This document shows, piece after piece, positions 1 through 64,000 of a DNA stretch of 64,000 nt. Made by a program: the position numbers and the translations under genes. How positions within the stretch are numbered: the stretch's first letter is position 1; each line of letters starts with the position of its first letter. Under the pieces are notes generated by a model. That model ran no database searches, was not told the origin of the DNA, and was given only the letters and a program-made list of their open reading frames with translations. The DNA comes from Clostridiales bacterium. Lineage in GTDB: Bacteria > Bacillota > Clostridia > Oscillospirales > Oscillospiraceae. The stretch lies in contig DQIA01000118.1 in the NCBI GenBank assembly GCA_003525905.1, positions 9,248-73,247 on the forward strand. The letters are read 5' to 3'.

Positions 1-1
1 G

Positions 2-2161
2 GGTGCGGAGCAGGTCTTTGTGACCGATGCGGGTGACTTCGACCTTCCCGTGAACCAGCTCGTCGACGGCGACCTTGTGGAAGCCGCGGTCGAGAAGGCC
101 GAGAACGAGAAGAAGCGCGCCCCGTCCTATCTGCCGCTGCATGCCTATTCCAGCGTCGATGAGGCCATCACGGCCTATGCCGATGGCTGCATCGGCCTGC
201 ATGCGCCCATCCGCGTGCGCTACGGCAAGGAGATCGACGGCGTGATGCAGTACCGCATCATCACGGCGACGGTCGGCCGCCTGATCTTCAACGAGCCGAT
301 CCCGCAGGACCTTGGCTTCGTGGACCGCAGCGATCCCGCGCATCTGTTCGACCTTGAGGTCAGCTTCCTCGTTGGCAAGAAGAAACTCGGCGTCATCATC
401 GACAAGTGCATCCGCCGTCACGGCTTCACCATCGCCACCGAGATGCTTGATCGCGTCAAGGCCCTCGGCTACAAGTACTCCACGAAGGGCGCCATCACCG
501 TCTCCATCGCCGATATGGCCATCCCGGAGAAGAAGTACGCTCTCATCGAAGAGGCCGAGAAGCAGACAGTCAAGATCGACCGCCAGTACAAGCGCGGCTT
601 CCTCACGAACGACGAGCGCTATCGCCTCGTTGTCCACCAGTGGGAGCAGACGATCAAGGACGTCACCGGCGCTCTGCAGGAGAACCTTGACCGCTTCAAC
701 CCGATCTATATGATGGCCGACTCCGGCGCCCGCGGCAGCATGAACCAGATCCGTCAGCTCGCCGGTATGCGCGGCTTGATGGCAGATACGAACGGCCGCA
801 CGATCGAGATTCCGATTAAGGCAAACTTCCGTGAAGGCCTTTCCGCTCTGGAATACTTCATCTCCTCCCGAGGCGCCCGTAAGGGCCTGACCGACACTGC
901 GCTGCGTACCGCCGACTCCGGCTACCTGACGCGCCGTCTGGTCGACGTCTCGCAGGAGGTCATCATCCGCATCCCCGACTGCGGCACAACGCATGGCATC
1001 CACCTGTCCGAGGTCGTGGAAAAGGGCCAGGTCATCGAGTCCTTCGGCTCCCGCATCCATGGCCGCTTCCCGGTGCATGATATCGTCGATCCGGAGACGG
1101 GCGAGGTGCTCATCCCGAACAACCGCATGATGCATGAGGACGATGCCAAGATGCTCGAGGCACACGGCATTCACTCCGTCTATGCCCGTACCGTGCTCGG
1201 CTGCCGCGCCCGCAGCGGCGTCTGCGCCAAGTGCTACGGCATGAACCTTGCAACGTCCGAGCTTGTGAACCTCGGCGAGGCGGTCGGCATCATCGCCGCC
1301 CAGTCCATCGGCGAGCCGGGCACGCAGCTGACCATGCGTACCTTCCACACCGGCGGCGTTGCCGGCGACGATATCACGCAGGGCCTTCCGCGAGTCGAAG
1401 AGCTCTTCGAGGCCAGAAAGCCGAAGAAGATGGCGGCCATTGCCGAGATCGACGGCGTCGTCGAGATCGACGAGAGCCACCGCAGCGCGCTGCGCGACAT
1501 CACGATCACCGCGGACGACGGCGAGGTCAAGCTCTATCAGGTCCCGTATTCCGTCGGCCTGAAGGTCGAGCAGGGAAAGCGTGTGCGCAAGGGCGAGCCC
1601 ATCACCGACGGCGCGCTCAACCCGCATGATGTGCTGCGCATTTCCGGTGTCGAGGCCGTGCAGGAATATCTGACGCAGGGCGTTCTGGCCGTGTACCGCC
1701 AGCAGGGTGTTGACATTAACGACAAGCACATTGAGGTCATCATCCGTCAGATGATGCGCAAGGTGCGCGTCGAGGATCCCGGCGACACCACGCTCCTGAG
1801 CGGCACCGTCGTGGATGTCTACGAGTTCGAGGACGCCAATGCCGTTGTGCAGGCGCGCATCGATGCGGGCGAGACGGACCTCCGTCTGGCCACGGATTCC
1901 CTCATCCTCATGGGTATCACGAAGGCGTCCCTTGCCACGGAGTCCTTCCTGTCCGCAGCCTCCTTCCAGGAGACGACGAAGGTCCTGACCGAAGCCGCTA
2001 TCAAGGGCAAGGTAGACCATCTGGTCGGCCTGAAGGAGAACGTCATCATCGGCAAGCTCATCCCCGCCGGTTCCGGCCTCGATATCTACCGCGATTTCGA
2101 GCCGACCAACTGGCCGGAGTCCTCTGTGACCCAGAGCATGATCGATAACGAGCAGAAGTAA
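2..2161 (+). CDS. rpoC: DNA-directed RNA polymerase subunit beta' (C-terminal part, 5' truncated by window edge)
   Basis: Catalytic largest subunit of RNA polymerase; the first complete codon is at position 2, so the gene enters from the left and about 719 residues are visible. The NADFDGD metal-binding site lies outside the window. Visible are the bridge helix ([20 protein letters not shown], near 715-775), the trigger loop (around [20 protein letters not shown], near 890-945), the C-terminal zinc-binding cysteines (CGTTHG near 980 and [13 protein letters not shown] near 1200), and the conserved [11 protein letters not shown] segment near 1335-1365. It ends in TAA just before a strong terminator. 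The family assignment is unambiguous; rpoB presumably lies upstream. Confidence 0.98.
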
Positions 2162-2228
2162 ATAAAATTCCCGCGCCATTGCGGCTTCGGCCTCCGCCGG
2201 ACCGCGTGGTGCAGCTGAAAAGCCAATC

Positions 2229-2262
2229 AGCCCGTGCAGTGGATCGCTGCACGGGCTTTTTG
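2229..2262 (+). terminator. Rho-independent terminator after rpoC (copy 1)
   Basis: An 11 bp GC-rich stem (2229-2239 with 2247-2257), 7 nt loop, then a T tract. It closes the rpoC transcript. An almost identical hairpin recurs at 2463-2495. Confidence 0.9.
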
Positions 2263-2462
2263 CACGTCCAAATGCCTCGCAGAGTTCGCCGCCCGCAGGC
2301 GGCGAATGAAGTAAGATCATTTTCTCCGGCGGCGTGTACGTCGGAGAAAATACCGCTCAGTCCGCCAGTGTGCGAATTGTCCGCCCTTGGCGGGCGATTC
2401 GTGCGCGCAGCGGACTGCAAGCCTTTTGCCGGAAAAGCCCGAAGGGGTTTCCCGGCAGTTGA
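2263..2462 (+). other. Intergenic block of consecutive hairpins, candidate structured RNA
   Basis: No convincing ORF. Four hairpins follow each other: 2285-2293/2298-2306 (9 bp), 2319-2331/2339-2351 (13 bp with one G.U), 2358-2417 (8 bp outer stem, small internal loop, then 16 continuous pairs with four G.U, 3 nt loop), and 2427-2457 (6 bp plus a broken extension). The G.U wobbles pair only if the plus strand is transcribed, which points to an RNA rather than a DNA palindrome. It sits between two terminators of nearly the same sequence. The function is unknown. Confidence 0.5.
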
Positions 2463-2495
2463 GCCCGTGCAGTGGATCGCTGTACGGGCCTTTTT
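2463..2495 (+). terminator. Rho-independent terminator (copy 2)
   Basis: A 10 bp stem (2463-2472 with 2480-2489) with the same loop as the terminator at 2229-2262, followed by five T. One base in the 3' arm differs, turning a C-G pair into a T.G-type pairing. It separates the hairpin block from the mraZ promoter. Confidence 0.88.
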
Positions 2496-2610
2496 GTGCG
2501 CCTTGGGGCTTGTTACCATAATATAGGCAAACATATGTTCAAAAATTCGGTTTTCGCGGGTTTATGGGAAAAATTTCCGGAAAAATCTCGGGCAGAATCC
2601 GAAAAAGTGA

Positions 2611-2639
2611 TTGCATTTTTGGGGCAGGAATAGTATACT
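2611..2639 (+). promoter_or_regulatory. Promoter of the mraZ/dcw operon
   Basis: TTGCAT (2611-2616), 17 nt spacer, TATACT (2634-2639), a housekeeping sigma-type promoter just upstream of the MraZ boxes. Confidence 0.75.
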
Positions 2640-2646
2640 ACAAGCG

Positions 2647-2696
2647 AAGTGGAGCGAAATGGATGAAATGTGAGCAAAATGGAGCGGAGGTGAGGG
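2647..2696 (+). promoter_or_regulatory. MraZ operator: five tandem 10 bp repeats
   Basis: Decamers starting at 2647, 2657, 2667, 2677 and 2687 follow the pattern AAATGGAGCG with decay in the third and fifth unit. MraZ is known to bind tandem TGGGN-like boxes with a 10 bp period in front of its own gene. The array lies between the -10 box and the start codon, so bound MraZ would repress the operon. The last unit also provides the Shine-Dalgarno sequence. Confidence 0.8.
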
Positions 2697-2697
2697 A

Positions 2698-3111
2698 ATG
2701 TTCGGCAAATACAAGCACACGCTTGACCCCAAGGGACGGCTGTTCGTTCCCGCCAAGCTGCGCGAGGAGCTCGGCAGCGCGTTCTATGTTGCCCGTTCAC
2801 TGGACCCCTGCCTGACGGTCTATACCGAGGAGGAGTGGCAGCGCATCGTCGAGCGCAGCAAGGCTGCGCCGTCGTCCAAGGCCCGCGGCCTGCGCACGTT
2901 CTTTGCCAACGTCGTCCGCTGTGAGCCGGACAAGCAGGGCCGCTTCCTGCTGCCGGACGATCTCCGCAAGTATGCCGGGATCCAGCAGGAGGTCTATTTC
3001 CTCGGGCAGGCCGGCCGCGCTGAGATCTGGGCGGCAGAGCGCTACGAGGAGGAAGAGGCCAATGTCTCCGCCGAGGAGCTGGCCGCACTGATGGAAGAGA
3101 TCGGGATCTGA
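2698..3111 (+). CDS. mraZ: Transcriptional regulator MraZ
   Basis: A DNA-binding repressor of the division and cell wall cluster, 137 aa, the usual size. It carries two AbrB-like MraZ folds, beginning with GKYKHTLDPKGRLFVPAKLR (residues 3-22) and a second half around CEPDKQGRFLLPDDLRKYA. It is the first gene of the dcw operon, with a direct-repeat operator immediately upstream, which implies autoregulation. The stop codon TGA shares its A with the rsmH start at 3111, so the two genes are translationally coupled. Confidence 0.96.
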   Translation: MFGKYKHTLDPKGRLFVPAKLREELGSAFYVARSLDPCLTVYTEEEWQRIVERSKAAPSSKARGLRTFFANVVRCEPDKQGRFLLPDDLRKYAGIQQEVYFLGQAGRAEIWAAERYEEEEANVSAEELAALMEEIGI

Positions 3112-4046
3112 TGGAATTTCAACATAAATCCGTATTGCTGCAGGAGTGCATTGACGCGCTGAACATCCGCCCGGACGGGATCTACCTCGACGGGACGCTC
3201 GGCGGCGCCGGGCATTCCAGTCAGATCGCCCGCCGCCTGACGGAGGGTGGGCGTCTCATCGGCGTGGACCGCGACCGCACGGCGCTGGCCGCCGCAAAGG
3301 AGCGCTTGGCCCCCTATGCCGACCGCGTGACGCTCGTGCATTCCAATTTTGCGGAGATCGACGCGATCCTCGATTCCCTTGGCATTCCGGCCGTGGACGG
3401 CATGCTGTTCGACCTCGGCGTTTCGTCGCCGCAGCTCGACGATGCTTCGCGCGGCTTTTCCTACATGGCGGACGCCCCGCTCGATATGCGTATGGATAAG
3501 GACGACGCGCTCACGGCGGGGGCGGTCGTCAACACCTGGCCGCAGGGCGAGCTGCGCCGCATTCTCTATGATTACGGCGAGGAGCGCTATGCACCGCAGA
3601 TCGCGGCGGCCATCTGCCGGGCGCGTGAGAAAGCGCCCATCGAAACGACGCTGGAGCTGGTGGACATCATCCGCTCGGCCATGCCCGCGCAGGCGCTGCG
3701 CGAAAAGCAGCACCCCGCAAAGAGAAGCTTTCAGGCCATCCGCATCGCCGTGAACGATGAGCTCGGCGCCGTCAGCCGCATGATGCAGGCTGCGGTCGGC
3801 CGCCTCAATCCCGGCGGCAGACTGGCCGTCATCACCTTCCATTCGCTCGAGGACCGCATCGTCAAGAGCGAGATGCAGCAGGCGGCGCGCGGCTGCACCT
3901 GCCCGCCGGAATTCCCGGTGTGCGTCTGCGGCAAAAAGCCGCTCGTGAAGCTCGTTACGCGCAAGCCTATCGTCTCCAGCCCTGCGGAGCTGGAGGAAAA
4001 TCCCCGCGCCCGGAGCGCAAAGCTCCGCGTTGCGGAAAAACTTTGA
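3111..4046 (+). CDS. rsmH: 16S rRNA (cytosine(1402)-N(4))-methyltransferase RsmH
   Basis: Methylates N4 of C1402 in 16S rRNA using S-adenosylmethionine. The 311 aa length is standard. The SAM-binding motif DGTLGGAGHS is near residue 25-35, and FDLGVSSPQLDD and the C-terminal AVITFHSLEDRIVK signature are present. It overlaps mraZ by one base and is followed after 18 bp by ftsL, the canonical mraZ-rsmH-ftsL order. Confidence 0.97.
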   Translation: MEFQHKSVLLQECIDALNIRPDGIYLDGTLGGAGHSSQIARRLTEGGRLIGVDRDRTALAAAKERLAPYADRVTLVHSNFAEIDAILDSLGIPAVDGMLFDLGVSSPQLDDASRGFSYMADAPLDMRMDKDDALTAGAVVNTWPQGELRRILYDYGEERYAPQIAAAICRAREKAPIETTLELVDIIRSAMPAQALREKQHPAKRSFQAIRIAVNDELGAVSRMMQAAVGRLNPGGRLAVITFHSLEDRIVKSEMQQAARGCTCPPEFPVCVCGKKPLVKLVTRKPIVSSPAELEENPRARSAKLRVAEKL

Positions 4047-4064
4047 CAGAAAGGATGAGCCACC

Positions 4065-4577
4065 ATGGCAGACCCTTATCGCAGCAACGGCTCGGCGGCC
4101 TATGATGTCCGCCGCCGGAATACCGCACAGCCTCTGGAGCAGCCGGAGCGTCTGCCGGACGCGCCTGCGCGGCACAAGCCGGCGCGCCATGTCCGTGCAC
4201 GTCTGGGTATCTCGCCCCTGACGGCGCTCGGCGCGGCCGCCGCCGTACTGATGCTTGCTCTGGTGGTGTTCAGCTATATCCGCCTCTATGAGGCGCGCAG
4301 CGATGTCGGCAAGCTGCAGACGCAGCTCAGCACGCTGGAGGAGCAGCAGGCCAGACTGCAGTCGCAGTATGACAATGCCCTCGATCTCGAGCAGATCGAA
4401 AAGCGCGCCAAGGAGCTTGGCATGCGCCAGCCGGGCAGCTCGCAGATCATCTATGTGCAGGTCGATGCGGACGATACGACGGAGGTCTATGCCGCGCCTG
4501 CGGAGAAGAATGTGTTCGTCCGCGTGATCGACGCATTCCGCAGCGCCTTTACGGACGCCATCAACTACTTCTCCTGA
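4065..4577 (+). CDS. ftsL: FtsL-like septum formation protein
   Basis: A bitopic divisome protein expected to act with FtsQ/DivIB and FtsB/DivIC in activating septal peptidoglycan synthesis. The protein is 170 aa: a basic cytoplasmic N-terminus of about 50 residues, one membrane segment (residues ~52-72, ALGAAAAVLMLALVVFSYI), a short coiled coil (KLQTQLSTLEEQQARLQSQY) and the A-KELGM motif (RAKELGMRQP) typical of the FtsL/DivIC family. The C-terminus is longer than in many homologues. Sequence alone cannot separate FtsL from DivIC; its position between rsmH and the PBP gene favours FtsL. Confidence 0.85.
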   Translation: MADPYRSNGSAAYDVRRRNTAQPLEQPERLPDAPARHKPARHVRARLGISPLTALGAAAAVLMLALVVFSYIRLYEARSDVGKLQTQLSTLEEQQARLQSQYDNALDLEQIEKRAKELGMRQPGSSQIIYVQVDADDTTEVYAAPAEKNVFVRVIDAFRSAFTDAINYFS

Positions 4578-4652
4578 GCCTGCCGCAGAATTTCGGGAGG
4601 GACGGCCATTTCAGGCATGGTCCCGCCGCCCGATTCATATCGTATACAGAGC

Positions 4653-4689
4653 ATGGGCGGTGAGTGAGAATTGCCGCCCATCTTTTTTC
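4653..4689 (+). terminator. Intrinsic terminator or attenuator between ftsL and the PBP gene
   Basis: An 8 bp stem (4653-4660 with 4674-4681), 13 nt loop, then six T (4683-4688). It ends about 28 bp before the PBP start codon. No clear new promoter is visible between it and the PBP, so it would reduce rather than abolish downstream transcription. Confidence 0.6.
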
Positions 4690-4716
4690 CACTGTTTTGC
4701 CCCGGGAGGGAATACT

Positions 4717-7065
4717 ATGAAGCAGCAACCGCAGAGAAGACGCCGCCGCGCGCCGAAGCGCGAGGAGGTCTCGACGACCCATGTGCGCAAGGGCATCTTT
4801 TGCCTGATGATCCTGCTGGGTGTCGTCAGCTTTTGCGCCGTGGCGGGCATGCTCGTGAAGCTCATGCTCGTCGACCACGATTATTATGAGGCAAAGGCCA
4901 TCCGCAACCAGACCCGCAGCACGAGCGTCACCGCCTCGCGCGGCACGATCTATGACCGCAACGGCAATGTGCTGGCGGCCTCGTCGAGCGTGGAGAATGT
5001 TTTCCTCGACCCGCTGGAGCTGTCGCAGAACAAGGTCGACGTCCCGGCGCTGGCAAAGAAGCTCGCGGCCGTGCTCGATCTGGATGCGGGCTGGATCGAG
5101 GAGCAGGCCGCCGATACGAGCCTGCGCTACAAGGTCATCAAGCGCCGCCAGGCGCAGGAGGTCTGCGACAAGGTCCGCGAGATCATTGCGGAGGATAAGA
5201 TCATCGGCGTGCATCTCGAGCCGGATTCGCAGCGCTACTATCCCTATCACGATGTCGCGGCGCAGATCATCGGCTTTACGAACACCGAGAACGTCGGCTC
5301 CGAGGGGCTGGAGGCCTATTATAATGACGAGCTGCAGGGCACGGCCGGAGCCGTCATCACGACGAAGGGCAACTACGAGACGCAGATGCTCTATTCCTAT
5401 GAGAAGTATTATCAGGCGTCCGACGGCGACAGCATCCACCTGACGCTCGACACGACGGTGCAGTATTATCTGCAGAAGCAGATGCAGGACGCCGTGGACC
5501 GCTATGACGTGCTCAACGGCGCGTTCGGCATCGTTATGAACTGCAAAACGGGCGAGATCGTCGCCATGTGCACGCTCGGCAGCTATGACCCGAACGATTA
5601 TCAGGAAATTTATGACGAGGACCTGCGCACACAGATCGAAGAGCTTTACACCAAGGCGGAAAAGCAGCCCGAAAATTCCACGGCCCGCACGGAGGCCTTC
5701 AACGCCTATAACGCCGCCGTGCGCGACGCCCGCCTGAAGCAGTGGCGCAACCGCTGCGTCTCCGACGGCTATGAACCTGGCTCGACGTTCAAGATCCTCA
5801 CGCTGGCGGCGGCGCTCGATTCCGGCGCAGTCACGACGGCCGATACGTTCTACTGCGGCGGCTCCGAGAAGATCGAGGGCCGCGAGCAGATCCTCAACTG
5901 CTGGAACCATGCCGGCCACGGCAGCGAGACCACGGCGCAGGCCCTGCAGAAATCCTGCAACATCGCCTTCGCCCACATCGGCCTGCGGACGGGCGGCGGC
6001 ACGCTGTATGACTACTGCCGCGCCTTCGGCCTGATGGAGCAGACGGGCATCGACCTGCCAGGCGAGGCCTCCGGCGTGTTCCACACGCGCGAGCGCCTGG
6101 CCAACACCGCCTCCTACGGCACGAGCTACCTCATCGCAACGTCGTTCGGCCAGACCATCAAGCCGACGCCCATCCAGCTCGTCACGGCTATTTCCGCCGT
6201 GGTGAACGGCGGCTACCTGCTCGAGCCCTATGTCGTCTCGGAGATCGTCGACTCCGAGGGCAACGTCGTGCAGCAGAACGCCCGCACCGTCGTGCGGCAG
6301 GTCATCTCCGAGGAGACGTCCGCCACGATGCGGCAGATCATTGAGTCCGTCGTCACGGAGGGCACGGCAAAGAACGGCAGCGTCGTCGGCTACCGCATCG
6401 GCGGCAAGACCGGCACGGCCGAAAAGACCGACCAGACCGATTCGAACGGTCAGCAGACGAACGACAAGATCGTCTCGTTTGTCGGCATTGCGCCGATGGA
6501 CGATCCGGAGTATGTGGTACTCATCGCACTTGATACGCCGAACCCCGCCACCGGCACCTATATCTCCGGCGGCGTTATGGCCGCGCCGACCGTCGCCCGC
6601 GTGATGGAGGATATTCTGCCCTATCTCGGCGTCGAGCCGGATTATTCCGAGGTGGATATGTCCCGCGTGACGGTCCGCATGCCGAATCTGGCCGGGAAGA
6701 CCGAGTCCGAGGCGGCTGCCATTCTGGAGGAAGATCACCTGAACTACAAGATCATCGGCGACGGCGACAAGATCGTCAGCCAGATCCCGGCCCACGGCCG
6801 TGAGCTGCCCGGCAATTCGACCGTGCTGCTCTATACGGACGATTCCATGCCGACCGACGAGGTCGAGGTGCCGAATCTGACGGGTATGACCGTGGCGCAG
6901 GCCAGCACGACGCTGTCCCAGCTCGGGCTCTATCTGCAGGCCAAGGGCACGGATTCGAATGCATGGTACGTCGTGGTGACAAAGCAGGACATCGACGCCG
7001 GAACAAAGGTCCCGCGCGGCACGATGATCGCCGTCACATTCACGGATACGACCGCACTGGATTAA
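4717..7065 (+). CDS. Class B penicillin-binding protein with two PASTA domains (FtsI/SpoVD type)
   Basis: A peptidoglycan D,D-transpeptidase working with the SEDS polymerase FtsW. It has 782 aa: basic N-terminus, membrane anchor (~26-50), dimerisation domain starting at the ASRGTIYDRNGN motif, and a transpeptidase domain with Ser356 in GSTFK, Ser413-Cys-Asn415 and Lys564-Thr-Gly566. Two PASTA domains follow (~650-712 and ~715-780). The start at 4717 has a GGGAGG Shine-Dalgarno; an upstream in-frame ATG at 4660 lacks one and lies inside the terminator hairpin. The place in the dcw cluster suggests the septal PBP; in spore formers a paralogue here may instead be SpoVD, and one copy cannot tell. 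Confidence 0.93.
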   Translation: MKQQPQRRRRRAPKREEVSTTHVRKGIFCLMILLGVVSFCAVAGMLVKLMLVDHDYYEAKAIRNQTRSTSVTASRGTIYDRNGNVLAASSSVENVFLDPLELSQNKVDVPALAKKLAAVLDLDAGWIEEQAADTSLRYKVIKRRQAQEVCDKVREIIAEDKIIGVHLEPDSQRYYPYHDVAAQIIGFTNTENVGSEGLEAYYNDELQGTAGAVITTKGNYETQMLYSYEKYYQASDGDSIHLTLDTTVQYYLQKQMQDAVDRYDVLNGAFGIVMNCKTGEIVAMCTLGSYDPNDYQEIYDEDLRTQIEELYTKAEKQPENSTARTEAFNAYNAAVRDARLKQWRNRCVSDGYEPGSTFKILTLAAALDSGAVTTADTFYCGGSEKIEGREQILNCWNHAGHGSETTAQALQKSCNIAFAHIGLRTGGGTLYDYCRAFGLMEQTGIDLPGEASGVFHTRERLANTASYGTSYLIATSFGQTIKPTPIQLVTAISAVVNGGYLLEPYVVSEIVDSEGNVVQQNARTVVRQVISEETSATMRQIIESVVTEGTAKNGSVVGYRIGGKTGTAEKTDQTDSNGQQTNDKIVSFVGIAPMDDPEYVVLIALDTPNPATGTYISGGVMAAPTVARVMEDILPYLGVEPDYSEVDMSRVTVRMPNLAGKTESEAAAILEEDHLNYKIIGDGDKIVSQIPAHGRELPGNSTVLLYTDDSMPTDEVEVPNLTGMTVAQASTTLSQLGLYLQAKGTDSNAWYVVVTKQDIDAGTKVPRGTMIAVTFTDTTALD

Positions 7066-7080
7066 AGAAGGTTGAATGCA

Positions 7081-8538
7081 ATGAAATTACACGAGCTTTT
7101 GCAGGGCATCGAGGTGCTCGAACAGAACGCCGACCCGGAGCTGGAGCTGACGGGCGTGAGCTATGATTCCCGCTCGACCGCGCCCGGCGAGCTGTTTGCC
7201 GCCATTTCGGGCTATGCCACGGACGGCCACCGCTTCATTCCCGCCGCCCTTGCGCGCGGCGCGGCCTGCGTGCTGTGCGAGCACGACATGCCGGAGCACA
7301 CGCCGTGGGTGCGCGTGCGCGATGCGCGCGCGGCGCTGGCGCAGCTCGGCTGCAACTGGTTCGGCCATCCGGCGGAGCGCCTGTGCATGATCGGCGTGAC
7401 GGGGACGAACGGCAAGACGACCGTGACCTGCCTTGTCAAGCATGTGCTCGAGCAGACGCTCGGCGCGAAGGTCGGCCTCATCGGCACGATCGAAAACCGC
7501 ATCGGCGACACCGTCGTCCCCACGGAGCGCACGACGCCCGAGAGCTTTGCCCTGCAGGGCCTGCTGCGGCAGATGCTCGATGCGGGCTGCACGCATGTGG
7601 TGATGGAGGTCTCGTCCCATGCGCTGGCGCTGCACCGCGTGGACGGCATCCCGTTCACGGTCGGTGCGTTCACGAACCTGACGGAGGACCACCTCGATTT
7701 CCATAAGACCATGGAGGCCTACGGAGCTGCCAAGGCCCGCCTGTTCCGGCTTTGCCGGACGGGTGTGCTCAATGCGGACGATCCGGCTTACCGGACCATG
7801 CTGCAGGGCGCGGCCTGTGCGCTGCTGCTCGTCGGCACCGGGAAGGACGCCGCGCTGCGCGCAGAGCAGGTGCAGCTTGCGCCGGATCATGTGGCGATGG
7901 ACGTGCGGGAAGGGGAGAAGGCGGCACATGTCCGCATCGGCATCCCCGGCCGCTTCACGGTCTCGAACGCGCTTCTGACGCTCGGCATTGCCCGCGCCCT
8001 CGGCATTGGGCTGGAGGACGCCTGCCGCGCGCTCGGCACGGCGGCGGGCGTAAAGGGCCGCATCGAGGTCGTGCCCACGCCGGGCCGCGATTACACCGTT
8101 CTCATCGACTATGCCCACACGCCGGACGGACTGGAGAACATTCTCCGTTCCGTGCGCGACTTCTGCCGCGGCCGCCTCATTGTGCTGTTCGGCTGCGGCG
8201 GCGACCGCGACCGGACAAAGCGCCCCATCATGGGCGAGATCGCCGCGCGGCTGGCCGACGTGCTCGTTGTGACGTCGGATAACCCCCGCACGGAGGAGCC
8301 GATGGCCATCATCCGCGAGATCCTTGCCGGGATCCCGCAGACGGAGAAGCCCGTCTATGTGGAGGAGAACCGCCGCAGGGCCATCCGCATGACCTTGCGT
8401 TTCGCGCAAAAAGATGATATGATAGTGCTCGCCGGAAAAGGACATGAGACTTATCAGGTCCTCGGTACGGAAAAAATTCACTTTGACGAGCGCGAGGAAG
8501 TCGCCGCTTGTCTGCAAGAGGAAGACCATGAGCAATAA
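7081..8538 (+). CDS. murE: UDP-N-acetylmuramoyl-L-alanyl-D-glutamate--2,6-diaminopimelate ligase
   Basis: Adds the third residue of the cytoplasmic peptidoglycan stem peptide. It is 485 aa with the Mur ligase P-loop GTNGKTT (Lys112), the carbamylated-lysine region (VMEVSSHALALHR) and the selectivity motif D400-N-P-R403. DNPR is diagnostic for meso-diaminopimelate, so the organism should have DAP-type peptidoglycan. The start at 7081 is chosen because AGAAGG sits 9 nt upstream; an in-frame TTG at 7072 abuts it. It overlaps murF by 11 bp. Confidence 0.96.
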   Translation: MKLHELLQGIEVLEQNADPELELTGVSYDSRSTAPGELFAAISGYATDGHRFIPAALARGAACVLCEHDMPEHTPWVRVRDARAALAQLGCNWFGHPAERLCMIGVTGTNGKTTVTCLVKHVLEQTLGAKVGLIGTIENRIGDTVVPTERTTPESFALQGLLRQMLDAGCTHVVMEVSSHALALHRVDGIPFTVGAFTNLTEDHLDFHKTMEAYGAAKARLFRLCRTGVLNADDPAYRTMLQGAACALLLVGTGKDAALRAEQVQLAPDHVAMDVREGEKAAHVRIGIPGRFTVSNALLTLGIARALGIGLEDACRALGTAAGVKGRIEVVPTPGRDYTVLIDYAHTPDGLENILRSVRDFCRGRLIVLFGCGGDRDRTKRPIMGEIAARLADVLVVTSDNPRTEEPMAIIREILAGIPQTEKPVYVEENRRRAIRMTLRFAQKDDMIVLAGKGHETYQVLGTEKIHFDEREEVAACLQEEDHEQ

Positions 8539-9889
8539 GACCCTGACGCTCGGGCAGGCCGCCGCGTGGTGCGGCGGTCAGATCGCCCCCGAGCTGGAAG
8601 AACGGCCGTTTTTCGGCGCAAATTTTGATTCTCGCCTGATCCGGCCCGGCGAGCTGTTCGCAGCCCTGCCCGGCGCGCGCGACGGCCATGACTTTGCGGC
8701 CTCCGCGCTGGAGCGCGGCGCGGCTGCCGTGCTGGCCAGCCGCCCGGTGGACGGTCCTGCGATCTATGTCGAAGACACGTCCCGCGCCCTGCGTGACATC
8801 GCCCGCGGCTACCGCGAGAGCCTGCCGTGCCGCTGCGTCGGCATCACGGGAAGCGTCGGCAAGACGACGACGAAGGAAATGATCGCCGCCGTCCTGCGCA
8901 CGGCACTGCACACGCAGTGGACGGAAAAGAATTATAACAATGAGATCGGCCTGCCGGTCAGCGTCCTGCGGCTGAAGCCGGACTGCGAGGCGGCCGTGCT
9001 CGAGATGGGAATGAACCACTTCGGCGAGCTGTCCGTGCTCACGCGCATCGCGCAGCCGGACCTGGCCGTGATCACGAACATCGGCACGATGCACATCGAA
9101 AATCTCGGCTCGCGAGAGGGCATCCTCCGCGCCAAGCTTGAGATCCTCGAGGGCCTGCGTCCCGGCGGACGCGTGATCTTCAACGGGGACGACGCCCTGC
9201 TGCGGCCGCTGGCCGCGCGGTATCACGCCGTGTGCTTCGGCCTGTCCGAGGGCTGCGACGTGCGCGCCTCCCGCGTGTGCGAATCGGCAGAGGGAAGCAA
9301 ATTTACGGTCCACGCCTTCGGAAAGAGCTTTGAGGCCGCACTGAGCGTGCCGGGCCTGCACAATGTGCTCGACGCGCTGGCGGCTGCGGCCGTCGGATTG
9401 CTGCTTGGGCTGAGCCCGGAGCAGATCGCAGAAGGCCTGCGGTCCTATGCGCCGCTGCGGCAGCGGGTCAGCCATGCGGCGGGCATGACGATCATTGACG
9501 ACTGCTACAACGCCGGGCCCGAGTCCATGCGCGCCGCGCTGCGGGTGCTGGCAGGCACGCCGACGGAGGGCCGCCGCATCGCTGTACTCGGTGGTATGCT
9601 GGAGTTGGGCGATTTTGCGCCGGAGCTCCATGCCGGGGTCGGCCGCGAGGCCGCAAAGACGGCGGATCTGCTGCTGGCCTACGGCCCGTGCAGCGAATGC
9701 TATGTGCAGGGCGCGCACGAGGCGGGCCTTGCCGGGGCACGGGCCTTTGCCACGCACGATGCGCTCGTCGCTGCGCTGGAGGAGACCTGCCGCGCAGGAG
9801 ACACGCTGCTGTTCAAGGGCAGCCACGGCATGCATATGGAGCAGGTGCTTGCGCACTTTTTGAAAACGAAAGAACATATGGGGGAATGA
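8528..9889 (+). CDS. murF: UDP-N-acetylmuramoyl-tripeptide--D-alanyl-D-alanine ligase
   Basis: Attaches D-Ala-D-Ala to UDP-MurNAc-tripeptide using ATP. It is 453 aa, with the P-loop GSVGKTTTKEM (Lys112), the NYNNEIGLP motif that marks MurF, and the late ligase motif DDCYNAGPESM. Its start lies inside murE (11 bp overlap) with AGAGGA upstream, so the two ligases are translationally coupled. mraY begins 3 bp after its stop. Confidence 0.96.
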   Translation: MSNKTLTLGQAAAWCGGQIAPELEERPFFGANFDSRLIRPGELFAALPGARDGHDFAASALERGAAAVLASRPVDGPAIYVEDTSRALRDIARGYRESLPCRCVGITGSVGKTTTKEMIAAVLRTALHTQWTEKNYNNEIGLPVSVLRLKPDCEAAVLEMGMNHFGELSVLTRIAQPDLAVITNIGTMHIENLGSREGILRAKLEILEGLRPGGRVIFNGDDALLRPLAARYHAVCFGLSEGCDVRASRVCESAEGSKFTVHAFGKSFEAALSVPGLHNVLDALAAAAVGLLLGLSPEQIAEGLRSYAPLRQRVSHAAGMTIIDDCYNAGPESMRAALRVLAGTPTEGRRIAVLGGMLELGDFAPELHAGVGREAAKTADLLLAYGPCSECYVQGAHEAGLAGARAFATHDALVAALEETCRAGDTLLFKGSHGMHMEQVLAHFLKTKEHMGE

Positions 9890-9892
9890 AAA

Positions 9893-10891
9893 ATGGAACC
9901 TACGCTGATCTGGATCCTTGTTTCGGTGCTGGGCGGCTTCGTTCTGGCGCTGCTGCTCGGCCGGGGGCTTGTTCCGGCGCTGCGCGCGCTGAAGGCGGGC
10001 CAGTCCATCCGGGAAGTCGGCCCGAAGTGGCATCAGGGCAAGGCGGGCACGCCGACCATGGGCGGCATCGTCTTTATTCTGTCGTCGCTTTTGTGCATCG
10101 TCACCGGCTGGCATGCCATGCGCGAGACCGGCGACTATAAACACCTGCTTGTGCTGGCGCTGGCGCTGATGTTCGGCCTGATCGGCTTTGCCGATGACTT
10201 CATCAAGGTGAAGAAAAAGCGCAATCTCGGCCTGACGGGCCTGCAGAAGCTCGTTCTGCAGGTGCTGGCGGCCTGCCTGTTCCTCGCCGGCATGCATTTT
10301 ACGAATGCCCTGACGTATGATCTCTATATCCCGTTTGTCCGGGAGCCGCTCGTCCACATCCCGCCGCTGGTCTATCTGGCGCTGTCCGTGTTCATCATCG
10401 TCGGCTGCGTCAACGCCGTCAACCTGACGGACGGCATCGACGGCCTTGCCACGGGCGTGACGCTTCCCGTGATGCTGTTCTTCACGCTCGTGTCCATGAC
10501 GGCGAAGCAGTGGGGCCTTGCCACGTTCCCGGCGACGCTTGTCGGCGCGCTCGGCGGCTTCCTGTTCTATAATTTCTACCCCGCCAAGACGTTTATGGGC
10601 GACACCGGCTCGCTGTATCTCGGCGGCGCGGTGTGCGGCCTTGCCTATGCGCTCGATATGCCGCTCGTGCTGCTGTTCGTGGGCCTCATCTACATCATTG
10701 AGACGCTGTCCGATATCCTGCAGGTGAGCTACTTCAAGCTGACGCATGGCAAGCGCATCTTCAAGATGGCCCCGATCCATCATCATTTTGAAATGTGCGG
10801 CTGGTCGGAGAAAAAAATCTGGGTGGTCTTCGTCTCCGTCACCGTGATCATGTGCGTGATCGCCTGGTTCGGCGTGCGCATCTGGTTCTGA
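9893..10891 (+). CDS. mraY: Phospho-N-acetylmuramoyl-pentapeptide-transferase
   Basis: An integral membrane enzyme that transfers phospho-MurNAc-pentapeptide from UDP to undecaprenyl phosphate, forming lipid I. It is 332 aa with about ten membrane segments. Signature motifs are present: GTPTMGG near residue 48, FADDFIK near 101, NLTDGIDGLATG near 180, the FMGDTGSLYLG loop and the histidine cluster PIHHHFE near the C-terminus. It directly follows murF and precedes ftsW; murD, which often lies here, is missing. Confidence 0.97.
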   Translation: MEPTLIWILVSVLGGFVLALLLGRGLVPALRALKAGQSIREVGPKWHQGKAGTPTMGGIVFILSSLLCIVTGWHAMRETGDYKHLLVLALALMFGLIGFADDFIKVKKKRNLGLTGLQKLVLQVLAACLFLAGMHFTNALTYDLYIPFVREPLVHIPPLVYLALSVFIIVGCVNAVNLTDGIDGLATGVTLPVMLFFTLVSMTAKQWGLATFPATLVGALGGFLFYNFYPAKTFMGDTGSLYLGGAVCGLAYALDMPLVLLFVGLIYIIETLSDILQVSYFKLTHGKRIFKMAPIHHHFEMCGWSEKKIWVVFVSVTVIMCVIAWFGVRIWF

Positions 10892-10932
10892 TCTGATTTC
10901 TGCACGCTATCCCGCGGAGAGGAGGTGCGGCC

Positions 10933-12081
10933 ATGTCCCACAGAGAAAAGCAACTGAAAAAGAGCGCGGTGCGTGTTGTGGAGAGCGATCTCGGCGTCAT
11001 TGACCTGCCGTACCTGCTGCTGACGCTGCTGCTGGTGGCCATCGGCCTGCTGGTGCTGTTCTCCGCAAGCTATGCCCGCGCTTATTACGAGACGAAAAAC
11101 GCAGCCTCAGTCTTCGTGAATCAGCTCATTTTTGCCGTGATGGGCATCGGTGTGATGTGGCTCATCAGCCGCGTGCCATATGAATGGTATCAGAAGCTGT
11201 CGCTCCTGATCCTGGCTGCGTCCATCGGCCTGCTGGTCCTCGTGCCGTTCATCGGCACGGAGAGCGGCGGCGCGACGCGCTGGCTCGACTTCGGCTTCGT
11301 GAGCTTCCAGCCGTCCGAGATTGCAAAATTCGGCGTCATCTGCTCGTTTGCGGCCATTATGGCGGCGCACACGCGGGATATGAAGACGATCCGCTACGGT
11401 GTGGCGCCCTATGTCGTGATCCTCGGCATCATCGCCGTGCTGCTCTACCTCGAACCGCACATGTCTGCGACGCTCATCATTCTGGCACTCGGCTTTATCC
11501 TCATGACGCTCGGCGGTACGGACTGGAAGTATTTGGTCGGTCTTGTTATTCTGGGCTGCCTGCTCGTTGCCGTTTATCTTCTGACGAAGGGCTACACCGG
11601 CGGACGCATCAGCGCATGGCTGCACCCGGAGAACGACCCGCTCGACAAGGGCCTGCAGGTGCTGCAGTCGCAGTATGCCATCGGCTCCGGCGGCCTGCTG
11701 GGCCTCGGCTTCGGCCGCGGCCGCCAGAAGTATCTCTACCTGCCGGAGGAGCATAACGACTATATCTTCGCCATTGCGTGCGAGGAGCTGGGCTTTGTAG
11801 GAGCCATCGGCATCCTCATCCTGTTCGCTCTGCTCATCATCCGCGGCTACTGGATCGCCATGCATGCGCGCGACCGCTTCTCCATGCTGCTGGCCGCAGG
11901 CCTGACGACGCTTCTGGCCCTGCAGGTGTTCCTGAACGTCGCCGTTGTGACGAATCTTCTGCCCTCCACGGGCATTTCGCTGCCGTTCTTCTCCTATGGC
12001 GGAACCGCGCTCATCATGCAGCTCGCCGAAAACGGCATCGTGCTGAATGTGTCGCGCAGCATTACCCAAAGTCCCAGATAA
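10933..12081 (+). CDS. ftsW: Septal peptidoglycan glycosyltransferase FtsW (SEDS family)
   Basis: A polytopic SEDS glycosyltransferase that polymerises lipid II at the septum with its partner class B PBP. It is 382 aa with about ten transmembrane segments, and has the SEDS signatures WLDFGFVSFQPSE, the extracellular SQYAIGSGGLLGLGFG loop, EEHNDYIFA with the catalytic Asp, and the C-terminal STGISLPFFSYGGT. A GAGAGGAGG Shine-Dalgarno precedes the ATG. It is distinguished from RodA mainly by position next to murG and the PBP. Confidence 0.94.
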   Translation: MSHREKQLKKSAVRVVESDLGVIDLPYLLLTLLLVAIGLLVLFSASYARAYYETKNAASVFVNQLIFAVMGIGVMWLISRVPYEWYQKLSLLILAASIGLLVLVPFIGTESGGATRWLDFGFVSFQPSEIAKFGVICSFAAIMAAHTRDMKTIRYGVAPYVVILGIIAVLLYLEPHMSATLIILALGFILMTLGGTDWKYLVGLVILGCLLVAVYLLTKGYTGGRISAWLHPENDPLDKGLQVLQSQYAIGSGGLLGLGFGRGRQKYLYLPEEHNDYIFAIACEELGFVGAIGILILFALLIIRGYWIAMHARDRFSMLLAAGLTTLLALQVFLNVAVVTNLLPSTGISLPFFSYGGTALIMQLAENGIVLNVSRSITQSPR

Positions 12082-12099
12082 GTCAAAGGAGGCAGGCCC

Positions 12100-13233
12100 A
12101 TGAAGGCCGTATTCACCTGCGGCGGAACGGGCGGACACATCAATCCCGCCCTTGCCGTTGCGCGCGTGCTGCTCGAGCGCCGTCCGGACAGCGAGATCCT
12201 GTTTGTCGGCGCGGAGGACGGCATGGAGGCCACTCTGGTCCCGCGCGAGGGCTTCCGGCTCGAAACGCTGCAGATCTCCAGCTATATGCGCAGCCTGAAG
12301 CCGAGCGCCATCCGGCATAACGTCAGGGCTGCGCTCTCCATCCGCCGCGCACTGAAAAAGGCGGACCGCATCATCCGCGATTTCCAGCCGGACGTCATCC
12401 TCGGCACGGGCGGCTATGCCAGCTATCCGATGCTCCACGAGGGCGCGCGCCTCGGCATTCCCACGGCCGTGCACGAGTCAAACGCCGTGCCGGGCCTCGC
12501 CACAAAAATGGTGGCCGACAAGGTCGACCGCATCCTGGTGAGTTTCGCGGACAGCCGCTCGGCCTACCGCGACCCGTCCCGTGTTATCGCGGTCGGTATG
12601 CCCGTACGGGAGGAGTTCGTCTTCACCCGCCGCGCCGACGCCCGCCGCGCTCTCGGCCTCGACGAGAAGACGCCGATGATCGTCTCTGCCTGGGGCAGTC
12701 TCGGCGCGCGCGAAATGAACAAGAAGATCGCGCAGTTCATGAAGCTCGAATGCGAGCAGGACTGCTGGCGGCATATCCATGCGACCGGCTCGTTCGGCTG
12801 GCGCTGGATGCCGGACTATGTGAAGGAGCAGGGAGTCGAGCTGGAAAAGCACCCGCTCATCACGATGCAGGAATATATCTATAACATGCCGGAGCTTATG
12901 GCGGCGGCCGATGTGGTCATCAGCCGCGCCGGAGCCTCGACACTCAACGAGATCGCCGCAGCGGGCACGCCGTGCATCATCGTCCCGTCGCCGAATGTGA
13001 CGAACGATCATCAGGAGAAAAACGCCCGCATCCTCGAGCAGCACGGCGCGGCCGTCGTACTGCATGAGAACCACTGCGACGGCGAGCTGCTGTTCCGCAC
13101 GACGCAGGAGCTGCTGGCCGACGCCCCGCGCCGCGCTGCCATGCGCAGGGCGCTGCAGGAGCTGGCGGTCGTCGATTCCGCGTCCCGCATCTGTGATATC
13201 ATTCTGAATCTGGCTAAAACACACAAATCCTGA
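12100..13233 (+). CDS. murG: Undecaprenyldiphospho-muramoylpentapeptide beta-N-acetylglucosaminyltransferase
   Basis: A GT28 enzyme on the inner membrane face that adds GlcNAc to lipid I to give lipid II. It is 377 aa, with the N-terminal GGTGGHINPALA loop (residues ~7-18), the second glycine-rich segment GTGGYASYP, HESNAVPG, and the C-terminal UDP-GlcNAc site with RAGASTLNEIAAAGTP. A strong AAAGGAGG lies before the ATG. Position between ftsW and murA is normal for clostridia. Confidence 0.96.
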   Translation: MKAVFTCGGTGGHINPALAVARVLLERRPDSEILFVGAEDGMEATLVPREGFRLETLQISSYMRSLKPSAIRHNVRAALSIRRALKKADRIIRDFQPDVILGTGGYASYPMLHEGARLGIPTAVHESNAVPGLATKMVADKVDRILVSFADSRSAYRDPSRVIAVGMPVREEFVFTRRADARRALGLDEKTPMIVSAWGSLGAREMNKKIAQFMKLECEQDCWRHIHATGSFGWRWMPDYVKEQGVELEKHPLITMQEYIYNMPELMAAADVVISRAGASTLNEIAAAGTPCIIVPSPNVTNDHQEKNARILEQHGAAVVLHENHCDGELLFRTTQELLADAPRRAAMRRALQELAVVDSASRICDIILNLAKTHKS

Positions 13234-13275
13234 CCGCCGCATAGGATGGGGCATCTTCCCATCCGGAGGTCGGTC

Positions 13276-14520
13276 ATGGACATATTCTGCATCCGCGGCG
13301 GAACGCCGCTGCACGGTCGCATTGCGCTGCACGGCGCAAAAAATGCCGCGCTGCCGCTGCTGGCTGCCACGCTGGCGACCGGCGCGCGCTGCGAGCTTCA
13401 CGATTGCCCGGATATTTCCGACGTCACGGCTGCCTGCGCCATTCTGCGCCACCTTGGCTGCGCGGTGGAGCAGCACGGCGGGATCGTTGCAGTCGATGCC
13501 GGCTCCGCATGCCGGTCAGATATTCCGGCAGAACTCATGCGGAAAATGCGCGCTGCCGTCCTGTTCCTCGGGCCGCTGCTCGCGCGCTTCGGCACGGCGG
13601 AGCTGAGCCTGCCCGGCGGCTGCGTGCTCGGCGCGCGGCCGATCGATCTGCACCTGCGCGGCCTGCGCCGGATGGGTGCGGAGATCACGCTTGACGGCGA
13701 GCATATTTCGGCCCGGACCGACGGCCTTCACGGCTGCACGGTCGCACTGCCGCTTCCAAGCGTCGGCGCAACGGAGAATCTCATCCTTGCGGCGCTCGGC
13801 TGCCGGGGAACACTGACGCTGTGCAACGCCGCGCGTGAGCCGGAGATCGGCGACCTGATCGCCTTCCTGCGCGCCTGCGGCGCAGACATCCGCGGCGAGG
13901 GGAGCCTGCTGCGCATCCGCGGCGGCGTTCCGCTCACCGGCGCATGCCACACGGTCCTGCCGGACCGCATGGAGGCGGCGACGTATCTGGCCGCGGCTGC
14001 CGCAACGCGCGGCGACGTGACGCTCACGAATGTCCGGCCGGAGCACCTGACGGCTGTTCTGGCTGTGCTCGAGCGCGCGGGCTGCACGCTCACGCAGCAA
14101 AACGGCATGCTCCGCCTGCGGTGCAGCCGCCTGCGGGCGGCGGGGCCGATCCGCACCGCGCCGTATGACGGCTTTCCGACGGATGCGCAGGCGCCCCTGA
14201 TGGCCGCCATGGCCGTTGCGGAGGGCGTGACGGTATTTGAAGAAAATCTGTTTGAGGACCGCTTCCGCCATGTCCCGGCCCTGCGGGCGCTTGGTGCGCA
14301 CATCCATGCCGCGCGGCGCTACGCCGTTGTGACGGGCGTGCGGGAGCTGCACGGTGCAAGCATGACGGCAACGGACCTGCGCGGCGGGGCTGCGATGGTC
14401 ATCGGAGCGCTCTGCGCCCGCGGCGAGAGCGAGCTTGCCGGGACTGCGCACCTGAAGCGCGGCTATGCGGAGCTCGTTCCGACGCTGCGTGCCTGCGGCG
14501 CGGACATTACAGAACGCTGA
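13276..14520 (+). CDS. murA: UDP-N-acetylglucosamine 1-carboxyvinyltransferase
   Basis: The first committed step of peptidoglycan synthesis: enolpyruvyl transfer from PEP to UDP-GlcNAc. It is 414 aa and forms an EPSP synthase-like inside-out barrel. The catalytic, fosfomycin-reactive cysteine is present as Cys116 in LPGGCVLGARPIDLH, and Lys22-Asn23 region (HGAKNAALP) is intact. The start at 13276 has CCGGAGG upstream; an earlier in-frame ATG at 13246 lacks a site. Firmicutes often carry a second MurA; none is in this window. Confidence 0.95.
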   Translation: MDIFCIRGGTPLHGRIALHGAKNAALPLLAATLATGARCELHDCPDISDVTAACAILRHLGCAVEQHGGIVAVDAGSACRSDIPAELMRKMRAAVLFLGPLLARFGTAELSLPGGCVLGARPIDLHLRGLRRMGAEITLDGEHISARTDGLHGCTVALPLPSVGATENLILAALGCRGTLTLCNAAREPEIGDLIAFLRACGADIRGEGSLLRIRGGVPLTGACHTVLPDRMEAATYLAAAAATRGDVTLTNVRPEHLTAVLAVLERAGCTLTQQNGMLRLRCSRLRAAGPIRTAPYDGFPTDAQAPLMAAMAVAEGVTVFEENLFEDRFRHVPALRALGAHIHAARRYAVVTGVRELHGASMTATDLRGGAAMVIGALCARGESELAGTAHLKRGYAELVPTLRACGADITER

Positions 14521-14545
14521 CAAGACCCACGGAGGGGTGGACACC

Positions 14546-15451
14546 ATGGAACACGAGAAAAACGAGCCGCGGCGCAGGCCGCCGGAGCGAAATTCCCGCG
14601 CAGCACAGGCTGCGCAGCAGCGCCGTGACCAGCGGCGCGAGCAGGCGCATCTGGAGGAGCTGCGTCAGAAGCAGCGCAAGCGCGCGCGGCACCGCACGCG
14701 CCGCCGGATCAATCCCGGCGTCTGGAAGCGTATTCTCATCATGGCGGCGGTCGTTGCTGCCGTCGTGCTGAGCATGGTGCTGTTCTTCCGCGTGCGCTCC
14801 GTGGAGGTGACGGGCTCGGCATATTATACTGCCGACGAGATCCGCGCCGCCTGCGGCGTGGCTCAGGGCGACAACCTGCTCACGCTCTCCCGTGCGCGCA
14901 TCGCCGGGAATATCATGGCGGAGCTGCCCTATGTCAGCACGGTGCAGGTCACGCGCCGCCTGCCGGACACGCTGGAGCTGACCGTGACGGAATATGACGT
15001 CACCTATGCGGCGCAGGGCGCGGACGGTGCTTCCTATCTTATCACGGCGGACGGCAAGATCACGGAAAAGATCGACGAGACCGCCGCGCGCGGCCACATC
15101 GCCGTGACGGGCCTGCAGCTCGCCGACCCGGTCGTCGGCCAGCAGCTCACAGTCGCCGGGGACGATGACGTCGCCGCGCAGGGCCAGCACGACGCGCTGT
15201 GCGCGCTGCTGCAGGCGCTCGAGGAGGCTGGGCTTACGAAGAAGGCCGCGTCCGTCGCCGTGCCGAGCTCCTATGAGCTCTCGTTCTGGTACGGCGATCA
15301 GTACGAGGTCAAGCTGGGAAATTCCGAGAATCTCCCCTATAAGCTGGCCTATCTTGAAAAGGTGCTCGAAAGCCTCGCGGATTACCAGACCGGTACGATC
15401 GATCTGTCCTTCAGCGAGGGAAGCGAGGCCAGATTCACCCCGAAGCAGTGA
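14546..15451 (+). CDS. ftsQ: Cell division protein FtsQ/DivIB
   Basis: A bitopic divisome protein bridging FtsL/FtsB to the septal synthase. It is 301 aa: a highly charged, Arg-rich cytoplasmic part (~1-58), one membrane helix (~62-82), then a POTRA domain beginning at RSVEVTGSAYYTADEI and a FtsQ-type beta domain. The chosen start has GGAGGGG upstream; the longer ORF overlaps murA. It is the last gene before the ftsZ promoter, and ftsA does not follow. Confidence 0.88.
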   Translation: MEHEKNEPRRRPPERNSRAAQAAQQRRDQRREQAHLEELRQKQRKRARHRTRRRINPGVWKRILIMAAVVAAVVLSMVLFFRVRSVEVTGSAYYTADEIRAACGVAQGDNLLTLSRARIAGNIMAELPYVSTVQVTRRLPDTLELTVTEYDVTYAAQGADGASYLITADGKITEKIDETAARGHIAVTGLQLADPVVGQQLTVAGDDDVAAQGQHDALCALLQALEEAGLTKKAASVAVPSSYELSFWYGDQYEVKLGNSENLPYKLAYLEKVLESLADYQTGTIDLSFSEGSEARFTPKQ

Positions 15452-15499
15452 AAACGATACGGAAAATGTAAATTATTTTCTGAAATCCGAGAAAGTCTA

Positions 15500-15528
15500 T
15501 TGACCTGCGGACCATTCCACGATAAAAT
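15500..15528 (+). promoter_or_regulatory. Promoter of ftsZ
   Basis: TTGACC (15500-15505), 17 nt spacer, TAAAAT (15523-15528), about 75 bp before the start codon. It gives ftsZ its own transcript in addition to read-through from the dcw cluster. Confidence 0.75.
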
Positions 15529-15603
15529 AAAACGGTATAAATCTGCATATATTATGTACGGCGCGCCGCGCCCGAACAGTGGATACATAGGAGGAGATTG
15601 TCA

Positions 15604-16686
15604 ATGTCTGAAACTTACACAGATAAGGTCGTAAATATCAAAGTGATCGGTGTCGGCGGCGCCGGCAACAACGTTGTCAACCGGATGATCACCAGCGGCA
15701 TCGGCGGAGTCGAATTCGTCGTTGTGAACACGGATCGTCAGGATCTCAATAAGTCCAAGTGCGATAACAAGCTGCAGATCGGTGAGAAGCTGACGGGCGG
15801 CATGGGCGCAGGCTCCAAGCCCGACATCGGCAAGAAGTCCGCCGAGGAGAGCCGCGCGGCCATCTCCAAGTGCCTTGAGGGCGCAGACATGGTCTTCATC
15901 ACCGCCGGTATGGGCGGTGGCACCGGCACGGGCGCAGCCCCGATCATTGCGGATCTCGCACATGAGGCCGGCATCCTGACCGTCGGTGTCGTGACGAAGC
16001 CCTTCAAGTTCGAGGGTGCAAACCGCATGAAGCAGGCAGAGTCCGGCATCGCCGCCCTGTCCGATAAGGTCGACTCCCTCATCATCATCCCGAACGACCG
16101 TCTGAAGTACGTTACGGATCAGAAGATCACGTTCGCCAACGCATTCGGCATCGCAGACGATGTGCTGAAGCAGGCCGTGACCTCCATCTCCGAGCTCGTC
16201 GGCTACTCCGACCGCGTCATCATCAACCTCGACTTTGCGGACGTTTCCTCCATCATGAAGAACGCTGGCCGCGCACACATGGGCGTCGGCATTGCCTCCG
16301 GCCGCGAGAAGGCTGAGCAGGCCGCCATGGCCGCCGTCGCCAGCCCCCTGCTGGAGACCTCCATCAACGGTGCAACGGGCGTCCTGATTAACGTGACGGG
16401 CGCTGCGGACCTCGGCCTCGACGACGTCGAGACTGCCGCAAACATTGTTATGGAAGCTGCGAACCCCGAGGCGAACATCATCTTCGGCGCGACGTTCTCC
16501 GAGGACTTCGAGGACGAGATGCGCGTGACGGTCATCGCAACCGGCTTTGACGAGAAGAAGCCGGAGTCGAAGGGAATCTATTCCTCCTCGAAGCCGGCCG
16601 CGGGCAGCAAGCAGCAGAGCATTCCCGCAGATGCCGCTTCGGACATCAACGACATCGACGAGATCTTCAAGATCTTCAACAAGTAA
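15604..16686 (+). CDS. ftsZ: Cell division GTPase FtsZ
   Basis: A tubulin homologue that forms the Z ring. It is 360 aa with the GTP-binding glycine motif GGGTGTGAAP (~residues 102-112), the N-terminal GVGGAGNNVVNRM, the synergy loop NLDFADV and a C-terminal conserved peptide ending in DIDEIFKIFNK. The start at 15604 follows TAGGAGGAG; an in-frame TTG six bases earlier is too close to that site. It is monocistronic by structure: own promoter upstream and a strong terminator downstream. Confidence 0.98.
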   Translation: MSETYTDKVVNIKVIGVGGAGNNVVNRMITSGIGGVEFVVVNTDRQDLNKSKCDNKLQIGEKLTGGMGAGSKPDIGKKSAEESRAAISKCLEGADMVFITAGMGGGTGTGAAPIIADLAHEAGILTVGVVTKPFKFEGANRMKQAESGIAALSDKVDSLIIIPNDRLKYVTDQKITFANAFGIADDVLKQAVTSISELVGYSDRVIINLDFADVSSIMKNAGRAHMGVGIASGREKAEQAAMAAVASPLLETSINGATGVLINVTGAADLGLDDVETAANIVMEAANPEANIIFGATFSEDFEDEMRVTVIATGFDEKKPESKGIYSSSKPAAGSKQQSIPADAASDINDIDEIFKIFNK

Positions 16687-16697
16687 AAAACGCTCTG

Positions 16698-16733
16698 ATC
16701 TCCCCCGGCGCAAAGCACCGGGGGAGATTTCTG
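16698..16733 (+). terminator. Rho-independent terminator after ftsZ
   Basis: A perfect 11 bp stem (16698-16708 with 16718-16728), 9 nt loop, followed by TTT. It ends the dcw/ftsZ transcripts. Confidence 0.85.
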
Positions 16734-16765
16734 CGCAATTTGCCGTAAATATCCGCAGAATGCGG

Positions 16766-16794
16766 TTTACTTTCACAATATAGTGTGTTAAAAT
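16766..16794 (+). promoter_or_regulatory. Promoter of the TrpR-like/methyltransferase/hslO operon
   Basis: TTTACT (16766-16771), 17 nt, TAAAAT (16789-16794), followed by a CCGGAGG Shine-Dalgarno before the ATG at 16827. Confidence 0.65.
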
Positions 16795-16826
16795 AAAGAT
16801 ATCCAAATATCCGGAGGTGTTATCCC

Positions 16827-17129
16827 ATGGACAGCAGGAACAAACGCTCAGATAAAAACAGCGAGCTGTATCGCGCGATCACCGCGCTGGATTCGCTCGA
16901 TGACTGCTATGATTTTCTCGTCGACCTGTGCACACAGCCGGAGCTGAAGGCCATGGAGCAGCGCTATGAGGTCGCCCGCATGCTTGATCGCGGCATGATC
17001 TACAGCGACATCCTCGCCGAGACGAGCGCCAGCTCCGCAACCATCAGCCGCGTGAACCGCTGCCTGACGGGCGGTACGGGCGGCTATGAGCGCGCTTTTG
17101 CAAAAGTCGATGCGGAGGAAAAGAAATGA
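16827..17129 (+). CDS. YerC/YecD family TrpR-related regulator
   Basis: A small helix-turn-helix protein of 100 aa related to the Trp repressor fold. The characteristic segment is visible: LDDCYDFLVDLCTQPELKAM (residues ~24-43), then ARMLDRGMIYSDILAETSAS and the recognition helix SATISRVNRCL. The family is common in Firmicutes and its regulon is not well defined. The stop overlaps the next start (ATGA at 17126), so it is coupled to the methyltransferase. Confidence 0.9.
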   Translation: MDSRNKRSDKNSELYRAITALDSLDDCYDFLVDLCTQPELKAMEQRYEVARMLDRGMIYSDILAETSASSATISRVNRCLTGGTGGYERAFAKVDAEEKK

Positions 17130-17884
17130 GCCCCGAAGCAAGGGAACCCTATGAAACGCTCGCGGGCGCGTATGACGGGCTGACGACCGATGTGGACTAT
17201 GCCGCCGTGCTGCAGTTTTTCGAGACCGTCCTGCAGCGCGCGGGGCATTCGCCAAAGACCGTGCTGGACCTTGCCTGCGGCACCGGCTCTATGTCCGTGC
17301 TGTTGGCGGAGCGCGGCTATCGCGTCACCGGTGCGGATATTTCCGAGGAAATGCTGACGGCCGCCGCACAGAAGGCTGCAGCCATGGCGGAAAACCCGCC
17401 GTTCTTCATTTGCCAGCCCATGCAGCGTCTGACCCTGCCGGAGCCTGTGGAGGCCATTGTGTGCCTCCTGGACAGCCTGAACTATCTGACGGAGCCGGAG
17501 GATTGCCGCAAGACGTTTCACCGCGTCTGGCGCGCGCTGCGGCCCGGCGGCATGTTCTTTTTCGACATCAACACGCCACAAAAGCTGCGCGGGCTGGACG
17601 GACAGGTCTTCCTCGATGAGAATGACGAGTCCTACTGCGTCTGGCGCGCGGAATTTGACGAAGAAGAGAACTGCTGCTACTATGGCATCGATCTGTTCCG
17701 CCGCAGGGGTGCACTGTGGGCGCGCAGCTTTGAGCAGCACTGTGAATATGCCTATGACCCGGACACGCTGGAGCAGTGGCTCCGCGAGGCGGGCTTTGCG
17801 CGTGTAGAGTGCTTCGGCGACCGCACGCTGACGCCGCCCGGTCCGGACGAGCAGCGCATGTATTTTGCCGCATGGAAGGAGTAA
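17126..17884 (+). CDS. Class I SAM-dependent methyltransferase
   Basis: 252 aa with a Rossmann-type SAM-binding motif I (VLDLACGTGSMSVLLAERG, residues ~48-66), the acidic residue of motif II in GADISEEML, and the post-II region ICLLDSLNYL. The substrate cannot be told from sequence; relatives are annotated as small-molecule or ubiE-like methyltransferases. It overlaps the preceding regulator by 4 bp and hslO follows after 5 bp, so the three form an operon. Confidence 0.85.
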   Translation: MSPEAREPYETLAGAYDGLTTDVDYAAVLQFFETVLQRAGHSPKTVLDLACGTGSMSVLLAERGYRVTGADISEEMLTAAAQKAAAMAENPPFFICQPMQRLTLPEPVEAIVCLLDSLNYLTEPEDCRKTFHRVWRALRPGGMFFFDINTPQKLRGLDGQVFLDENDESYCVWRAEFDEEENCCYYGIDLFRRRGALWARSFEQHCEYAYDPDTLEQWLREAGFARVECFGDRTLTPPGPDEQRMYFAAWKE

Positions 17885-17889
17885 CTGCA

Positions 17890-18768
17890 ATGCAGGATCA
17901 TATTGTTCGCGCCATCACGAAGGATGGCTTTCTGAAGGCGACGGCCATCTGCTCCACGGGGATCGCGGAGCGCGCCCGCCAGATCCACCACACCACGCCC
18001 ACGGCCACAGCCGCGCTCGGCCGCGTTCTGACGGCTGCCTCGATGATGGGCAACATGCAGAAGGTCGAAAACGGCACGCTGACGCTGCAGATCAAGGGCG
18101 GCGGCCCGCTTGGGACGCTGCTGGCCGTTTCGGATGCCGAGGGCAATGTCCGCGGCTATGTGCAGAATCCCGGCATCACGCTGCTGGAGAAGTATGCGGG
18201 CAAGCTGGATGTCGGCGCTGCCGTCGGCACGGACGGCATGCTCACGGTCATCCGTGATCTGCAGATGAAGGAACCCTACGTCGGCTCCGTCGCGCTCGTC
18301 TCCGGCGAGATCGGCGATGATGTGACGGCATACTTTGCCCAGAGCGAGCAGACGCCGACGGCCTGTGCGCTCGGTGTGCTCGTCGGCCGCGACCAGACGG
18401 TCAGCGTAGCGGGCGGCTATCTCATCCAGCTGCTGCCGGATGCGCCGGACGCCCTCATCGACCGGCTCGAGGCCGGTATCCGCGCCGCAGGCGCCGTGAC
18501 GCCCATGCTCTCCGAGGGGCTGACGCCGGAGGCCATGCTGCGCCGCGTGCTGGACGGCTTCGAGCTGGAGTTCCTCGAGAATACGCCGGTGAGCTATCGC
18601 TGCTACTGCTCGCGCGAGCGCGTGACCTCGACGCTCATTGCCATCGGCCGCAAAGACCTCGAGGAGATCGTCGCGGAAGGAAAGCCCATCAATCTCGAGT
18701 GCCAGTTCTGTGATCAGGTCTATACCTTCACGCCGGAGGAGATCTCGGACCTCTTGAAAGAGATTTGA
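17890..18768 (+). CDS. hslO: Redox-regulated chaperonin Hsp33
   Basis: A cytosolic holdase activated by disulfide formation under oxidative stress. It is 292 aa, typical length. The C-terminal zinc/redox centre is intact: CYC in YRCYCSRERV and the CQFC pair in LECQFCDQVY. The start is the ATG at 17890, 5 bp after the methyltransferase stop; a longer frame reading back into that gene is a shadow. It is the last gene of its operon. Confidence 0.95.
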   Translation: MQDHIVRAITKDGFLKATAICSTGIAERARQIHHTTPTATAALGRVLTAASMMGNMQKVENGTLTLQIKGGGPLGTLLAVSDAEGNVRGYVQNPGITLLEKYAGKLDVGAAVGTDGMLTVIRDLQMKEPYVGSVALVSGEIGDDVTAYFAQSEQTPTACALGVLVGRDQTVSVAGGYLIQLLPDAPDALIDRLEAGIRAAGAVTPMLSEGLTPEAMLRRVLDGFELEFLENTPVSYRCYCSRERVTSTLIAIGRKDLEEIVAEGKPINLECQFCDQVYTFTPEEISDLLKEI

Positions 18769-18797
18769 AGAAACTTGAAATAAATCGAAAAAAGTGC

Positions 18798-18826
18798 TTG
18801 ACAAAATGGGGACCCGCGTGTATAAT
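18798..18826 (+). promoter_or_regulatory. Consensus promoter of tRNA cluster 1
   Basis: A perfect TTGACA (18798-18803), 17 nt spacer, TATAAT (18821-18826), 43 bp before tRNA-Val. Stable RNA promoters are often consensus like this. Confidence 0.9.
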
Positions 18827-18869
18827 AAGACCCGTCGCTGATGAGTGATCGCCACTCGGAAGGACGCAG

Positions 18870-18945
18870 GGGAGCATAGCTCAGCTGGGAGAGCACATGC
18901 CTTACAAGCATAGGGTCACAGGTTCGAGCCCTGTTGTTCCCACCA
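18870..18945 (+). tRNA. tRNA-Val (TAC)
   Basis: A full cloverleaf of 76 nt with encoded CCA; acceptor GGGAGCA pairs with TGTTCCC (one G.U). The anticodon TAC is at 18903-18905, and GGTTCGAG is the T-arm. Confidence 0.95.
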
Positions 18946-18951
18946 TTATCT

Positions 18952-19028
18952 GGCCCGGTGGTGCAGTCGGTTAGCACGCCAGCCTGTCACGCTGGAGGTC
19001 GACGGTTCGAGTCCGTTCCGGGTCGCCA
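18952..19028 (+). tRNA. tRNA-Asp (GTC)
   Basis: 77 nt with encoded CCA; anticodon GTC in loop CTGTCAC, acceptor GGCCCGG with CCGGGTC. It lies 6 bp after tRNA-Val. Confidence 0.95.
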
Positions 19029-19042
19029 TTTTTAAAGCATCT

Positions 19043-19063
19043 GAGCCGAGTTTAACTCGGCTC
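19043..19063 (+). other. Hairpin in the tRNA-Asp/tRNA-Phe spacer
   Basis: A perfect 8 bp stem (19043-19050 with 19056-19063) with a 5 nt loop and no T tract, so more likely a processing or spacing element than a terminator. Confidence 0.5.
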
Positions 19064-19068
19064 AACAT

Positions 19069-19144
<76 letters not shown>

Positions 19145-19147
19145 GAT

Positions 19148-19223
19148 GCGGGTGTAGCTCATCTGGTAGAGCGCCACCTTGCCAAGGTGGAGGTAGCGAG
19201 TTCGAGCCTCGTCACCCGCTCCA
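19148..19223 (+). tRNA. tRNA-Gly (GCC)
   Basis: 76 nt with encoded CCA; anticodon GCC in loop TTGCCAA, acceptor GCGGGTG with CACCCGC. It lies 3 bp after tRNA-Phe. Confidence 0.95.
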
Positions 19224-19234
19224 TTCGTTAACTG

Positions 19235-19261
19235 AAGGAACGCACCCCGCGTTCCTTTTTT
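19235..19261 (+). terminator. Intrinsic terminator inside tRNA cluster 1
   Basis: A 9 bp stem AAGGAACGC/GCGTTCCTT with a 4-5 nt loop and a run of six T. It ends only 17 bp before tRNA-Cys, which has no obvious promoter of its own. Confidence 0.8.
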
Positions 19262-19278
19262 ACAAGATAACTTCATAT

Positions 19279-19353
19279 GGTGCCGTGGCCAAGTGGTAAG
19301 GCAAGGGTCTGCAAAACCCTGACTCCCCAGTTCAAATCTGGGCGGCACCTCCA
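19279..19353 (+). tRNA. tRNA-Cys (GCA)
   Basis: 75 nt with encoded CCA; anticodon GCA at 19311-19313, acceptor GGTGCCG with CGGCACC. It lies downstream of the intrinsic terminator at 19235-19261, so expression probably needs read-through. Confidence 0.95.
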
Positions 19354-19392
19354 AAAAAGAAAGACACGTTGATGCGTGTCTTTCTTTTTTGG
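19354..19392 (+). terminator. Terminator after tRNA-Cys
   Basis: A long palindrome of AAAAAAGAAAGACACG against CGTGTCTTTCTTTTTT with a short loop; the T-rich 3' arm makes it a strong terminator on the plus strand. Confidence 0.85.
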
Positions 19393-19444
19393 TGTCAGTG
19401 TATCGAAAGCCCTGCAGAACGCAGTCGGAAGTGTATGGCATCCC

Positions 19445-19484
19445 ATCGCCCCAAAGGCCCGAAGGGACTTTTTTTGACAAGCTG
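19445..19484 (+). terminator. Terminator-like hairpin with seven T (dispersed motif)
   Basis: CCCCAAAGGCCC, loop GAA, GGGACTTTTTTT: an 8 bp stem with one mismatch and a T run. A closely similar motif occurs at 21760-21783. The 19354-19528 gap otherwise holds only the terminators of tRNA-Cys and of the minus-strand gene. Confidence 0.45.
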
Positions 19485-19485
19485 A

Positions 19486-19514
19486 AAAGAGCCGCCCTCG
19501 GTGGGCGGCTCTTT
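19486..19514 (-). terminator. Terminator of the minus-strand membrane protein gene
   Basis: An 11-12 bp stem (AAAGAGCCGCCC with GGGCGGCTCTTT) around a 5 nt loop, just beyond the stop codon at 19529. Confidence 0.7.
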
Positions 19515-19528
19515 GGATAGATCGGGGA

Positions 19529-20053
19529 TCAGAACTCTGCGGGGTTCTTTGCGGCAGCTTCTGTCTCGGCGGCAGCGGCGGCCTTGGACTTGCGGACGGC
19601 GTCGCGGATGAAGAAGACGGCCTCCAGAATGCTGAAGACAAAGGCGATGCCAAGGTCCTTCAGAACGCTGGTTCGGATTTCCGCCTCCGTCAGGAAATCG
19701 GGAACGGATGCCAGGGCATCGCGGAACGCGATATCGTAGGTTTCCTTGAACGCATCAAAGATCTCCTTTGCCAGACCGAAATATTCGGCGGCGACGATCA
19801 TCAGCATGGTGAACACGACGGCGAGAATCGCGCCGTGCACGGTGTTCTTCCGGCCGGAAAACAGGCCATAGCCGAAGTAACCGGCGGCCATGCCGACCAG
19901 CGCGCTGATCCACGCAATATAGCCGAGCTGCAGCAAGCCGAAATGGACCAGGCCACCGGCGGCGGAGAAGAGCAGCGCGCCGAGCACACCGAGGGCGATG
20001 TTTTCGCGGCGCTTCACCGGAAGCTCCGCAGGGTTGACATAGGGTTCTGTCAT
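19529..20053 (-). CDS. Hypothetical four-helix membrane protein
   Basis: 174 aa, no family recognised. After a polar N-terminus (MTEPYVNPAELPVKRREN) there are three hydrophobic helices (~residues 20-45, 48-68 and 73-95), a soluble segment (~97-135) and a fourth helix (~138-155), then an Ala/Lys/Glu-rich tail. The layout resembles small uncharacterised membrane proteins of gut clostridia. The ATG at 20053 is chosen because GAGAGG lies upstream; longer starts lack a site. It is convergent with tRNA cluster 1 and has its own terminator. The function cannot be given. Confidence 0.7.
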   Translation of the reverse strand: MTEPYVNPAELPVKRRENIALGVLGALLFSAAGGLVHFGLLQLGYIAWISALVGMAAGYFGYGLFSGRKNTVHGAILAVVFTMLMIVAAEYFGLAKEIFDAFKETYDIAFRDALASVPDFLTEAEIRTSVLKDLGIAFVFSILEAVFFIRDAVRKSKAAAAAETEAAAKNPAEF

Positions 20054-20121
20054 GGGAGGTACCTCTCTTTCTTTTCTGTAAGCCCATTCTACCATGCCGG
20101 GCAGGAGAAAGCAAGAAGTAG

Positions 20122-21141
20122 TTATTCCTCCGTCGGCACGATGGAGCAGCTGTCCGTGATGCCATAGGTGGCGAGCAGGCGCTTTGTGCCCTTGTCCGTT
20201 ACCGGGCGAAGCAGGCGCAGGTGCTTTGCGCCCCCGGCACGCAGCGGGCAGATCGCCTCGCCCAGAAGCTGCGCCGCCAGCCCGCAGCCGCGGTGCTCCG
20301 GCAGCAGGGCCAGATGCAGCAGCGCGCCCTCATCGCCGTCCAGGCGGCGCGTGGCGACCATCCCGGCGGGAGTATCGCGCAGCATGGCGATGCGAACGCG
20401 GTCGCCCGGCTCCGTCTGCGGGCAGCCAAGCGCGGCCAGCAGGGGAGCGTCCTCCGGAGCTACGTCGCGATACCACATATTGAAATCCAGATAGCGGCTG
20501 CCGCGCCACCAGTTCTGGCGGCCGAGCGTCGAGAGCTCCGGCGTCAGGTGCGTAGCGTCGTTCAGCGAGATCAGCTCATAGCTGCCGTTTTCCCAGTGCA
20601 GCTCCGTGACGGCCGTGTTCTCGCTGTGGCTGACGCCTTCGTCCTGCCCGGGAAAGAACAGCTCTATCAGCGCGCCGCGCAGGACCATGCCGTGAGAGAA
20701 AATGGCGATGGACTGCCCTTCGTGACGGCGGACGACGTCGTCCAGCCCGGCAAGGAAGCGGTGTGCATATTGCAGGAAGCACTCCGCGCCCTCCACATAC
20801 CAATGGTAGGAATCGTGAGAGAAGGCGTGCAGCTGCGCGGGATAACGTCGCTCCAACTCGCCAAACGGCGTGTCCTCCCACGGGCCGAGGCCGACCTCGC
20901 GGAAGCGCGCGTCGCGGTGGAGCGGCAGGCCCTTCTGCCGGTAGATGGCCGTCGCCGTCAGGCAGGTGCGCTTCAGATCGCTGGCATAGACCGCGTCGAC
21001 GGGGATGCCTGCAAAGCGCTGCGCCAGCGCCGCGATCTGGCGGCGGCCGTTCGGCGTCACGCAGGAATCATATTGGCCGTGGATGCGGCGGAAGACATTG
21101 CCCTCCGCCTCCGCGTGCCGGATCAGGTAGATTGTTGTCAT
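20122..21141 (-). CDS. Histidine phosphatase-GNAT acetyltransferase fusion protein
   Basis: 339 aa, two domains. Residues 1-~200 form a histidine phosphatase (phosphoglycerate mutase-like) domain: the phospho-acceptor motif LIRHAEAEGN (His9), a second active-site His in FSHGMVLRG, and Glu in the VEGAE region. Residues ~215-339 resemble a GNAT acetyltransferase, with LALLPEHRGCGLAAQLL fitting the acetyl-CoA loop. The start at 21141 is preceded by AGAGGA; upstream in-frame ATGs lack a site. The substrate is unknown. The pairing in one chain suggests linked removal of phosphate and acetylation of a small metabolite, which is inference only. Confidence 0.8.
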   Translation of the reverse strand: MTTIYLIRHAEAEGNVFRRIHGQYDSCVTPNGRRQIAALAQRFAGIPVDAVYASDLKRTCLTATAIYRQKGLPLHRDARFREVGLGPWEDTPFGELERRYPAQLHAFSHDSYHWYVEGAECFLQYAHRFLAGLDDVVRRHEGQSIAIFSHGMVLRGALIELFFPGQDEGVSHSENTAVTELHWENGSYELISLNDATHLTPELSTLGRQNWWRGSRYLDFNMWYRDVAPEDAPLLAALGCPQTEPGDRVRIAMLRDTPAGMVATRRLDGDEGALLHLALLPEHRGCGLAAQLLGEAICPLRAGGAKHLRLLRPVTDKGTKRLLATYGITDSCSIVPTEE

Positions 21142-21241
21142 AGTCTGTTCCTCTCTGTGCATGGGATTTTCCTTCAGTATAGCACAGCAATTCAAAAATG
21201 AAAAGTGACAGACGGTCAAAAAACTGTCGGCCAAAAGCTTC

Positions 21242-21353
21242 GGAGGGGAAGAAAAGCAGGAATGGAAACCGTCAGGGCCTCCCTTCTCGTTCCATCACTC
21301 CCCGCAGCGGGAAAAACTGCAAGATAATATTTCAAAATTTCATTTTTGCAATT
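21242..21353 (+). repeat. Structured repeat, copy A (112 nt)
   Basis: It matches the reverse complement of 21791-21902 nearly without gaps, about three quarters identical by eye, including an unbroken 12-mer AAACCGTCAGGG. Three hairpins are shared by both copies with compensatory changes: GGAATG/CGTTCC, CCCGCAGCGGG and TGCAAGA/TTTTGCA. No ORF is common to the copies. With flanks it fills most of the 302 bp gap before the YtxH-like gene. Confidence 0.65.
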
Positions 21354-21443
21354 TCGAAAGCAGCTTGGCAAAAAGCTGAAGTGTTTTTTTGCGCAGGCGC
21401 GGGCATGCTAACCGTGCAGAAAAGCGTGAAGGGAGGAAGAACG

Positions 21444-21608
21444 ATGCAGGTACGATCCTTTTTGCTGACGCTCGGCCTCGGCATGGCCGCAGGCGGCACG
21501 GTAGCGCTGATGCTGCCGCGGCAGTCCGGCGTGCGCCGGGAGGCGCAGAAGGCCGCCGATGCCGTGGAGCAGACCATCACGGATGCGGTGCAGAAACTGA
21601 AGCCCTGA
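21444..21608 (+). CDS. Small YtxH-like membrane-associated protein
   Basis: 54 aa: a hydrophobic glycine-rich N-terminal helix (FLLTLGLGMAAGGTVALML) followed by a charged amphipathic segment rich in Ala, Lys, Glu and Gln. This is the layout of YtxH-like stress proteins, but the match is by composition only. GGGAGG precedes the ATG, and a good terminator follows 8 bp after the stop, which supports a real single gene. It sits between the two inverted copies of a structured repeat. Confidence 0.65.
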   Translation: MQVRSFLLTLGLGMAAGGTVALMLPRQSGVRREAQKAADAVEQTITDAVQKLKP

Positions 21609-21615
21609 CGGCCCG

Positions 21616-21646
21616 ATGCTGCGGAGGACCTCCGCAGCATTTTTTA
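21616..21646 (+). terminator. Terminator of the YtxH-like gene
   Basis: A 10 bp stem (21616-21625 with 21631-21640), 5 nt loop, T tract of seven. Confidence 0.88.
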
Positions 21647-21759
21647 TCGCGGCGTGCAGCAGGACTTGCGGGAACGGAAAAACCATGCTATAATTATGGC
21701 AGAATCTCTGCAAAAAAGACCTGCGGCCAATTTTAGGCAGCAGGTCTGCAGCTTATCCC

Positions 21760-21784
21760 AAAGGTCCTTTCGGACTTTTTCGCC
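21760..21784 (+). other. Terminator-like motif, second copy
   Basis: CCCAAAGGTCC, loop TTTC, GGACTTTTT; it resembles 19445-19484. It directly abuts copy B of the structured repeat. Confidence 0.4.
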
Positions 21785-21790
21785 CAGCCG

Positions 21791-21902
21791 TTTGCAAAAG
21801 TGTAAAATAGAATTATTATTTTGCATTTTTTTGCCGCTGCGGCGGGTGAAGGAACGCGAAAGGACACCCTGACGGTTTCCGTTCCTTCTTTCCTTCCCCC
21901 GA
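21791..21902 (-). repeat. Structured repeat, copy B (112 nt, inverted relative to copy A)
   Basis: The minus-strand reading aligns with copy A at 21242-21353 over the same 112 nt length. Stems are GGAACG/CGTTCC with GAAA/TTTC, GCCGCAGCGGC, and TGCAAAA/TTTTGCA. Base changes between copies keep pairing (for example C..G to G..C at the ends of the second stem). The rest of the 21609-21979 gap holds a terminator and a 7 bp hairpin at 21927-21945. Confidence 0.65.
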
Positions 21903-21979
21903 TTTCCGGTCCTCAAGCATGATTGCGGCACAGAGCGTCTGTGCCTAAATAAAATTTCAGAAAAGAAAAGGAGACGAAG

Positions 21980-23338
21980 ATGAAGCATTCGCTGACCTCC
22001 GGCTCGATCTGGCGCGGTATGCTGTTTTTTGCCCTGCCCATCCTGCTCGGAAACATTTTCCAACAGCTCTACAACACAGCTGACGCCTTTATCGTCGGCC
22101 GCTTTCTGGATAAGAACGCCTATGCCGCCGTCAGCTCCTCCGGCAGTCTGATTTTCCTGCTGGTCGGCTTTTTCAACGGCATTGCCGTCGGCGCAGGCGT
22201 TGTCATCGCACGCTATTACGGCGCGAAGGATACGGAAAAGCTCCAGACGGCCGTCCATACGACGCTGGCCTTCGGCCTGACGGCGGGCATCGTGCTGACG
22301 GTGCTCGGCATGACGCTCACGCCGCAGCTGCTGCGCCTCATGAAGACGGATGCGGACGTACTGCCGAACTCTATCGACTATTTCCGGATGTATTTTGCGG
22401 GCTCCATAGCCATCGTCATGTATAACCTCTGCGTTGGCATCCTGCAGGCCGTGGGAGACAGCCGCCACCCGCTGTATTACCTGATCCTGTCGTCCCTTGT
22501 GAACATCGCGCTCGATCTGCTGTTTGTCGGTGTGTTCCATTGGGGGGTCTGGTCTGCCGCACTGGCCACAAGCATCTCGCAGTTCGTGAGCCTCGGCCTT
22601 TGCATCTTCCGCCTGTGCCACTATGACACGGTCTACCGTGTGTGCCTGCGCAAGATTCGCTTCCATCTGCCCATGCTCAAGCAGGTTATCCACTTCGGTC
22701 TACCCTCCGGCGTGCAGAATTCCATCATCGCCTTTGCAAACGTCATCGTGCAGAGCAACATCAACGCCTTCGGCTCGAACGCCATGGCGGGCTGCGGCAC
22801 CTATGCCAAGCTCGAGGGCTTTGCCTTCCTTCCCATCACCTGCTTTACGATGGCGCTGACGACCTTCGTCAGCCAGAACCTCGGTGCACATCAGTATGAG
22901 CGCGTGAAGAAGGGCGTGCGCTTCGGCATCGTCTGCTCCACAACGCTGGCCGAGTGCATCGGCGTGGTGCTATTCCTGCTGGCAGAGCCGCTCGTGGCCA
23001 TTTTCCAGAACGACCCCGCCGTCATTGAGATCGGCGTGCGGCAGGCCCATGTGGAGGCGCTGTTCTTCTGCTTCCTGGCCTTTGCCCACTGCATCGCGGG
23101 CATTATGCGCGGCGCTGGCAAGCCGATGGTGCCGATGTTCATCATGCTTGCCATCTGGTGTGTGCTGCGCGTGGCCTATATCTCCATCGTCGTGCCGCTT
23201 GTGGCCAAAATCGACGTCATCTTCACGGCCTATCCGCTCACCTGGGGCGTGAGCTGTATCATTTTCCTCATCTACTTCCTTAAATCCGACTGGCTGCATA
23301 ACTACGACCGGCTGGAGCAGAAAAAGGCGCTGCTGTAA
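21980..23338 (+). CDS. MATE family efflux transporter
   Basis: A cation-coupled multidrug or metabolite exporter of the MATE family, 452 aa with twelve predicted membrane helices in two similar halves. The first half begins at MLFFALPILLGNIFQQLYNTADAFIVG, a MATE hallmark, and the second at IHFGLPSGVQNSIIAFANVIVQ. AAAGGAGACG precedes the ATG. It stands alone with a strong terminator after it. The substrate cannot be inferred. Confidence 0.93.
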   Translation: MKHSLTSGSIWRGMLFFALPILLGNIFQQLYNTADAFIVGRFLDKNAYAAVSSSGSLIFLLVGFFNGIAVGAGVVIARYYGAKDTEKLQTAVHTTLAFGLTAGIVLTVLGMTLTPQLLRLMKTDADVLPNSIDYFRMYFAGSIAIVMYNLCVGILQAVGDSRHPLYYLILSSLVNIALDLLFVGVFHWGVWSAALATSISQFVSLGLCIFRLCHYDTVYRVCLRKIRFHLPMLKQVIHFGLPSGVQNSIIAFANVIVQSNINAFGSNAMAGCGTYAKLEGFAFLPITCFTMALTTFVSQNLGAHQYERVKKGVRFGIVCSTTLAECIGVVLFLLAEPLVAIFQNDPAVIEIGVRQAHVEALFFCFLAFAHCIAGIMRGAGKPMVPMFIMLAIWCVLRVAYISIVVPLVAKIDVIFTAYPLTWGVSCIIFLIYFLKSDWLHNYDRLEQKKALL

Positions 23339-23347
23339 CACAATTTC

Positions 23348-23385
23348 AAACCGGCCGTCCGGGTTTTCCGGGCGGCCGGTTTTAC
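23348..23385 (+). terminator. Terminator after the MATE gene
   Basis: A stem of up to 15 bp (23348-23362 with 23368-23382), T-rich loop and T-rich end. A second hairpin, CCCACCGGC/GCCGGTGGG, follows at 23395-23418. Confidence 0.88.
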
Positions 23386-23433
23386 CGAGAAAAGCCCCCA
23401 CCGGCGCAGCCGGTGGGGGTGGTTTCTACAACG

Positions 23434-23465
23434 AAAAAGCAGCCCTTGCGAACAAGGACTGCTTT
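23434..23465 (-). terminator. Terminator of tRNA-Thr
   Basis: On the minus strand AAGCAGTCCTTG, loop TTCG, CAAGGGCTGCTT and a T run, immediately downstream of tRNA-Thr. Confidence 0.85.
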
Positions 23466-23541
23466 TGGAGCTACTGGCCGGACTCGAACCGGCGACCTGC
23501 TGATTACGAATCAGCTGCTCTACCAACTGAGCCACAGTAGC
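23466..23541 (-). tRNA. tRNA-Thr (CGT)
   Basis: 76 nt with encoded CCA on the minus strand; acceptor GCTACTG with CAGTAGC, anticodon CGT in loop TTCGTAA. It has its own promoter and terminator. Confidence 0.95.
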
Positions 23542-23562
23542 ATGGCGCGATTTGCGTGAATT

Positions 23563-23591
23563 ATTGTACTTCATTTTGCGGAATTTGTCAA
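23563..23591 (-). promoter_or_regulatory. Promoter of tRNA-Thr
   Basis: Minus strand TTGACA (23591-23586), 17 nt, TACAAT (23568-23563), 22 bp upstream of the tRNA. Confidence 0.85.
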
Positions 23592-23694
23592 GCCATATTT
23601 TTGCTATTTCAGAAAATTCAATTTCTGGGCCGTTCTTGTGAAAGCTGCACAGCATTGTGTCTCTGCATGACGGATTCTTCGTCGGTTTTTGAGA

Positions 23695-23723
23695 TTGACT
23701 TTGAATAAAAATTGATATAGAAT
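23695..23723 (+). promoter_or_regulatory. Promoter of the amino acid ABC importer operon
   Basis: TTGACT (23695-23700), 17 nt, TAGAAT (23718-23723), about 60 bp before the binding-protein start. Confidence 0.7.
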
Positions 23724-23784
23724 GTATATAAATTCAAGCGATAAAGCGGACACGTTCCGCCGGAACATGAAGGAGAATGAAAGC

Positions 23785-24660
23785 ATGAAAAAATGGATCG
23801 TCCTGACGCTGGCCCTTGCGCTGGCGCTGTCTCTGTTTGCGGGCTGCGGCAAGAGCGCAGACGCAGATGAAACCGATTATGCATCCATGTCCATCGAGGA
23901 GCTGAAGCCCCTGCTGAAGACGGTCACGGACGGCAAGCTGACCGTCGCGACCAGCCCGGACTTCGCGCCGTATGAATTCTATTCCATCGATGAGAACGAG
24001 AATCCGACGCTTGTGGGCTTCGACATTGCGCTTGCGCAGTACATCGCTGATTACCTCGGTCTGGAGCTTGAGATCATCCCCATGGACTTCGACGGCACGC
24101 TCAGCGAGCTCAGCGCGAAGAAGGCCGACCTTGCGCTCTCCGGTTACTCTCCCGATCCCACCCGTGAGGACAAGATGGACTTCTCGGATATCTACTATGT
24201 CGGCGGCCAGTCGTTTGTGACTGTGCAGGACAAGGCGGATTCCTTCTCCATGCTGGCCGACGCCAACAAGGCGGAGTACCAGATCGGCGCGCAGCTCGGC
24301 TCCATTCAGGCCGACCTCGCCAAGGAGAACACGCCGGACGCCGATATCGTGGAGCTCTCGAAGGTCACGGACATCATTGCCGAGCTGCTGAGCGGCAAGC
24401 TGGACGGCGCGTTCATCGAGACGGTCGTTGCCGAGGCCTATGCCAAGAACTATCCGGAGCTGTGTGTCAAGTTCGCGGTCCCCTATGAGCAGGAGGGCTC
24501 CGTCGTCGGTGTGAGCAAGGACAATGGCGCACTGCTGGCAGCCGTGAATCTCGCCATTGCCGCCGCCAAGGAGGACGGCTCCATGGACAAGTTCGTCGCC
24601 GAGGCCAACACGCTCGCCGAGGGCAATACCTACGAAGGTCTGCTGGATAATCAGGGGTAA
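23785..24660 (+). CDS. Polar amino acid ABC transporter, substrate-binding lipoprotein
   Basis: An extracellular solute-binding protein of family 3 anchored as a lipoprotein. It is 291 aa with a signal peptide ending in the lipobox LFAGC (Cys22), then the type II periplasmic-binding fold: TVATSPDFAPYEF, VGFDIALAQYIADYLGLE and the hinge motif DLALSGYSPDPTRE with the binding Arg. AAGGAG lies 9 nt before the ATG at 23785; an in-frame ATG at 23767 has none. The first gene of a three-gene importer. The ligand is probably a polar or basic amino acid; exact identity is unknown. Confidence 0.93.
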   Translation: MKKWIVLTLALALALSLFAGCGKSADADETDYASMSIEELKPLLKTVTDGKLTVATSPDFAPYEFYSIDENENPTLVGFDIALAQYIADYLGLELEIIPMDFDGTLSELSAKKADLALSGYSPDPTREDKMDFSDIYYVGGQSFVTVQDKADSFSMLADANKAEYQIGAQLGSIQADLAKENTPDADIVELSKVTDIIAELLSGKLDGAFIETVVAEAYAKNYPELCVKFAVPYEQEGSVVGVSKDNGALLAAVNLAIAAAKEDGSMDKFVAEANTLAEGNTYEGLLDNQG

Positions 24661-24687
24661 GCACGCATCTGAAAGAGTAAGGAAATC

Positions 24688-24728
24688 GCAGACTTCTCCC
24701 GCCGGAACGGCGAGAGAAGTCTGCACGT
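24688..24728 (+). terminator. Attenuating hairpin between binding protein and permease
   Basis: An 11 bp stem GCAGACTTCTC (24688-24698) with 24714-24724, an inner GCC/GGC extension and a weak T stretch. Such partial terminators keep binding protein in excess over the membrane parts. Confidence 0.6.
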
Positions 24729-24758
24729 TTGTTGAAATTATAAAGGAGGGATCCCCCT

Positions 24759-25457
24759 TTGCTTTCTGTCAATGGCTTCCGCGCCGCCCTAAAATATCTG
24801 ACCATGTTCAAGGAGGGCATGATCTGCACCGTCTCGCTGTCGTTCCTGACGGTCGTGTTTGGCTTTCTGCTGGCTCTCGTTCTGGCGTTGATGCGTATGA
24901 GCCGCATCAAGCCTCTGAGCATTTTCGCTTCCATCTATGTGGAGGTGTTCCGCGCGACACCGATGCTGGTGCAGCTGTTTATCATCTACTACATTGTGTT
25001 CGGCGGTGTGAATCTGCCATCGTTCAAGCTGTTCGGCTTCATTCGCTTTGAGCGCTTTCTGCCGGGCGTCATTTCGCTGGCGCTGAACTCCGCTGCCTAC
25101 CTCAGCGAGATCATCCGCGCCGGTATCCAGAGCATCGACCCCGGCCAGTCGGAGGCCGCCCGCAGCCTCGGCCTGACGCGCCGCCAGACGCTGCAGTCCA
25201 TCGTGCTGCCGCAGGCCATCAAGAACATCCTCCCGGCCATCGCCAATGAGTTCGTGACGATCATCAAGGAGTCGTCCATCTGCTATACCATCGGCGTGCA
25301 GGAGATCATGTCCGCAGTGAACTCCGTGAAGTCCGCGACGTTCTCCATTGGCGAGCCGCTGATCATCGCTGCCTGCGTGTATTTCTGCCTGACGTTCCCG
25401 ACGTCGAAGATCATCCAGTATTTCGAAAGGAGAATGAGCCGTGGCGACCGCAGATAA
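24759..25457 (+). CDS. Amino acid ABC transporter permease
   Basis: An HisM/GlnP-type inner membrane permease, 232 aa, about five membrane helices. The N-terminal half has [16 protein letters not shown] and [12 protein letters not shown], and the cytoplasmic EAA loop [22 protein letters not shown] contacts the ATPase. Translation starts at TTG 24759, supported by AAGGAGGG 8 nt upstream; no ATG is available before the first helix. It overlaps the ATPase gene by 17 bp. Confidence 0.94.
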
Positions 25458-26190
25458 TGTCATCATCTCCGTGCAGAATCTCTGCAAGTATTTCAAAAAG
25501 GACGCCATCCGCGCGCTGGACGGCATCTCCGTCGATATCCGGCAGGGCGATGTCATCGCGGCCATCGGCCCCTCCGGCTCCGGCAAGAGCACGTTCCTGC
25601 GCAGCCTGAACCTGCTGGAAACGCCGACGAGCGGATCTATCCTGTTCCACGGCGTCGATATCACGCAGAAAAAGGTCAACATCGACCAGCTGCGCCAGAA
25701 GATGGGCATGGTCTTCCAGCATTTCAACCTCTTCCCGCACCGGACGATTCTGCAAAACATGACCCTGGCACCGGAAAAGGTGCTCCGTGTGCCGCACGAG
25801 GCCGCGTCGGAAAAGGCTCTGCAGCTGCTGCGCCGCGTCGGCCTCGAGGACCGTGCCGACGCCTATCCCATCCAGCTCTCCGGCGGCCAGAAGCAGCGTG
25901 TGGCCATCGTGCGCGCGCTCATGATGGAGCCGGAGGTCATGCTGTTCGACGAGCCGACATCCGCGCTCGACCCCGAGATGGTCGGCGAGGTGCTCGACGT
26001 CATGAAGGAGCTGGCGCACACCGGCATGACCATGGTCGTCGTCACGCATGAGATGGGCTTTGCCCGCGAGGTCGGAAACCGCGTACTCTTCCTCGATCAG
26101 GGCAAGCTCGTCGAGGAGGGCACGCCGGAGCAGATCTTCGGCGCGCCGAAAAACCCGCGGCTTCAGGAATTTTTGGCAAAAGTGCTTTGA
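25441..26190 (+). CDS. Amino acid ABC transporter ATP-binding protein
   Basis: The cytoplasmic ATPase of the importer, 249 aa. Walker [10 protein letters not shown] (~residues 42-50), Q-loop in [12 protein letters not shown], signature [15 protein letters not shown], Walker [15 protein letters not shown] and the switch His in [13 protein letters not shown] are all present. The sequence is closest to GlnQ/HisP-type proteins. The start is GTG at 25441 after AAAGGAG, inside the permease 3' end. A terminator follows 6 bp after the stop. Confidence 0.96.
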
Positions 26191-26196
26191 GTTTCA

Positions 26197-26232
26197 AAAA
26201 ACGGGATCGCCTCGTCGGCGGTCCCGTTTTCT
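26197..26232 (+). terminator. Terminator after the importer operon
   Basis: AAAACGGGA..CGCC against GGCG..TCCCGTTTT with a 5 nt loop and one mismatch; A-rich 5' and T-rich 3' arms allow function in both directions, also serving the convergent AraC-type gene. Confidence 0.85.
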
Positions 26233-26235
26233 GTA

Positions 26236-27054
26236 TCAGGTATGCTCCTGCCCGGCGCGGTAGACGCTCGGGGAGCAGCCCTCGCTGGCGGCAAACACGC
26301 GCGAGAAATAGAGCGCGTCCGGGTAGCCGACGGACCACGCGATCTCGGAGATATGCATTGTCGTGCCGCGCAGCAGGGTGCGCGCCGTTTTCAGCCGGGT
26401 CTCCCGCAGCAGGGCGGTGGGGGAGCGGCCGAAGCGCTGCATGAAGCCGCGGTAGAGCCAGCTGCGGCTCACCCCGGCAAAGGCGGCGATGTCGTCGACG
26501 GTGATGGGCTCGGCGTAGTTGTTCTCGATATAGGCCGCCGCGCGGTCGATGACGTCTCCGCGGTCCTCTGGGCCTTCCCGTCCCTCGATGAGCTTGCCGA
26601 GCAGCAGGTAGGCATAGCCCAGCATCTGCGTCCGGCTCCACGCGGACTGGCCGCGCGCCTCGTAGATCGCCGTGATGTAGCGCTGGAACGTCCGCCCAAA
26701 GTCGATGTGCAGCACGGGCGCGTCCGGGCGCAGGTCCGTGCGCGCCAGCAGGGCGGCGGCATCCGGCCCGCTGAAGCCGAGCCAGTAGTATTCCCACGGC
26801 GATTCCGTGTCTGCCTCGTAGCTCACCACGACATTCGGCCAGACGAGAAAGACCTCACCCGCGCGCACGGGGAAGGCCCGCCCGGCCGCCGTGAACGTCC
26901 CGCGGCCGGAGACAACGTAGTGGATGAGATAGTGATCCCGCACGCCCGCGCCCCAGCGGTAGCCGGGTGTGCATTGCTGAAACCCGACATTTTTTACCGA
27001 CAGCGGCAGAGCGGCGCCGTCGGATTTATAGGAATTCTTGAAGTAAACTGCCAT
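26236..27054 (-). CDS. AraC family transcriptional regulator
   Basis: 272 aa with an N-terminal AraC-type cupin sensing domain (HYLIHYVVSGRGTFTAAGR and FLVWPNVVVSYEAD) and a C-terminal double helix-turn-helix: VDDIAAFAGVSRSWLYRGFMQRFG and ISEIAWSVGYPDALYFSRVFAASEGCSPSVYR. The ATG at 27054 follows GGGAGGCGGG. It is divergent from galK-galT-galE with a 155 bp shared regulatory region, so it is the likely galactose-responsive regulator; this rests on position only. Confidence 0.9.
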   Translation of the reverse strand: MAVYFKNSYKSDGAALPLSVKNVGFQQCTPGYRWGAGVRDHYLIHYVVSGRGTFTAAGRAFPVRAGEVFLVWPNVVVSYEADTESPWEYYWLGFSGPDAAALLARTDLRPDAPVLHIDFGRTFQRYITAIYEARGQSAWSRTQMLGYAYLLLGKLIEGREGPEDRGDVIDRAAAYIENNYAEPITVDDIAAFAGVSRSWLYRGFMQRFGRSPTALLRETRLKTARTLLRGTTMHISEIAWSVGYPDALYFSRVFAASEGCSPSVYRAGQEHT

Positions 27055-27123
27055 GATACCCGCCTCCCGTACCAGAATACCACAAAAGGCAACAAATTTC
27101 CATATCAGCGCTTGAAAATTCCA

Positions 27124-27151
27124 TTGCATCCGCAACATATTTCCCTAAAAT
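27124..27151 (+). promoter_or_regulatory. Promoter of the gal operon
   Basis: TTGCAT (27124-27129), 16 nt, TAAAAT (27146-27151), 59 bp before galK. The AraC-type regulator probably binds near here; no clear repeat of its sites was resolved. Confidence 0.6.
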
Positions 27152-27209
27152 AGAGATATCGGTAATAAAAAGCGAACAAAAAGAAATCACAGAAAGGTGC
27201 GTCATCCAG

Positions 27210-28397
27210 ATGTACGAATCTCTTAAGAAGCGCTTTACAGAGCAGTTCGGCACGAAGCCCGGCTTCGTATTCTCCGCACCCGGCCGCACGGAGATCGGCG
27301 GCAACCACACGGACCATCAGCACGGCTGCGTGCTGGCGGGCGCCGTGAACCTCGACACCGTGGCGGCCGTCGCCCGCAGCGAGCGCGGCGCGATCCGCGT
27401 GCTGTCCGAGGGCTATCCCCTCTGCGAGGTCTCCCTGTCGGAGCTGGAGGCCGTCCCCGCCGAGGCGGGCACGACGAAGGCCCTCATCCGCGGCATTGCC
27501 GCGCGGTTCGCCGCGCTGGGCCATGCGCCCGTGGCCTTTGACGCCTATGTGACTTCCACGGTGCTGCCGGGCAGCGGCCTGTCGTCCTCGGCGGCGTTCG
27601 AGGTCCTTATCGGTGTGATCCTGAACCACCTCGGCAGCTGCGGCCTGACGGCCCCGGAGATCGCGCAGGTCGGCCAGTATGCCGAAAACGTCTACTTCGG
27701 CAAGCCCTGCGGCCTGATGGATCAGACGGCCTCCGCCGTCGGCAACATCATCGGCATCGACTTTGCCGATCCGGCCCATCCGAAGATCCAGCCCGTCGCC
27801 TTTGACTTCGCGTCCTGCGGCTACAGCCTGTGCATCATCGATTCCGGCGCGAGCCACAGCGACCTGACGGACTGCTACGCCGCCATCACGAACGAGCTGA
27901 AGGCCGTGTGCAGCGTGTTCGGCAAGGAGGCCCTGCGCGATGTGCCGGAGGACGAGTTCTACGCCCGCCTCGGCGAGGTGCGGCAGGCGGCAGGGGACCG
28001 CGCCGTGCTGCGCGCGATCCATGTCTATGAGGACAACAAGCGCGTTCGTCTGCAGCTGCGTGCACTCGAAAACGACAATTTTCCCGCCTTCCTTGAGTAC
28101 GTCAAGGAATCCGGCGATTCGTCGTGGATGTATCTGCAGAATGTGATCCCCGAGGGCCGCACGGCCCGTCAGGAGGTCGCGTTCGCGCTGGCGCTGGCCA
28201 AGCACCTGCTGGGCGGCCATGGCGCATGCCGCGTGCACGGCGGCGGCTTTGCGGGCACCATTCAGGCCTTCGTGCCGAATGAGCAGCTCGAGGAATTCCG
28301 CGGCGGCATCGAGGCTGTCCTGGGCGAGGGCAGCTGCCATGTGCTGTCCATCCGCCCGGAGGGCGGCATTCTGGCGGAGGTGTGCAGCCATGATTGA
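27210..28397 (+). CDS. galK: Galactokinase
   Basis: A GHMP kinase that phosphorylates alpha-D-galactose at C1 in the Leloir pathway. It is 395 aa, standard length. The galactokinase signature GRTEIGGNHTDHQHG is at residues ~30-44, the GHMP ATP-binding loop PGSGLSSSAAFE at ~125-136, and the C-terminal motif GGGFAGTIQAF near 345. GAAAGG precedes the ATG at some distance. It overlaps galT by 8 bp (ATGATTGA). Confidence 0.96.
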   Translation: MYESLKKRFTEQFGTKPGFVFSAPGRTEIGGNHTDHQHGCVLAGAVNLDTVAAVARSERGAIRVLSEGYPLCEVSLSELEAVPAEAGTTKALIRGIAARFAALGHAPVAFDAYVTSTVLPGSGLSSSAAFEVLIGVILNHLGSCGLTAPEIAQVGQYAENVYFGKPCGLMDQTASAVGNIIGIDFADPAHPKIQPVAFDFASCGYSLCIIDSGASHSDLTDCYAAITNELKAVCSVFGKEALRDVPEDEFYARLGEVRQAAGDRAVLRAIHVYEDNKRVRLQLRALENDNFPAFLEYVKESGDSSWMYLQNVIPEGRTARQEVAFALALAKHLLGGHGACRVHGGGFAGTIQAFVPNEQLEEFRGGIEAVLGEGSCHVLSIRPEGGILAEVCSHD

Positions 28398-29892
28398 CGC
28401 CTGCATCGCCGGCCTGCTCCGCTATGCGGAGGATACCGGCCTCATCGAGGCGGACGACCGTCTCTGGGCGCGCAACCGTCTGCTTGAGGCCCTGCAGCTC
28501 GACGGCTGCGACCCAAACTGCGCCCCGGCGGAGCTGCCGCTGGCAGACCTGCTCCGCGAACTGACGGAGGACGCCGTTTCCCGCGGCGTTGCACAGGATA
28601 ATTCCGTGGCGCGCGACCTGTTTGATACGAAGCTGATGGGCGTGCTGACGCCTGCGCCGCATGAGGTGCGGGCCAAATTCCGCAGCCTGTATGCCGTTTC
28701 GCCGGAGCAGGCGACGGACTGGTTCTACGCCTTCAGCCAGAACACGAATTATATCCGCCGCGACCGCATCGCGCGCGATCAGAAGTGGGTCTACGAGAGC
28801 GCCTACGGTCCGCTGGACATCACGATCAACCTCTCCAAGCCGGAGAAGGACCCGCGCGCCATTGCGGCGGCCAAGCTCGCGCCGCAGTCCGGCTATCCCA
28901 AGTGCGCTCTCTGCGCCGAAAACGAGGGCTATGCCGGACGGATGAACCACCCGGCCCGCCAGAATCACCGTGTCATTCCCGTGACGATCAACGGCAGCGG
29001 CTGGTATCTGCAGTATTCGCCGTATGTCTATTATAACGAGCACTGCATCGTCTTCAACGGCACGCATACGCCGATGAAGATCGACCGCGCGGCCTTCCGC
29101 AAGCTGCTGGACTTCGTCGGCCAGTTCCCGCACTACTTTGTCGGCTCGAACGCCGACCTGCCCATCGTCGGCGGCTCCATCCTGAGCCACGATCATTTCC
29201 AGGGTGGGCACTACACATTTGCCATGGAGCGCGCGCCTGTCGAGGAGCCTGTCCGCTTCCGCGGCTTTGACGATATCCGCGCAGGCATCGTCAAGTGGCC
29301 GATGTCCGTTCTGCGCCTGACCGGCCCGGACAGCGACCGCCTTGTGGAGCTGGCCGACCGTATCCTGCGCGCATGGCGCGGCTACACGGACGAGAGTGCC
29401 TTCGTCTTTGCCGAGACGGACGGCGAGCCGCACAACACCATCACACCCATTGCCCGCCGCCGCGGCGTAGACTATGAGCTGGACCTCGTCCTGCGCAATA
29501 ACATCACAACGCCGGAGCATCCGCTCGGCGTGTTCCACCCGCATGCGGCCCTGCACCATATCAAAAAAGAGAACATCGGCCTCATCGAGGTCATGGGCCT
29601 TGCCGTTCTGCCCGCCCGCCTGAAGGGCGAGCTGGCCGCACTGGAGCAGGCCATCCTGTCCGGCGCGGACATCCGCGCAGACGAGACCCTCGGCAAGCAT
29701 GCTGACTGGGTCGAAGAGCTGAAAACGCGTTACACGTTCACACCGGAAAACACGGCGGACATTCTGCGCCGGGAGGTCGGCGCAGTGTTTGCGCAGGTGC
29801 TGGAAGACGCGGGCGTCTTCAAACGAAATGAAGCCGGGCGGGCGGCATTCCGCCGCTTCCTCGGCACTGCAGATCAGGAGGGATCGTTATGA
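28390..29892 (+). CDS. galT: UDP-glucose--hexose-1-phosphate uridylyltransferase (Firmicute type)
   Basis: Exchanges UMP between UDP-glucose and galactose-1-phosphate. At 500 aa it is the long class II GalT of Firmicutes, not the 350 aa HIT-type enzyme. Family landmarks include SYGPLDITINLSKPEKDP-like AYGPLDITINLSKPEKDPRA, YPKCALCAENEGYAGR, GSILSHDHFQGG and NNITTPEHPLGVFHPH. The start lies inside galK, and the stop overlaps galE by 4 bp, so the operon is tightly coupled. Confidence 0.95.
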   Translation: MIDACIAGLLRYAEDTGLIEADDRLWARNRLLEALQLDGCDPNCAPAELPLADLLRELTEDAVSRGVAQDNSVARDLFDTKLMGVLTPAPHEVRAKFRSLYAVSPEQATDWFYAFSQNTNYIRRDRIARDQKWVYESAYGPLDITINLSKPEKDPRAIAAAKLAPQSGYPKCALCAENEGYAGRMNHPARQNHRVIPVTINGSGWYLQYSPYVYYNEHCIVFNGTHTPMKIDRAAFRKLLDFVGQFPHYFVGSNADLPIVGGSILSHDHFQGGHYTFAMERAPVEEPVRFRGFDDIRAGIVKWPMSVLRLTGPDSDRLVELADRILRAWRGYTDESAFVFAETDGEPHNTITPIARRRGVDYELDLVLRNNITTPEHPLGVFHPHAALHHIKKENIGLIEVMGLAVLPARLKGELAALEQAILSGADIRADETLGKHADWVEELKTRYTFTPENTADILRREVGAVFAQVLEDAGVFKRNEAGRAAFRRFLGTADQEGSL

Positions 29893-30896
29893 AAATTCTG
29901 GTAACCGGCGGCGCGGGCTTCATCGGCAGCCACACCTGCGTCGAGCTGCTTGAGGCGGGCCACGACGTCGTCATTCTGGACGACCTGTCCAATGCGTCCG
30001 GTACGGTCATCGACAAGATCGAGACCATCACGGGCAAGCGCCCCGCGTTCTATCAGGCGGATGCGAAGGACCGCGCCGTCCTGCATGAGATCTTCACGGC
30101 GCACCGCATCGATGCCGTCGTGCATTTTGCGGGCTTCAAGGCGGTCGGCGAGAGCTGCCATATCCCGCTGGCCTATTACCGCAATAATCTGGATTCCACG
30201 CTGGCCCTGCTCGAGGAAATGGCGCAGGCGGGCTGCACGCGCTTCGTGTTCTCGTCCTCCGCGACGGTCTATGGCCCGGACAACGCCATCCCCTATGTCG
30301 AGACGATGCCCACCTATGTCGCAACGAACCCCTACGGCTGGACGAAGGTCATGATCGAGCAGATCCTGCGCGACTACTGCACCGCAACGCCGGGCTTCAC
30401 GGCCGTGCTGCTGCGCTACTTCAACCCCATCGGCGGCCATCCCTCAGGCTTGCTCGGCGACGATCCGAACGGTATCCCGAACAACCTCATGCCCTATATC
30501 GCCCGCGTGGCGGCCGGTCAGCTGGACAAGCTGACGATCTTCGGCGACGACTATCCCACACCGGACGGCACCTGCCGCCGCGACTATCTGCATGTCGTCG
30601 ATCTGGCCAAGGGCCATCTCAAGGCCATCGACTATGCCATGGAGCACACGGGCGCGGAGGCCTTCAACTTGGGCACCGGCCACGCCGTGAGCGTGCTGGA
30701 GCTGGTCAACACGTTTATGGAGGCCACGGGCGTAAATGTGCCCTATGTCATCGGCCCGCGCCGTGAGGGCGACCTGCCCCAGATGTGGGCGGACACGCAC
30801 AAAGCGGAGACCGTCCTCGGTTGGAAGGCCGAGAAGACCGTGGCCGATATGTGCCGCGACAGCTGGAACTTCGTCTGCAGCGTGAAGAAGCAGTAA
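29889..30896 (+). CDS. galE: UDP-glucose 4-epimerase
   Basis: An NAD-dependent epimerase interconverting UDP-galactose and UDP-glucose. It is 335 aa, a short-chain dehydrogenase fold: N-terminal GGAGFIGSHT (residues 7-16), substrate Ser in SSSATVYG, and the catalytic pair in NPYGWTK (Tyr..Lys). GGAGGG precedes the start; ATGA overlap with galT. The last gene of the galKTE operon, followed by a bidirectional terminator. Confidence 0.97.
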   Translation: MKILVTGGAGFIGSHTCVELLEAGHDVVILDDLSNASGTVIDKIETITGKRPAFYQADAKDRAVLHEIFTAHRIDAVVHFAGFKAVGESCHIPLAYYRNNLDSTLALLEEMAQAGCTRFVFSSSATVYGPDNAIPYVETMPTYVATNPYGWTKVMIEQILRDYCTATPGFTAVLLRYFNPIGGHPSGLLGDDPNGIPNNLMPYIARVAAGQLDKLTIFGDDYPTPDGTCRRDYLHVVDLAKGHLKAIDYAMEHTGAEAFNLGTGHAVSVLELVNTFMEATGVNVPYVIGPRREGDLPQMWADTHKAETVLGWKAEKTVADMCRDSWNFVCSVKKQ

Positions 30897-30920
30897 TGTC
30901 CGGTCAGGAATCGGAATAAC

Positions 30921-30956
30921 AAAACAGCCGTCTCATTACGAGATGGCTGTTTTTGC
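30921..30956. terminator. Bidirectional terminator between galE and the glycosyltransferase gene
   Basis: AAAACAGCC.TCTC and GAGA.GGCTGTTTT with a short loop (30921-30954). It serves galE on plus and overlaps the 3' end of the convergent glycosyltransferase gene on minus. Confidence 0.85.
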
Positions 30957-32225
30957 TGTCTGCATCTCGTCGATCCCGGCGGCGCAGTCGTGCGGGATCG
31001 GCTTCCAGTCCACATGGGAAAACAGCGCGATGACCGTGCTGATGCGGCCGATGACGTCGAACAGCGGGAACGTCACGGCAAACCAGAGCTTCCGGTACCA
31101 CGGCAGGGCGGGCATATGCTGCCGCTCCGTCAGGAAGACATAGAGTGCGATGACCGCATTCCGCAGCCAGCGCTTTCCGAAGCCGGCGGCCCACGCCAGC
31201 AGTGCCGCGCCGACCACGCCGAAGCTCTCCTTTGTGAACAGCCACAGTGCAAGGGCGCACAGCAGACGGGCGGCGTAGGTGAAGATGCTCCACAGCGCGC
31301 GGGGGCAGACGAGCAGGAACATGTCGTAGGACATGAAAGCCGTCGGGGCGTCGTGCGACGTGAACACATGCTTCCACAGCGGCCAGCCCGTCTCGGCAAA
31401 GGCCTGCAGGTGACCCTTTGCCCAGCGGATGCGCTGGCGCAGCGCGATGCGCAGGGAGACGGGCTGCTCGTCATAGAACACGGCTGCATCGCAGTAGGAG
31501 ATGGGATAGCCTGCAGCGACGGCGTCAGCCGTAAAGGCGCGGTCCTCCGTCAGCGAGGTGTAGTGCCAGCCGTTTTTGACCAGCTCAGAGGCGAACAGGA
31601 AGCCCGTGCCCTGAATGCGCGTGGCCAGCCCGAACACGGAGCGGGCGCGGTGTTCCATGCGCACGGTGCGCAGCCAGTGCAGGGCATAGGAGGCGGAGAT
31701 CCAGTTGTCGCCGAAATTTTTGCTGGCACGGCAGGACGTTACGATGCGCTCGCCTGCGTCAAAGGCCTCGTTCATGCGCGAGACATAGTCACGGTTGAGC
31801 AGATTGTCTGCGTCAAATACAAAATAGCCCTCAAAGGCATCCGTTCCGTAGTCCCGCGCGATGCAGGAGAACAGATATTCCAGCGCGTAGCCCTTTGTGC
31901 GGTGGTCTGGGTCGCAGCGCTCATAGCAGACCGCGCCGCCGCTGCGCGCCGCCTGCGCCGTCCCGTCCGTGCAGTTGTCGGCCACGACAAAGACCGTGAG
32001 CAGCTCCGATGGGTAGTCCTGCAGGCGGATGCTCTCGAGCAGACGGCCGATGACGGCCTCTTCGTTGCGGGCTGCAATGACGATGGCATAGCGGTGCTGC
32101 CGCCGTGCGGGTGCAAAGCGCCGTGTGGCGAACAGACCGACGATGGCGTAGACGGTATAATAGCAGCTCATCGCGCCGAGCAGGGCGCCGATGGCGGCAA
32201 AAATTTTGGGCAGCAGATGCAGCAT
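30936..32225 (-). CDS. Membrane glycosyltransferase, family 2
   Basis: 429 aa. An N-terminal membrane helix (~5-28) is followed by a GT-A domain with IVIAARNEEAVIGRLLESI, the nucleotide-binding VADNCTDGT, the metal-binding YFVFDADN, TEDRAF and QRIRWAKG (Q..RW of processive synthases), then three or four C-terminal membrane helices. This layout resembles hyaluronan/cellulose-synthase-like enzymes making or exporting a beta-linked polymer; the product is unknown. The ATG at 32225 has GAGGAAG upstream. It stands alone, downstream of sigF in the same direction. Confidence 0.85.
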   Translation of the reverse strand: MLHLLPKIFAAIGALLGAMSCYYTVYAIVGLFATRRFAPARRQHRYAIVIAARNEEAVIGRLLESIRLQDYPSELLTVFVVADNCTDGTAQAARSGGAVCYERCDPDHRTKGYALEYLFSCIARDYGTDAFEGYFVFDADNLLNRDYVSRMNEAFDAGERIVTSCRASKNFGDNWISASYALHWLRTVRMEHRARSVFGLATRIQGTGFLFASELVKNGWHYTSLTEDRAFTADAVAAGYPISYCDAAVFYDEQPVSLRIALRQRIRWAKGHLQAFAETGWPLWKHVFTSHDAPTAFMSYDMFLLVCPRALWSIFTYAARLLCALALWLFTKESFGVVGAALLAWAAGFGKRWLRNAVIALYVFLTERQHMPALPWYRKLWFAVTFPLFDVIGRISTVIALFSHVDWKPIPHDCAAGIDEMQTAKTAIS

Positions 32226-32321
32226 AGGCGGCACTTCCTCTTTCGAACTCAAAATGCACGCCTGATTATAGCACAGAAGGTCGAAAAAGGAAATGCTGCC
32301 CGGATTAAGATTTTATGAACG

Positions 32322-33020
32322 TTAGATGTGTTGACGCAGTGCCGCAAGAGCCTTTTTCTCGATGCGGGAGATCTGCACCTGCGAAACGCCGAGAATTTTG
32401 GCCGTTTTGTCCTGCGTCAGGCCGTGAAAATAGCGCAGGCGGATGACCATCTGCTCGCGGTCGGTGAGCTGGGCGATCGCCTCGCGCAGCGCAATGCGTT
32501 CCAATATTTTCTCCTCCATTTCTCCCTCGGTCAGGACGTCCTCCAGCGCAAAGCCGTCCTCGCCGGAGCGCCGCTGCAGGGACTCCGTCGCGCAGGTGGC
32601 TGTCTCGGCTACGGCGATGTCCTCCGGCTGCAGGGCCGTGGCCTCGCTCAGCTCTGCCAGCGTTGGCTCGCGGCCGAGCGTGCCGGTCAGCCGCTGACGC
32701 GCGGTGCGGATGAGGGCGGCGCGTTCCTTCAGGCTGCGGCTGACCTTGATGGTGCCGTCGTCCCGCAGAAAGCGGCGGATCTCGCCCGCGATCTTCGGCA
32801 CGGCATAGGTGGAAAACTGCGTGCCGTAGCTCAGGTCGAACCCGGCCACGGCCTTGAGAAAGCCGAGGCAGCCGAGCTGATACAGGTCGTCCGGGTCGAC
32901 GCCGCGCCCGAAAAATCGCCGCGCGACGGACCAAACGAGGCCGGAATTCGCCTGAATCAGCGCCTCTCCCGCCTCGCGGTCTCCGTCGCGGGCGCGGATG
33001 AGCAGCTCCTCCTGATTCAT
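32322..33020 (-). CDS. sigF: RNA polymerase sporulation sigma factor SigF
   Basis: The forespore-specific early sigma factor, 232 aa. Region 2 is clear (DPDDLYQLGCLGFLKAVAGFDLSYGTQFSTYAVPKIAGEIRRFLRDD), then region 3 (KVSRSLKER) and the region 4 helix-turn-helix (LTQDKTAKILGVSQVQISRIEKKAL). It could be confused with SigG or SigE, but the preceding spoIIAA and spoIIAB fix it as SigF. The start overlaps spoIIAB by 4 bp. Confidence 0.96.
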   Translation of the reverse strand: MNQEELLIRARDGDREAGEALIQANSGLVWSVARRFFGRGVDPDDLYQLGCLGFLKAVAGFDLSYGTQFSTYAVPKIAGEIRRFLRDDGTIKVSRSLKERAALIRTARQRLTGTLGREPTLAELSEATALQPEDIAVAETATCATESLQRRSGEDGFALEDVLTEGEMEEKILERIALREAIAQLTDREQMVIRLRYFHGLTQDKTAKILGVSQVQISRIEKKALAALRQHI

Positions 33021-33457
33021 TTTTTTCCACCCCGGCGTACAATCCGGCGCTTCATATGGACGGTCGTACCCTTGCCGGGCACGGAGCTGATGCGGAACTC
33101 GGTCATAAAGCTTTCCATGATGGTAATGCCCATGCCGGAGCGCTCCTCTCCACCGGTCGTGAACATGGGACGGCAGGCCTGCTCAAGGTCCGCGATGCCG
33201 CAGCCGCGGTCCTTGACCATAATGTCCAGCACATTGTCCGGCAGCAGCCGTGCCCGCAGGATGACCGGCCCGATCGTCTCGGGGTAGGCGTGGACGATGC
33301 AGTTCGTCACGGCCTCGGACACGGCCGTCTTGATGTCGCCCAGCTCGTCGAGCGTCGGGTCGAGCTGCGCGGCAAAGCAGGCAATGGCAGAGCGCGCAAA
33401 GGCCTCATTGGCCGAGCGGCTGGGAAATTCCAGATTCATGTAGTTTTCGCTCTTCAT
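33017..33457 (-). CDS. spoIIAB: Anti-sigma F factor SpoIIAB
   Basis: A GHKL-fold serine kinase and anti-sigma factor that holds SigF and phosphorylates SpoIIAA. It is 146 aa. The N-box ETVSEAVTN-type segment is AVSEAVTNCIVHAYP (~residues 46-60), the G1 box is DRGCGI and G2 is RSGMGITIM. The start is taken at 33457 because GGGAGG lies 10 nt upstream; this places it in an ATGA overlap with spoIIAA. An in-frame ATG 9 bases earlier abuts the site. Confidence 0.96.
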   Translation of the reverse strand: MKSENYMNLEFPSRSANEAFARSAIACFAAQLDPTLDELGDIKTAVSEAVTNCIVHAYPETIGPVILRARLLPDNVLDIMVKDRGCGIADLEQACRPMFTTGGEERSGMGITIMESFMTEFRISSVPGKGTTVHMKRRIVRRGGKK

Positions 33458-33774
33458 CGGTTGCATTCCTCCCTGATCTCCGTGATTTTTTCGATGCCCG
33501 CCGCGCGCAGCACCTTATAGGGCTGGGGCGGGATGTTCTGCAGCAGCAGGCGGCCCTGCAGCGTGTTCATGCGGCGCAGTGTATGGATGACCACGGCGAT
33601 CCCGCTGGAATCCATGAATGTCACATCGCGGAAGTCCAGAATGCAGCGAAGGGGAAGGTAGAGATCGATCTTGGCTGACAGCGCCTGCATGATTTCCCGG
33701 GCGGCATGGTGGTCGATCTCGCCCCGCAGAGCGATCGTCAGCTGCCTGTCCTGCACATAGCTCGTCAGATTCAT
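33454..33774 (-). CDS. spoIIAA: Anti-sigma F factor antagonist SpoIIAA
   Basis: A STAS-domain protein of 106 aa that, when dephosphorylated, releases SigF from SpoIIAB. The phosphorylation motif DVTFMDSSGIAVVI contains Ser56 and Ser57; the second corresponds to the regulated serine of Bacillus. GGAGG precedes the ATG at 33774. It is the first gene of spoIIAA-spoIIAB-sigF. An intrinsic terminator lies only about 25 bp upstream of its start. Confidence 0.95.
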   Translation of the reverse strand: MNLTSYVQDRQLTIALRGEIDHHAAREIMQALSAKIDLYLPLRCILDFRDVTFMDSSGIAVVIHTLRRMNTLQGRLLLQNIPPQPYKVLRAAGIEKITEIREECNR

Positions 33775-33796
33775 TGGTATGGTTCGCCTCCAGCAA

Positions 33797-33832
33797 AAAA
33801 AATAACGCACACGGAACCCGTGTGCGTTTAGT
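33797..33832 (-). terminator. Intrinsic terminator immediately upstream of spoIIAA
   Basis: On the minus strand AACGCACACGG, short loop, CCGTGTGCGTT, then eight T. It ends the GerMN transcript. A TATACT box lies at its 5' edge. The remaining 33833-33954 region holds one more hairpin (GCCCGCGC arms, 33843-33878). Confidence 0.85.
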
Positions 33833-33954
33833 ATAAAGCACTGCCCGCGCGCCGTTTGTCGAAGCGGATGCGCGGGCGGCAAAAATTACGGAGAACGAGC
33901 AATCAACACAGAACGATTACTCAGCAGAGATTGACAAATCAAAGGAGGATCCAA

Positions 33955-35253
33955 CTAAGATACAAACCAGTAGTTGCGTGCCGTGTGTACGGCCTGCAGG
34001 GAGTCGTCACGGTAATTTGGCTCGAGACCCTCGACCAGCAGGTCAACGGTCTCGACCTCCGGCAGGGCGCTCAGCGAAGCGACGATCTCGCGCACGGCCA
34101 TGCGCTCCTGCTCGGCCGTGCGGCAGCCTTCGAGAAATTCGGCTGTCAGGTCGAGCGTGCATACGCCGCCTGCCAGCTTGAGGGACAGAATTTTCGTGCC
34201 CTGCGGGATGGAGTTTTCCAGCCCGTTTTCGCCCTCGAGCGCCAGCAGGGCCTCCAGCACACACTGCACGCTGCTGGTGCCCTCGGCGAGCGTGAGCTGC
34301 ATCGGCACCTGCGCCAGCAGCGGCATCGTGTCGCAGGTCAGGCTGAGCGTGACGTCCAGCGTTCCGTCCAGTGCAGGCACATAGATCATGCGCTCGTCGC
34401 GTGCAAGGCCGTTCTCCAGCTCCAGCACATACAGCCGCTCCACGGGCGCGCCCGCGATCCAGAGATCCACGGTCTGGATCTGCGGCAGCTCTGTCAGAGA
34501 ATTCACAATGGCGTAGACGGCCAGCCGCTCCGTGTTCCAGCTGCGCGGCATCCCCGTCAGGAACTGCGAGGAGAGATCGACGGTGCAAACGCCGTTTTCT
34601 ACACTGACGCTGCGCAGTGCCGTGCCCTCGGGAATGGCGCTCTCGCTTTCCGGCAGGGCCAGCAGGCGGCGCACGATCTCTGCGGGCCGGTCGGCCGCAT
34701 TCATGGCGGCGACGGTCTGCGTTTCGCGCACGAGGTAGCGCTGCGCCTCGTCCGGCACATAGAGCACGAGCTCCTCCTCCTGCTCCTCCATGCCGTTGTC
34801 GCGCAGCAGGATATCCTTGGCGGCCAGCACATCGGCCGCGCCGTCGCCGCTGCGCAGAATGCTCACGCGCTGCACACCGGGCAGCTGCAGGAGCGTCCGG
34901 GCAAGGCAGGCGTTGAGAATGGTGCGGTCGAGGCTCCGGCACGGTATGCCGGAAAAGACCAGCTCCGCCGTGCCCTCGGTCAGGCCAATGGACTCCAGCG
35001 CCCAGTCTGCGGGCAGGGGAGTGCGCAGCTCCGGCGAGGCGGGCCCCTTCAGGTATTGCAGCACGACGGTACGCAGACCGGCGTCTGGCTCGAGCGGCGC
35101 GGCCTCGGCGCGGATCACGCCGTCCTCGCCGCCGAAGGCGACCTCAGCGCAGCGGTAGTAGAAGGAAAACGGGGCGTCCGCCTGCTCTGCGGGCGCGGTG
35201 GTGCAGGCGCACAGCAGCACAAGCGGGAGCAGCAAAAGCAGCAGGCGTCTCAT
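33955..35253 (-). CDS. Lipoprotein with three GerMN-type domains
   Basis: 432 aa. The signal peptide MRRLLLLLLPLVLLCAC ends in a lipobox, so the protein should be anchored outside the membrane. Three GerMN-like repeats follow: ~25-105, ~165-285 and ~290-430. Repeats two and three share VCTVDLSSQFL/VCTLDLTAEFL and QTVDLWIAG/ETVDLLVEG. GerMN domains are thought to bind peptidoglycan or spore envelope. The gene overlaps the histidine kinase stop by 4 bp, forming regulator-kinase-lipoprotein, the same order as mtrA-mtrB-lpqB of actinobacteria, whose LpqB also has a GerMN domain. Confidence 0.85.
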   Translation of the reverse strand: MRRLLLLLLPLVLLCACTTAPAEQADAPFSFYYRCAEVAFGGEDGVIRAEAAPLEPDAGLRTVVLQYLKGPASPELRTPLPADWALESIGLTEGTAELVFSGIPCRSLDRTILNACLARTLLQLPGVQRVSILRSGDGAADVLAAKDILLRDNGMEEQEEELVLYVPDEAQRYLVRETQTVAAMNAADRPAEIVRRLLALPESESAIPEGTALRSVSVENGVCTVDLSSQFLTGMPRSWNTERLAVYAIVNSLTELPQIQTVDLWIAGAPVERLYVLELENGLARDERMIYVPALDGTLDVTLSLTCDTMPLLAQVPMQLTLAEGTSSVQCVLEALLALEGENGLENSIPQGTKILSLKLAGGVCTLDLTAEFLEGCRTAEQERMAVREIVASLSALPEVETVDLLVEGLEPNYRDDSLQAVHTARNYWFVS

Positions 35254-36692
35254 GTCTCGTCCTCCTCCAGATCAAAATGCGGGAACCGCACGGTGAAGAT
35301 CGTGCCGCCGCCCGGCCGGGCCTGCACAGTGATGGTGCCGTAGCTGCGCTCGACCATGTCGTGCACGATGGAAAGGCCCAGCCCGGCGCCGCCCGCGGCG
35401 CGGGAGCGTGCCTTGTCCACGCGGTAAAAACGCTCGAAAATATGCTCCATGGACTCCGGCGGGATGCCTGCACCGCTGTCCTCGACGCGCAGCTCCACCT
35501 GATCGCCCGCCCGGCGGACGGACACGCCGACCCAGCCGTCCTGCCGGTTGTATTTGATAGCATTTTCCGTTAGATTGAATACGATCTGATACAGATCGTC
35601 CTCCACAGTCATGACGCTGCAGTCCGGCTCGAACGTTGTGTCGATGCCGATGCCGCGCAGCCGCGCCAGCGGCAGCAGCATGCGCACGACCTTGCGCACG
35701 ACGGGCGCGGCATCGAGGATCTCGCGCTCCTCTTCCACGCTGCTGTCGAGCTTTGTGAGCGTCAGGAGCTTCTGCGTCAGGCGGCCGAGACGGTCTGCCT
35801 CGCGGCCAATGTCGCCGATGAACTCGCGCTGCGTCTCGGGGTCCATCTCGTTTTGCAGGATGGAGTCGGACAGCAGCTTGATGGAGGCCAGCGGCGTTTT
35901 CAGCTCGTGGGACGCGTCGGAGACGAACTGCCGCCGCCGCGCCTCGGAGCTTTCCAGCCTTGCGGCCAGCTCATTGAAGGCCCGGCTCAGGCGCTCGACC
36001 TCGTCGTGCCCGCGGACGGGCGACTGCTGGGAATAGTCGCCCTCGCGCATGCGGCCGACCTGATTCAGAATGGCGCGCATGCGCCGCGAGAATGCGGCCG
36101 AGAAGAACAGGGAGAACAGCACGACGCCGCCCTCCAGCGCAAACGAAATGCGCAGAATGTTGCGCTCCAGCGCGGCGATCAGCTCGCCCTGATCCGTGTC
36201 GTACGACATGAGATACACGGCCCCCAGCGTTTTGCCGCCGCGTATGAGCGGAACGGCGGCGTGGCTCTCCACGGCGCCGTCGGCATAGCGGGCGAAAAAG
36301 ACGTCGCTGCCCTCCAGCGCCGTGATAAGCTCCGGAAACAGCAGCGTCTTTCCCTCGGCATTGCCGGTGGTCAGAGAATCGTATACGGCAACGCCCGCAG
36401 CGTCAGTCACGACGGTGCGGGTGGTGTGCAGCTCCTCCATGGAATTTACGGCCTGGGCGGCCCGGCCTGCGGAAAGCTCGTCGAGCTGCAGCAGGGCATT
36501 GCTCAGCAGCTGCGCCTTGCTCTCAAGCGAATCGGCCTGCGCGTGGAACGTCACACTGCGGATGGTCGTCGAGGCATAGAGGTTCAGCAGGAACAGGGCG
36601 GCCGCCGTGATGAGGATGTAGGCGGCGGCATAGCGAAGCTGTGAGCTGGCAGGCAGAAAGCTGCGGTGTTTACGCTTTGAAATAGTACCCAA
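35250..36692 (-). CDS. Sensor histidine kinase
   Basis: 480 aa: membrane helix 1 (~21-40), an extracellular sensor of about 140 residues, helix 2 (~184-202), a HAMP linker (~203-255), HisKA with phospho-acceptor His262 in SDASHELKTPLAS, and a HATPase domain (NLTENAIKY, DSGAGIPPE, GAGLGLSI). The start is probably TTG at 36692, inside the regulator's 3' end; no ATG or GTG occurs before the first helix and the ribosome site is poor, so translation is likely coupled. It is paired with the downstream-coded lipoprotein. Confidence 0.9.
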   Translation of the reverse strand: MGTISKRKHRSFLPASSQLRYAAAYILITAAALFLLNLYASTTIRSVTFHAQADSLESKAQLLSNALLQLDELSAGRAAQAVNSMEELHTTRTVVTDAAGVAVYDSLTTGNAEGKTLLFPELITALEGSDVFFARYADGAVESHAAVPLIRGGKTLGAVYLMSYDTDQGELIAALERNILRISFALEGGVVLFSLFFSAAFSRRMRAILNQVGRMREGDYSQQSPVRGHDEVERLSRAFNELAARLESSEARRRQFVSDASHELKTPLASIKLLSDSILQNEMDPETQREFIGDIGREADRLGRLTQKLLTLTKLDSSVEEEREILDAAPVVRKVVRMLLPLARLRGIGIDTTFEPDCSVMTVEDDLYQIVFNLTENAIKYNRQDGWVGVSVRRAGDQVELRVEDSGAGIPPESMEHIFERFYRVDKARSRAAGGAGLGLSIVHDMVERSYGTITVQARPGGGTIFTVRFPHFDLEEDET

Positions 36693-37344
36693 CTCCCCAC
36701 TTTGTCATGATGTATTCCGGTTCGGCCGGAACGGTCTCCAGTTTTTCACGGATGCGGCGGATGTGGACGTCCACCGTGCGGATATCGCTGCGGTACTCAT
36801 AGCTCCAGATGAGGTCAAGCAGATTTTCACGGGAGTAGACGCGGTTCGGGTTGCGGATGAGCAGCTCGACAAGGTCAAACTCGCGCGCCGTCAGCTCGAC
36901 GGGCTTGCCGTCCTTATAGACGTTGCGCTCCTGCGTGTCGACAGTCAGGCTGCCCGCCGTGATGCGGTTGTTCTGGTTCTCCAGTCCGCCGCTGCGGCGC
37001 AGCAGGGCGCGGATGCGCGCCTTCAGCTCCAGAATGTTGAAGGGCTTTGTCAGATAATCGTCCGCGCCGTGCTCAAAGCCAAGCAGCTTGTCCATGTCCT
37101 CTGTGCGGGCAGTGAGCATGATAATGGGAACGTCCGAAAATTCCCGGATGGTGCGGCAGGCGGTCAGCCCGTCGACCTCCGGCATCATGACGTCCAGCAC
37201 GATGAGCCGGATGTCCGGATCGCGCGCCAGCTCGATGGCCTCACGGCCGTTGCTGCCGGTGACGACCTGATAGCCGTCGTTCTGCAGGTTGAAGCGAATG
37301 CCCTTGACCAGCAGCTCTTCATCATCTACGACCAGTATTTTCAT
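36670..37344 (-). CDS. Response regulator, OmpR/PhoB family
   Basis: 224 aa. The receiver domain has acidic Asp7-Asp8, phospho-acceptor Asp51 (VLDVMMPEVDG), Thr in MLTART and the conserved Lys in YLTKPFN. The C-terminal winged helix shows LTAREFDLVELLIRNPNRVYSRE and VDVHIRRIREKLE. GGAGG precedes the ATG. Its start overlaps the end of the comEA-like frame (ATGA) and its end overlaps the kinase. Targets are unknown. Confidence 0.95.
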   Translation of the reverse strand: MKILVVDDEELLVKGIRFNLQNDGYQVVTGSNGREAIELARDPDIRLIVLDVMMPEVDGLTACRTIREFSDVPIIMLTARTEDMDKLLGFEHGADDYLTKPFNILELKARIRALLRRSGGLENQNNRITAGSLTVDTQERNVYKDGKPVELTAREFDLVELLIRNPNRVYSRENLLDLIWSYEYRSDIRTVDVHIRRIREKLETVPAEPEYIMTKWGVGYYFKA

Positions 37345-37783
37345 GGTTCTTCCTCCACCGTGACCAGTTCGCGGAGCTTTTCCAGCTTGCCCTCGCCGAT
37401 GCCCTCGACCGCAATGAGCTCGTCCACGCTGCGGAAGGGGCCATGCGCCTCGCGGTAATCCACGATGCGCTGTGCAGCACCTCGCCAATGCCGGGAAGCG
37501 TTGTCAGCTCCTGCGCCGTGGCGCGGTTGAGATCGAGCGGACCCGGCTCCGTGGGCGGCTGCGTTGCGGCCTCCGTCGGCGCTGCCGTCGATTTCTCTGT
37601 CGGAGCGGAAGCCGCCGGGACGGACGGCAGGGCAGACTCCGTCTGTGCGGGGATGGTGCGCGCCGTGCGCACCGTAACGCCGTCCGTATGCTGTGTCCAG
37701 CGCGCCACGCCAAAGCCCAGACAGAAGGCAAGAAAGACGGCCGCCAGGGTGATGACCCAGTTCCAACGCGGTTTCTGCTCCAT
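37341..37783 (-). pseudogene. ComEA-like helix-hairpin-helix protein with a frameshift
   Basis: Two overlapping frames make one protein. Frame one from ATG 37783 gives a membrane anchor (WVITLAAVFLAFCLGFGVARW), a Thr/Pro/Ala linker and the first half of a ComEA domain (LDLNRATAQELTTLPGIGEVL). The rest (AQRIVDYREAHGPFRSVDEL..GIGEGKLEKLRELV) is in another frame ending at 37341. One base appears missing at or next to 37475; restoring it gives a 147 aa ComEA-type DNA receptor whose stop overlaps the response regulator start (ATGA). It may be a real mutation or a sequence error. Confidence 0.8.
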
Positions 37784-37798
37784 TTTCGCTCTGCTCCG

Positions 37799-37826
37799 TT
37801 GACATAATCCGGATTTTTGTTATAAT
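37799..37826 (+). promoter_or_regulatory. Promoter of the D-alanyl-D-alanine carboxypeptidase gene
   Basis: TTGACA (37799-37804), 16 nt, TATAAT (37821-37826), about 105 bp before the start codon. Confidence 0.8.
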
Positions 37827-37932
37827 GTGTCTGTCGGACCGGCATACGGTATTCCGCGCGGCCTGTCCATCCTCATTATATCACACAGTTCCGCCCTGCG
37901 GCAATGCCGCCGCGGCGTTTTTGGAGGAGAAT

Positions 37933-39528
37933 ATGAAAAAAAGACTTTTGTCCGGGCTGGTCCTGCTGGCCCTGCTGCAGTGCCTGATGCTCCCGGCCTT
38001 CGCGGAGCCGACGGACGCACCGGCCGATCCCACGGAGCCGTCCGCCTCGGAGACCGCGGCCGATCCCACGGATGCGCCGACCGACGGCACGGAACCGAGT
38101 ACAACGGATGCGACGGAGCCGAGCGCGGCAGACGCCACCGAGCCGGAGGCCACTGCGCCTGCCGAAAACGGCAGGACTCCCGCCGCTGTGACGGATGAGA
38201 CGCCGCCCGCGCTGAACGATTTCGGCCAGTATCTCGATACCACGGTGCAGGCCAAGGCGGCGGCGCTTGTGGAGCTGAACAGCGATACGCTCGTCTATGG
38301 CATGAATCTGGACGAAAAGGTCTATCCCGCCAGCCTGACGAAGATCATGACGTGTATGCTGGCGCTGGAGCATGGAAACCTCGACGACATCGTGACGGTC
38401 AGCCATGAGGCTCTGCAGGATCTGAATGCAGCGGGCAGCTCCGCCGGCCTGCTCGAGGGCGAGCAGCTGTCTCTGCGCGAGCTGCTGTACTGCGTGATGA
38501 TCTCGTCGGCAAACGAGGCCTGCAACGTTGTGGCGGAGTACATCGCAGGGGATATCCCATCTTTCGTGGCGCTCATGAACGCGCAGGCGGCGGCCCTCGG
38601 CATGACAGGCACGCATTTTGCCAATGCCCACGGCCTGCATGACGAGAATCACTACACCACCGTGCGCGACCTCGTTACGCTGGCGCGCTGGGCCTGGCAG
38701 AGTGAGCAGTTCCGGGAATTCTCCACGCAGACATCCCACACGGTGCCTGCGACGAACAAGTCCGAGGAGCGCGTGCTCCGCACGACGAACTATCTGACGA
38801 GCGGTCAGACCGTCGGAAAGTATTACTACGACAAGGCGCGCGGCATCAAGACCGGCTTCACGACCCCTGCGGGCGGCTGCCTCATCTCCACGGCGGAGAG
38901 TGGTTCGCTGCATTTCCTCAGCGTCGTCTGCGGCTGCGAGACGCTGCAGAACGACGACGGCACGGAGACGGACCAGCGCTTCACGGAGACGAAGCGGCTG
39001 TTCGAATACGGCTTCAATCATTTGAACAGTGTACAGGTGCTGGCGGACACGGCCCTTGTGGACATGCCGCAGGTGCTGTATGCCGAGGGGCGCGACAGCG
39101 TTGTCGTGCGCGCGAAGGACAACATCTCCGTTCTGCTGCCGGACAGCTGCGATACCTCCGGCATTACGCTGACCGTGCAGTATGATTCCGAAGCGCCGCT
39201 CGAGGCGCCGCTTGAGGCCGAGACGAAGGTCGGTACCGTCAGTGCCGTGCTGGACGGCAAGGTGCTTGCGACCTGCGACCTCGTGACGCTGACGGCCGTG
39301 ATGCGCTCCACGCCGAAATACGTCGCCAAGCAGACCGAAAGCGTGCTGGCGAAGATCTGGAAGGGCATGTGGCGGCTGTGGTTCGTGACCGTGCCGGTGC
39401 TGCTGGCGCTGGTGTTCTGGCTCATCGTTGCCATCCTGCGCTCCGTCAATCGCCGCCGCGCGAAGAAGCGCGCCATGCGCGCGCGCCGTCCGGGAGCCCG
39501 TCAGGGCAGGGAGGACCGCCGTGGATGA
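37933..39528 (+). CDS. D-alanyl-D-alanine carboxypeptidase (PBP5/DacF family)
   Basis: An exported, membrane-tethered enzyme trimming the terminal D-Ala of stem peptides. It is 531 aa: signal peptide ending near AFA (residue ~24), a Thr/Glu/Pro-rich linker (~25-80), then a peptidase S11 domain with Ser134-Leu-Thr-Lys137, Ser192-Ala-Asn194 and Lys306-Thr-Gly308, a PBP5-like C-domain, and a C-terminal membrane helix (~482-502) with a basic tail. TTGGAGGAG precedes the ATG. In spore formers this family includes DacF and DacB; the exact role is open. Confidence 0.93.
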   Translation: MKKRLLSGLVLLALLQCLMLPAFAEPTDAPADPTEPSASETAADPTDAPTDGTEPSTTDATEPSAADATEPEATAPAENGRTPAAVTDETPPALNDFGQYLDTTVQAKAAALVELNSDTLVYGMNLDEKVYPASLTKIMTCMLALEHGNLDDIVTVSHEALQDLNAAGSSAGLLEGEQLSLRELLYCVMISSANEACNVVAEYIAGDIPSFVALMNAQAAALGMTGTHFANAHGLHDENHYTTVRDLVTLARWAWQSEQFREFSTQTSHTVPATNKSEERVLRTTNYLTSGQTVGKYYYDKARGIKTGFTTPAGGCLISTAESGSLHFLSVVCGCETLQNDDGTETDQRFTETKRLFEYGFNHLNSVQVLADTALVDMPQVLYAEGRDSVVVRAKDNISVLLPDSCDTSGITLTVQYDSEAPLEAPLEAETKVGTVSAVLDGKVLATCDLVTLTAVMRSTPKYVAKQTESVLAKIWKGMWRLWFVTVPVLLALVFWLIVAILRSVNRRRAKKRAMRARRPGARQGREDRRG

Positions 39529-40090
39529 GCTCAATGTCCTGCGCATGTCCTGCGAGGGCTGCACGGGCTGCGGCCTTGCCGCCACGCGCCACAGCGTCGT
39601 GTTCGGCGTCGGACCATGCCCCTCGCCCGTCGTCTTCATCGGGGAAGGCCCCGGCCAGCAGGAGGACCTGCGCGGCGAGCCATTCGTCGGCCCGGCCGGG
39701 CAGCTGCTCGACGACATGCTGTCTATCATCGACCTCGGGCGGCACAACTGCTATATCTGCAATATCGTCAAATGCCGCCCGCCCGGAAACCGCGATCCGC
39801 AGCCGCAGGAGCAGGACGCCTGCTTCGGCTGGCTCGAGCGGCAGCTCCGGCTGCTGCAGCCGAGCATCATCGTCTGCCTCGGGCGCATTGCGGCCATGCG
39901 GCTCATCCGGCCGGATTTCCGCATCACGCGGGAGCATGGCCAGTGGTTCGAGCGGAACGGCGTGCGCTATCTTGCCATGTATCATCCCTCCGCTCTGCTG
40001 CGGGACCCGGCGCGCCGCCCGGAGACATACACGGACCTGCTGACGCTGCGCGAGGCCGTGCGGACGCTCGGCCCGCTGCCGAATGCCTGA
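39521..40090 (+). CDS. Uracil-DNA glycosylase, type 4 (iron-sulfur)
   Basis: Removes uracil from DNA in base excision repair. It is 189 aa. The [4Fe-4S] cysteines are visible: C11..C14 (SCEGCTGC) and the pair around YICNIVKCRPPGNRDP. The catalytic segment GEGPGQQEDLRGEPFVGPAGQLLD and the late YHPSALLR motif fit the family. The start is GTG 39521 with CAGGGAGG upstream, overlapping the carboxypeptidase end by 8 bp; ATG 39545 is a less likely start. Confidence 0.93.
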   Translation: MDELNVLRMSCEGCTGCGLAATRHSVVFGVGPCPSPVVFIGEGPGQQEDLRGEPFVGPAGQLLDDMLSIIDLGRHNCYICNIVKCRPPGNRDPQPQEQDACFGWLERQLRLLQPSIIVCLGRIAAMRLIRPDFRITREHGQWFERNGVRYLAMYHPSALLRDPARRPETYTDLLTLREAVRTLGPLPNA

Positions 40091-40098
40091 ACCCGTAC

Positions 40099-40138
40099 CG
40101 CCCCGCCGGATTTTTTTCGCGGCGGGGCGCTCTTTTTT
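40099..40138 (+). terminator. Terminator after the uracil-DNA glycosylase gene
   Basis: A 10 bp stem CGCCCCGCCG/CGGCGGGGCG around a T-rich loop, then TCTTTTTT. Confidence 0.88.
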
Positions 40139-40149
40139 GCGGAAAACGG

Positions 40150-40178
40150 TTGTAATTTTTGTAATAATTTGTTACCAT
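40150..40178 (+). promoter_or_regulatory. Promoter of exonuclease III/SLH-NlpC operon
   Basis: TTGTAA (40150-40155), 17 nt, TACCAT (40173-40178), 26 bp upstream of the start codon. Confidence 0.6.
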
Positions 40179-40204
40179 AGAGAAAAAGATGAAGGGAACT
40201 GCCT

Positions 40205-40972
40205 ATGAAACTGATCTCGTGGAACGTCAACGGCATCCGCGCCTGCCTGCAGAAGGGCTTTGAGGACGCCTTCCGGACGCTGAACGCCGATTTCTTCTGC
40301 CTGCAGGAGACGAAGGCGCAGCCGCTTCAGGTCGAGCTGGATCTGCCGGGCTACCGGCAGTACTGGTATTCCGCGGAGAAAAAGGGCTACTCCGGCACGG
40401 CGATCTTTGCCCGGTACGAGCCGCTCGCCGTGACCTACGGCGTCGGCGTGGAGGAGCTGGACCACGAGGGGCGGCTCATCACGCTGGAATATCCGAACTG
40501 CTTTATCGCAACGTGCTACACGCCCAACGCGCAGGACGGATTAAAGCGCCTTGACCACCGCATGGCCTGGGACGATGCGTTCCGCGCCTATCTCGTCTCG
40601 CTCGACCGGCAGAAGCCGGTGATCGTCTGTGGCGACCTGAATGTGGCGCATCAGGAGATCGATCTGAAGAACCCCGGCCCGAACCGCGGCAACGCGGGCT
40701 TCTCGGACGAGGAGCGCGGCAAGTTCACCGAGCTGCTGCAGGCCGGGTTCACGGATACGTTCCGCTACCGCAATCCCGACCTCACGGGCGCGTATTCGTG
40801 GTGGAGCTACCGCTTCCACGCGCGGGAGAAGAACGCGGGCTGGCGCATCGACTATTTTCTTGTGTCCGACCGCCTGCGCGAGTCCGTTGCGGCCGCACCC
40901 ATTTATCAGGAAATTTACGGCTCCGACCACTGTCCGGTCGGCCTGGAGCTGGATCTGGAGGTATCTGCATGA
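40205..40972 (+). CDS. xth: Exodeoxyribonuclease III
   Basis: An AP endonuclease and 3' exonuclease of the EEP fold, 255 aa. Landmarks: SWNVNGIRACL near the N-terminus with the metal-binding Asn, LQETKAQ (metal-binding Glu), GDLNVAHQEIDL and the C-terminal GSDHCPVGL with the catalytic His. It functions in base excision repair, matching the glycosylase just upstream. Its stop overlaps the next gene by 4 bp (ATGA at 40969). Confidence 0.96.
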   Translation: MKLISWNVNGIRACLQKGFEDAFRTLNADFFCLQETKAQPLQVELDLPGYRQYWYSAEKKGYSGTAIFARYEPLAVTYGVGVEELDHEGRLITLEYPNCFIATCYTPNAQDGLKRLDHRMAWDDAFRAYLVSLDRQKPVIVCGDLNVAHQEIDLKNPGPNRGNAGFSDEERGKFTELLQAGFTDTFRYRNPDLTGAYSWWSYRFHAREKNAGWRIDYFLVSDRLRESVAAAPIYQEIYGSDHCPVGLELDLEVSA

Positions 40973-42597
40973 AAAAGCAACGCATCATTCGCTGTCTCAG
41001 CGCGCTCCTGTGCTTGTGCCTGCTGGCAGGGTTTGCCCCTGCGGCCATGGCCTATTCGAATGTCAGCGACTGGGCAAAGTCCGAGGTCGCGGAGATGGAG
41101 GCGCTCGGCCTGCTGCCGGACTGCCTGCTGAAGGCCGACCTTTCTGCCAACATCACGCGCGGCGAGATGTGCAAAATGGCCGTCGAGGTCTATGAGAACC
41201 TGATGAACGTGGAGGCATCCTGCGCCAGTGGGGCCAGGTATTTCACGGACACGCAGGAGATGGAGATCAACTTCGCCTTTGAGCAGGGCATCATCAACGG
41301 CTACGAGGACCAGACGTTCCGCCCGAATGAGCCGCTGAGCCGTCAGGACTTCTTCAAGATCACCTATAACCTGATGACGCGCGCGCTGTTCTGGAAGGAC
41401 GAGAGCGTCGAGCCGTCCGACCTTTCCCAGTTTACGGACGCAGCCTCCGTCAGCGACTATGCGCTCGAGCCGACGCAGTATATGGTCGCGCTCGGCGTGG
41501 TGCGCGGCACCGGCACGGCCCTTGAGCCGAAGGGCACGACGGAGCGGCAGGCGGCCATCGCCATGTTCCGCCGCGCGTATTACATTGTCAGCGAGTGGCT
41601 GCGCAAAAATGATGATATGCCGGTCGATCCGGACCCGGATGACGACGGCGGCTACAGCGGTATCCCGGCGTGGGCCGTTGCAGAGTTCTCTGAGGTCGTG
41701 AAGCTCGGCATCATCCCCTCGAGTCTCGACAATGCCGACCTGAGCAAGCCCATCTCCCGCGCCCAGATGTGCTCCATCGCCATGCTGGCCTATAACGGCC
41801 TGATGGGCACGGAATATACGCCGTCCGGCACGGCGCACTTCACGGACACGAACGATCCGGACGTGAACGCGGCCTATGAGCTCAAGATCGTGCAGGGCTA
41901 CGGTGACGGCCGCTTCGGCCCGAACGATACGCTGACGCGCGAACAGTTCTTTAAAATTTCGTGCAACTTCATGCAGACCGTCGGCTATCCGACGGAGCAG
42001 AATCCGCGCGTGAACCGCTATTCCCTCAGCGAATTCTCCGACCTGAAGCAGCTTGCCGAGTGGGCGAAAACGCCGACGCGCCTGCTGTGCTACATCGGCG
42101 CGGTCAAGGGCAGCGACGGCAAGCTCCTGCCGCAGTCGTCCACCAGCAGTCTGGAGGCGCTTGTGATCTTCCTGCGCTGCTATAAGTTCACCACATCGTG
42201 GGACGGCACGATCGAGCAGCCCTCGCTGGCGGACGATCTGGTGGCCTACGCGCTGACGTTCGAGGGCTATGACTACGTCTACGGCGGCACGACGCCCGCG
42301 GGCTTCGACTGCTCCGGCTTCGTGCAGTATGTCTACCGCCACTTCGGCTTCAACATCACGCGCACGGCGACGTCGCAGTATTATAACGACGGCGAGCATG
42401 TCAGCCGCAGCGAGCTGATGCCGGGCGACCTCGTGTTCTTCGGCTCCGGCGGTGAGATCACGCATGTCGGCATTTACATCGGCGGCGGACGCTTCATCCA
42501 TGCGGCCAATCCGCGCAAGGGCGTCATCATCAGCTCCCTGAGCGAGAGCTATTACAACGCCCGCTACTTCGGCGCGAACCGCATCATTTTTGAATGA
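40969..42597 (+). CDS. S-layer homology protein with C-terminal NlpC/P60 peptidase
   Basis: A secreted cell wall hydrolase, 542 aa. A signal peptide (~1-26, ending AMA) is followed by SLH-type repeats (ISRxQMC/FTDT and GYxDGxFxPN patterns) in two blocks, ~27-215 and ~232-395, split by an acidic linker PVDPDPDDDGG. The C-terminal ~120 residues form an NlpC/P60 domain with Cys448 (FDCSGF), His499 (THVGIY) and His511 (FIHAANP). It would bind secondary wall polymer and cut stem peptides. The ATGA overlap with exonuclease III is an odd pairing. Confidence 0.94.
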   Translation: MKKQRIIRCLSALLCLCLLAGFAPAAMAYSNVSDWAKSEVAEMEALGLLPDCLLKADLSANITRGEMCKMAVEVYENLMNVEASCASGARYFTDTQEMEINFAFEQGIINGYEDQTFRPNEPLSRQDFFKITYNLMTRALFWKDESVEPSDLSQFTDAASVSDYALEPTQYMVALGVVRGTGTALEPKGTTERQAAIAMFRRAYYIVSEWLRKNDDMPVDPDPDDDGGYSGIPAWAVAEFSEVVKLGIIPSSLDNADLSKPISRAQMCSIAMLAYNGLMGTEYTPSGTAHFTDTNDPDVNAAYELKIVQGYGDGRFGPNDTLTREQFFKISCNFMQTVGYPTEQNPRVNRYSLSEFSDLKQLAEWAKTPTRLLCYIGAVKGSDGKLLPQSSTSSLEALVIFLRCYKFTTSWDGTIEQPSLADDLVAYALTFEGYDYVYGGTTPAGFDCSGFVQYVYRHFGFNITRTATSQYYNDGEHVSRSELMPGDLVFFGSGGEITHVGIYIGGGRFIHAANPRKGVIISSLSESYYNARYFGANRIIFE

Positions 42598-42616
42598 ACC
42601 ATACGATCAAACATAT

Positions 42617-42654
42617 AAAGCAGGCGTGTCATGTTTGGCACGCCTGCTTTTTAC
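42617..42654 (+). terminator. Terminator after the SLH-NlpC gene
   Basis: AAAGCAGGCGTG and CACGCCTGCTTT with a 10 nt loop and a T tract. Confidence 0.88.
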
Positions 42655-42754
42655 GGTGGCATAATAGCATGGGAAAGATCGTATTGTGCGAAACTGCATA
42701 GATAATGACTGTTATATTGCGCAATTTTGGAGAAAATATTTTAATCTGTACCTC

Positions 42755-42782
42755 TTGACAAAATTCAAAATGGTGGTATCAT
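42755..42782 (+). promoter_or_regulatory. Promoter of clpB
   Basis: TTGACA (42755-42760), 16 nt, TATCAT (42777-42782), just upstream of the CIRCE operator. Confidence 0.8.
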
Positions 42783-42797
42783 GGGGTCAAAAGAGGT

Positions 42798-42824
42798 TAG
42801 CACTCAACAAGAGAGAGTGCTAAA
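42798..42824 (+). promoter_or_regulatory. CIRCE operator (HrcA binding site)
   Basis: A perfect TTAGCACTC, 9 nt spacer, GAGTGCTAA. It covers the transcription start region of clpB, so the heat-shock repressor HrcA should control this gene. Confidence 0.97.
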
Positions 42825-42899
42825 GAAGCTCCGGCGAATGCGTCGGATGCTTCTTGAAACCCCTCGGCGGAATTCGCCGCCGGAGAGGAGAATGAGGTT

Positions 42900-45494
42900 A
42901 TGAACACGAATCAGTATACGCAGAAAACACTGGAGGCCCTGCAGAGTGCGCAGACGATCGCAGCGGCGCATCAGAATCAGCAGATCGAGCAGGCTCACCT
43001 GCTTCTGGCTCTGCTGCAGCAGGACGGTGGGCTCATCCCGCAGCTGCTGAAGAAAATGGGCGTGAGTGTCGAGAGTCTGACGGCTGCGGCGCAGGCGGCT
43101 GTGGAAAAGCTGCCGGGCGTCAGCGGTTCCGGCCGGGATGCCGACAAATTCTATATTTCCCGCGGCATGGACAGCCTGATGGCTGAGGCCGAGCGCACGG
43201 CGCAGGGCATGCGGGACGAATACGTCTCCGTGGAGCACCTGTTCCTTGCCATGCTCGACACGGCCGACGAGACCGTCGCGCCGCTGTTTGCGGACTATCG
43301 CATCCGCAAGGAGGACTGCCTGAAGACCCTGCAGGCCATCCGCGGCAGCAGCCGCGTGACGACGGACAGCCCGGAGGACACCTATGAGGCGCTGCAGAAA
43401 TACGGCACCGATCTGGTGAAGAACGCCCGCGAAAAGAAGACGGACCCGGTCATCGGCCGTGACGACGAGATCCGAAACGTCATCCGCATCCTGTCGCGCA
43501 AGTCGAAGAACAACCCCGTGCTCATCGGCGAGCCGGGCGTCGGCAAGACGGCCATTGCCGAAGGACTGGCGCAGCGGATCGTCCGCGGCGACGTGCCGAA
43601 GTCCCTGCAGGACAAGACGATCTTCTCGCTGGACATGGGCGCGCTCATCGCGGGCGCAAAGTACCGCGGCGAATTTGAAGAGCGTCTGAAGGCCGTCCTG
43701 AACGAAGTGAAGAACTCCGAGGGCCGCATCATCCTGTTCATCGATGAGCTGCACACCATCGTCGGCGCAGGCAAGACCGAGGGCAGCATGGACGCGGGCA
43801 ACCTGCTCAAGCCGATGCTGGCGCGCGGCGAGCTGCACTGCATCGGCGCAACGACGCTCGATGAATACCGCAAGTATATCGAAAAGGACCCTGCGCTGGA
43901 GCGCCGTTTCCAGACCGTGCTCGTCAAGGAGCCGTCCGTCGAGGACACCATCGCCATCCTGCGTGGCCTGGAGGAGCGCTACGAGGTCTTCCACGGCGTG
44001 AAGATCACGGACCCCGCCATTATCGCGGCGGCCACGCTGTCTGACCGCTATATCACGGACCGCTTCCTGCCGGACAAGGCCATTGACCTTATCGATGAGG
44101 CCTGTGCCATGATCCGCACGGAGATGGATTCCATGCCGACGGAGCTGGACGTTATCCGCCGCAAGATCATCCAGATGGAGATCGAAGAGGCTGCGCTGAA
44201 GAACGAGACCGACGAGCTCTCGCAGGGCCGTCTGACGGAGCTGCGAAAGGAGCTGGCCGAGCAGCGCGATAAGTTCAACGCCATGAAGGCCCAGTGGGAA
44301 AACGAGAAGAATGCCATCGGCAAGGTCCAGCAGCTGCGTGAGCAGATCGAAAAGCTCGGTGCGCAGATCGAGCAGGCAGAGCAGAGCTATGACCTCGAGA
44401 CGGCCGCCCGTCTGAAGTACGGCGAGCTGCCTGAGCTGAAGAAGCAGCTGGCGCAGGAAGAGGCGCTGGCGCAGAACGCCAAGCAGAGCAACCTCCTGCG
44501 CGACAAGGTCACGGAGGAGGAGATCGCAAAGATCGTCGAGCGCTGGACCGGCATCCCGGTCGCAAAGCTCGTCGAGGGCGAGCGCGAAAAGCTCCTGCAT
44601 CTGGACGAGCAGCTGCATAAGCGCGTCGTGGGTCAGGATGAAGCCGTCCGCTCCGTCTCGGAGGCCATCCTCCGCAGCCGCGCCGGCATTCAGGACCCGA
44701 ACCGCCCGCTCGGCTCGTTCCTGTTCCTCGGCCCGACGGGCGTCGGCAAGACCGAGCTCGCCAAGGCGCTGGCAGAGGCGCTGTTTGACGATGAGAAGAA
44801 CCTCGTCCGCATCGATATGTCCGAATACATGGAGAAGTTCTCCGTGACGCGCCTGATCGGCGCGCCTCCCGGATACGTCGGCTATGACGAGGGCGGCCAG
44901 CTCACCGAGGCCGTGCGCCGCAAGCCGTACAGCGTCGTGCTGTTCGACGAGGTCGAAAAGGCCCATCCCGACGTCTTCAACATCCTGCTGCAGGTGCTTG
45001 ACGACGGCCGTATCACCGATTCGCAGGGCCGCACCGTCGACTTCAAGAATACGATCCTGATCCTGACGAGCAACCTCGGCTCGGAGTATCTGCTGAACGG
45101 CATTACCGACAACGGCGAGATCTCCGAGGAGGCCCGTTCGCAGGTCGAGCAGCTGCTGAAGCGTTCGTTCCGCCCCGAGTTCCTGAACCGTCTGGACGAG
45201 ATCGTCTTCTATAAGCCGCTGACGAAGGAAAATATCGTCAAGATCATCGATCTGCAGATGGATGCGCTCAATGCACGTCTGGCTGACAAGCAGCTGCGCT
45301 GCGAGCTGACGCCGGAGGCCAAGCAGTTCATCATCGACGCTGCTTATGACCCGCAGTACGGTGCGCGTCCGCTCCGCCGCTATCTGCAGCACACAGTCGA
45401 GACGCTGCTGGCCCGCCGCATCGTCGAGGGCAATGTGTCGCCCGGCGCGACGCTCCGCGTCGAGGTGCGGGACGACGCCCTGCAGGTCGTCTGA
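42900..45494 (+). CDS. clpB: ATP-dependent chaperone ClpB
   Basis: A hexameric disaggregase that cooperates with DnaK, 864 aa. The Clp N domain spans ~1-145; AAA+ domain 1 has Walker [14 protein letters not shown] and Walker [13 protein letters not shown]; a long coiled-coil middle domain (~405-525) separates it from AAA+ domain 2 with [12 protein letters not shown] and [13 protein letters not shown]. The middle domain distinguishes ClpB from ClpC/ClpA. GGAGAGGAG precedes the ATG. It is a single-gene heat-shock unit under a CIRCE operator. Confidence 0.97.
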
Positions 45495-45503
45495 GTGAAT
45501 TCC

Positions 45504-45546
45504 AAACAGCCGGGGAGTGGTTCTTCGCTTCCCGGCTGTTTTTTAC
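45504..45546 (+). terminator. Terminator after clpB
   Basis: AAACAGCCGGG..A and T..CCCGGCTGTTT with a long loop, followed by TTTT. Confidence 0.88.
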
Positions 45547-45564
45547 AAAAATGAAAAACAGGAC

Positions 45565-45593
45565 TTGACAATCCTGTCGGAGTATGTTACTAT
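45565..45593 (+). promoter_or_regulatory. Promoter of tRNA cluster 2
   Basis: TTGACA (45565-45570), 17 nt, TACTAT (45588-45593), 28 bp before tRNA-Gly. Confidence 0.85.
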
Positions 45594-45620
45594 TTTAGGG
45601 CTGATGCAAAGCCTGCCCAC

Positions 45621-45695
45621 GCGGGTGTAGTATAACGGCTAGTACAACAGCCTTCCAAGCTGTGGGCGTGGGTTCGATTCCCATCACTCGCTCCA
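45621..45695 (+). tRNA. tRNA-Gly (TCC)
   Basis: 75 nt with encoded CCA; anticodon TCC in loop CTTCCAA, acceptor GCGGGTG with CACTCGC. Confidence 0.95.
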
Positions 45696-45698
45696 AAT

Positions 45699-45775
45699 GC
45701 GCCAGTAGCTCATCTGGATAGAGCAACTGCCTTCTAAGCAGTAGGTAGGGGGTTCGAGTCCCTCCTGGCGTACCA
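45699..45775 (+). tRNA. tRNA-Arg (TCT)
   Basis: 77 nt with encoded CCA; anticodon TCT at 45733-45735, acceptor GCGCCAG with CTGGCGT. Confidence 0.95.
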
Positions 45776-45818
45776 GCGCAGGGATGCATCAGCTGCCACA
45801 AAGATCGGGTCGAAATAT

Positions 45819-45896
45819 GGTGGGTGTAGCGTAGTTGGTTAACGCGTCAGATTGTGGCTCTGAAGATCGAGGGTTCGAGTCCCTTCACTCACCCCA
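45819..45896 (+). tRNA. tRNA-His (GTG)
   Basis: Includes the encoded G(-1) at 45819 expected opposite C73; anticodon GTG at 45854-45856, encoded CCA. Confidence 0.95.
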
Positions 45897-45933
45897 TTTT
45901 CCCCCGCGCCGGGGCTTGGCACACGCCGGATAT

Positions 45934-46008
45934 TGGGATGTCGCCAAGTGGTAAGGCACCAGACTTTGACTCTGGCATTCGTAGGTTCGAGTCCTGCCAT
46001 CCCAGCCA
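45934..46008 (+). tRNA. tRNA-Gln (TTG)
   Basis: 75 nt with encoded CCA; anticodon TTG at 45966-45968, acceptor TGGGATG with CATCCCA. Confidence 0.95.
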
Positions 46009-46011
46009 TCG

Positions 46012-46043
46012 TCGGAGCAAAGTCACTTTGCTCCGAATTTTTT
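46012..46043 (+). terminator. Intrinsic terminator inside tRNA cluster 2
   Basis: An 11 bp stem TCGGAGCAAAG/CTTTGCTCCGA, 3 nt loop, run of six T. It ends 8 bp before tRNA-Lys. Confidence 0.85.
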
Positions 46044-46050
46044 GCATTAT

Positions 46051-46126
46051 GACCCGCTAGCTCAGTTGGCAGAGCAATTGCCTTTTAAGCAATGGGTCTG
46101 GAGTTCGAATCTCCAGCGGGTCACCA
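46051..46126 (+). tRNA. tRNA-Lys (TTT)
   Basis: 76 nt with encoded CCA; anticodon TTT in loop CTTTTAA, acceptor GACCCGC with GCGGGTC. No room for a promoter exists between it and the terminator before it. Confidence 0.95.
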
Positions 46127-46128
46127 CG

Positions 46129-46163
46129 ACCGGCAAACGCCTGATGACGTTTGCCGGTTTTTT
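46129..46163 (+). terminator. Terminator after tRNA-Lys
   Basis: An 11 bp stem ACCGGCAAACG/CGTTTGCCGGT, 8 nt loop, six T. Confidence 0.9.
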
Positions 46164-46195
46164 GACCTTTCGATGACCCTGAAACGGGGGAATCA

Positions 46196-46224
46196 TTGAA
46201 TTAACACATTACGAATACGATAAC
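46196..46224 (+). promoter_or_regulatory. Possible promoter of the type I toxin gene
   Basis: TTGAAT (46196-46201), 17 nt, GATAAC (46219-46224). Moderate match only. The long leader downstream contains an 8 bp hairpin at 46302-46321. Confidence 0.4.
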
Positions 46225-46368
46225 TCACTGTTTTTGCTTGCAATTTGCCGAGTCCTGTGACATGCTGTCCGCGGTGCTACCAGTACCCCGGTAGGCGGTT
46301 TCCCTCGAATCCATTCGGGGGTGATAAACTTCTTCTTGCTCCCGATCGAAAGAGAGGGGGTGACAGGC

Positions 46369-46458
46369 ATGGTTACATGGGGAGAATCCTTTCAATTCTG
46401 CATGGTCATACTTGCGGTCATTGCCCTGATTTATCAGGACAACAATAAGAAGAGATAA
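46369..46458 (+). CDS. Putative holin-like toxin peptide of a type I toxin-antitoxin system
   Basis: 29 aa, too short for ordinary gene calls. The sequence starts MVTWGESFQFCMVILAVIALI and ends in polar, Lys-rich DNNKKR. This layout (MVT start, one hydrophobic helix of about 15 residues, short basic tail) matches TxpA/BsrG-type and holin-like toxins of Firmicutes. GAGAGGGGG sits 8 nt before the ATG. The long leader, the stem overlapping the stop codon and a strong convergent promoter on the other strand all fit a toxin mRNA silenced by a 3'-overlapping antisense RNA. Confidence 0.8.
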   Translation: MVTWGESFQFCMVILAVIALIYQDNNKKR

Positions 46459-46507
46459 TCGCCGCCTCCCCAAAGGAACGATTATCTCTTCGTAGCTATT
46501 TGGGGAG
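46449..46507 (+). other. Alternative hairpins at the 3' end of the toxin mRNA
   Basis: A 13 bp stem pairs 46449-46461, which includes the stop codon, with 46479-46491. Its loop contains CTCCCCAAA (46466-46474), which can pair instead with TTTGGGGAG (46499-46507). The two stems are mutually exclusive. Confidence 0.7.
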
Positions 46508-46533
46508 CCGACCTACTGGCAGCACCCTTTTGT
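46449..46533 (-). ncRNA. Predicted antisense antitoxin RNA
   Basis: A transcript from the promoter at 46540-46568 would start near 46533 and run through the complement of the toxin's 3' end. The 3' end is not determined; the shared 13 bp hairpin at 46449-46491 is the first candidate. This copies the txpA/RatA and bsrG/SR4 arrangement of Bacillus. Confidence 0.6.
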
Positions 46534-46539
46534 ACCTAT

Positions 46540-46568
46540 ACTATACTCCAGTTTTGCTTTTTTGTCAA
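46540..46568 (-). promoter_or_regulatory. Strong promoter of the antisense antitoxin RNA
   Basis: Minus strand TTGACA (46568-46563), 17 nt, TATAGT (46545-46540). No protein gene follows on that strand until past the toxin, so it most likely drives the antitoxin RNA. Confidence 0.85.
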
Positions 46569-46603
46569 GCGCTCCGCCGGAAGACGGAGCGCTTTTCTCT
46601 GTC

Positions 46604-47254
46604 TTACATTTTTGCGGCCAGCTTGAAGACCTCGTTGGAGCGGCCGATGAGGATGATGTGGTCGCCCTCACGGAAGCGGTAATCCGGGCCGACGTTCGGG
46701 TTGATCTCGTTGTCATGCTTGACGGCGATGATGTTGATCTGATATTTGCGGCGGACATTCAGGCCGGACAGCGTCTGACCGATCCATGCGGCCTGAATGG
46801 GAAGCTCATAGATGGAATAGTCTGCTGTCAAGGGAATGAAATCAAAGATGTTGTCCGCATTGTAGCGCACGGCGAGCTTTTCGGCGATCTCGCGCTCCGG
46901 GCAGACGATCTCATCCGCACCGATCTTGCGCAGGAGGTCTGCCTGAATGTCCTGCTTGGCCTTCGAGACGATCATGCGCGCGCCGAACTGCTTGAGCAGG
47001 GACGTGACGACAAGCGAGGCCTGGAAGTCCTCGCCGATGGTGACGAAGCAAATGTCGAAATTGTCGACACCGAGCGCCTTGATGATGGTATCGTTCGTGC
47101 AGTCACAGATGTTTGAGTCCGTGAAGCGGCCGGAGAGCGCTTCGATGATGGCGGGATTTTTGTCGACGATCATGACGTCGTTGCCGAGCGCCTGCATTTT
47201 GCTGGCCAGATGGCGGCCGGTACGGCCCATGCCGATGATGAGAACAGATTTCAT
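46604..47254 (-). CDS. ktrA: Potassium uptake regulatory protein KtrA (TrkA family)
   Basis: The cytosolic gating ring of the Ktr K+ channel, 216 aa. The RCK_N domain shows a Rossmann loop IIGMGRTGRHLA (residues ~6-17) with acidic VDKNP at the end of strand two, and an RCK_C domain follows (~135-216). KtrA octamers bind ATP or NADH, and RCK_C domains often bind cyclic di-AMP. It follows ktrB by 20 bp, forming a two-gene operon. Confidence 0.95.
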   Translation of the reverse strand: MKSVLIIGMGRTGRHLASKMQALGNDVMIVDKNPAIIEALSGRFTDSNICDCTNDTIIKALGVDNFDICFVTIGEDFQASLVVTSLLKQFGARMIVSKAKQDIQADLLRKIGADEIVCPEREIAEKLAVRYNADNIFDFIPLTADYSIYELPIQAAWIGQTLSGLNVRRKYQINIIAVKHDNEINPNVGPDYRFREGDHIILIGRSNEVFKLAAKM

Positions 47255-47274
47255 GAGATGGTTCCTTTCTCTGA

Positions 47275-48606
47275 TTATCCGATGAGGATCTTGCCGGTGG
47301 GACGATCCAGCGGCGGCTCGGAGCGGCGCTCCGAGAACAGCAGAACGAAGCTCAGACCACCGATACGCCCGGCGTACATGAGCAGAATGAGAATGACACG
47401 GCTCGCGGAGCTGAGCTGCGGCGTCAGCCCGAGCGACAGACCGACCGTCGCAATGGCGGAGACGACTTCGAACGTGACGGCCTTCAGACCGAAGGGCTCG
47501 ATGGCGCAGATGGCCAGAATGGCCGTCAGGCTCATGCCGAGATAGATGAGCAGAATGGAGCTGGCCTGCCGGAGCGTTTCGCGCTCAATGGACATGCGGA
47601 AGGTGTTGACACGCATGCGGCCGCGCGCCGAGGCCAGCGCACTGAGCACCAGAACAGCCAGCGTCGTCGTCTTGATGCCGCCTGCCGTGGAGCCGGGACT
47701 GCCGCCGATGAGCATAAGGAAGTCCGTCAGCAGGTTGCCGGAGTCGGACAGCTTGGACAGGTCCACGGTGTTGAAGCCTGCCGTGCGCGGTGTGACGGCC
47801 TGGAAGAACGAGGCGAGGAGCTTTTCCGGGATGGAGAGGTCCGCCATGGAGGCGTTCCACTCAAAGCCGAGGAGCAGCAGCCAGCCGCCGAACAGCAGAA
47901 TGCCGGATGCCGTCAGAACGAGCTTACTGTGCAGCTGCAGGCGCTTCCAGCGGAAGCGGCAGCGGACAAGATCACGCCAGACGAGGAAGCCGAGGCCACC
48001 AATGATGATGAGCATACAGATCGTCAGGCTCACAAGCGGATCGGACACATAGGCTGTCAGGGAAGAAAACGGCGCGCGCATGCCCATGAGGTCGAAGCCT
48101 GCATTGCAGAAGGCGGAGATGGCGTGGAACACGGCGGCGTAGATGCCGCGCAGAACGCCAAATTCCGGGATAAACCGGATGGCAAGCAATGCGGCACCCG
48201 CAAATTCGAACACGAACGTAAAGGGAATGATCTTGCGGATGAGCGCCGCCGTACCGTCGAGCGTGATGTTGCCCGCAGACTGCATAAGGACCTTGCGGTC
48301 ATAAAGGCCGAGGCGTTTGCCGAGCAGCATGGACGTCAGCGTGATGAAGGTCATGAAGCCGAGACCGCCGAGCTGGATGAGCGTGAGGATCACGAGCTGG
48401 CCGAAGACCGTCCAGCTGGTGAACGTGTCGCGGACGACGAGACCCGTCACGCAGGTTGCACTCGTTGAGGTGAACAGGGCGTCGAGGAACCCGGCAGGTT
48501 CCCCGCGTGAGGCGATGGGGAGCATCAGCAGCCCTGCGCCGGCCAGAATGACCAGCAGGAACCCGACCGCGATGAGACGCGAGGGGGTCAGGTGCATTTT
48601 TTTCAA
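47275..48606 (-). CDS. ktrB: Potassium uptake transmembrane protein KtrB (TrkH family)
   Basis: The ion-conducting subunit of the Ktr system, about 443 aa. Four pore-loop repeats are visible: TSTSATCVTGL, ISAFCNAGFDL, VTPRTAGFNT and IATVGLSLG, each with the filter glycine. I favour the TTG at 48606 as start because AGGAAG lies about 10 nt upstream; the ATG at 48597 lacks a spaced site and gives a protein three residues shorter. Longer frames upstream run through the promoter. Confidence 0.93.
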   Translation of the reverse strand: MKKMHLTPSRLIAVGFLLVILAGAGLLMLPIASRGEPAGFLDALFTSTSATCVTGLVVRDTFTSWTVFGQLVILTLIQLGGLGFMTFITLTSMLLGKRLGLYDRKVLMQSAGNITLDGTAALIRKIIPFTFVFEFAGAALLAIRFIPEFGVLRGIYAAVFHAISAFCNAGFDLMGMRAPFSSLTAYVSDPLVSLTICMLIIIGGLGFLVWRDLVRCRFRWKRLQLHSKLVLTASGILLFGGWLLLLGFEWNASMADLSIPEKLLASFFQAVTPRTAGFNTVDLSKLSDSGNLLTDFLMLIGGSPGSTAGGIKTTTLAVLVLSALASARGRMRVNTFRMSIERETLRQASSILLIYLGMSLTAILAICAIEPFGLKAVTFEVVSAIATVGLSLGLTPQLSSASRVILILLMYAGRIGGLSFVLLFSERRSEPPLDRPTGKILIG

Positions 48607-48618
48607 ATGAGGATCGCT

Positions 48619-48645
48619 TCCTTCCGACCGGCCTTCGTGCAGATG
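48619..48645 (-). other. Leader hairpin upstream of ktrB
   Basis: ACCGGCC and GGCCGGT arms around about 11 nt. The leader from the predicted start (near 48661) to ktrB is only about 55 nt, too short for the ydaO cyclic di-AMP riboswitch. Confidence 0.5.
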
Positions 48646-48667
48646 GGCCGGTGTTGCTTTCTCAGAC

Positions 48668-48696
48668 AGTATAGCGGATTTGGAGCGAAAACGCAA
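48668..48696 (-). promoter_or_regulatory. Promoter of ktrB-ktrA
   Basis: Minus strand TTGCGT (48696-48691), 17 nt, TATACT (48673-48668). Confidence 0.7.
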
Positions 48697-48752
48697 CTGT
48701 GATTTTTGACACGAAATTGTGTGAATTATTTTTGAAAATTCAAGAAAAACAG

Positions 48753-48781
48753 TTGAATTTTGGGGTCGATTGTCATAGAAT
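48753..48781 (+). promoter_or_regulatory. Promoter of trmL
   Basis: TTGAAT (48753-48758), 17 nt, TAGAAT (48776-48781), 61 bp before the trmL start; divergent from the ktrB promoter. Confidence 0.65.
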
Positions 48782-48842
48782 ATTGGTCGGCAGTGTTTTG
48801 GAGAGCATACTGCCGCGAAAATCTCTTCTCCGCAGGAGCACC

Positions 48843-49325
48843 ATGCTGAACGTTGTCCTTGTTGCGCCGGAGATCCCGCAGAACACCGGCAATATTGCCC
48901 GCACCTGCGCCGCAACCGGCTCCGTGCTGCATCTTATCCGGCCGCTGGGCTTCGATATCTCCGAGCGGGCCGTGCGCCGCGCCGGGCTGGATTACTGGCA
49001 TCTGGTCGATGTGCGCGTATACGACGATCTCGAGGACTTCTATGCGAAAAACACCGTTGCCCAGCAGCGGCTGTTCTCCACGAAGGCGCCGCGCTCCTAC
49101 TGCGATGTCTCCTATGACGACGGGTGCTACCTGTTCTTCGGCCGGGAGACGAAGGGCCTGCCGGAGCCGTTCCTCGAGGCCCATTATGACGACTGCGTCC
49201 GCATCCCCATCCGCGAGGAGGCACGCAGCCTGAATCTCAGCAATTCCGTTGCCATTGGCGTGTTTGAAGCGCTGCGGCAATTGAATTTCCCGCACCTGCG
49301 GGACTATGGAAAGATGAAAGTGTGA
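48843..49325 (+). CDS. trmL: tRNA (cytidine(34)-2'-O)-methyltransferase
   Basis: A SPOUT-fold methylase acting on wobble C34/U34 of tRNA-Leu. It is 160 aa, the minimal TrmL size. Motifs: [18 protein letters not shown] near the N-terminus, [10 protein letters not shown] (motif 2) and the trefoil-knot segment [24 protein letters not shown] (motif 3). The ATG at 48843 follows CAGGAGC. pgk starts 36 bp downstream in the same direction. Confidence 0.94.
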
Positions 49326-49360
49326 ATTCTGCGTATCGCAAGTCTATCAGGAGGTCAATT

Positions 49361-50560
49361 ATGAACTACAACAAGAAATCCGTTGAAGACATCGATGTCA
49401 AGGGCAAGCGCGTGCTTTGCCGCTGCGATTTCAACGTCCCAACCAAGGAAGGCAAGATCACGAGCGACAAGCGCATCGTCGCTGCCATGCCGACCATTGA
49501 GTACCTTGTCAACCACGGCGCCCGCGTCATCCTCTGCTCCCATATGGGCAAGCCGAAGGGCGAGTGGAAGCCCGAGCTGTCCCTGCAGGTCGTTGCGGAC
49601 CGCCTGAGCGAGCTGCTCGGCAAGCCCGTCGTGATGGCCAAGGACGTCGTCGGTGAGGATGCCAAGGCCAAGGCCGCTGCCCTGAAGGACGGCGACGTGA
49701 TGCTGCTGGAGAACGTCCGCTTCATGAAGGACGAGACGAAGAACGATCCCGAGCTGTCCAAGGAGCTGGCTTCTCTGGCGGAGATCTTTGTGAACGATGC
49801 ATTCGGCACGGCGCACCGCGCCCATTCCTCCACGGCCGGCGTGGCGGACTATCTGCCCGCTGTCTGCGGCTTCCTCGTGGAGAAGGAAGTGTCCATCATG
49901 GGCAAGGCTCTGGCCGATCCGACCCGTCCGTTTGTTGCCATCCTCGGCGGTGCGAAGGTCTCCGATAAGCTGAACGTCATCAACAACCTCCTCGAGAAGG
50001 TCGACACCCTCATCATCGGCGGCGGCATGGCCTACACCTTCCTTGCCGCGAAGGGCTACTCCGTCGGCAAGTCTCTGCTCGACAACGAGAAGATCGACTA
50101 CTGCCGCGACATGATGGCCAAGGCCGAGGCCAAGGGCGTTAAGCTGCTGCTGCCGGTCGACACCGTCGTCGCTGCGGACTTCCCGAACCCGATCGACGCG
50201 GACATCGCCGTGAAGACCGTTGCCGCGAATGCCATTCCCGACGACATGGAAGGCCTTGACATCGGCGAAGAGACCCGCAAGCTCTTTGCGGGCGCCGTCA
50301 AGAGCGCCAAGACCGTCGTCTGGAACGGCCCGATGGGCGTGTTTGAGAATCCGACGCTTGCACAGGGCACCATCGCCGTGGCACAGGCTCTGGCCGATTC
50401 CGATGCCGTGACCATCGTCGGCGGCGGCGACTCCGCGGCTGCCTGCGAGCAGCTCGGCTTTGCCGATCAGATCACGCACATCTCCACGGGCGGCGGCGCT
50501 TCTCTGGAGTTCCTTGAGGGCCTCGAGCTGCCGGGCATCGCCTGCCTGCAGGATCGCTGA
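49361..50560 (+). CDS. pgk: Phosphoglycerate kinase
   Basis: A glycolytic enzyme producing ATP from 1,3-bisphosphoglycerate. It is 399 aa. The N-terminal signature [13 protein letters not shown], the substrate-binding SHMGKPKG, the hinge and the C-terminal nucleotide site [13 protein letters not shown] with [13 protein letters not shown] are all present. CAGGAGGTC precedes the ATG at 49361. tpiA follows 13 bp later. Confidence 0.97.
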
Positions 50561-50573
50561 GCGGGAGCGCGGA

Positions 50574-51350
50574 ATGAACAGAAAATATCGCAAGACGCTC
50601 ATCGCCGGCAACTGGAAGATGAATAAAACGCCGACGCAGACGAAGGCGTTCATGACCGAGCTGAAGGGCCTGCTGCCGAAGGGCCGCTGGTGTGATATCG
50701 CGCTGTGCGTCCCGGCTGTGTGCATCCCGGCCGCAGTCCGCGCCATGCGCGAGACACGCGTGGCCATCGGTGCAGAGAACTGCAATGCGCATACCTCCGG
50801 TGCCTATACCGGCGAGATCGCCGCGGATATGCTCGTTGATGCAGGGTGCAAATATGTCATCCTCGGTCACTCCGAGCGCCGCGCCATGGGCGAGACGGAT
50901 GCGGACGTGAATGCAAAGCTTCATACGGCGCTGGATGCGGGCCTGATCCCGATCGTCTGCTGCGGCGAGACGCTTGCACAGCGGGAATCCGGCGTGACGG
51001 AGGAATGGATCACCATGCAGATCAAGCTGGCGCTGGCCGGTGTGCCGGAGGAGAAGATCCGCCGCATCGTCATCGCCTATGAGCCCATCTGGGCCATCGG
51101 CACCGGCGAGACCGCAACGCCGGAGCAGGCCGAGGAGGTCTGCCAGCACATCCGCACCATCATCCGCAAGCGCTTCGGCTCGAAGAATGCCCGCGCGATG
51201 ACCATCCTCTACGGCGGCTCCATGAACGAAAAGAACGCCTTTGAGCTGCTGGCCCAGCCGGATATTGACGGCGGCCTGATCGGCGGCGCATCTCTCGTGC
51301 CGGAGAAGTTCGTCCGCATCATCGAGGATGCCAACCAGCCCGTCGGCTGA
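50574..51350 (+). CDS. tpiA: Triosephosphate isomerase
   Basis: Interconverts dihydroxyacetone phosphate and glyceraldehyde 3-phosphate. It is 258 aa, a TIM barrel with Asn13 and Lys15 in AGNWKMNK, catalytic His in LGHSERR, catalytic Glu in AYEPIWAIGTGE and the phosphate loop YGGSMNEKN. It forms a glycolytic pair with pgk; gap and gpmI, often adjacent, are not next to it. Confidence 0.97.
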   Translation: MNRKYRKTLIAGNWKMNKTPTQTKAFMTELKGLLPKGRWCDIALCVPAVCIPAAVRAMRETRVAIGAENCNAHTSGAYTGEIAADMLVDAGCKYVILGHSERRAMGETDADVNAKLHTALDAGLIPIVCCGETLAQRESGVTEEWITMQIKLALAGVPEEKIRRIVIAYEPIWAIGTGETATPEQAEEVCQHIRTIIRKRFGSKNARAMTILYGGSMNEKNAFELLAQPDIDGGLIGGASLVPEKFVRIIEDANQPVG

Positions 51351-51370
51351 GAAGCAAAATAAATTCTAAG

Positions 51371-51405
51371 CGGGGTTCGGTCATCCGGACCCCGCGTGAT
51401 TTTTG
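51371..51405 (+). terminator. Terminator after tpiA
   Basis: GCGGGGT and ACCCCGC arms with an inner CGG/CCG pairing, then GTGATTTTT. It lies directly before the Shine-Dalgarno of the next gene. Confidence 0.7.
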
Positions 51406-51418
51406 AAAGGGAGACAGT

Positions 51419-52333
51419 ATGGAACGCATTCCCATCGTCATCGATACCGACCCCGGAATCGACGACTTTTTCTGCCTTGCGCTGGCCTGCGCCTATTCAG
51501 ACCGCCTGGACCTGCGCGCCGTGACCACCATGGGCGGCAACAATCACACGGATGTGACGACGCAAAACGCGCTGAATATCCTATCCCTGTTCCGGACGGA
51601 TGTCCCGGTGGCCCGGGGCGCGGACCGCTATCTCGAGGCGGAGTTCGGCGCGCCTGCGGCGAAGTGCCACGGTTCCAACGGCGTGGGCAATCTCGTTCTG
51701 CTGCAGTCCGACAGGACGCCGGACGATCTGCCCGCGTGGGACAAGCTCTATGAGATCGCAAAGGCCGCGCAGGGCGAGCTCGTCCTCGTGACGGTCGCGC
51801 CGCTGACGAATATCGCGCTGGCCCTGCAGAAGCATCCGGACCTGCCGCACTGGATCAAAAAGATCGTGATGATGGGCGGCAGCATCGGCCGCGGCAACAT
51901 CACGCCCTATGTCGAGGCGAACGCGGGCCACGACCCGGCCGCCACGAAGCTCGTCTTTGAGAGCGGCATTCCCATCGATATGGTCGGCCTGAGCATCACG
52001 CTCGGCTGCCCCATCCGGCCGGATGTGTTCGAGCGCTATATCCCGGCGCAGCGGGGCGGCTTTCGGGAGATCATGGAGGCGCTCATCCGCTTCCGCAGCG
52101 GCGAGGCCATGCACGATGCCGTCGCCATCTCCACACTGCTGGACGACCGGCTGATGACGTGGCAGACCGGTGAGATCACCGTGGAGCTGGCTCCGCCGGA
52201 GCGCAGCGGCCAGACCGTGCTGCATCCGTCGGAACATGCCGACATGCGCGCCGCCGTGGCCGTGGATACGGACCGCTATGACGCCATTATCGGCGGTATG
52301 CTGCAGCGTCTGGAGAAGAGGCTGCGGAACTGA
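51419..52333 (+). CDS. Nucleoside hydrolase
   Basis: An inosine-uridine preferring nucleoside hydrolase, cleaving the N-glycosidic bond of ribonucleosides. It is 304 aa. The calcium-binding signature DTDPGIDDFFCLALA is at residues ~9-23, MGGNNHTDVTTQNALN follows, and the late segment HDAVAISTLLDD supplies the general-acid His and metal-binding Asp. AAAGGGAG precedes the ATG. It stands between two terminators as a single gene. Confidence 0.94.
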   Translation: MERIPIVIDTDPGIDDFFCLALACAYSDRLDLRAVTTMGGNNHTDVTTQNALNILSLFRTDVPVARGADRYLEAEFGAPAAKCHGSNGVGNLVLLQSDRTPDDLPAWDKLYEIAKAAQGELVLVTVAPLTNIALALQKHPDLPHWIKKIVMMGGSIGRGNITPYVEANAGHDPAATKLVFESGIPIDMVGLSITLGCPIRPDVFERYIPAQRGGFREIMEALIRFRSGEAMHDAVAISTLLDDRLMTWQTGEITVELAPPERSGQTVLHPSEHADMRAAVAVDTDRYDAIIGGMLQRLEKRLRN

Positions 52334-52346
52334 ATACGGCATTTTT

Positions 52347-52386
52347 CCGCCGCAGAGATGCGTTCTCTGCGGCGGCCTTTTTGCGT
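52347..52386 (+). terminator. Terminator after the nucleoside hydrolase gene
   Basis: CCGCCGCAGAGA and TCTCTGCGGCGG around a short loop, then a run of five T. Confidence 0.9.
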
Positions 52387-52406
52387 TTGAAGCTATATTA
52401 TAGAAA

Positions 52407-52443
52407 AAGATACCTTGACAGGCGAAGTATCTTGTGCTATAGT
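52407..52443 (+). promoter_or_regulatory. Promoter with overlapping palindromic operator of the PadR operon
   Basis: TTGACA (52415-52420), 17 nt, TATAGT (52438-52443). The inverted repeat AAGATAC (52407-52413) with GTATCTT (52427-52433) flanks the -35 box, a likely binding site for the PadR-type repressor encoded first. Confidence 0.8.
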
Positions 52444-52493
52444 AGACTCACAAAGGCTGCCGGATGCGGCAGCGGGAAGGAGGCTGGAGTCCC

Positions 52494-52832
52494 TTGTATA
52501 TTGCGGGAGACCTGATCCGCGGCCATACGGAGACCATCATTCTGGCGCGCCTGATGCAGCGCGACAGCTACGGCTACGAGATCAATAAAACGGTCCGGGA
52601 GCTGTCCGGCGGGCGCTACGAGCTGAAGGAGGCCACGCTCTACACCGCGTTCAAGCGGTTGGAGGAGACCGGGCAGATCATGTCCTATTGGGGCAGCGAG
52701 GCTACGGGCGCCCGGCGGCGCTATTATCGCATCACCCCGGCCGGACGCATGGCCTACCAGGAGCAGGTCAGCGTCTGGGAGGCCACAAAAGAGATCATTG
52801 ATCGGCTGATCGCCATGGAGGAAGAGTCATGA
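52494..52832 (+). CDS. PadR family transcriptional regulator
   Basis: 112 aa, a winged-helix repressor of the short PadR subfamily. Visible are LARLMQRDSYGYEINKTVREL (helix one and two), LKEATLYTAFKRLEETGQI (recognition helix) and the beta wing with RRRYYRITPAGRMAYQEQ. Start TTG 52494 is supported by GAAGGAGG upstream. It overlaps the next gene by 4 bp. PadR proteins in this setting repress the operon for a permease-like and a DUF4097 protein and usually respond to membrane or drug stress. Confidence 0.9.
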   Translation: MYIAGDLIRGHTETIILARLMQRDSYGYEINKTVRELSGGRYELKEATLYTAFKRLEETGQIMSYWGSEATGARRRYYRITPAGRMAYQEQVSVWEATKEIIDRLIAMEEES

Positions 52833-53440
52833 GAGAACAATTAAGGCAGGAGGTGCTGCGCCGCTTTGCGGGCGCACCGGACACGCAGCAGGCGCGCGAT
52901 CTGCGCGATGAGATCCTGAGCAATACCCTGCAGCGGTATGACGATCTGCTTGCCGGGGGAAAATCGGAGCAGGAGGCCTATGCCAGCGCGCTCGAGAGCG
53001 TCGGCGATGTGGAGGAGCTGCTTTCCAGCCTGCCGCGCGCTGCGCAGGCCGAGCCTGTACGGGAAGCGCAGCCAAAGGCCGAAGCGCCGGAAAAGGAGCC
53101 GCATTCCCGCGGCATGCGTATCGCCTGCGCCATTGTGTGGCCGTGCTCGGCCCTGCTGGCTGTGGCCATCGGCTGGTATGGCTCGTGGGGCTATGCCTGG
53201 GCGGTGTTCCCGCTTGCAGCGGCGTTGCTGCATGTGGCCGAAAGCGTGATCCTGCTGGCGCGCGGCCGCCGCGCGGGCTGGCGGCTCGTGGACGGCCTGC
53301 TGCGGCTGTGCATCTGCGTGCTCTATGCCGTCCTAACGGCTGCAACGGGCAAGTGGATCGTGACCTGGCTCGTGTTTCCGATAGGCGCGGCGCTCGGCGG
53401 CGTGCTGAGCAGCGTGCGGACTCTGGTGGAGGGTGTATAA
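52829..53440 (+). CDS. Membrane protein with DUF1700/permease-prefix-like N-terminus
   Basis: 203 aa. The N-terminal ~70 residues are helical and charged, with RDEILSNTLQRYDDLLAGGKSEQEAYASALESVGDVEEL, the pattern of permease prefix/DUF1700 domains that sit next to PadR regulators. A Pro/Glu linker leads to four membrane helices (~93-195). Its role is probably coupled with the regulator upstream and the DUF4097 protein downstream; no activity is known. Confidence 0.8.
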   Translation: MREQLRQEVLRRFAGAPDTQQARDLRDEILSNTLQRYDDLLAGGKSEQEAYASALESVGDVEELLSSLPRAAQAEPVREAQPKAEAPEKEPHSRGMRIACAIVWPCSALLAVAIGWYGSWGYAWAVFPLAAALLHVAESVILLARGRRAGWRLVDGLLRLCICVLYAVLTAATGKWIVTWLVFPIGAALGGVLSSVRTLVEGV

Positions 53441-53441
53441 G

Positions 53442-54362
53442 ATGAAAGCAAAAGCTATTGTAAAGATCTGTATCTGCGGCACGATTGCGCTGGTGCTGGC
53501 CAGCATGCTGGTCAGTCTGCTGGCGCTCCCCAGAGTGCTGGACTGGAAGATTGGGGACCTGTCTCTCCACTGGATCGACGACCACGGCAGCGACGAGGGC
53601 TATACCGTCGGCGAGGCCTCCGTTTCGGGCGAGGTGCGTGAGCTGGACGTCAGCTGGCTCTCCGGCAGCGTGACAGTGGAGCTGACGGACGGCGACGCCG
53701 TGACGCTCCGCGAAGAGCCGCAGCCCGAGAGCAGTGATGCCCGTATGCGCTGGAAGCTGAAGGACGGGAAATTAACGGTTTATTCGCAGAAAAGCGGCCT
53801 GACGATCCCGACGCGAGCCAAGCAGCTGACCGTCGGCATCCCGGCCAGCCGGGCGGCAAAGCTGCAGAAGCTCAGCCTCGACCTCAGCGCAGCCACGGCT
53901 TCACTCCCGGCACTGACGCTCCGTGAGCTGGAACTGGACAGCGTCTCCGGCAGCGTGACCCTGATGGGAGGCAGCTATGAGAACCTGGACTTCGACAGCA
54001 CGAGCGGTGATCTGACGGTGACGGATGCTGCAGTCGGTGAGCTTTCGGCCGACACGACGTCCGGCTCGCTCACGCTGGACGGCGCGTTTGAAACGATCGA
54101 CTTTGACACCACGAGCGGCGCGCTGCACCTGACGACCTCTATCCTGCCGCAGGACATCAGCTGTGACACGGTCAGCGGCGGTGTGATGCTGACGCTCCCG
54201 GAAAACGGTGGCTTCTCGGCTACGCTGGACAGCGTGAGCGGCGATCTGACAGTCGACGGCTTTGCGGGCAGCCTGCACAGGGATGAGTTCGTTTACGGGC
54301 AGGGCGGCCCTGCCTATGAATTTGACAGCGTGAGCGGTGATGTCCATATCCGCTGCGCCTGA
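53442..54362 (+). CDS. DUF4097 family beta-strand repeat protein
   Basis: 306 aa. A signal-anchor helix (~8-30) precedes a protein rich in short beta repeats such as DSVSGSVTLMGGSYENLDFDSTSGDLTVT, with DSVSG/DTTSG/DTVSG recurring about every 20 residues, the mark of DUF4097 beta-helix proteins. It is likely exposed on the cell surface. The ATG at 53442 has GGAGG 9 nt upstream; it starts one base after the previous stop. The function is unknown; its genes frequently follow PadR regulators. Confidence 0.88.
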   Translation: MKAKAIVKICICGTIALVLASMLVSLLALPRVLDWKIGDLSLHWIDDHGSDEGYTVGEASVSGEVRELDVSWLSGSVTVELTDGDAVTLREEPQPESSDARMRWKLKDGKLTVYSQKSGLTIPTRAKQLTVGIPASRAAKLQKLSLDLSAATASLPALTLRELELDSVSGSVTLMGGSYENLDFDSTSGDLTVTDAAVGELSADTTSGSLTLDGAFETIDFDTTSGALHLTTSILPQDISCDTVSGGVMLTLPENGGFSATLDSVSGDLTVDGFAGSLHRDEFVYGQGGPAYEFDSVSGDVHIRCA

Positions 54363-54376
54363 TCGGAGGGAAGCCC

Positions 54377-55063
54377 ATGAAACGTTGGCTCGCCCTGCTG
54401 CTGATCGCTGCCGTACTGCTCGCCTCCGGGTGCACGGCTGCGCGGCAGGACCGGCTGTATCTCTACGGCGAATTCCATGCGAACGACGAGCTGCTGCAGC
54501 GGGAGCTTGCGCTCTGGAAGGGCTATTATGAGGACGGCATGCGCGATCTGTTTGTCGAGCTGCCGTATTATACGGCCCAGTACCTGAACCGCTGGATGCA
54601 GGCAGATAATGACAGAATTCTCAGGGAGGTCTATACCGACTGGAAGGGCAGCGCGTCCTATCACCAGAATGTGCTGGACTTTTATCGCGGCATCAAGGAG
54701 GCCTGCCCCGAGACCGTTTTCCACGGGACGGACGTCGGCCACCAGTATAATTCGACCGGCTACCGCTATCTGAGGCTGCTGCGCAGCGAGGGAAAGCGCG
54801 ATACGGAGGAATACCGCCTTGCCAGCGAGAACATCGATCAGGGGCTGGAATTTTACCGCACGCAGGACGGAGAATTCCGTGAGAACGCCATGACGCAGAA
54901 CCTGCTGCGGGAATATCGTGCGCTGGGCGGCGGTTCTGTCATGGGGATCTATGGCGCTTACCACACGTCGATGACCAGTGACGACGGCGTGCAGACCATG
55001 GCAAGCCGTCTGACGGAGGCGCTCGGCGACAGCGTGATCTTCTACGACCTCCGCGAGGAGTAA
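54377..55063 (+). CDS. Putative lipoprotein resembling ChaN/TraB-type hydrolase folds
   Basis: 228 aa. The signal peptide ends in LLASGC (Cys19), a lipobox. The mature part opens with LYLYGEFHANDELLQ and closes with MGIYGAYHTSMT; paired GEFH and GxYH motifs near both ends recall the ChaN/TIKI/TraB superfamily of metal-dependent hydrolases and haem-binding proteins, but the match is weak. It is the last gene of the PadR operon, 14 bp after the DUF4097 gene, with GGAGGG upstream. Function unknown. Confidence 0.6.
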   Translation: MKRWLALLLIAAVLLASGCTAARQDRLYLYGEFHANDELLQRELALWKGYYEDGMRDLFVELPYYTAQYLNRWMQADNDRILREVYTDWKGSASYHQNVLDFYRGIKEACPETVFHGTDVGHQYNSTGYRYLRLLRSEGKRDTEEYRLASENIDQGLEFYRTQDGEFRENAMTQNLLREYRALGGGSVMGIYGAYHTSMTSDDGVQTMASRLTEALGDSVIFYDLREE

Positions 55064-55066
55064 AAA

Positions 55067-55337
55067 TGGGGCTGCCGGAGAGGCGCACTCCGAAAGGAAG
55101 TGCGCCTCTGTTATATTCGCCTGACGGCGAGCGATATTGTCCTTTGGACAGTGATATTATGCTTCGCATCGTGATATTGCCTGCGGCAGTTTGACCGGCG
55201 AATATAATATCACAAAAGCCATGCGGCTTTTATATCACTTTCCGAAAAGGAAAATATCACACCGGGCAAAGCCCGGAATATCACTTTAGTCCATTGTCCA
55301 TAGGCACAGCATGAAGCCTCTCCTGACGGCAGCCCCA
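55067..55337. repeat. 271 bp multi-hairpin element with terminal inverted repeats
   Basis: The ends are inverted repeats: TGGGGCTGCCG..GAGAGGC (55067-55084) against GCCTCTC..CGGCAGCCCCA (55316-55337). An inner inverted repeat pairs 55111-55121 with 55197-55207. Between them short hairpins of different sequence are joined by GTGATATT on the left (55131, 55151, 55171) and by its complement AATATCAC on the right (55206, 55231, 55253, 55277), with a period of 20-25 bp. No ORF. It looks like a MITE-like or RNA-encoding dispersed repeat; it occupies the whole gap between the lipoprotein gene and ogt. Confidence 0.75.
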
Positions 55338-55345
55338 AAATAAAA

Positions 55346-55843
55346 TCAAATTTTCGCGTGCTCCAATTCCAGGAGCGCGCGCTTTTTTTCCACGCCTCCG
55401 GCGTAGCCGGTCAGGCTGCCATCCGCGCCGATGACCCGGTGGCAGGGAATGAGGATCGAGATCGGGTTGTGCCCGACCGCCCCGCCGACAGCCTGCGCGG
55501 ACAGGTGCGCGAGCCCGCGCTGCGCGGCCAGCTGCTGCGCGATTGCGCCATAGGTCGTCGTTTCGCCATAGGGGATCGTCAGCAGAATGTCCCATACCGC
55601 GCGGCGGAACGGCGAACCGCTCGGGTGGAGCGGCGGCAGAGCTGCAGGGCGCTGCCCGGTGAAGTAGCCTTCCAGCCAGCGCCGGGCCTCTGCCAGAATG
55701 GGAGTGTCCGCCTCTGCGGCCGAAGCGGGGAGCCCCGCGCCGAAGTATTTTGCGCCCGTGAACCACAGACCGGTCAGCCCAATCTCATCCGCCGCGAGCA
55801 CGATGCCGCCCAGCGGGGAGGCGCAGCTTGCGGTAAAGATCAT
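55346..55843 (-). CDS. ogt: Methylated-DNA--[protein]-cysteine S-methyltransferase
   Basis: A suicide repair enzyme that takes methyl groups from O6-methylguanine. It is 165 aa. The C-terminal ATase domain has the helix-turn-helix TIPYGETTTYGAIAQQLA, the Asn hinge GHNPISILIPCHRVIG with the acceptor Cys, and the YAGGVEKKRALLELE end. A short Ada-like N-domain precedes it. It starts one base after the stop of the upstream glycosylase gene, so the two form a DNA alkylation repair operon. Confidence 0.95.
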   Translation of the reverse strand: MIFTASCASPLGGIVLAADEIGLTGLWFTGAKYFGAGLPASAAEADTPILAEARRWLEGYFTGQRPAALPPLHPSGSPFRRAVWDILLTIPYGETTTYGAIAQQLAAQRGLAHLSAQAVGGAVGHNPISILIPCHRVIGADGSLTGYAGGVEKKRALLELEHAKI

Positions 55844-55844
55844 G

Positions 55845-56495
55845 TTATTTTCCTCCGTTCGCGCTCTTCGGCGCGGGGTCCGTCAGCTCCGGGATCGCGC
55901 CGCCGGAGACGGCCCACAGATACAGGCTCGCCACGCTGCCGTAGGGATGGAAGCGGCGGCGGTATTTTTCAAACAGCGCCCGGTCGATGCGGCGATGGCG
56001 ATAGACCATGCGCAGACCGCGCCGGATCGCAAGGTCGTCATAGCTGAAAATATCCGGCCGCTGCAGGCAGAACAGCAGGATCATTTCTGCCGTCCAGACG
56101 CCGATGCCGCGCAGGCTGCTCAGCGCACGGATGGCCTCCGCATCGTCCATGCTGCGGACGGCCTCCAGATTGAACGAGCCATCCACAATTCGCCCGGCAA
56201 GGTCCGTGAGATATTCCGCCTTGCGGAACGTCATGCCAAGGGCCTGCAGCGCGGGTACACCGGCGGCAAGGATCGTTTCGGCGCTGACAGAGCCGAGCGT
56301 GTCCTGCATGCGCTGCCAGATCGTGGCCTGCGCCTTCATGGAGATCTGCTGGCCGATGATGTGGTGCACGACGGCGGAAAACAGATCAGGGTCCGCCGTG
56401 CGCTCCACCGGCCCAATACGGTCGATGACCGCAGCCAGCCGCTTGTCCTTCCGGCGCAGATACGCCAGCTCGGCCTCGCCGTAGATAAAATACAT
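55845..56495 (-). CDS. DNA-3-methyladenine glycosylase II-like (HhH-GPD)
   Basis: 216 aa, AlkA-like helix-hairpin-helix glycosylase that excises alkylated bases. FSAVVHHIIGQQISMKAQATIW fits the first signature; the hairpin LRGIGVWTAEMILLF (residues ~130-144) is followed by DIFSYDDLAIRRGL with the catalytic Asp. No C-terminal iron-sulfur cysteines. The ATG at 56495 has AGGAGG 8 nt upstream; an in-frame GTG three codons earlier overlaps that site. It pairs functionally with ogt. Confidence 0.92.
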   Translation of the reverse strand: MYFIYGEAELAYLRRKDKRLAAVIDRIGPVERTADPDLFSAVVHHIIGQQISMKAQATIWQRMQDTLGSVSAETILAAGVPALQALGMTFRKAEYLTDLAGRIVDGSFNLEAVRSMDDAEAIRALSSLRGIGVWTAEMILLFCLQRPDIFSYDDLAIRRGLRMVYRHRRIDRALFEKYRRRFHPYGSVASLYLWAVSGGAIPELTDPAPKSANGGK

Positions 56496-56556
56496 CAGCC
56501 CCACCTCCTGATGGGACTATTATAGCACATACGTTCGAGATAGCAAGAGTGAGCAT

Positions 56557-56862
56557 ATAAAAATCAGAGACAGCGCTTTGCGGCTGGATGTGCCCGCTTC
56601 GACACTGCGATTTTATGACAAGGAGGGGCTGCTGCCGTTTGTGGAGCGGTTGCCGGGCGGCATCCGCATGTTTCAGGACACCGATCTGGAGTGGCTGCAG
56701 ATCACCTGCTGCATGAAAAAGGCCGGAATGTCCATCCGTGACATCCGGCAGTATATCGAGCAGGCCCAGCGGGGAGACGATACCATCGTCCTGCGCCTCG
56801 CAATGTTCCGCCGCCAGCGCGAGTTCCTGCCCGACCGGCAGGAACTGCGAATGGAGAAATGA
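56557..56862 (+). pseudogene. Truncated MerR-family regulator (probable remnant)
   Basis: The frame shows a MerR DNA-binding domain (LRLDVPASTLRFYDKEGLLPF..GGIRMFQDTDLEWLQITCCMKKAGMSIRDIRQYIE). By alignment the protein should begin at ATA 56557 (IKIRDSALRL); the first canonical codon is TTG 56578, inside helix one. The C-terminal dimerisation helix breaks off after RRQREFL, giving about 94-101 residues instead of the usual 120-140. Missing start and shortened end suggest decay. Confidence 0.6.
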
Positions 56863-56872
56863 AAATTACAGG

Positions 56873-56910
56873 CAGCCGGCTGCATTTCCGCAGACGGCTG
56901 TCCGTTTTTA
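56873..56910. terminator. Bidirectional terminator between MerR remnant and the PPTase gene
   Basis: CAGCCG.CTGC and GCAG.CGGCTG arms (56873-56900), T run on the plus side; it also lies just beyond the stop codon of the minus-strand phosphopantetheinyl transferase gene. Confidence 0.65.
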
Positions 56911-56913
56911 GAC

Positions 56914-57501
56914 TCATATTGCATCGTATACGACGGAGAGGACATAGTCCTCCGTGACGGTCTGCTCGAGGCGGCGGCCGAACAGCGTTTCGTGCAAGCC
57001 GTCTGCTGCTGCGGCGGGCAGCGTGCGGAAATCGACGCCGAGGCCTTCGCCGGTGTATTTGACCCATGCCTCCTTCGCGGTCCAGAGCTGCAGGAAGCGC
57101 AGCGAGTCGAACCGGCCGCCCGGCACGGTGAAAACCAGCTCCTCCGGCGTGCAGATGCGCGCAGCCAGCGCGGCGCGGACGGGCCGCCGCGCCTCAAGAT
57201 CGATGCCGACAGGGCCGCCGTGCACGGCGCAGCACACGAAGTTCCCGGAGTGGCTGCAGTTGAAGGCCGGGCCGTCTGGCACATAGGGCTTGCCGTTCGT
57301 CCCGGTCCGGATCGCGGGTTCCTCTGCACCGGCCTCACGGAGCAGCGTGCGCGCCAGATGGTCGGCGCAGATGCTGCGGGCGCGGTCATCGGGTCGGCGG
57401 AACTGCTGCCAGCGGGCGCGGCGCTCCGGCTCTGCTGCGGCTTCCCACCGGGCAAGCTCCGCTGCGGAGACGGTCCGGATGTCAAGAACGGCGCAGCGCA
57501 T
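56914..57501 (-). CDS. 4'-phosphopantetheinyl transferase (Sfp type)
   Basis: Transfers the phosphopantetheine arm of CoA to a serine of carrier proteins. It is 195 aa, a pseudodimer of the Sfp/AcpT class. Signatures: GKPYVPDGPAFNCSHSGNFV, GIDLEARRPV with magnesium-binding Asp/Glu, and WTAKEAWVKYTGEGLG. It overlaps the 3' end of the glycosyltransferase gene by 20 bp. Two carrier domains encoded 2-5 kb away (Ser590 of the adenylation fusion, Ser38 of the free ACP) are plausible substrates. Confidence 0.93.
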   Translation of the reverse strand: MRCAVLDIRTVSAAELARWEAAAEPERRARWQQFRRPDDRARSICADHLARTLLREAGAEEPAIRTGTNGKPYVPDGPAFNCSHSGNFVCCAVHGGPVGIDLEARRPVRAALAARICTPEELVFTVPGGRFDSLRFLQLWTAKEAWVKYTGEGLGVDFRTLPAAAADGLHETLFGRRLEQTVTEDYVLSVVYDAI

Positions 57502-58516
57502 AGCTTGACCACCACGGGCCCGTCAGGCGGACGTAGGCATATTCCAGCGGAACGGTGAGTACAGAGCCGATGAGCCATGCGGCAAACAGCGGCAGGCCGA
57601 GCGGGTGCAGGATGCAGCAGAACAGCAGCCGCAGCGACGTGCGCACGGCCGCGCCGAACAGCATGCGCGGCCCACAGGCATAACGCACGCGGCGGAAGAC
57701 CAGAAAACGGTTGAAGCAGTAGCTCAGCGCCGCGCTGCCCGCACCACACAGCGGGATGGAAAACAGGAAGAAATGCCACCCGAGCGTCAGCGACAGCAGC
57801 AGGATAGCAGCTACATGCAGCAGCCACGCCAGAACGGAGCCGCGCGCCGTATCCAGCATACGGCGATAAATGCGCAGCGTATCGCGCAGTGGGTCAAAGT
57901 GTGAGCTCTGGTTGCCGTCGAGATAGACCGTCTCGATGGGCAGCTGCGTGATGGACAGCTCCTGCCGCGCGGCGTAGAGCAGCACGTTCATTTCATAATC
58001 ATATTTCTCTCCGCCGATCTCCGTGAGCCACGGAAGGCAGTCCGTGGAAAAGCCGCGCAGGCCGGACTGGTTGTCCTTCAGAAAGCAGCCTGCCGCCAGC
58101 GAAAAGAAGAAGCGCGACAGGTCGTTGCCCACGCGCGAGCGGAGCGGGACGCTTTTCCCGTGCAGCGTCCGGGTGGTGAGCACGAAGCGGCTGCCGGACA
58201 GCAGTGCCTCACGCACGCGCAGGATGTCCGCCACAGTGTGCTGGCCGTCGGCATCTGCGGTGATGAATGCGCGGCAGCCCTGCGGGTCCGCAGCCAGATG
58301 GCGCAGGGCGCATTTCAGTGCGCGGCCCTTGCCCCTGTTCTCAGGGCAGGTCAGGACCTCGGCATAGGGCAGCAGCGCGGAAAAAATATCCGCATAGGCA
58401 GGGCCGCTGCCGTCGTCCGTGACGATCAGCCGGAAGTTCTCCCGGTGCAGGGCCTGCACCAGCGAGATCAGAACGCTATCCGGCTGATACGCCGGGATCA
58501 AAACTGCGATCTCCAT
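57482..58516 (-). CDS. Bifunctional family 2 glycosyltransferase/GtrA-like protein
   Basis: 344 aa. The N-terminal GT-A domain (~1-215) resembles polyprenyl-phosphate glycosyltransferases: VLIPAYQPDSVL, VTDDGSG, FITADADGQHTVADI and LKDNQSGLRGF. The C-terminal part (~225-340) has four membrane helices with CFNRFLVFRR, the GtrA pattern. Such fusions make polyprenyl-phosphate sugars or flip them for envelope glycosylation. The neighbouring PPTase is coupled by overlap. The sugar is unknown. Confidence 0.88.
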   Translation of the reverse strand: MEIAVLIPAYQPDSVLISLVQALHRENFRLIVTDDGSGPAYADIFSALLPYAEVLTCPENRGKGRALKCALRHLAADPQGCRAFITADADGQHTVADILRVREALLSGSRFVLTTRTLHGKSVPLRSRVGNDLSRFFFSLAAGCFLKDNQSGLRGFSTDCLPWLTEIGGEKYDYEMNVLLYAARQELSITQLPIETVYLDGNQSSHFDPLRDTLRIYRRMLDTARGSVLAWLLHVAAILLLSLTLGWHFFLFSIPLCGAGSAALSYCFNRFLVFRRVRYACGPRMLFGAAVRTSLRLLFCCILHPLGLPLFAAWLIGSVLTVPLEYAYVRLTGPWWSSYALRRS

Positions 58517-58552
58517 TTCTTTCCCCCTCTGTGGTCGGTCTGCGCTGCTTCG

Positions 58553-58735
58553 TCATGCGTGGAAGCACAGCAGCAGAAGCCCGCCCAGAAATGTCAGGAG
58601 ATCCAGCAGCCCGAGCGCCCAGTCATAGCCGCCTGGCATCCGGAACAGGTTGACCAGCAGCACGACGGCACTCAGCAGCAGGAAAAACACACCGAAGAAC
58701 AGCCTGGCAAGGGGATGCCCCTTTTTCTTTTCCAT
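58553..58735 (-). CDS. Small two-helix membrane protein
   Basis: 60 aa: MEKKKGHP, then two hydrophobic segments (LARLFFGVFFLLLSAVVLLVNLF and WALGLLDLLTFLGGLLLLCF) joined by RMPGGYD. GGAGG sits 7 nt before the ATG. It is upstream of the glycosyltransferase gene in the same direction (36 bp gap), so probably co-transcribed. No family recognised. Confidence 0.65.
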   Translation of the reverse strand: MEKKKGHPLARLFFGVFFLLLSAVVLLVNLFRMPGGYDWALGLLDLLTFLGGLLLLCFHA

Positions 58736-58841
58736 TCGGGTACCTCCATACATTATATCAATTTATTATATTTCCGGGCCCGGCCATTGTCAAGGACGGC
58801 GGCGCGGAAACGGGATTTTTCCGCCGGAAAACGCCGCGTTG

Positions 58842-58870
58842 GTTGACGCGCGCGGGCGGGTATGGTATGA
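58842..58870 (+). promoter_or_regulatory. Promoter of the acyl-transfer operon
   Basis: TTGACG (58842-58847), 17 nt, TATGAT (58865-58870), 63 bp before the first gene. Confidence 0.75.
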
Positions 58871-58933
58871 TACCCTTATATAACCCCGGCGGGGCAGCAT
58901 GGGCCTGCGCCGGTAGTGAGGAGACAGAACAGC

Positions 58934-60838
58934 ATGGTTTTTTGGAAACGGGAGCTGCGGGAGCTGGAGGCTTCCGGGCACCGGTTCGAGGATATTTTCC
59001 GCATTTTTTCGACGGAATTCACGGACACGCCCTTTTCTCTGCAGTTTACGGCCGGGCAGACGCAGCGCATGAGCTATGCGGAGCTGACGGCTCTGACGAA
59101 CCGCTTGGCGCGTGTGCTGCATGCGCACTTTGCCGGGCAGGAGGGCGCGTTTCTGGCGATCCGCATGGAAAATTCTCCCCTGTGGGTCGCGGCGTTTTTT
59201 GGCACGCTGATGGCGGGCTTTCGGCCTCTGCTGCTGAACCTGCGGCTGGACGACGCGACGCTGGCCCCGGTCGAGCAGCTGGCGGCGGGCGTTCTGACGG
59301 ACCGGCCGCGCGCGGGCTGTATCGATCTGTCCGCGGCCGGTGATGCGGCGGGATTCACGCCCGTCTGGGCCGATGAGATCGCCCTGATGACCTCCGGCAC
59401 GACCGGCACGCCGAAGCTCGTGCTCTATGACGGCGCTGCCATCACGGCGCAGCTGCTGCAGTCTGAGAGCATCGTGCGCAAGTGCCCGGAGGTCAAGCAC
59501 GACCGGCTGGCGCGCGAGCTGCGGATGCTGGCATTTTTGCCGTTCTATCATATTTTCGGCCTGATGGCCTCGCTCTTGTGGTTCATTTTCTTCGGCGTGA
59601 CGTTCGTGTTTCTCGAGCGCTACGACAGCCGCAGCATCCAGTATGCCTGCAAGGTCGGCCGCGTGACGCACTTTTTTGCTGTGCCCGCCGTGTGGGAGCA
59701 GACGGCCCGCCAGCTCCTGCGCGAGGCAGAGCGGCAGGGGCAGAAGGAAAAGCTCCTGCGCGCCGTGCGCTTCTCCAACGGGCTGCAGTCCGTCTTCCCG
59801 CGGCTCGGCGCAAGGCTGGCGCGGCGCGTGCTGTTCCGCCGTGTGCGGGAACAGGCGCTCGGCACGGAGCCAATGTTCTGCATCAGCGGCGGAGGCTTCC
59901 TGCAGCCGCAGGCGGCCGAGCTGATGAACGGCCTCGGCTACGGCATGCACAACGGCTACGGCATGACGGAGACGGGCATCCTGTCCGTCGAGCTGTCGCG
60001 GCGGGCCAAATGGCGGCTGTCCGGCGGCGTCGGTCTGCCTCTGCAGGCGCTCTCCGGCGGCTGGCGCATTGCGGAAGACGGCGTGCTGGAGCTGCGCTCT
60101 CCGCTTCTATACACGGCCATGCTTGAAAACGGTGTGCGCGTGCCGCGCGATCCGGAGGCATGGTTCCGCACGCGGGACGTCTTCCGCGCCGAGGGCGGCC
60201 GGTGGTATATGGAGGCCCGGCAGGGCGACCTGATCATCGGTGCAAACGGTGAAAATCTCAGTCCGGATCTGATCGAGCAGCGCCTTGCCCTGCAGGCCGG
60301 GACGGCCAGTTGTGTGCTCGGCATGGAGCTGGAGGGCGATGAGCGCCCCGTGCTGATCGTGCAGACGGCTGCGGACGACTATGCAAGAGCCAGAGCCTCC
60401 GCTGCGGCCTATGAGGCGGTCGCCCGCCTGCCGCTGACGATGCGCCCGGCGCGTATTTTCCTGACGGAGCAGGAGCTGCCCATCAGCTTCGGCAAGCCCC
60501 GCCGCGCAGAGCTGCGCAAAAAACTGGCGGACGGCTCGATCTTCCTGACCCCGGCGCACCGGCCGGAGCCGGAGGAGCTGACCCGGCTGGAGGACGAGAG
60601 CAGCCGCGCGCTCGTGCAGGAGCTGTGTGAGCTTCTCGGCTCCGTGACGGGGCAGACCGTCGGCCCGGACACGCAGCTCCTGCAGGAGCTCGGCGTGGAC
60701 AGCCTGACCTACTATAATATTTTTTCCGCCGTTTCGGAGCGCTACGGCATCAGCCTGACGATGGATGCCGAGCACCCGCTGTTCACGGCGCGGGATTTTG
60801 CCGCCGCAGTGCAGGCGGAGCGGGAGGCGGTCGAATGA
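58934..60838 (+). CDS. AMP-dependent acyl/amino acid synthetase fused to an acyl carrier domain
   Basis: 634 aa. Residues ~1-505 form an ANL adenylating enzyme: P-loop-like LMTSGTTGTPKL, FLPFYHIFGL, a substrate-site stretch NGYGMTETG, RTRDVFR and the catalytic-lysine region ISFGKPRRAEL. Residues ~545-634 are a carrier domain with phosphopantetheine site Ser590 in ELGVDSLTYYN. The enzyme should load an acyl (or aminoacyl) group on its own carrier. The ATG at 58934 has AGGAG 10 nt upstream. It is the first gene of a six-gene operon with acyltransferases. Confidence 0.9.
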   Translation: MVFWKRELRELEASGHRFEDIFRIFSTEFTDTPFSLQFTAGQTQRMSYAELTALTNRLARVLHAHFAGQEGAFLAIRMENSPLWVAAFFGTLMAGFRPLLLNLRLDDATLAPVEQLAAGVLTDRPRAGCIDLSAAGDAAGFTPVWADEIALMTSGTTGTPKLVLYDGAAITAQLLQSESIVRKCPEVKHDRLARELRMLAFLPFYHIFGLMASLLWFIFFGVTFVFLERYDSRSIQYACKVGRVTHFFAVPAVWEQTARQLLREAERQGQKEKLLRAVRFSNGLQSVFPRLGARLARRVLFRRVREQALGTEPMFCISGGGFLQPQAAELMNGLGYGMHNGYGMTETGILSVELSRRAKWRLSGGVGLPLQALSGGWRIAEDGVLELRSPLLYTAMLENGVRVPRDPEAWFRTRDVFRAEGGRWYMEARQGDLIIGANGENLSPDLIEQRLALQAGTASCVLGMELEGDERPVLIVQTAADDYARARASAAAYEAVARLPLTMRPARIFLTEQELPISFGKPRRAELRKKLADGSIFLTPAHRPEPEELTRLEDESSRALVQELCELLGSVTGQTVGPDTQLLQELGVDSLTYYNIFSAVSERYGISLTMDAEHPLFTARDFAAAVQAEREAVE

Positions 60839-61458
60839 AGCTGCTGTTCCGCTGGATCAACAAGCTGCTGTGCGGCTGGAACGTCGGCCTGTATTTCCGG
60901 CCGCGCATCCGCTACGAGGGCAAGAAGTGCCTCCCGGCCTTTACACGCGGCCCGGCAATTATCATCACGAACCATAAGAACCAGATGGACTTTCTTCTGG
61001 TGCTGTATCTGTTCTATTTCCGTTATGTCCGCTGCCTCGTCGGTAAGACGTTTTATGAGTGCAACCGCTTCCTGAACTGGTGCCTGCGGATGCTCGGTGC
61101 CATCAAGGTCGATCGCTTCTCGTTCGGCATGGACTTTTTCTGCGAGTCGGTCGAGGCGCTCCGGCGCGGGCAGCTGCTGCTCATCTTCCCGGAGGGGCGC
61201 TTCTCCACGACGGGAGAAATTCTGGAATTCCGCAGCACGGCGGCTTTGCTCGCCCTGCAGACCGATGTGCCCATCATCCCCATGTGGCACTCCGTGAACT
61301 ATGGCTTCGGCAAGCGCACGGACGTCGTCATCGGCGAGCCGATCCGCCTTTCGGAGCTGTGCAGCACGGCAAACCCGGACGCGGCGGAGCTGGACCGCCT
61401 GACGGCCATCCTGCGTGACAAGGTCATCGAGCTGCGCGGCATGGCGCAGGAGGCGTGA
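60835..61458 (+). CDS. 1-acyl-sn-glycerol-3-phosphate acyltransferase-like protein (PlsC family), copy 1
   Basis: 207 aa. The acyltransferase box NHKNQMDF (H-x4-D) lies near residue 43, and FPEGRFSTTGE near 120 binds the phosphate acceptor. A hydrophobic helix around LVLYLFYF anchors it to the membrane. It overlaps the synthetase gene by 4 bp. PlsC enzymes use acyl-ACP, and here acyl-carrier may come from the upstream fusion. The acceptor may be a lysolipid or another hydroxyl or amino group. Confidence 0.9.
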   Translation: MKLLFRWINKLLCGWNVGLYFRPRIRYEGKKCLPAFTRGPAIIITNHKNQMDFLLVLYLFYFRYVRCLVGKTFYECNRFLNWCLRMLGAIKVDRFSFGMDFFCESVEALRRGQLLLIFPEGRFSTTGEILEFRSTAALLALQTDVPIIPMWHSVNYGFGKRTDVVIGEPIRLSELCSTANPDAAELDRLTAILRDKVIELRGMAQEA

Positions 61459-61461
61459 GCC

Positions 61462-62196
61462 ATGCGGAAACTGCTGCAGCGGCTGTGGGATATCGCCGCA
61501 GATTTTGCAAATTTCATGGGCGGCCTCGGCATGCGCCTTGTCTGGCTGCCGAAGCTCCATTTTTCGCCCGGCGCGGAGCAAGTGCGCACGGACCCCGGTC
61601 CGGCGCTGTTCGTGCTGAATCACAGCTGGTGGATGGATGCCCCGATGCTGTGCCTGCTGTGCCGCCGCAGACGCATTTCCGTCGTGGCGGCGGGTGAGAT
61701 GTTCACGGGGGTGCGCAGCCTTGCCATGCGCTCGCTGCGCTGCATCCCGGTCGACCGGGCCGCGGGCGCGGACCTGAGCTTCTTCCATGAGGCGCTGCGC
61801 CGCCTGCGTGCGGGCCGGTGCGTCGCCATCTTCCCGGAGGGGGCGCTCAACCCGACGGAAACGCTCCTGCCGTTCAAGCAGGGCGCGGCGCTGCTGGCCC
61901 TGCAGGCCGGGGTGCCGGTCATCCCCGTCTACAGCGCGGGGAATTATCAGCCGTTCCAGCGGCTGCAGCTCCAGTTCGGCGCGCCCATCGTGCTGACGCA
62001 GCGGCCGAACGCCGCGGGCGTGCAGGAGGCGACGCAGTGCCTGCAGGAGGCCATGGAGCGCCTGCAGGAGGAGCTTTATCTGGAGATGAAACCGAAATAT
62101 CGGACGCGCGCGGCTGAATTCCACCGCCGCTTCCGGGAAACAACGCTCCGGCGGCAGCGGGAGCAGCAAAAAGGAGAGAGAAATCATGACGCTTGA
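61462..62196 (+). CDS. PlsC-family acyltransferase, copy 2
   Basis: 244 aa. H-x4-D box NHSWWMDAP near residue 54 and FPEGALNPTETLLPFKQGAA near 127. It differs strongly from copy 1, so it is not a recent duplicate. It starts 3 bp after copy 1 and overlaps the free ACP gene by 11 bp. Two distinct acyltransferases in one operon suggest stepwise acylation at two positions. Confidence 0.9.
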   Translation: MRKLLQRLWDIAADFANFMGGLGMRLVWLPKLHFSPGAEQVRTDPGPALFVLNHSWWMDAPMLCLLCRRRRISVVAAGEMFTGVRSLAMRSLRCIPVDRAAGADLSFFHEALRRLRAGRCVAIFPEGALNPTETLLPFKQGAALLALQAGVPVIPVYSAGNYQPFQRLQLQFGAPIVLTQRPNAAGVQEATQCLQEAMERLQEELYLEMKPKYRTRAAEFHRRFRETTLRRQREQQKGERNHDA

Positions 62197-62434
62197 ACGC
62201 CTGATCCGTGTTGCGCAGACGGCGCTGGAGGGCTCGGAGGCAGATCTCGGCCATGTGACGGCGCAGACCCGCCTGCAGGAGGACCTCGGCCTGAACAGCA
62301 TCACGATGCTGATGCTCATGATCGGCATCGAGGACGAATTTTCCATCCGCTTCCCGACGGAACGCCTGCCGGAGCTGCACACCGTTGGCGATGTGGTCGC
62401 CGTCATCGAGGAGCTGCTCCATGCTCCGGCGTAA
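62186..62434 (+). CDS. Acyl carrier protein (stand-alone)
   Basis: 82 aa, the size of AcpP. The phosphopantetheine attachment site is Ser38 in LGLNSITMLML; the usual DSL is replaced by NSI, which marks it as a specialised carrier rather than the fatty acid synthase ACP. GGAGAGAG precedes the ATG. It is translationally coupled to both neighbours (11 bp and 14 bp overlaps). Confidence 0.9.
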   Translation: MTLERLIRVAQTALEGSEADLGHVTAQTRLQEDLGLNSITMLMLMIGIEDEFSIRFPTERLPELHTVGDVVAVIEELLHAPA

Positions 62435-62831
62435 ACGGCTGGCAGACCTGCCGGAACACTGGGACTTCGGCGAGCTGACGCCCGGTGCGCAGGTGCGTGT
62501 GCGGCGCAGCGGGTATTACCACCATGGCATTTACATCGGAAACGGTGAGATCGTCCATTTTGACGGCTCGCCGAATGAGCAGGATGCTGCGGCCGTGCGG
62601 GTGCGCCGCACCGGCATGGAGGAATTCCTGCGCGGCGGCCTGCCGGAACTTCGTATCTATGGCCGCGCGGAGCGAAAGCTGCTGCGCGCGCCGGATGAGA
62701 TCGTTGCAGCCGCGCTTTCTGCCGTCGGCCGCAGCGGCTATGACTATCGGACGAACAATTGTGAGCACTTTTCCAACGAATGCGCGTTTGGAGAGCACTA
62801 CAGCCGCCAGAGCGGGGAGGGAAACGAATGA
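62421..62831 (+). CDS. LRAT/NlpC-P60-like putative acyltransferase or amidase
   Basis: 136 aa. LRAT-fold landmarks are present: His34-His35 in YYHHGIYIGNGEIVHF and the catalytic NCEHF with Cys114. Such proteins form thioester intermediates and act as phospholipid acyltransferases or hydrolases. In an operon with two carrier proteins and two PlsC enzymes, acyl transfer to or from a lipid is the natural guess. The start at 62421 lies in the ACP gene end; a good Shine-Dalgarno is lacking, consistent with coupling. Confidence 0.82.
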   Translation: MLRRKRLADLPEHWDFGELTPGAQVRVRRSGYYHHGIYIGNGEIVHFDGSPNEQDAAAVRVRRTGMEEFLRGGLPELRIYGRAERKLLRAPDEIVAAALSAVGRSGYDYRTNNCEHFSNECAFGEHYSRQSGEGNE

Positions 62832-63934
62832 AAAAGTGGTGGATCGTTTTGGCAGTCGTTCTGACGATCGCTGTCGCGGCGGTTGTTGGCTATATGCTGC
62901 ACACCGCGCCGCGCGGCGTGGAGAGCCTGCAGGCCACGCAGCCGGAGACGGCGGCGCCCACGGAGCCCGCAACAGAGCGCCCGACGGAGCCGCCGACCGA
63001 AGCGCCGACGGAGCCGCCCATGGAGGCGGGCGAGACGCTGGTCCTCAACGGGACGGAGCTTGTCACGGCCGTTTCGGACGGAACGGAATACGTTTCGGCA
63101 GACGCGCTGCAGCAGGCGGGGCTTCCCCTGCCGGAGGCGGAGCCGCTTCAAAACGGCGGGATGGACTATTATGTGCTGTCCGCCGTCTCGGAGGAGAATC
63201 GCTGCGCGGAATATGTCGACGACGAGACCGGACTTCGCTATCTGACGCCCGGTGCGGCGCGCTTTTCCATCGAGCAGAGCGTGAACGTGCCGGTGCTGAT
63301 GTACCATGCTGTCAGCGACAATATGTGGGGCATCGATGAGCTGTTTGTCAGCCCGTCGTCCATGGAGGAGCAGCTTCGGTATCTGGTGGACAACGGCTAT
63401 GAGCCGATCTGGTTCTCCGATCTGGCGGAGCTGGAGCAGTACGAGAAGCCTGTCATCCTGACGTTTGACGACGGCTATGACGACAACTACACAGAGCTTC
63501 TGCCGCTGCTGCGGAAATACAATGTCAAAGCGACGGTGTTCATGATCGCCGATGCCATGGGCATGCAGCACAAAATGACGGAGGAGCAGGTGCGCGAGAT
63601 GGCGGATTCCGGCCTCGTTTCCATCCAGAGCCACGGCCTGACTCATGCGAATATGGATGCCATGGACGAGGAGACGCTCATCCGGGAGCTTGGCGAGTCG
63701 CAGCGTATCCTGACGCGCGTGACGGGCCGCCAGCCCTCGGTGCTGTGCTATCCGACGGGCCGCTACAGCAACCTGACGCTCGAGGTTGCAGAGCGCTACT
63801 ACAACTTCGGCCTGAAAATGGTAGGCGGGCAGTACAATACGGCGGACGATCCCTTCCTTGTGAGCCGCTATTACGTCTCGCGGTATACGGGCCTTGACAG
63901 CTTCGCTGCCATGGTCGCCCCTGCGGGCACATAA
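62828..63934 (+). CDS. Polysaccharide deacetylase family protein, membrane anchored
   Basis: 368 aa. An N-terminal membrane helix (~3-22) is followed by a Thr/Pro/Glu linker (~34-62), a small domain, and a NodB homology domain from ~150: LTFDDGYDDNYTEL with the catalytic and metal Asp, and SHGLTH (H-x3-H) for the metal. It probably removes N-acetyl groups from a wall or surface polysaccharide outside the membrane. ATGA overlap with the LRAT-like gene places it as the last gene of the operon. The 66 bp after it to the window end show no feature. Confidence 0.9.
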   Translation: MKKWWIVLAVVLTIAVAAVVGYMLHTAPRGVESLQATQPETAAPTEPATERPTEPPTEAPTEPPMEAGETLVLNGTELVTAVSDGTEYVSADALQQAGLPLPEAEPLQNGGMDYYVLSAVSEENRCAEYVDDETGLRYLTPGAARFSIEQSVNVPVLMYHAVSDNMWGIDELFVSPSSMEEQLRYLVDNGYEPIWFSDLAELEQYEKPVILTFDDGYDDNYTELLPLLRKYNVKATVFMIADAMGMQHKMTEEQVREMADSGLVSIQSHGLTHANMDAMDEETLIRELGESQRILTRVTGRQPSVLCYPTGRYSNLTLEVAERYYNFGLKMVGGQYNTADDPFLVSRYYVSRYTGLDSFAAMVAPAGT

Positions 63935-64000
63935 ACAGGCTGGAAAACACGCCAAAACGGGTCCCTTGCGGGGCACCAGTAATACTGATTCCTGATTAAA

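Follow-up and report, generated by a model that had tools for sequence, protein, structure and literature searches.

The window, by which we mean the whole 64,000-nucleotide stretch of DNA that was analyzed, carries near its end a plus-strand operon encoding, in this order, an AMP-binding–ACP fusion (AMP–ACP), two PlsC proteins, an acyl carrier protein (ACP), a thiol enzyme of the LRAT/PLAAT type and a membrane-anchored deacetylase. Divergent from it is a minus-strand unit, composed of a 66-aa protein, a GT2 resembling DPMS and a phosphopantetheinyl transferase (PPTase). The Pfam profile search found the named genes of the operon in place, each with the expected domains, and thus bore out the anatomy that an earlier note had read from the letters (PPTase, adenylation–ACP, two PlsC, ACP, LRAT-like protein and deacetylase). 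The features are as follows:

56914..57501, minus strand: Sfp-type 4'-phosphopantetheinyl transferase (PPTase), 195 aa (PF01648, 53.4 bits)
57482..58516, minus strand: membrane GT2, putatively of the polyprenyl-phosphate-sugar synthase class, with GtrA-like C-terminal membrane helices, 344 aa (PF00535, 47.6 bits)
58553..58753, minus strand: hydrophobic protein of 66 aa, of no known family (hydrophobic segment, KD 2.72)
58765..58793, minus strand: sigma-70-like promoter of the minus-strand unit, TTGACA-17-TATAAT (12/12; consensus match only)
58843..58871, plus strand: sigma-70-like promoter of the plus-strand operon, TTGACG-17-TATGAT (10/12, with TG before the second hexamer; consensus match only)
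58934..60838, plus strand: AMP-binding–ACP fusion, a probable self-loading acyl-ACP synthetase, 634 aa (PF00501, 149 bits; PF00550, 30.8 bits)
60835..61458, plus strand: PlsC-type acyltransferase 1, 207 aa, NHX4D motif (PF01553, 80.9 bits)
61462..62196, plus strand: PlsC-type acyltransferase 2, 244 aa, NHX4D motif (PF01553, 87.2 bits)
62186..62434, plus strand: free-standing acyl carrier protein, 82 aa, Ser38 (PF00550, 30.8 bits)
62421..62831, plus strand: LRAT/PLAAT-type permuted papain-fold thiol enzyme, 136 aa, with His34, His46, Cys114 and a second Cys121 (PF04970, 75.5 bits, cut-off 24.3)
62828..63934, plus strand: polysaccharide deacetylase with an N-terminal hydrophobic anchor, 368 aa (PF01522, 112.3 bits)

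The coordinates agree with the earlier description of six plus-strand genes joined by overlaps of 4 to 14 bp and one gap of 3 bp. With the starts as chosen in this analysis, the AMP–ACP gene, which probably begins at the ATG at 58934, behind GAGGAG, overlaps the PlsC1 gene by 4 bp, a gap of 3 bp separates PlsC1 from PlsC2, and overlaps of 11, 14 and 4 bp follow at the PlsC2/ACP, ACP/LRAT and LRAT/deacetylase junctions, respectively. On the minus strand, the PPTase and GT2 genes overlap by 20 bp, and they therefore look like one divergent unit. The two sigma-70-like promoters are back to back, facing opposite ways, the one ahead of AMP–ACP matching, by consensus only, the single promoter that had been proposed for the operon; three such sites occur in the 5.5 kb scanned, versus a mean of 0.6 after shuffling.

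To assess conservation, 102 loci were analyzed, the window included. In 93 of these a PlsC gene lies no more than 9 kb from AMP–ACP, and in 82 it is the directly adjacent gene. Within the same distance, the 93 PlsC-bearing loci contain FakB (60 loci), FakA (55), GT2 (51), LRAT (46), PlsX (33), PPTase (28) and MFS2 (21), while FakA would be expected within 9 kb in about 1.6% of loci, given 67 FakA-family genes over the cut-off in 39 carriers. These families were identified from one representative each: the FakB-like neighbor is a DegV protein scoring below the cut-off of the FakB1 model, the FakA-like neighbor is a FakA-like/YloV protein, PlsX is above its equivalog cut-off, the lysophospholipase-L2-like and HSL-lipase-like neighbors are matches below cut-off, and the transporter belongs to MFS_2 (GPH-like). 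An N-terminal hydrophobic segment is present in 54 of 64 ABHa and in all 14 ABHb hydrolases. The window's own cluster is without FakA, FakB, PlsX and MFS2. The synteny is spread over many lineages, and in a termite-gut Mycoplasmataceae the locus is compact, its frames being open under code 4. Thus, in the neighborhood check that the earlier note had called for, the genes are not scattered in relatives; their order recurs, and the set is therefore more than chance. The distance from phospholipid genes that the same note had emphasized does not extend to the relatives, as these carry FakA-like, DegV/FakB-like, PlsX and lysophospholipase-L2-like proteins.

The AMP–ACP protein has 795 homologs at E<=1e-3 (7999 candidates scored), and its adenylation residues and carrier Ser590 are invariant in an alignment of 25 sequences, as is Ser38 of the free-standing ACP (9/9 aligned). 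Among the NCBIfam models, the AMP–ACP protein scores best with NF004837, a model of long-chain fatty-acid ligases (103.5 bits), versus 51.8 bits with the amino-acid adenylation model (AA-adenyl-dom, cut-off 317.4), none of the 25 models listed attaining its cut-off. The aminoacyl substrate that had been considered along with an acyl one is thus unlikely. The solved chains closest to the AMP-binding domain belong to succinylbenzoate ligases, and an acyl-ACP synthetase ranks further down; specificity for acyl-ACP synthesis is no more than probable. Both PlsC proteins of the window belong to the PlsC (AGPAT) superfamily, with PF01553 and NHX4D, and of the 127 PlsC frames in the clusters that have at least 180 aa, 126 contain HX4D. 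There are 3 to 8 PF01553 matches in each of 39 carrier genomes, so the cluster PlsC are generally not the sole ones.

The solved chains nearest in sequence to the LRAT protein are PLAAT/HRASLS proteins, and its model (pLDDT 90.6), a permuted papain fold, matches PLAAT4 (E 2.9e-7), HRASLS2 and PLAAT3. H34, C114 and C121 are invariant in 20 of 20 aligned sequences, in the His...Cys order of the family, while position 46 is His in the window and its nearest relatives and Gln, Glu or Ala elsewhere. Across 394 genomes, an LRAT gene scoring over 50 bits was found in 13, of which 11 also encode AMP–ACP, itself present in 24 (Fisher 2e-13), and for 10 of 14 such strong LRAT genes AMP–ACP is no more than 6 kb away. 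PPTase and LRAT share one chain at five loci by our own profiles (L055, L125, L129, L142 and L145), with PF01648 over the cut-off in L055, L129 and L142, and at one locus PlsC is fused to LRAT. These fusions tie parts of the system together, and those with PPTase support the proposal that the PPTase is a partner of the plus-strand operon. Likewise, the notion of an acyl activation and transfer system with carriers and several acyltransferase folds is supported.

The 66-aa protein has no Pfam or NCBIfam match and no relative among the 80 loci searched. The GT2 shows, besides PF00535, a DUF5699 match below cut-off, and its scores with NCBIfam models of the DPMS/GtrB/ArnC class are far below cut-off. 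Its structural model (pLDDT 85.5) has DPMS (5mlz/5mm1), ArnC and GtrB as top PDB matches at TM-scores of about 0.5 (5mlz: Foldseek E 2.2e-11 but TM-score 0.47). Of the GT2–GtrA protein originally described, the GT2 part stands, with a model resembling dolichyl-phosphate mannose synthase, while the GtrA part has no profile match in the window and one among 12 aligned relatives. The deacetylase (N-terminal segment KD 2.75) overlaps LRAT in the window, yet it is no conserved member: its family is found at up to 9 kb from AMP–ACP in 8 of 93 loci, the window and seven others, and in none of L001–L006, contrary to its earlier placement in the core.

Overall, the conserved core, the linkage of LRAT, the fusions and the FakB, FakA, PlsX, hydrolase and MFS_2 neighbors lead us to read the locus as one of fatty-acid and lysolipid salvage with acyl-ACP re-acylation. 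By a slight balance of probability, the operon is an acyl-ACP-dependent module for fatty-acid salvage and Lands-cycle-like glycerolipid re-acylation in gut Clostridia, a conserved set whose apparent task is to charge carrier proteins with fatty acids, scavenged or recycled, and to return these to membrane lipids. What we observe are domains, gene order, conservation, fusions, catalytic residues and co-occurrence; each reaction, the use of fatty acyl groups and the parts played by LRAT and GT2 are our inference, as follows. Both carriers would receive phosphopantetheine from the PPTase, and the AMP-binding–ACP fusion would activate free fatty acid with ATP, loading its own ACP and/or the free-standing one. 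With the charged ACPs as donors, the two PlsC would acylate lyso-glycerolipids (lysophospholipid, or G3P/LPA). The LRAT/PLAAT-type enzyme would carry the acyl group as a Cys thioester; it may feed the cycle by deacylation or transacylation of lipids, or it may acylate a second acceptor. In relatives, FakB/FakA/PlsX, the membrane-anchored hydrolases and the MFS_2 transporter may serve to import fatty acids and lysolipids, and GT2 could provide a sugar on polyprenyl phosphate, perhaps towards a glycolipid acceptor. Simple salvage leaves GT2 and the deacetylase unexplained. The reading also has against it that the window's cluster is without the Fak, PlsX and MFS2 genes, that carriers generally have further PlsC, that succinylbenzoate ligases come closest to the AMP-binding domain, and that FabD is found in all Saccharofermentans-type carriers tested and is often missing from non-carriers too.

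The sequences point to a function like that of the Gram-negative LplT–Aas, split into parts and equipped with carriers of its own as well as with a PLAAT-like enzyme. Common to both are a (here probable) acyl-ACP synthetase of the AMP-binding type, a PlsC-type acyltransferase and the proposed logic of lysolipid re-acylation, with an MFS-type transporter likewise near in 21 of 93 loci. The synthetase and acyltransferases are separate genes here and a single Aas protein there (PlsC1 scores 59.8 of 1221 bits with NF006386 and 24.9 of 886 bits with NF005959), the synthetase has its own ACP, and an extra ACP, two PlsC, the LRAT/PLAAT enzyme and a PPTase are present. No transporter is among the Pfam matches of the window operon, and relatives have MFS_2 instead of LplT. 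FakAB–PlsX, described as the general Gram-positive route for exogenous fatty acids (PMC10146087), is shared as the neighboring families counted above, with an AMP-forming acyl-ACP synthetase route added here and none of its genes in the window's cluster. With the vertebrate PLAAT/HRASLS and LRAT thiol acyltransferases/phospholipases A, the fold and the His/Cys residues are common, and LRAT, too, is described as having a second Cys, seven residues past its catalytic Cys (PMC3142127); the proteins in question are, however, bacterial, tied to acyl carriers by gene context, variable in the third residue (His/Gln/Glu/Ala) and, as read from the window sequence, devoid of a hydrophobic C-terminal anchor. 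In Gram-positives, where LplT–Aas is reported as not identified (PMC11416262), the cluster is a candidate system for taking up and acylating lysolipids. It also brings a PLAAT-type enzyme together with acyl carriers and presents a concrete, testable gene set for how gut Clostridia obtain and place acyl chains.

A different role, in dedicated synthesis of an acylated glycolipid or surface lipid, is possible but rather unlikely. AMP–ACP, ACP, the two PlsC and LRAT would then acylate a lipid or sugar acceptor, GT2 would make the polyprenyl-phosphate sugar donor, and the deacetylase would trim an amino sugar outside the cell. Such a role is consistent with the DPMS/ArnC/GtrB-like fold of GT2 and its presence in 51 of 93 loci and in 7/7 of the window's clade, and with the deacetylase overlapping LRAT in the window and its family recurring nearby at seven other loci. 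However, only 19 of the 46 LRAT loci have GT2 nearby, no recurrent lipid glycosyltransferase or exporter is among the neighbor groups identified (a part of all groups), and FakA, FakB, PlsX and the hydrolases are better suited to supply and salvage. Action of LRAT in the manner of LnsA (permuted NlpC/P60), in N-acylation of lipoproteins or acylation of other proteins or amines, with the rest of the set repairing the resulting lysolipid, is very improbable, even though LnsA of S. aureus is described as an NlpC/P60-superfamily protein with HRASLS (PLAAT) among its top HHpred matches (PMC7387801): no LnsB/CPBP-type protein is among the operon's Pfam matches, and an N-terminal membrane segment is lacking in all 41 free-standing and all 5 PPTase-fused LRAT proteins counted, while LnsAB target envelope lipoproteins. 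Least probable of all is a small natural-product cluster of the NRPS/PKS kind, in which an amino or aryl acid would be activated, as the adenylation–carrier fusion and the Sfp-type PPTase could suggest, since no ketosynthase or, as noted earlier, condensation domain is among the operon's Pfam matches, the fatty-acid ligase model outscores the amino-acid one, the synteny spans many lineages, and the PPTase is the single match of its kind in 32 of 39 carriers.

The paired PlsC could also substitute for PlsY in de novo synthesis of phosphatidic acid from acyl-ACP, acting on G3P and then on LPA. The carrier genomes are largely MAGs of unstated completeness. PlsY was detected in 1 of 9 carriers of the Saccharofermentans type (the GT2–HSL clade) versus 57 of 58 others (Fisher 1e-8), and one locus (L007) encodes two PlsC domains within one chain. 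Nevertheless, we consider such a substitution quite improbable for the operon, as PlsY is present in nearly all other carriers tested, including all six genomes (G001–G006) of the window's clade neighbors, and a PlsB, or a PlsY of divergent sequence, may have escaped detection in genomes that may be incomplete. A bolder combination is doubtful: a Gram-positive, ACP-borne Lands cycle, in which LRAT/PLAAT takes acyl from acyl-ACP rather than from phospholipid and, with the two PlsC, builds or repairs membrane lipids in bacteria without FASII, along with a sister module of the Saccharofermentans type (no LRAT within 9 kb) that replaces PlsY, for PlsY-free phosphatidic acid. As to FASII, the search found no FabD/FabF in many gut Clostridia genomes. 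FabD is present in 9/9 Saccharofermentans-type carriers and in 3 of the 6 clade neighbors. It was detected in 11 and undetected in 47 of the 58 carriers outside the Saccharofermentans type, which, next to PlsY in 57 of these, favors salvage. Many hosts of the gene set seem to have no fatty-acid synthesis of their own. The group often lacks FASII regardless of the cluster: FabD is undetected or fragmentary in 21 of 36 non-carriers, and comparison of its loss with carriers gives Fisher values of 0.14 (first 39), 0.03 (58, a division chosen post hoc) and 0.28 (all 67).

One more parallel is AasR–AcpR–SPT, at the start of sphingolipid synthesis in Rhodobacteria, described as employing a specialized acyl-ACP synthetase with a dedicated ACP (PMC9386255). 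This pairing is common to both systems, while no alpha-oxoamine synthase is encoded in the window operon. Two distant relatives (L096 and L098) contain a further fused domain that is BioF/SPT-like or has the class I/II aminotransferase fold.

The gene set at 56914-63934 is real, conserved and coherent, and on sequence it appears to be a variant of acyl-ACP salvage or remodelling rather than a separate kind of system. The earlier note had placed here a phosphopantetheinyl transferase (PPTase), an adenylation-ACP fusion, two PlsC proteins, a second ACP, an LRAT-like protein, a GT2 protein and a deacetylase, and this gene content was recovered by Pfam, with matches to PPTase, GT2, LRAT, polysaccharide deacetylase and a separate PP-binding protein, with AMP-binding and PP-binding domains sharing one chain (AMP-ACP), and with two PF01553 acyltransferases in the window cluster. 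The AMP-ACP gene likely starts at ATG 58934, and the plus-strand junctions from this gene onward are, in order, a 4 bp overlap, a 3 bp gap, and overlaps of 11, 14 and 4 bp. The PPTase and GT2 genes overlap by 20 bp, and because of this overlap these two genes and that of a 66-aa protein look like a divergent unit. Two predicted sigma-70-like sites lie back to back between the divergent units:

58793-58765, minus strand, predicted sigma-70-like site, 12 of 12 consensus positions
58843-58871, plus strand, predicted sigma-70-like site, 10 of 12 consensus positions

Three such sites occur in the 5.5 kb scanned, versus a shuffled mean of 0.6. A tRNA-Cys(aca) called by ARAGORN at window 61896-61973, within the PlsC2 coding sequence, is probably a false match. 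The MerR-like gene at 56578-56862 was rejected as part of the cluster, with no relative in the 80 loci compared (best 80 of 376).

As to the relatives, 795 homologues of the AMP-ACP protein were found at E<=1e-3 (among 7999 candidates scored), and the genome scan gave 376 AMP-ACP relatives, the best 80 of which were taken on. The layout comprises 117 loci (these 80, 36 further regions and the window), and the counts refer to 102 loci, the window included, each with one frame labelled AMP and ACP. Left out of the 102 were the duplicates L119 and L137, the loci with no single AMP and ACP frame (L030, L072, L073, L124, L144, L146, L147, L150, L151), and L135 and L152-L154, which are without AMP-ACP; four of the 102 (L048, L065, L069, L078) are short Mycoplasmataceae pieces read under table 11. 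The tree has 97 rows, five of the 102 being omitted for short A domains. Family labels at the loci come from purpose-built profiles, with a Pfam cross-check on representatives only. Genomes with AMP-ACP (carriers) were called at E<=1e-40 or 1e-60, so some non-carriers may hold weaker AMP-ACP relatives. FabD, FabF, PlsY, PlsC, PPTase and FakA were searched in 39 chosen carriers, FabD and FabF also in 36 non-carriers taken in list order, and FabD and PlsY also in a second set of 28 carriers.

PlsC is found within 9 kb of AMP-ACP in 93 of the 102 loci, and in 82 it is the next same-strand gene after AMP-ACP (the window included in both counts). Among the 93 PlsC loci, the families within 9 kb are ACP (73), FakB (60), alpha/beta hydrolase group ABHa (58), FakA (55), GT2 (51), LRAT (46), PlsX (33), HSL-type lipase (32) and PPTase (28), and, more rarely, the transporter family MFS_2 (21), hydrolase group ABHb (14), deacetylase (8) and a lysophospholipase-like protein (7). 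By chance, FakA would be expected within 9 kb in about 1.6% of loci, given 67 over-cut-off FakA-family genes in 39 carriers. The deacetylase and the 66-aa protein were both ruled out as core members by conservation, and they look like local additions. Nine of the 102 loci have no PlsC nearby; L031, L036, L037, L038 and L064 are AMP-ACP relatives of this kind, several with neighbours that by eye resemble glycogen-synthesis proteins.

The window and L001-L006 form a clade of seven (SH-aLRT 95), in which the window row is long and its composition unusual. In all seven, GT2 and PPTase are divergent from an AMP-ACP, PlsC, PlsC series. Five of the seven (the window, L001, L003, L005 and L006) have LRAT; a search of the L002 and L004 genomes returned none. 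L001 and L006 carry nearby an HSL-type lipase gene, a FakB-family gene and a second AMP-binding gene, all three missing from the window; the last, a free-standing ligase of about 500 aa, immediately precedes the ACP gene (L001:6436-7947, L006:13372-14910), a position also held by a second AMP-binding ligase in L040, L055, L070, L075, L079 and L142.

LRAT is linked to AMP-ACP. In a sample of 394 genomes from one order, 24 encode AMP-ACP (E<=1e-40), and strong LRAT matches (>50 bits, leaving uncounted a 25-bit match over the family cut-off in G229 and many below cut-off) amount to 14 genes in 13 genomes, 11 of which also encode AMP-ACP (Fisher 2e-13). Ten of the 14 lie within 6 kb of AMP-ACP; the other four are two genes in genomes with no called AMP-ACP (G018, G130), a second copy 25.6 kb off (G076) and one on a separate contig (G216). 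LRAT and PPTase profiles share one chain in L055, L125, L129, L142 and L145, as do PlsC and LRAT profiles in L135. A Pfam recheck of these six chains confirmed LRAT in 6/6 and PlsC in L135. The PPTase part passed the cut-off in L055, L129 and L142, fell short of it in L125 and had no match in L145. The PPTase is single in 32 of the 39 carriers, multiple in 3 and not found in 4; sixteen carriers have it inside the cluster, 13 of them with no other PPTase found. Likewise, 12 of the 39 carriers searched have a single FakA-family match, in the cluster in nine (G007, G008, G011, G076, G119, G159, G182, G213, G396). That the cluster PlsC is the genome's sole PlsC was not supported among the matches listed.

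The AMP-ACP protein scores highest with a long-chain fatty-acid ligase model and reaches no listed cut-off, and in a profile search of solved structures succinylbenzoate and fatty-acyl ligases come first, with acyl-ACP synthetase 8hsy lower; therefore, the fatty-acyl assignment leans no less on context than on score. Of the 127 cluster PlsC frames with at least 180 aa, 126 carry an HX4D motif. The nearest solved chains to the LRAT protein are human PLAAT proteins, and its model (pLDDT 90.6) matches PLAAT4, HRASLS2 and PLAAT3. His34, Cys114 and Cys121 are invariant in 20/20 aligned sequences, and position 46 varies among His, Gln, Glu and Ala; one LRAT study describes the second Cys, seven residues on, as important and the third triad residue as one that might not be essential (PMC3142127). 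Public names are generic, one example being "lecithin retinol acyltransferase family protein" (among the 120 matches listed of 2287 LRAT homologues, E<=1e-10). The GT2 model (pLDDT 85.5) shows structural similarity to dolichyl-phosphate mannose synthase, ArnC and GtrB, the TM-scores being modest at about 0.5. An N-terminal hydrophobic segment is found in 54/64 ABHa and 14/14 ABHb hydrolases.

The most economical reading starts with fatty acids and lysolipids being taken up or released, a supply role that would suit the membrane-anchored hydrolases and the MFS_2 protein of the relatives. Fatty acids would then be loaded on ACPs in an ATP-driven step and the acyl groups moved to glycerolipids by PlsC, while the PLAAT-like enzyme may either open lipids or acylate another acceptor. 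LplT-Aas, as outlined in PMC11416262, presents a parallel to this proposed cycle. Given GT2 and, in the window, the deacetylase, a glycolipid product is also possible. An amino-acid or NRPS role was dropped on domain content and model scores, and anti-phage defence on 0 PADLOC matches for 7 proteins. Of the 59 records returned by the search for plasmid relatives, none reached 80% query coverage and all were below 60% identity. The gene set is undescribed in the titles and abstract starts listed from the open-licence literature searched.

As to the hosts, a reading of the module as a simple marker of FASII loss was not borne out: FabD was detected in 9/39 carriers versus 15/36 non-carriers (undetected in 30 versus 21, one of the 21 having a fragment; p 0.14, not significant), and FabF (E<1e-100) in 10/39 versus 15/36, again not significant. 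That FabD is undetected or a fragment in 21/36 non-carriers suggests that fatty-acid auxotrophy is widespread in the group or that its genomes are incomplete. The second 28 carriers gave FabD in 11 and PlsY in 21. The carriers tested from the Saccharofermentans-type branch, whose loci have no LRAT within 9 kb (G007, G008, G645-G651), gave FabD in 9/9 and PlsY in 1/9, and the other 58 carriers gave FabD in 11/58 and PlsY in 57/58 (Fisher 1e-8 for PlsY, with the split made after the data were seen and relatedness uncorrected). For FabD, these 58 versus the 36 non-carriers give p 0.03 (post hoc split, relatedness uncorrected), and all 67 carriers versus the 36 give p 0.28 (relatedness uncorrected). 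In the six genomes of the window's clade neighbours, FabD is present in three and undetected in three. Therefore, the window's broad cluster type occurs mostly, not always, in genomes with FASII undetected. Saccharofermentans-type genomes with FabD present and PlsY undetected are those of L008, L011, L013, L020, L023, L024, L026 and L032.

Several relatives present other architectures. One example is L007:12291-14816, where the Saccharofermentans-type cluster ends in an AMP-binding enzyme that is fused to a xylose-isomerase-like TIM barrel. In L096:217-3531 (genome G135) and L098:1138-3939 (G216, reaching the contig end), AMP-binding-ACP shares one chain with a class I/II aminotransferase-fold domain, BioF/serine-palmitoyltransferase-like in the former, and such a fusion may by itself start sphingoid or sulfonolipid-type lipids from acyl-ACP. 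Another example is the compact version of the cluster in termite-gut Mycoplasmataceae (L069:9977-17412, also L048, L065, L073, L078), in which the L069 frames, open under genetic code 4, match AMP-ACP, MFS_2, PlsC, PlsC, a second AMP-binding protein, ACP, LRAT and PPTase.
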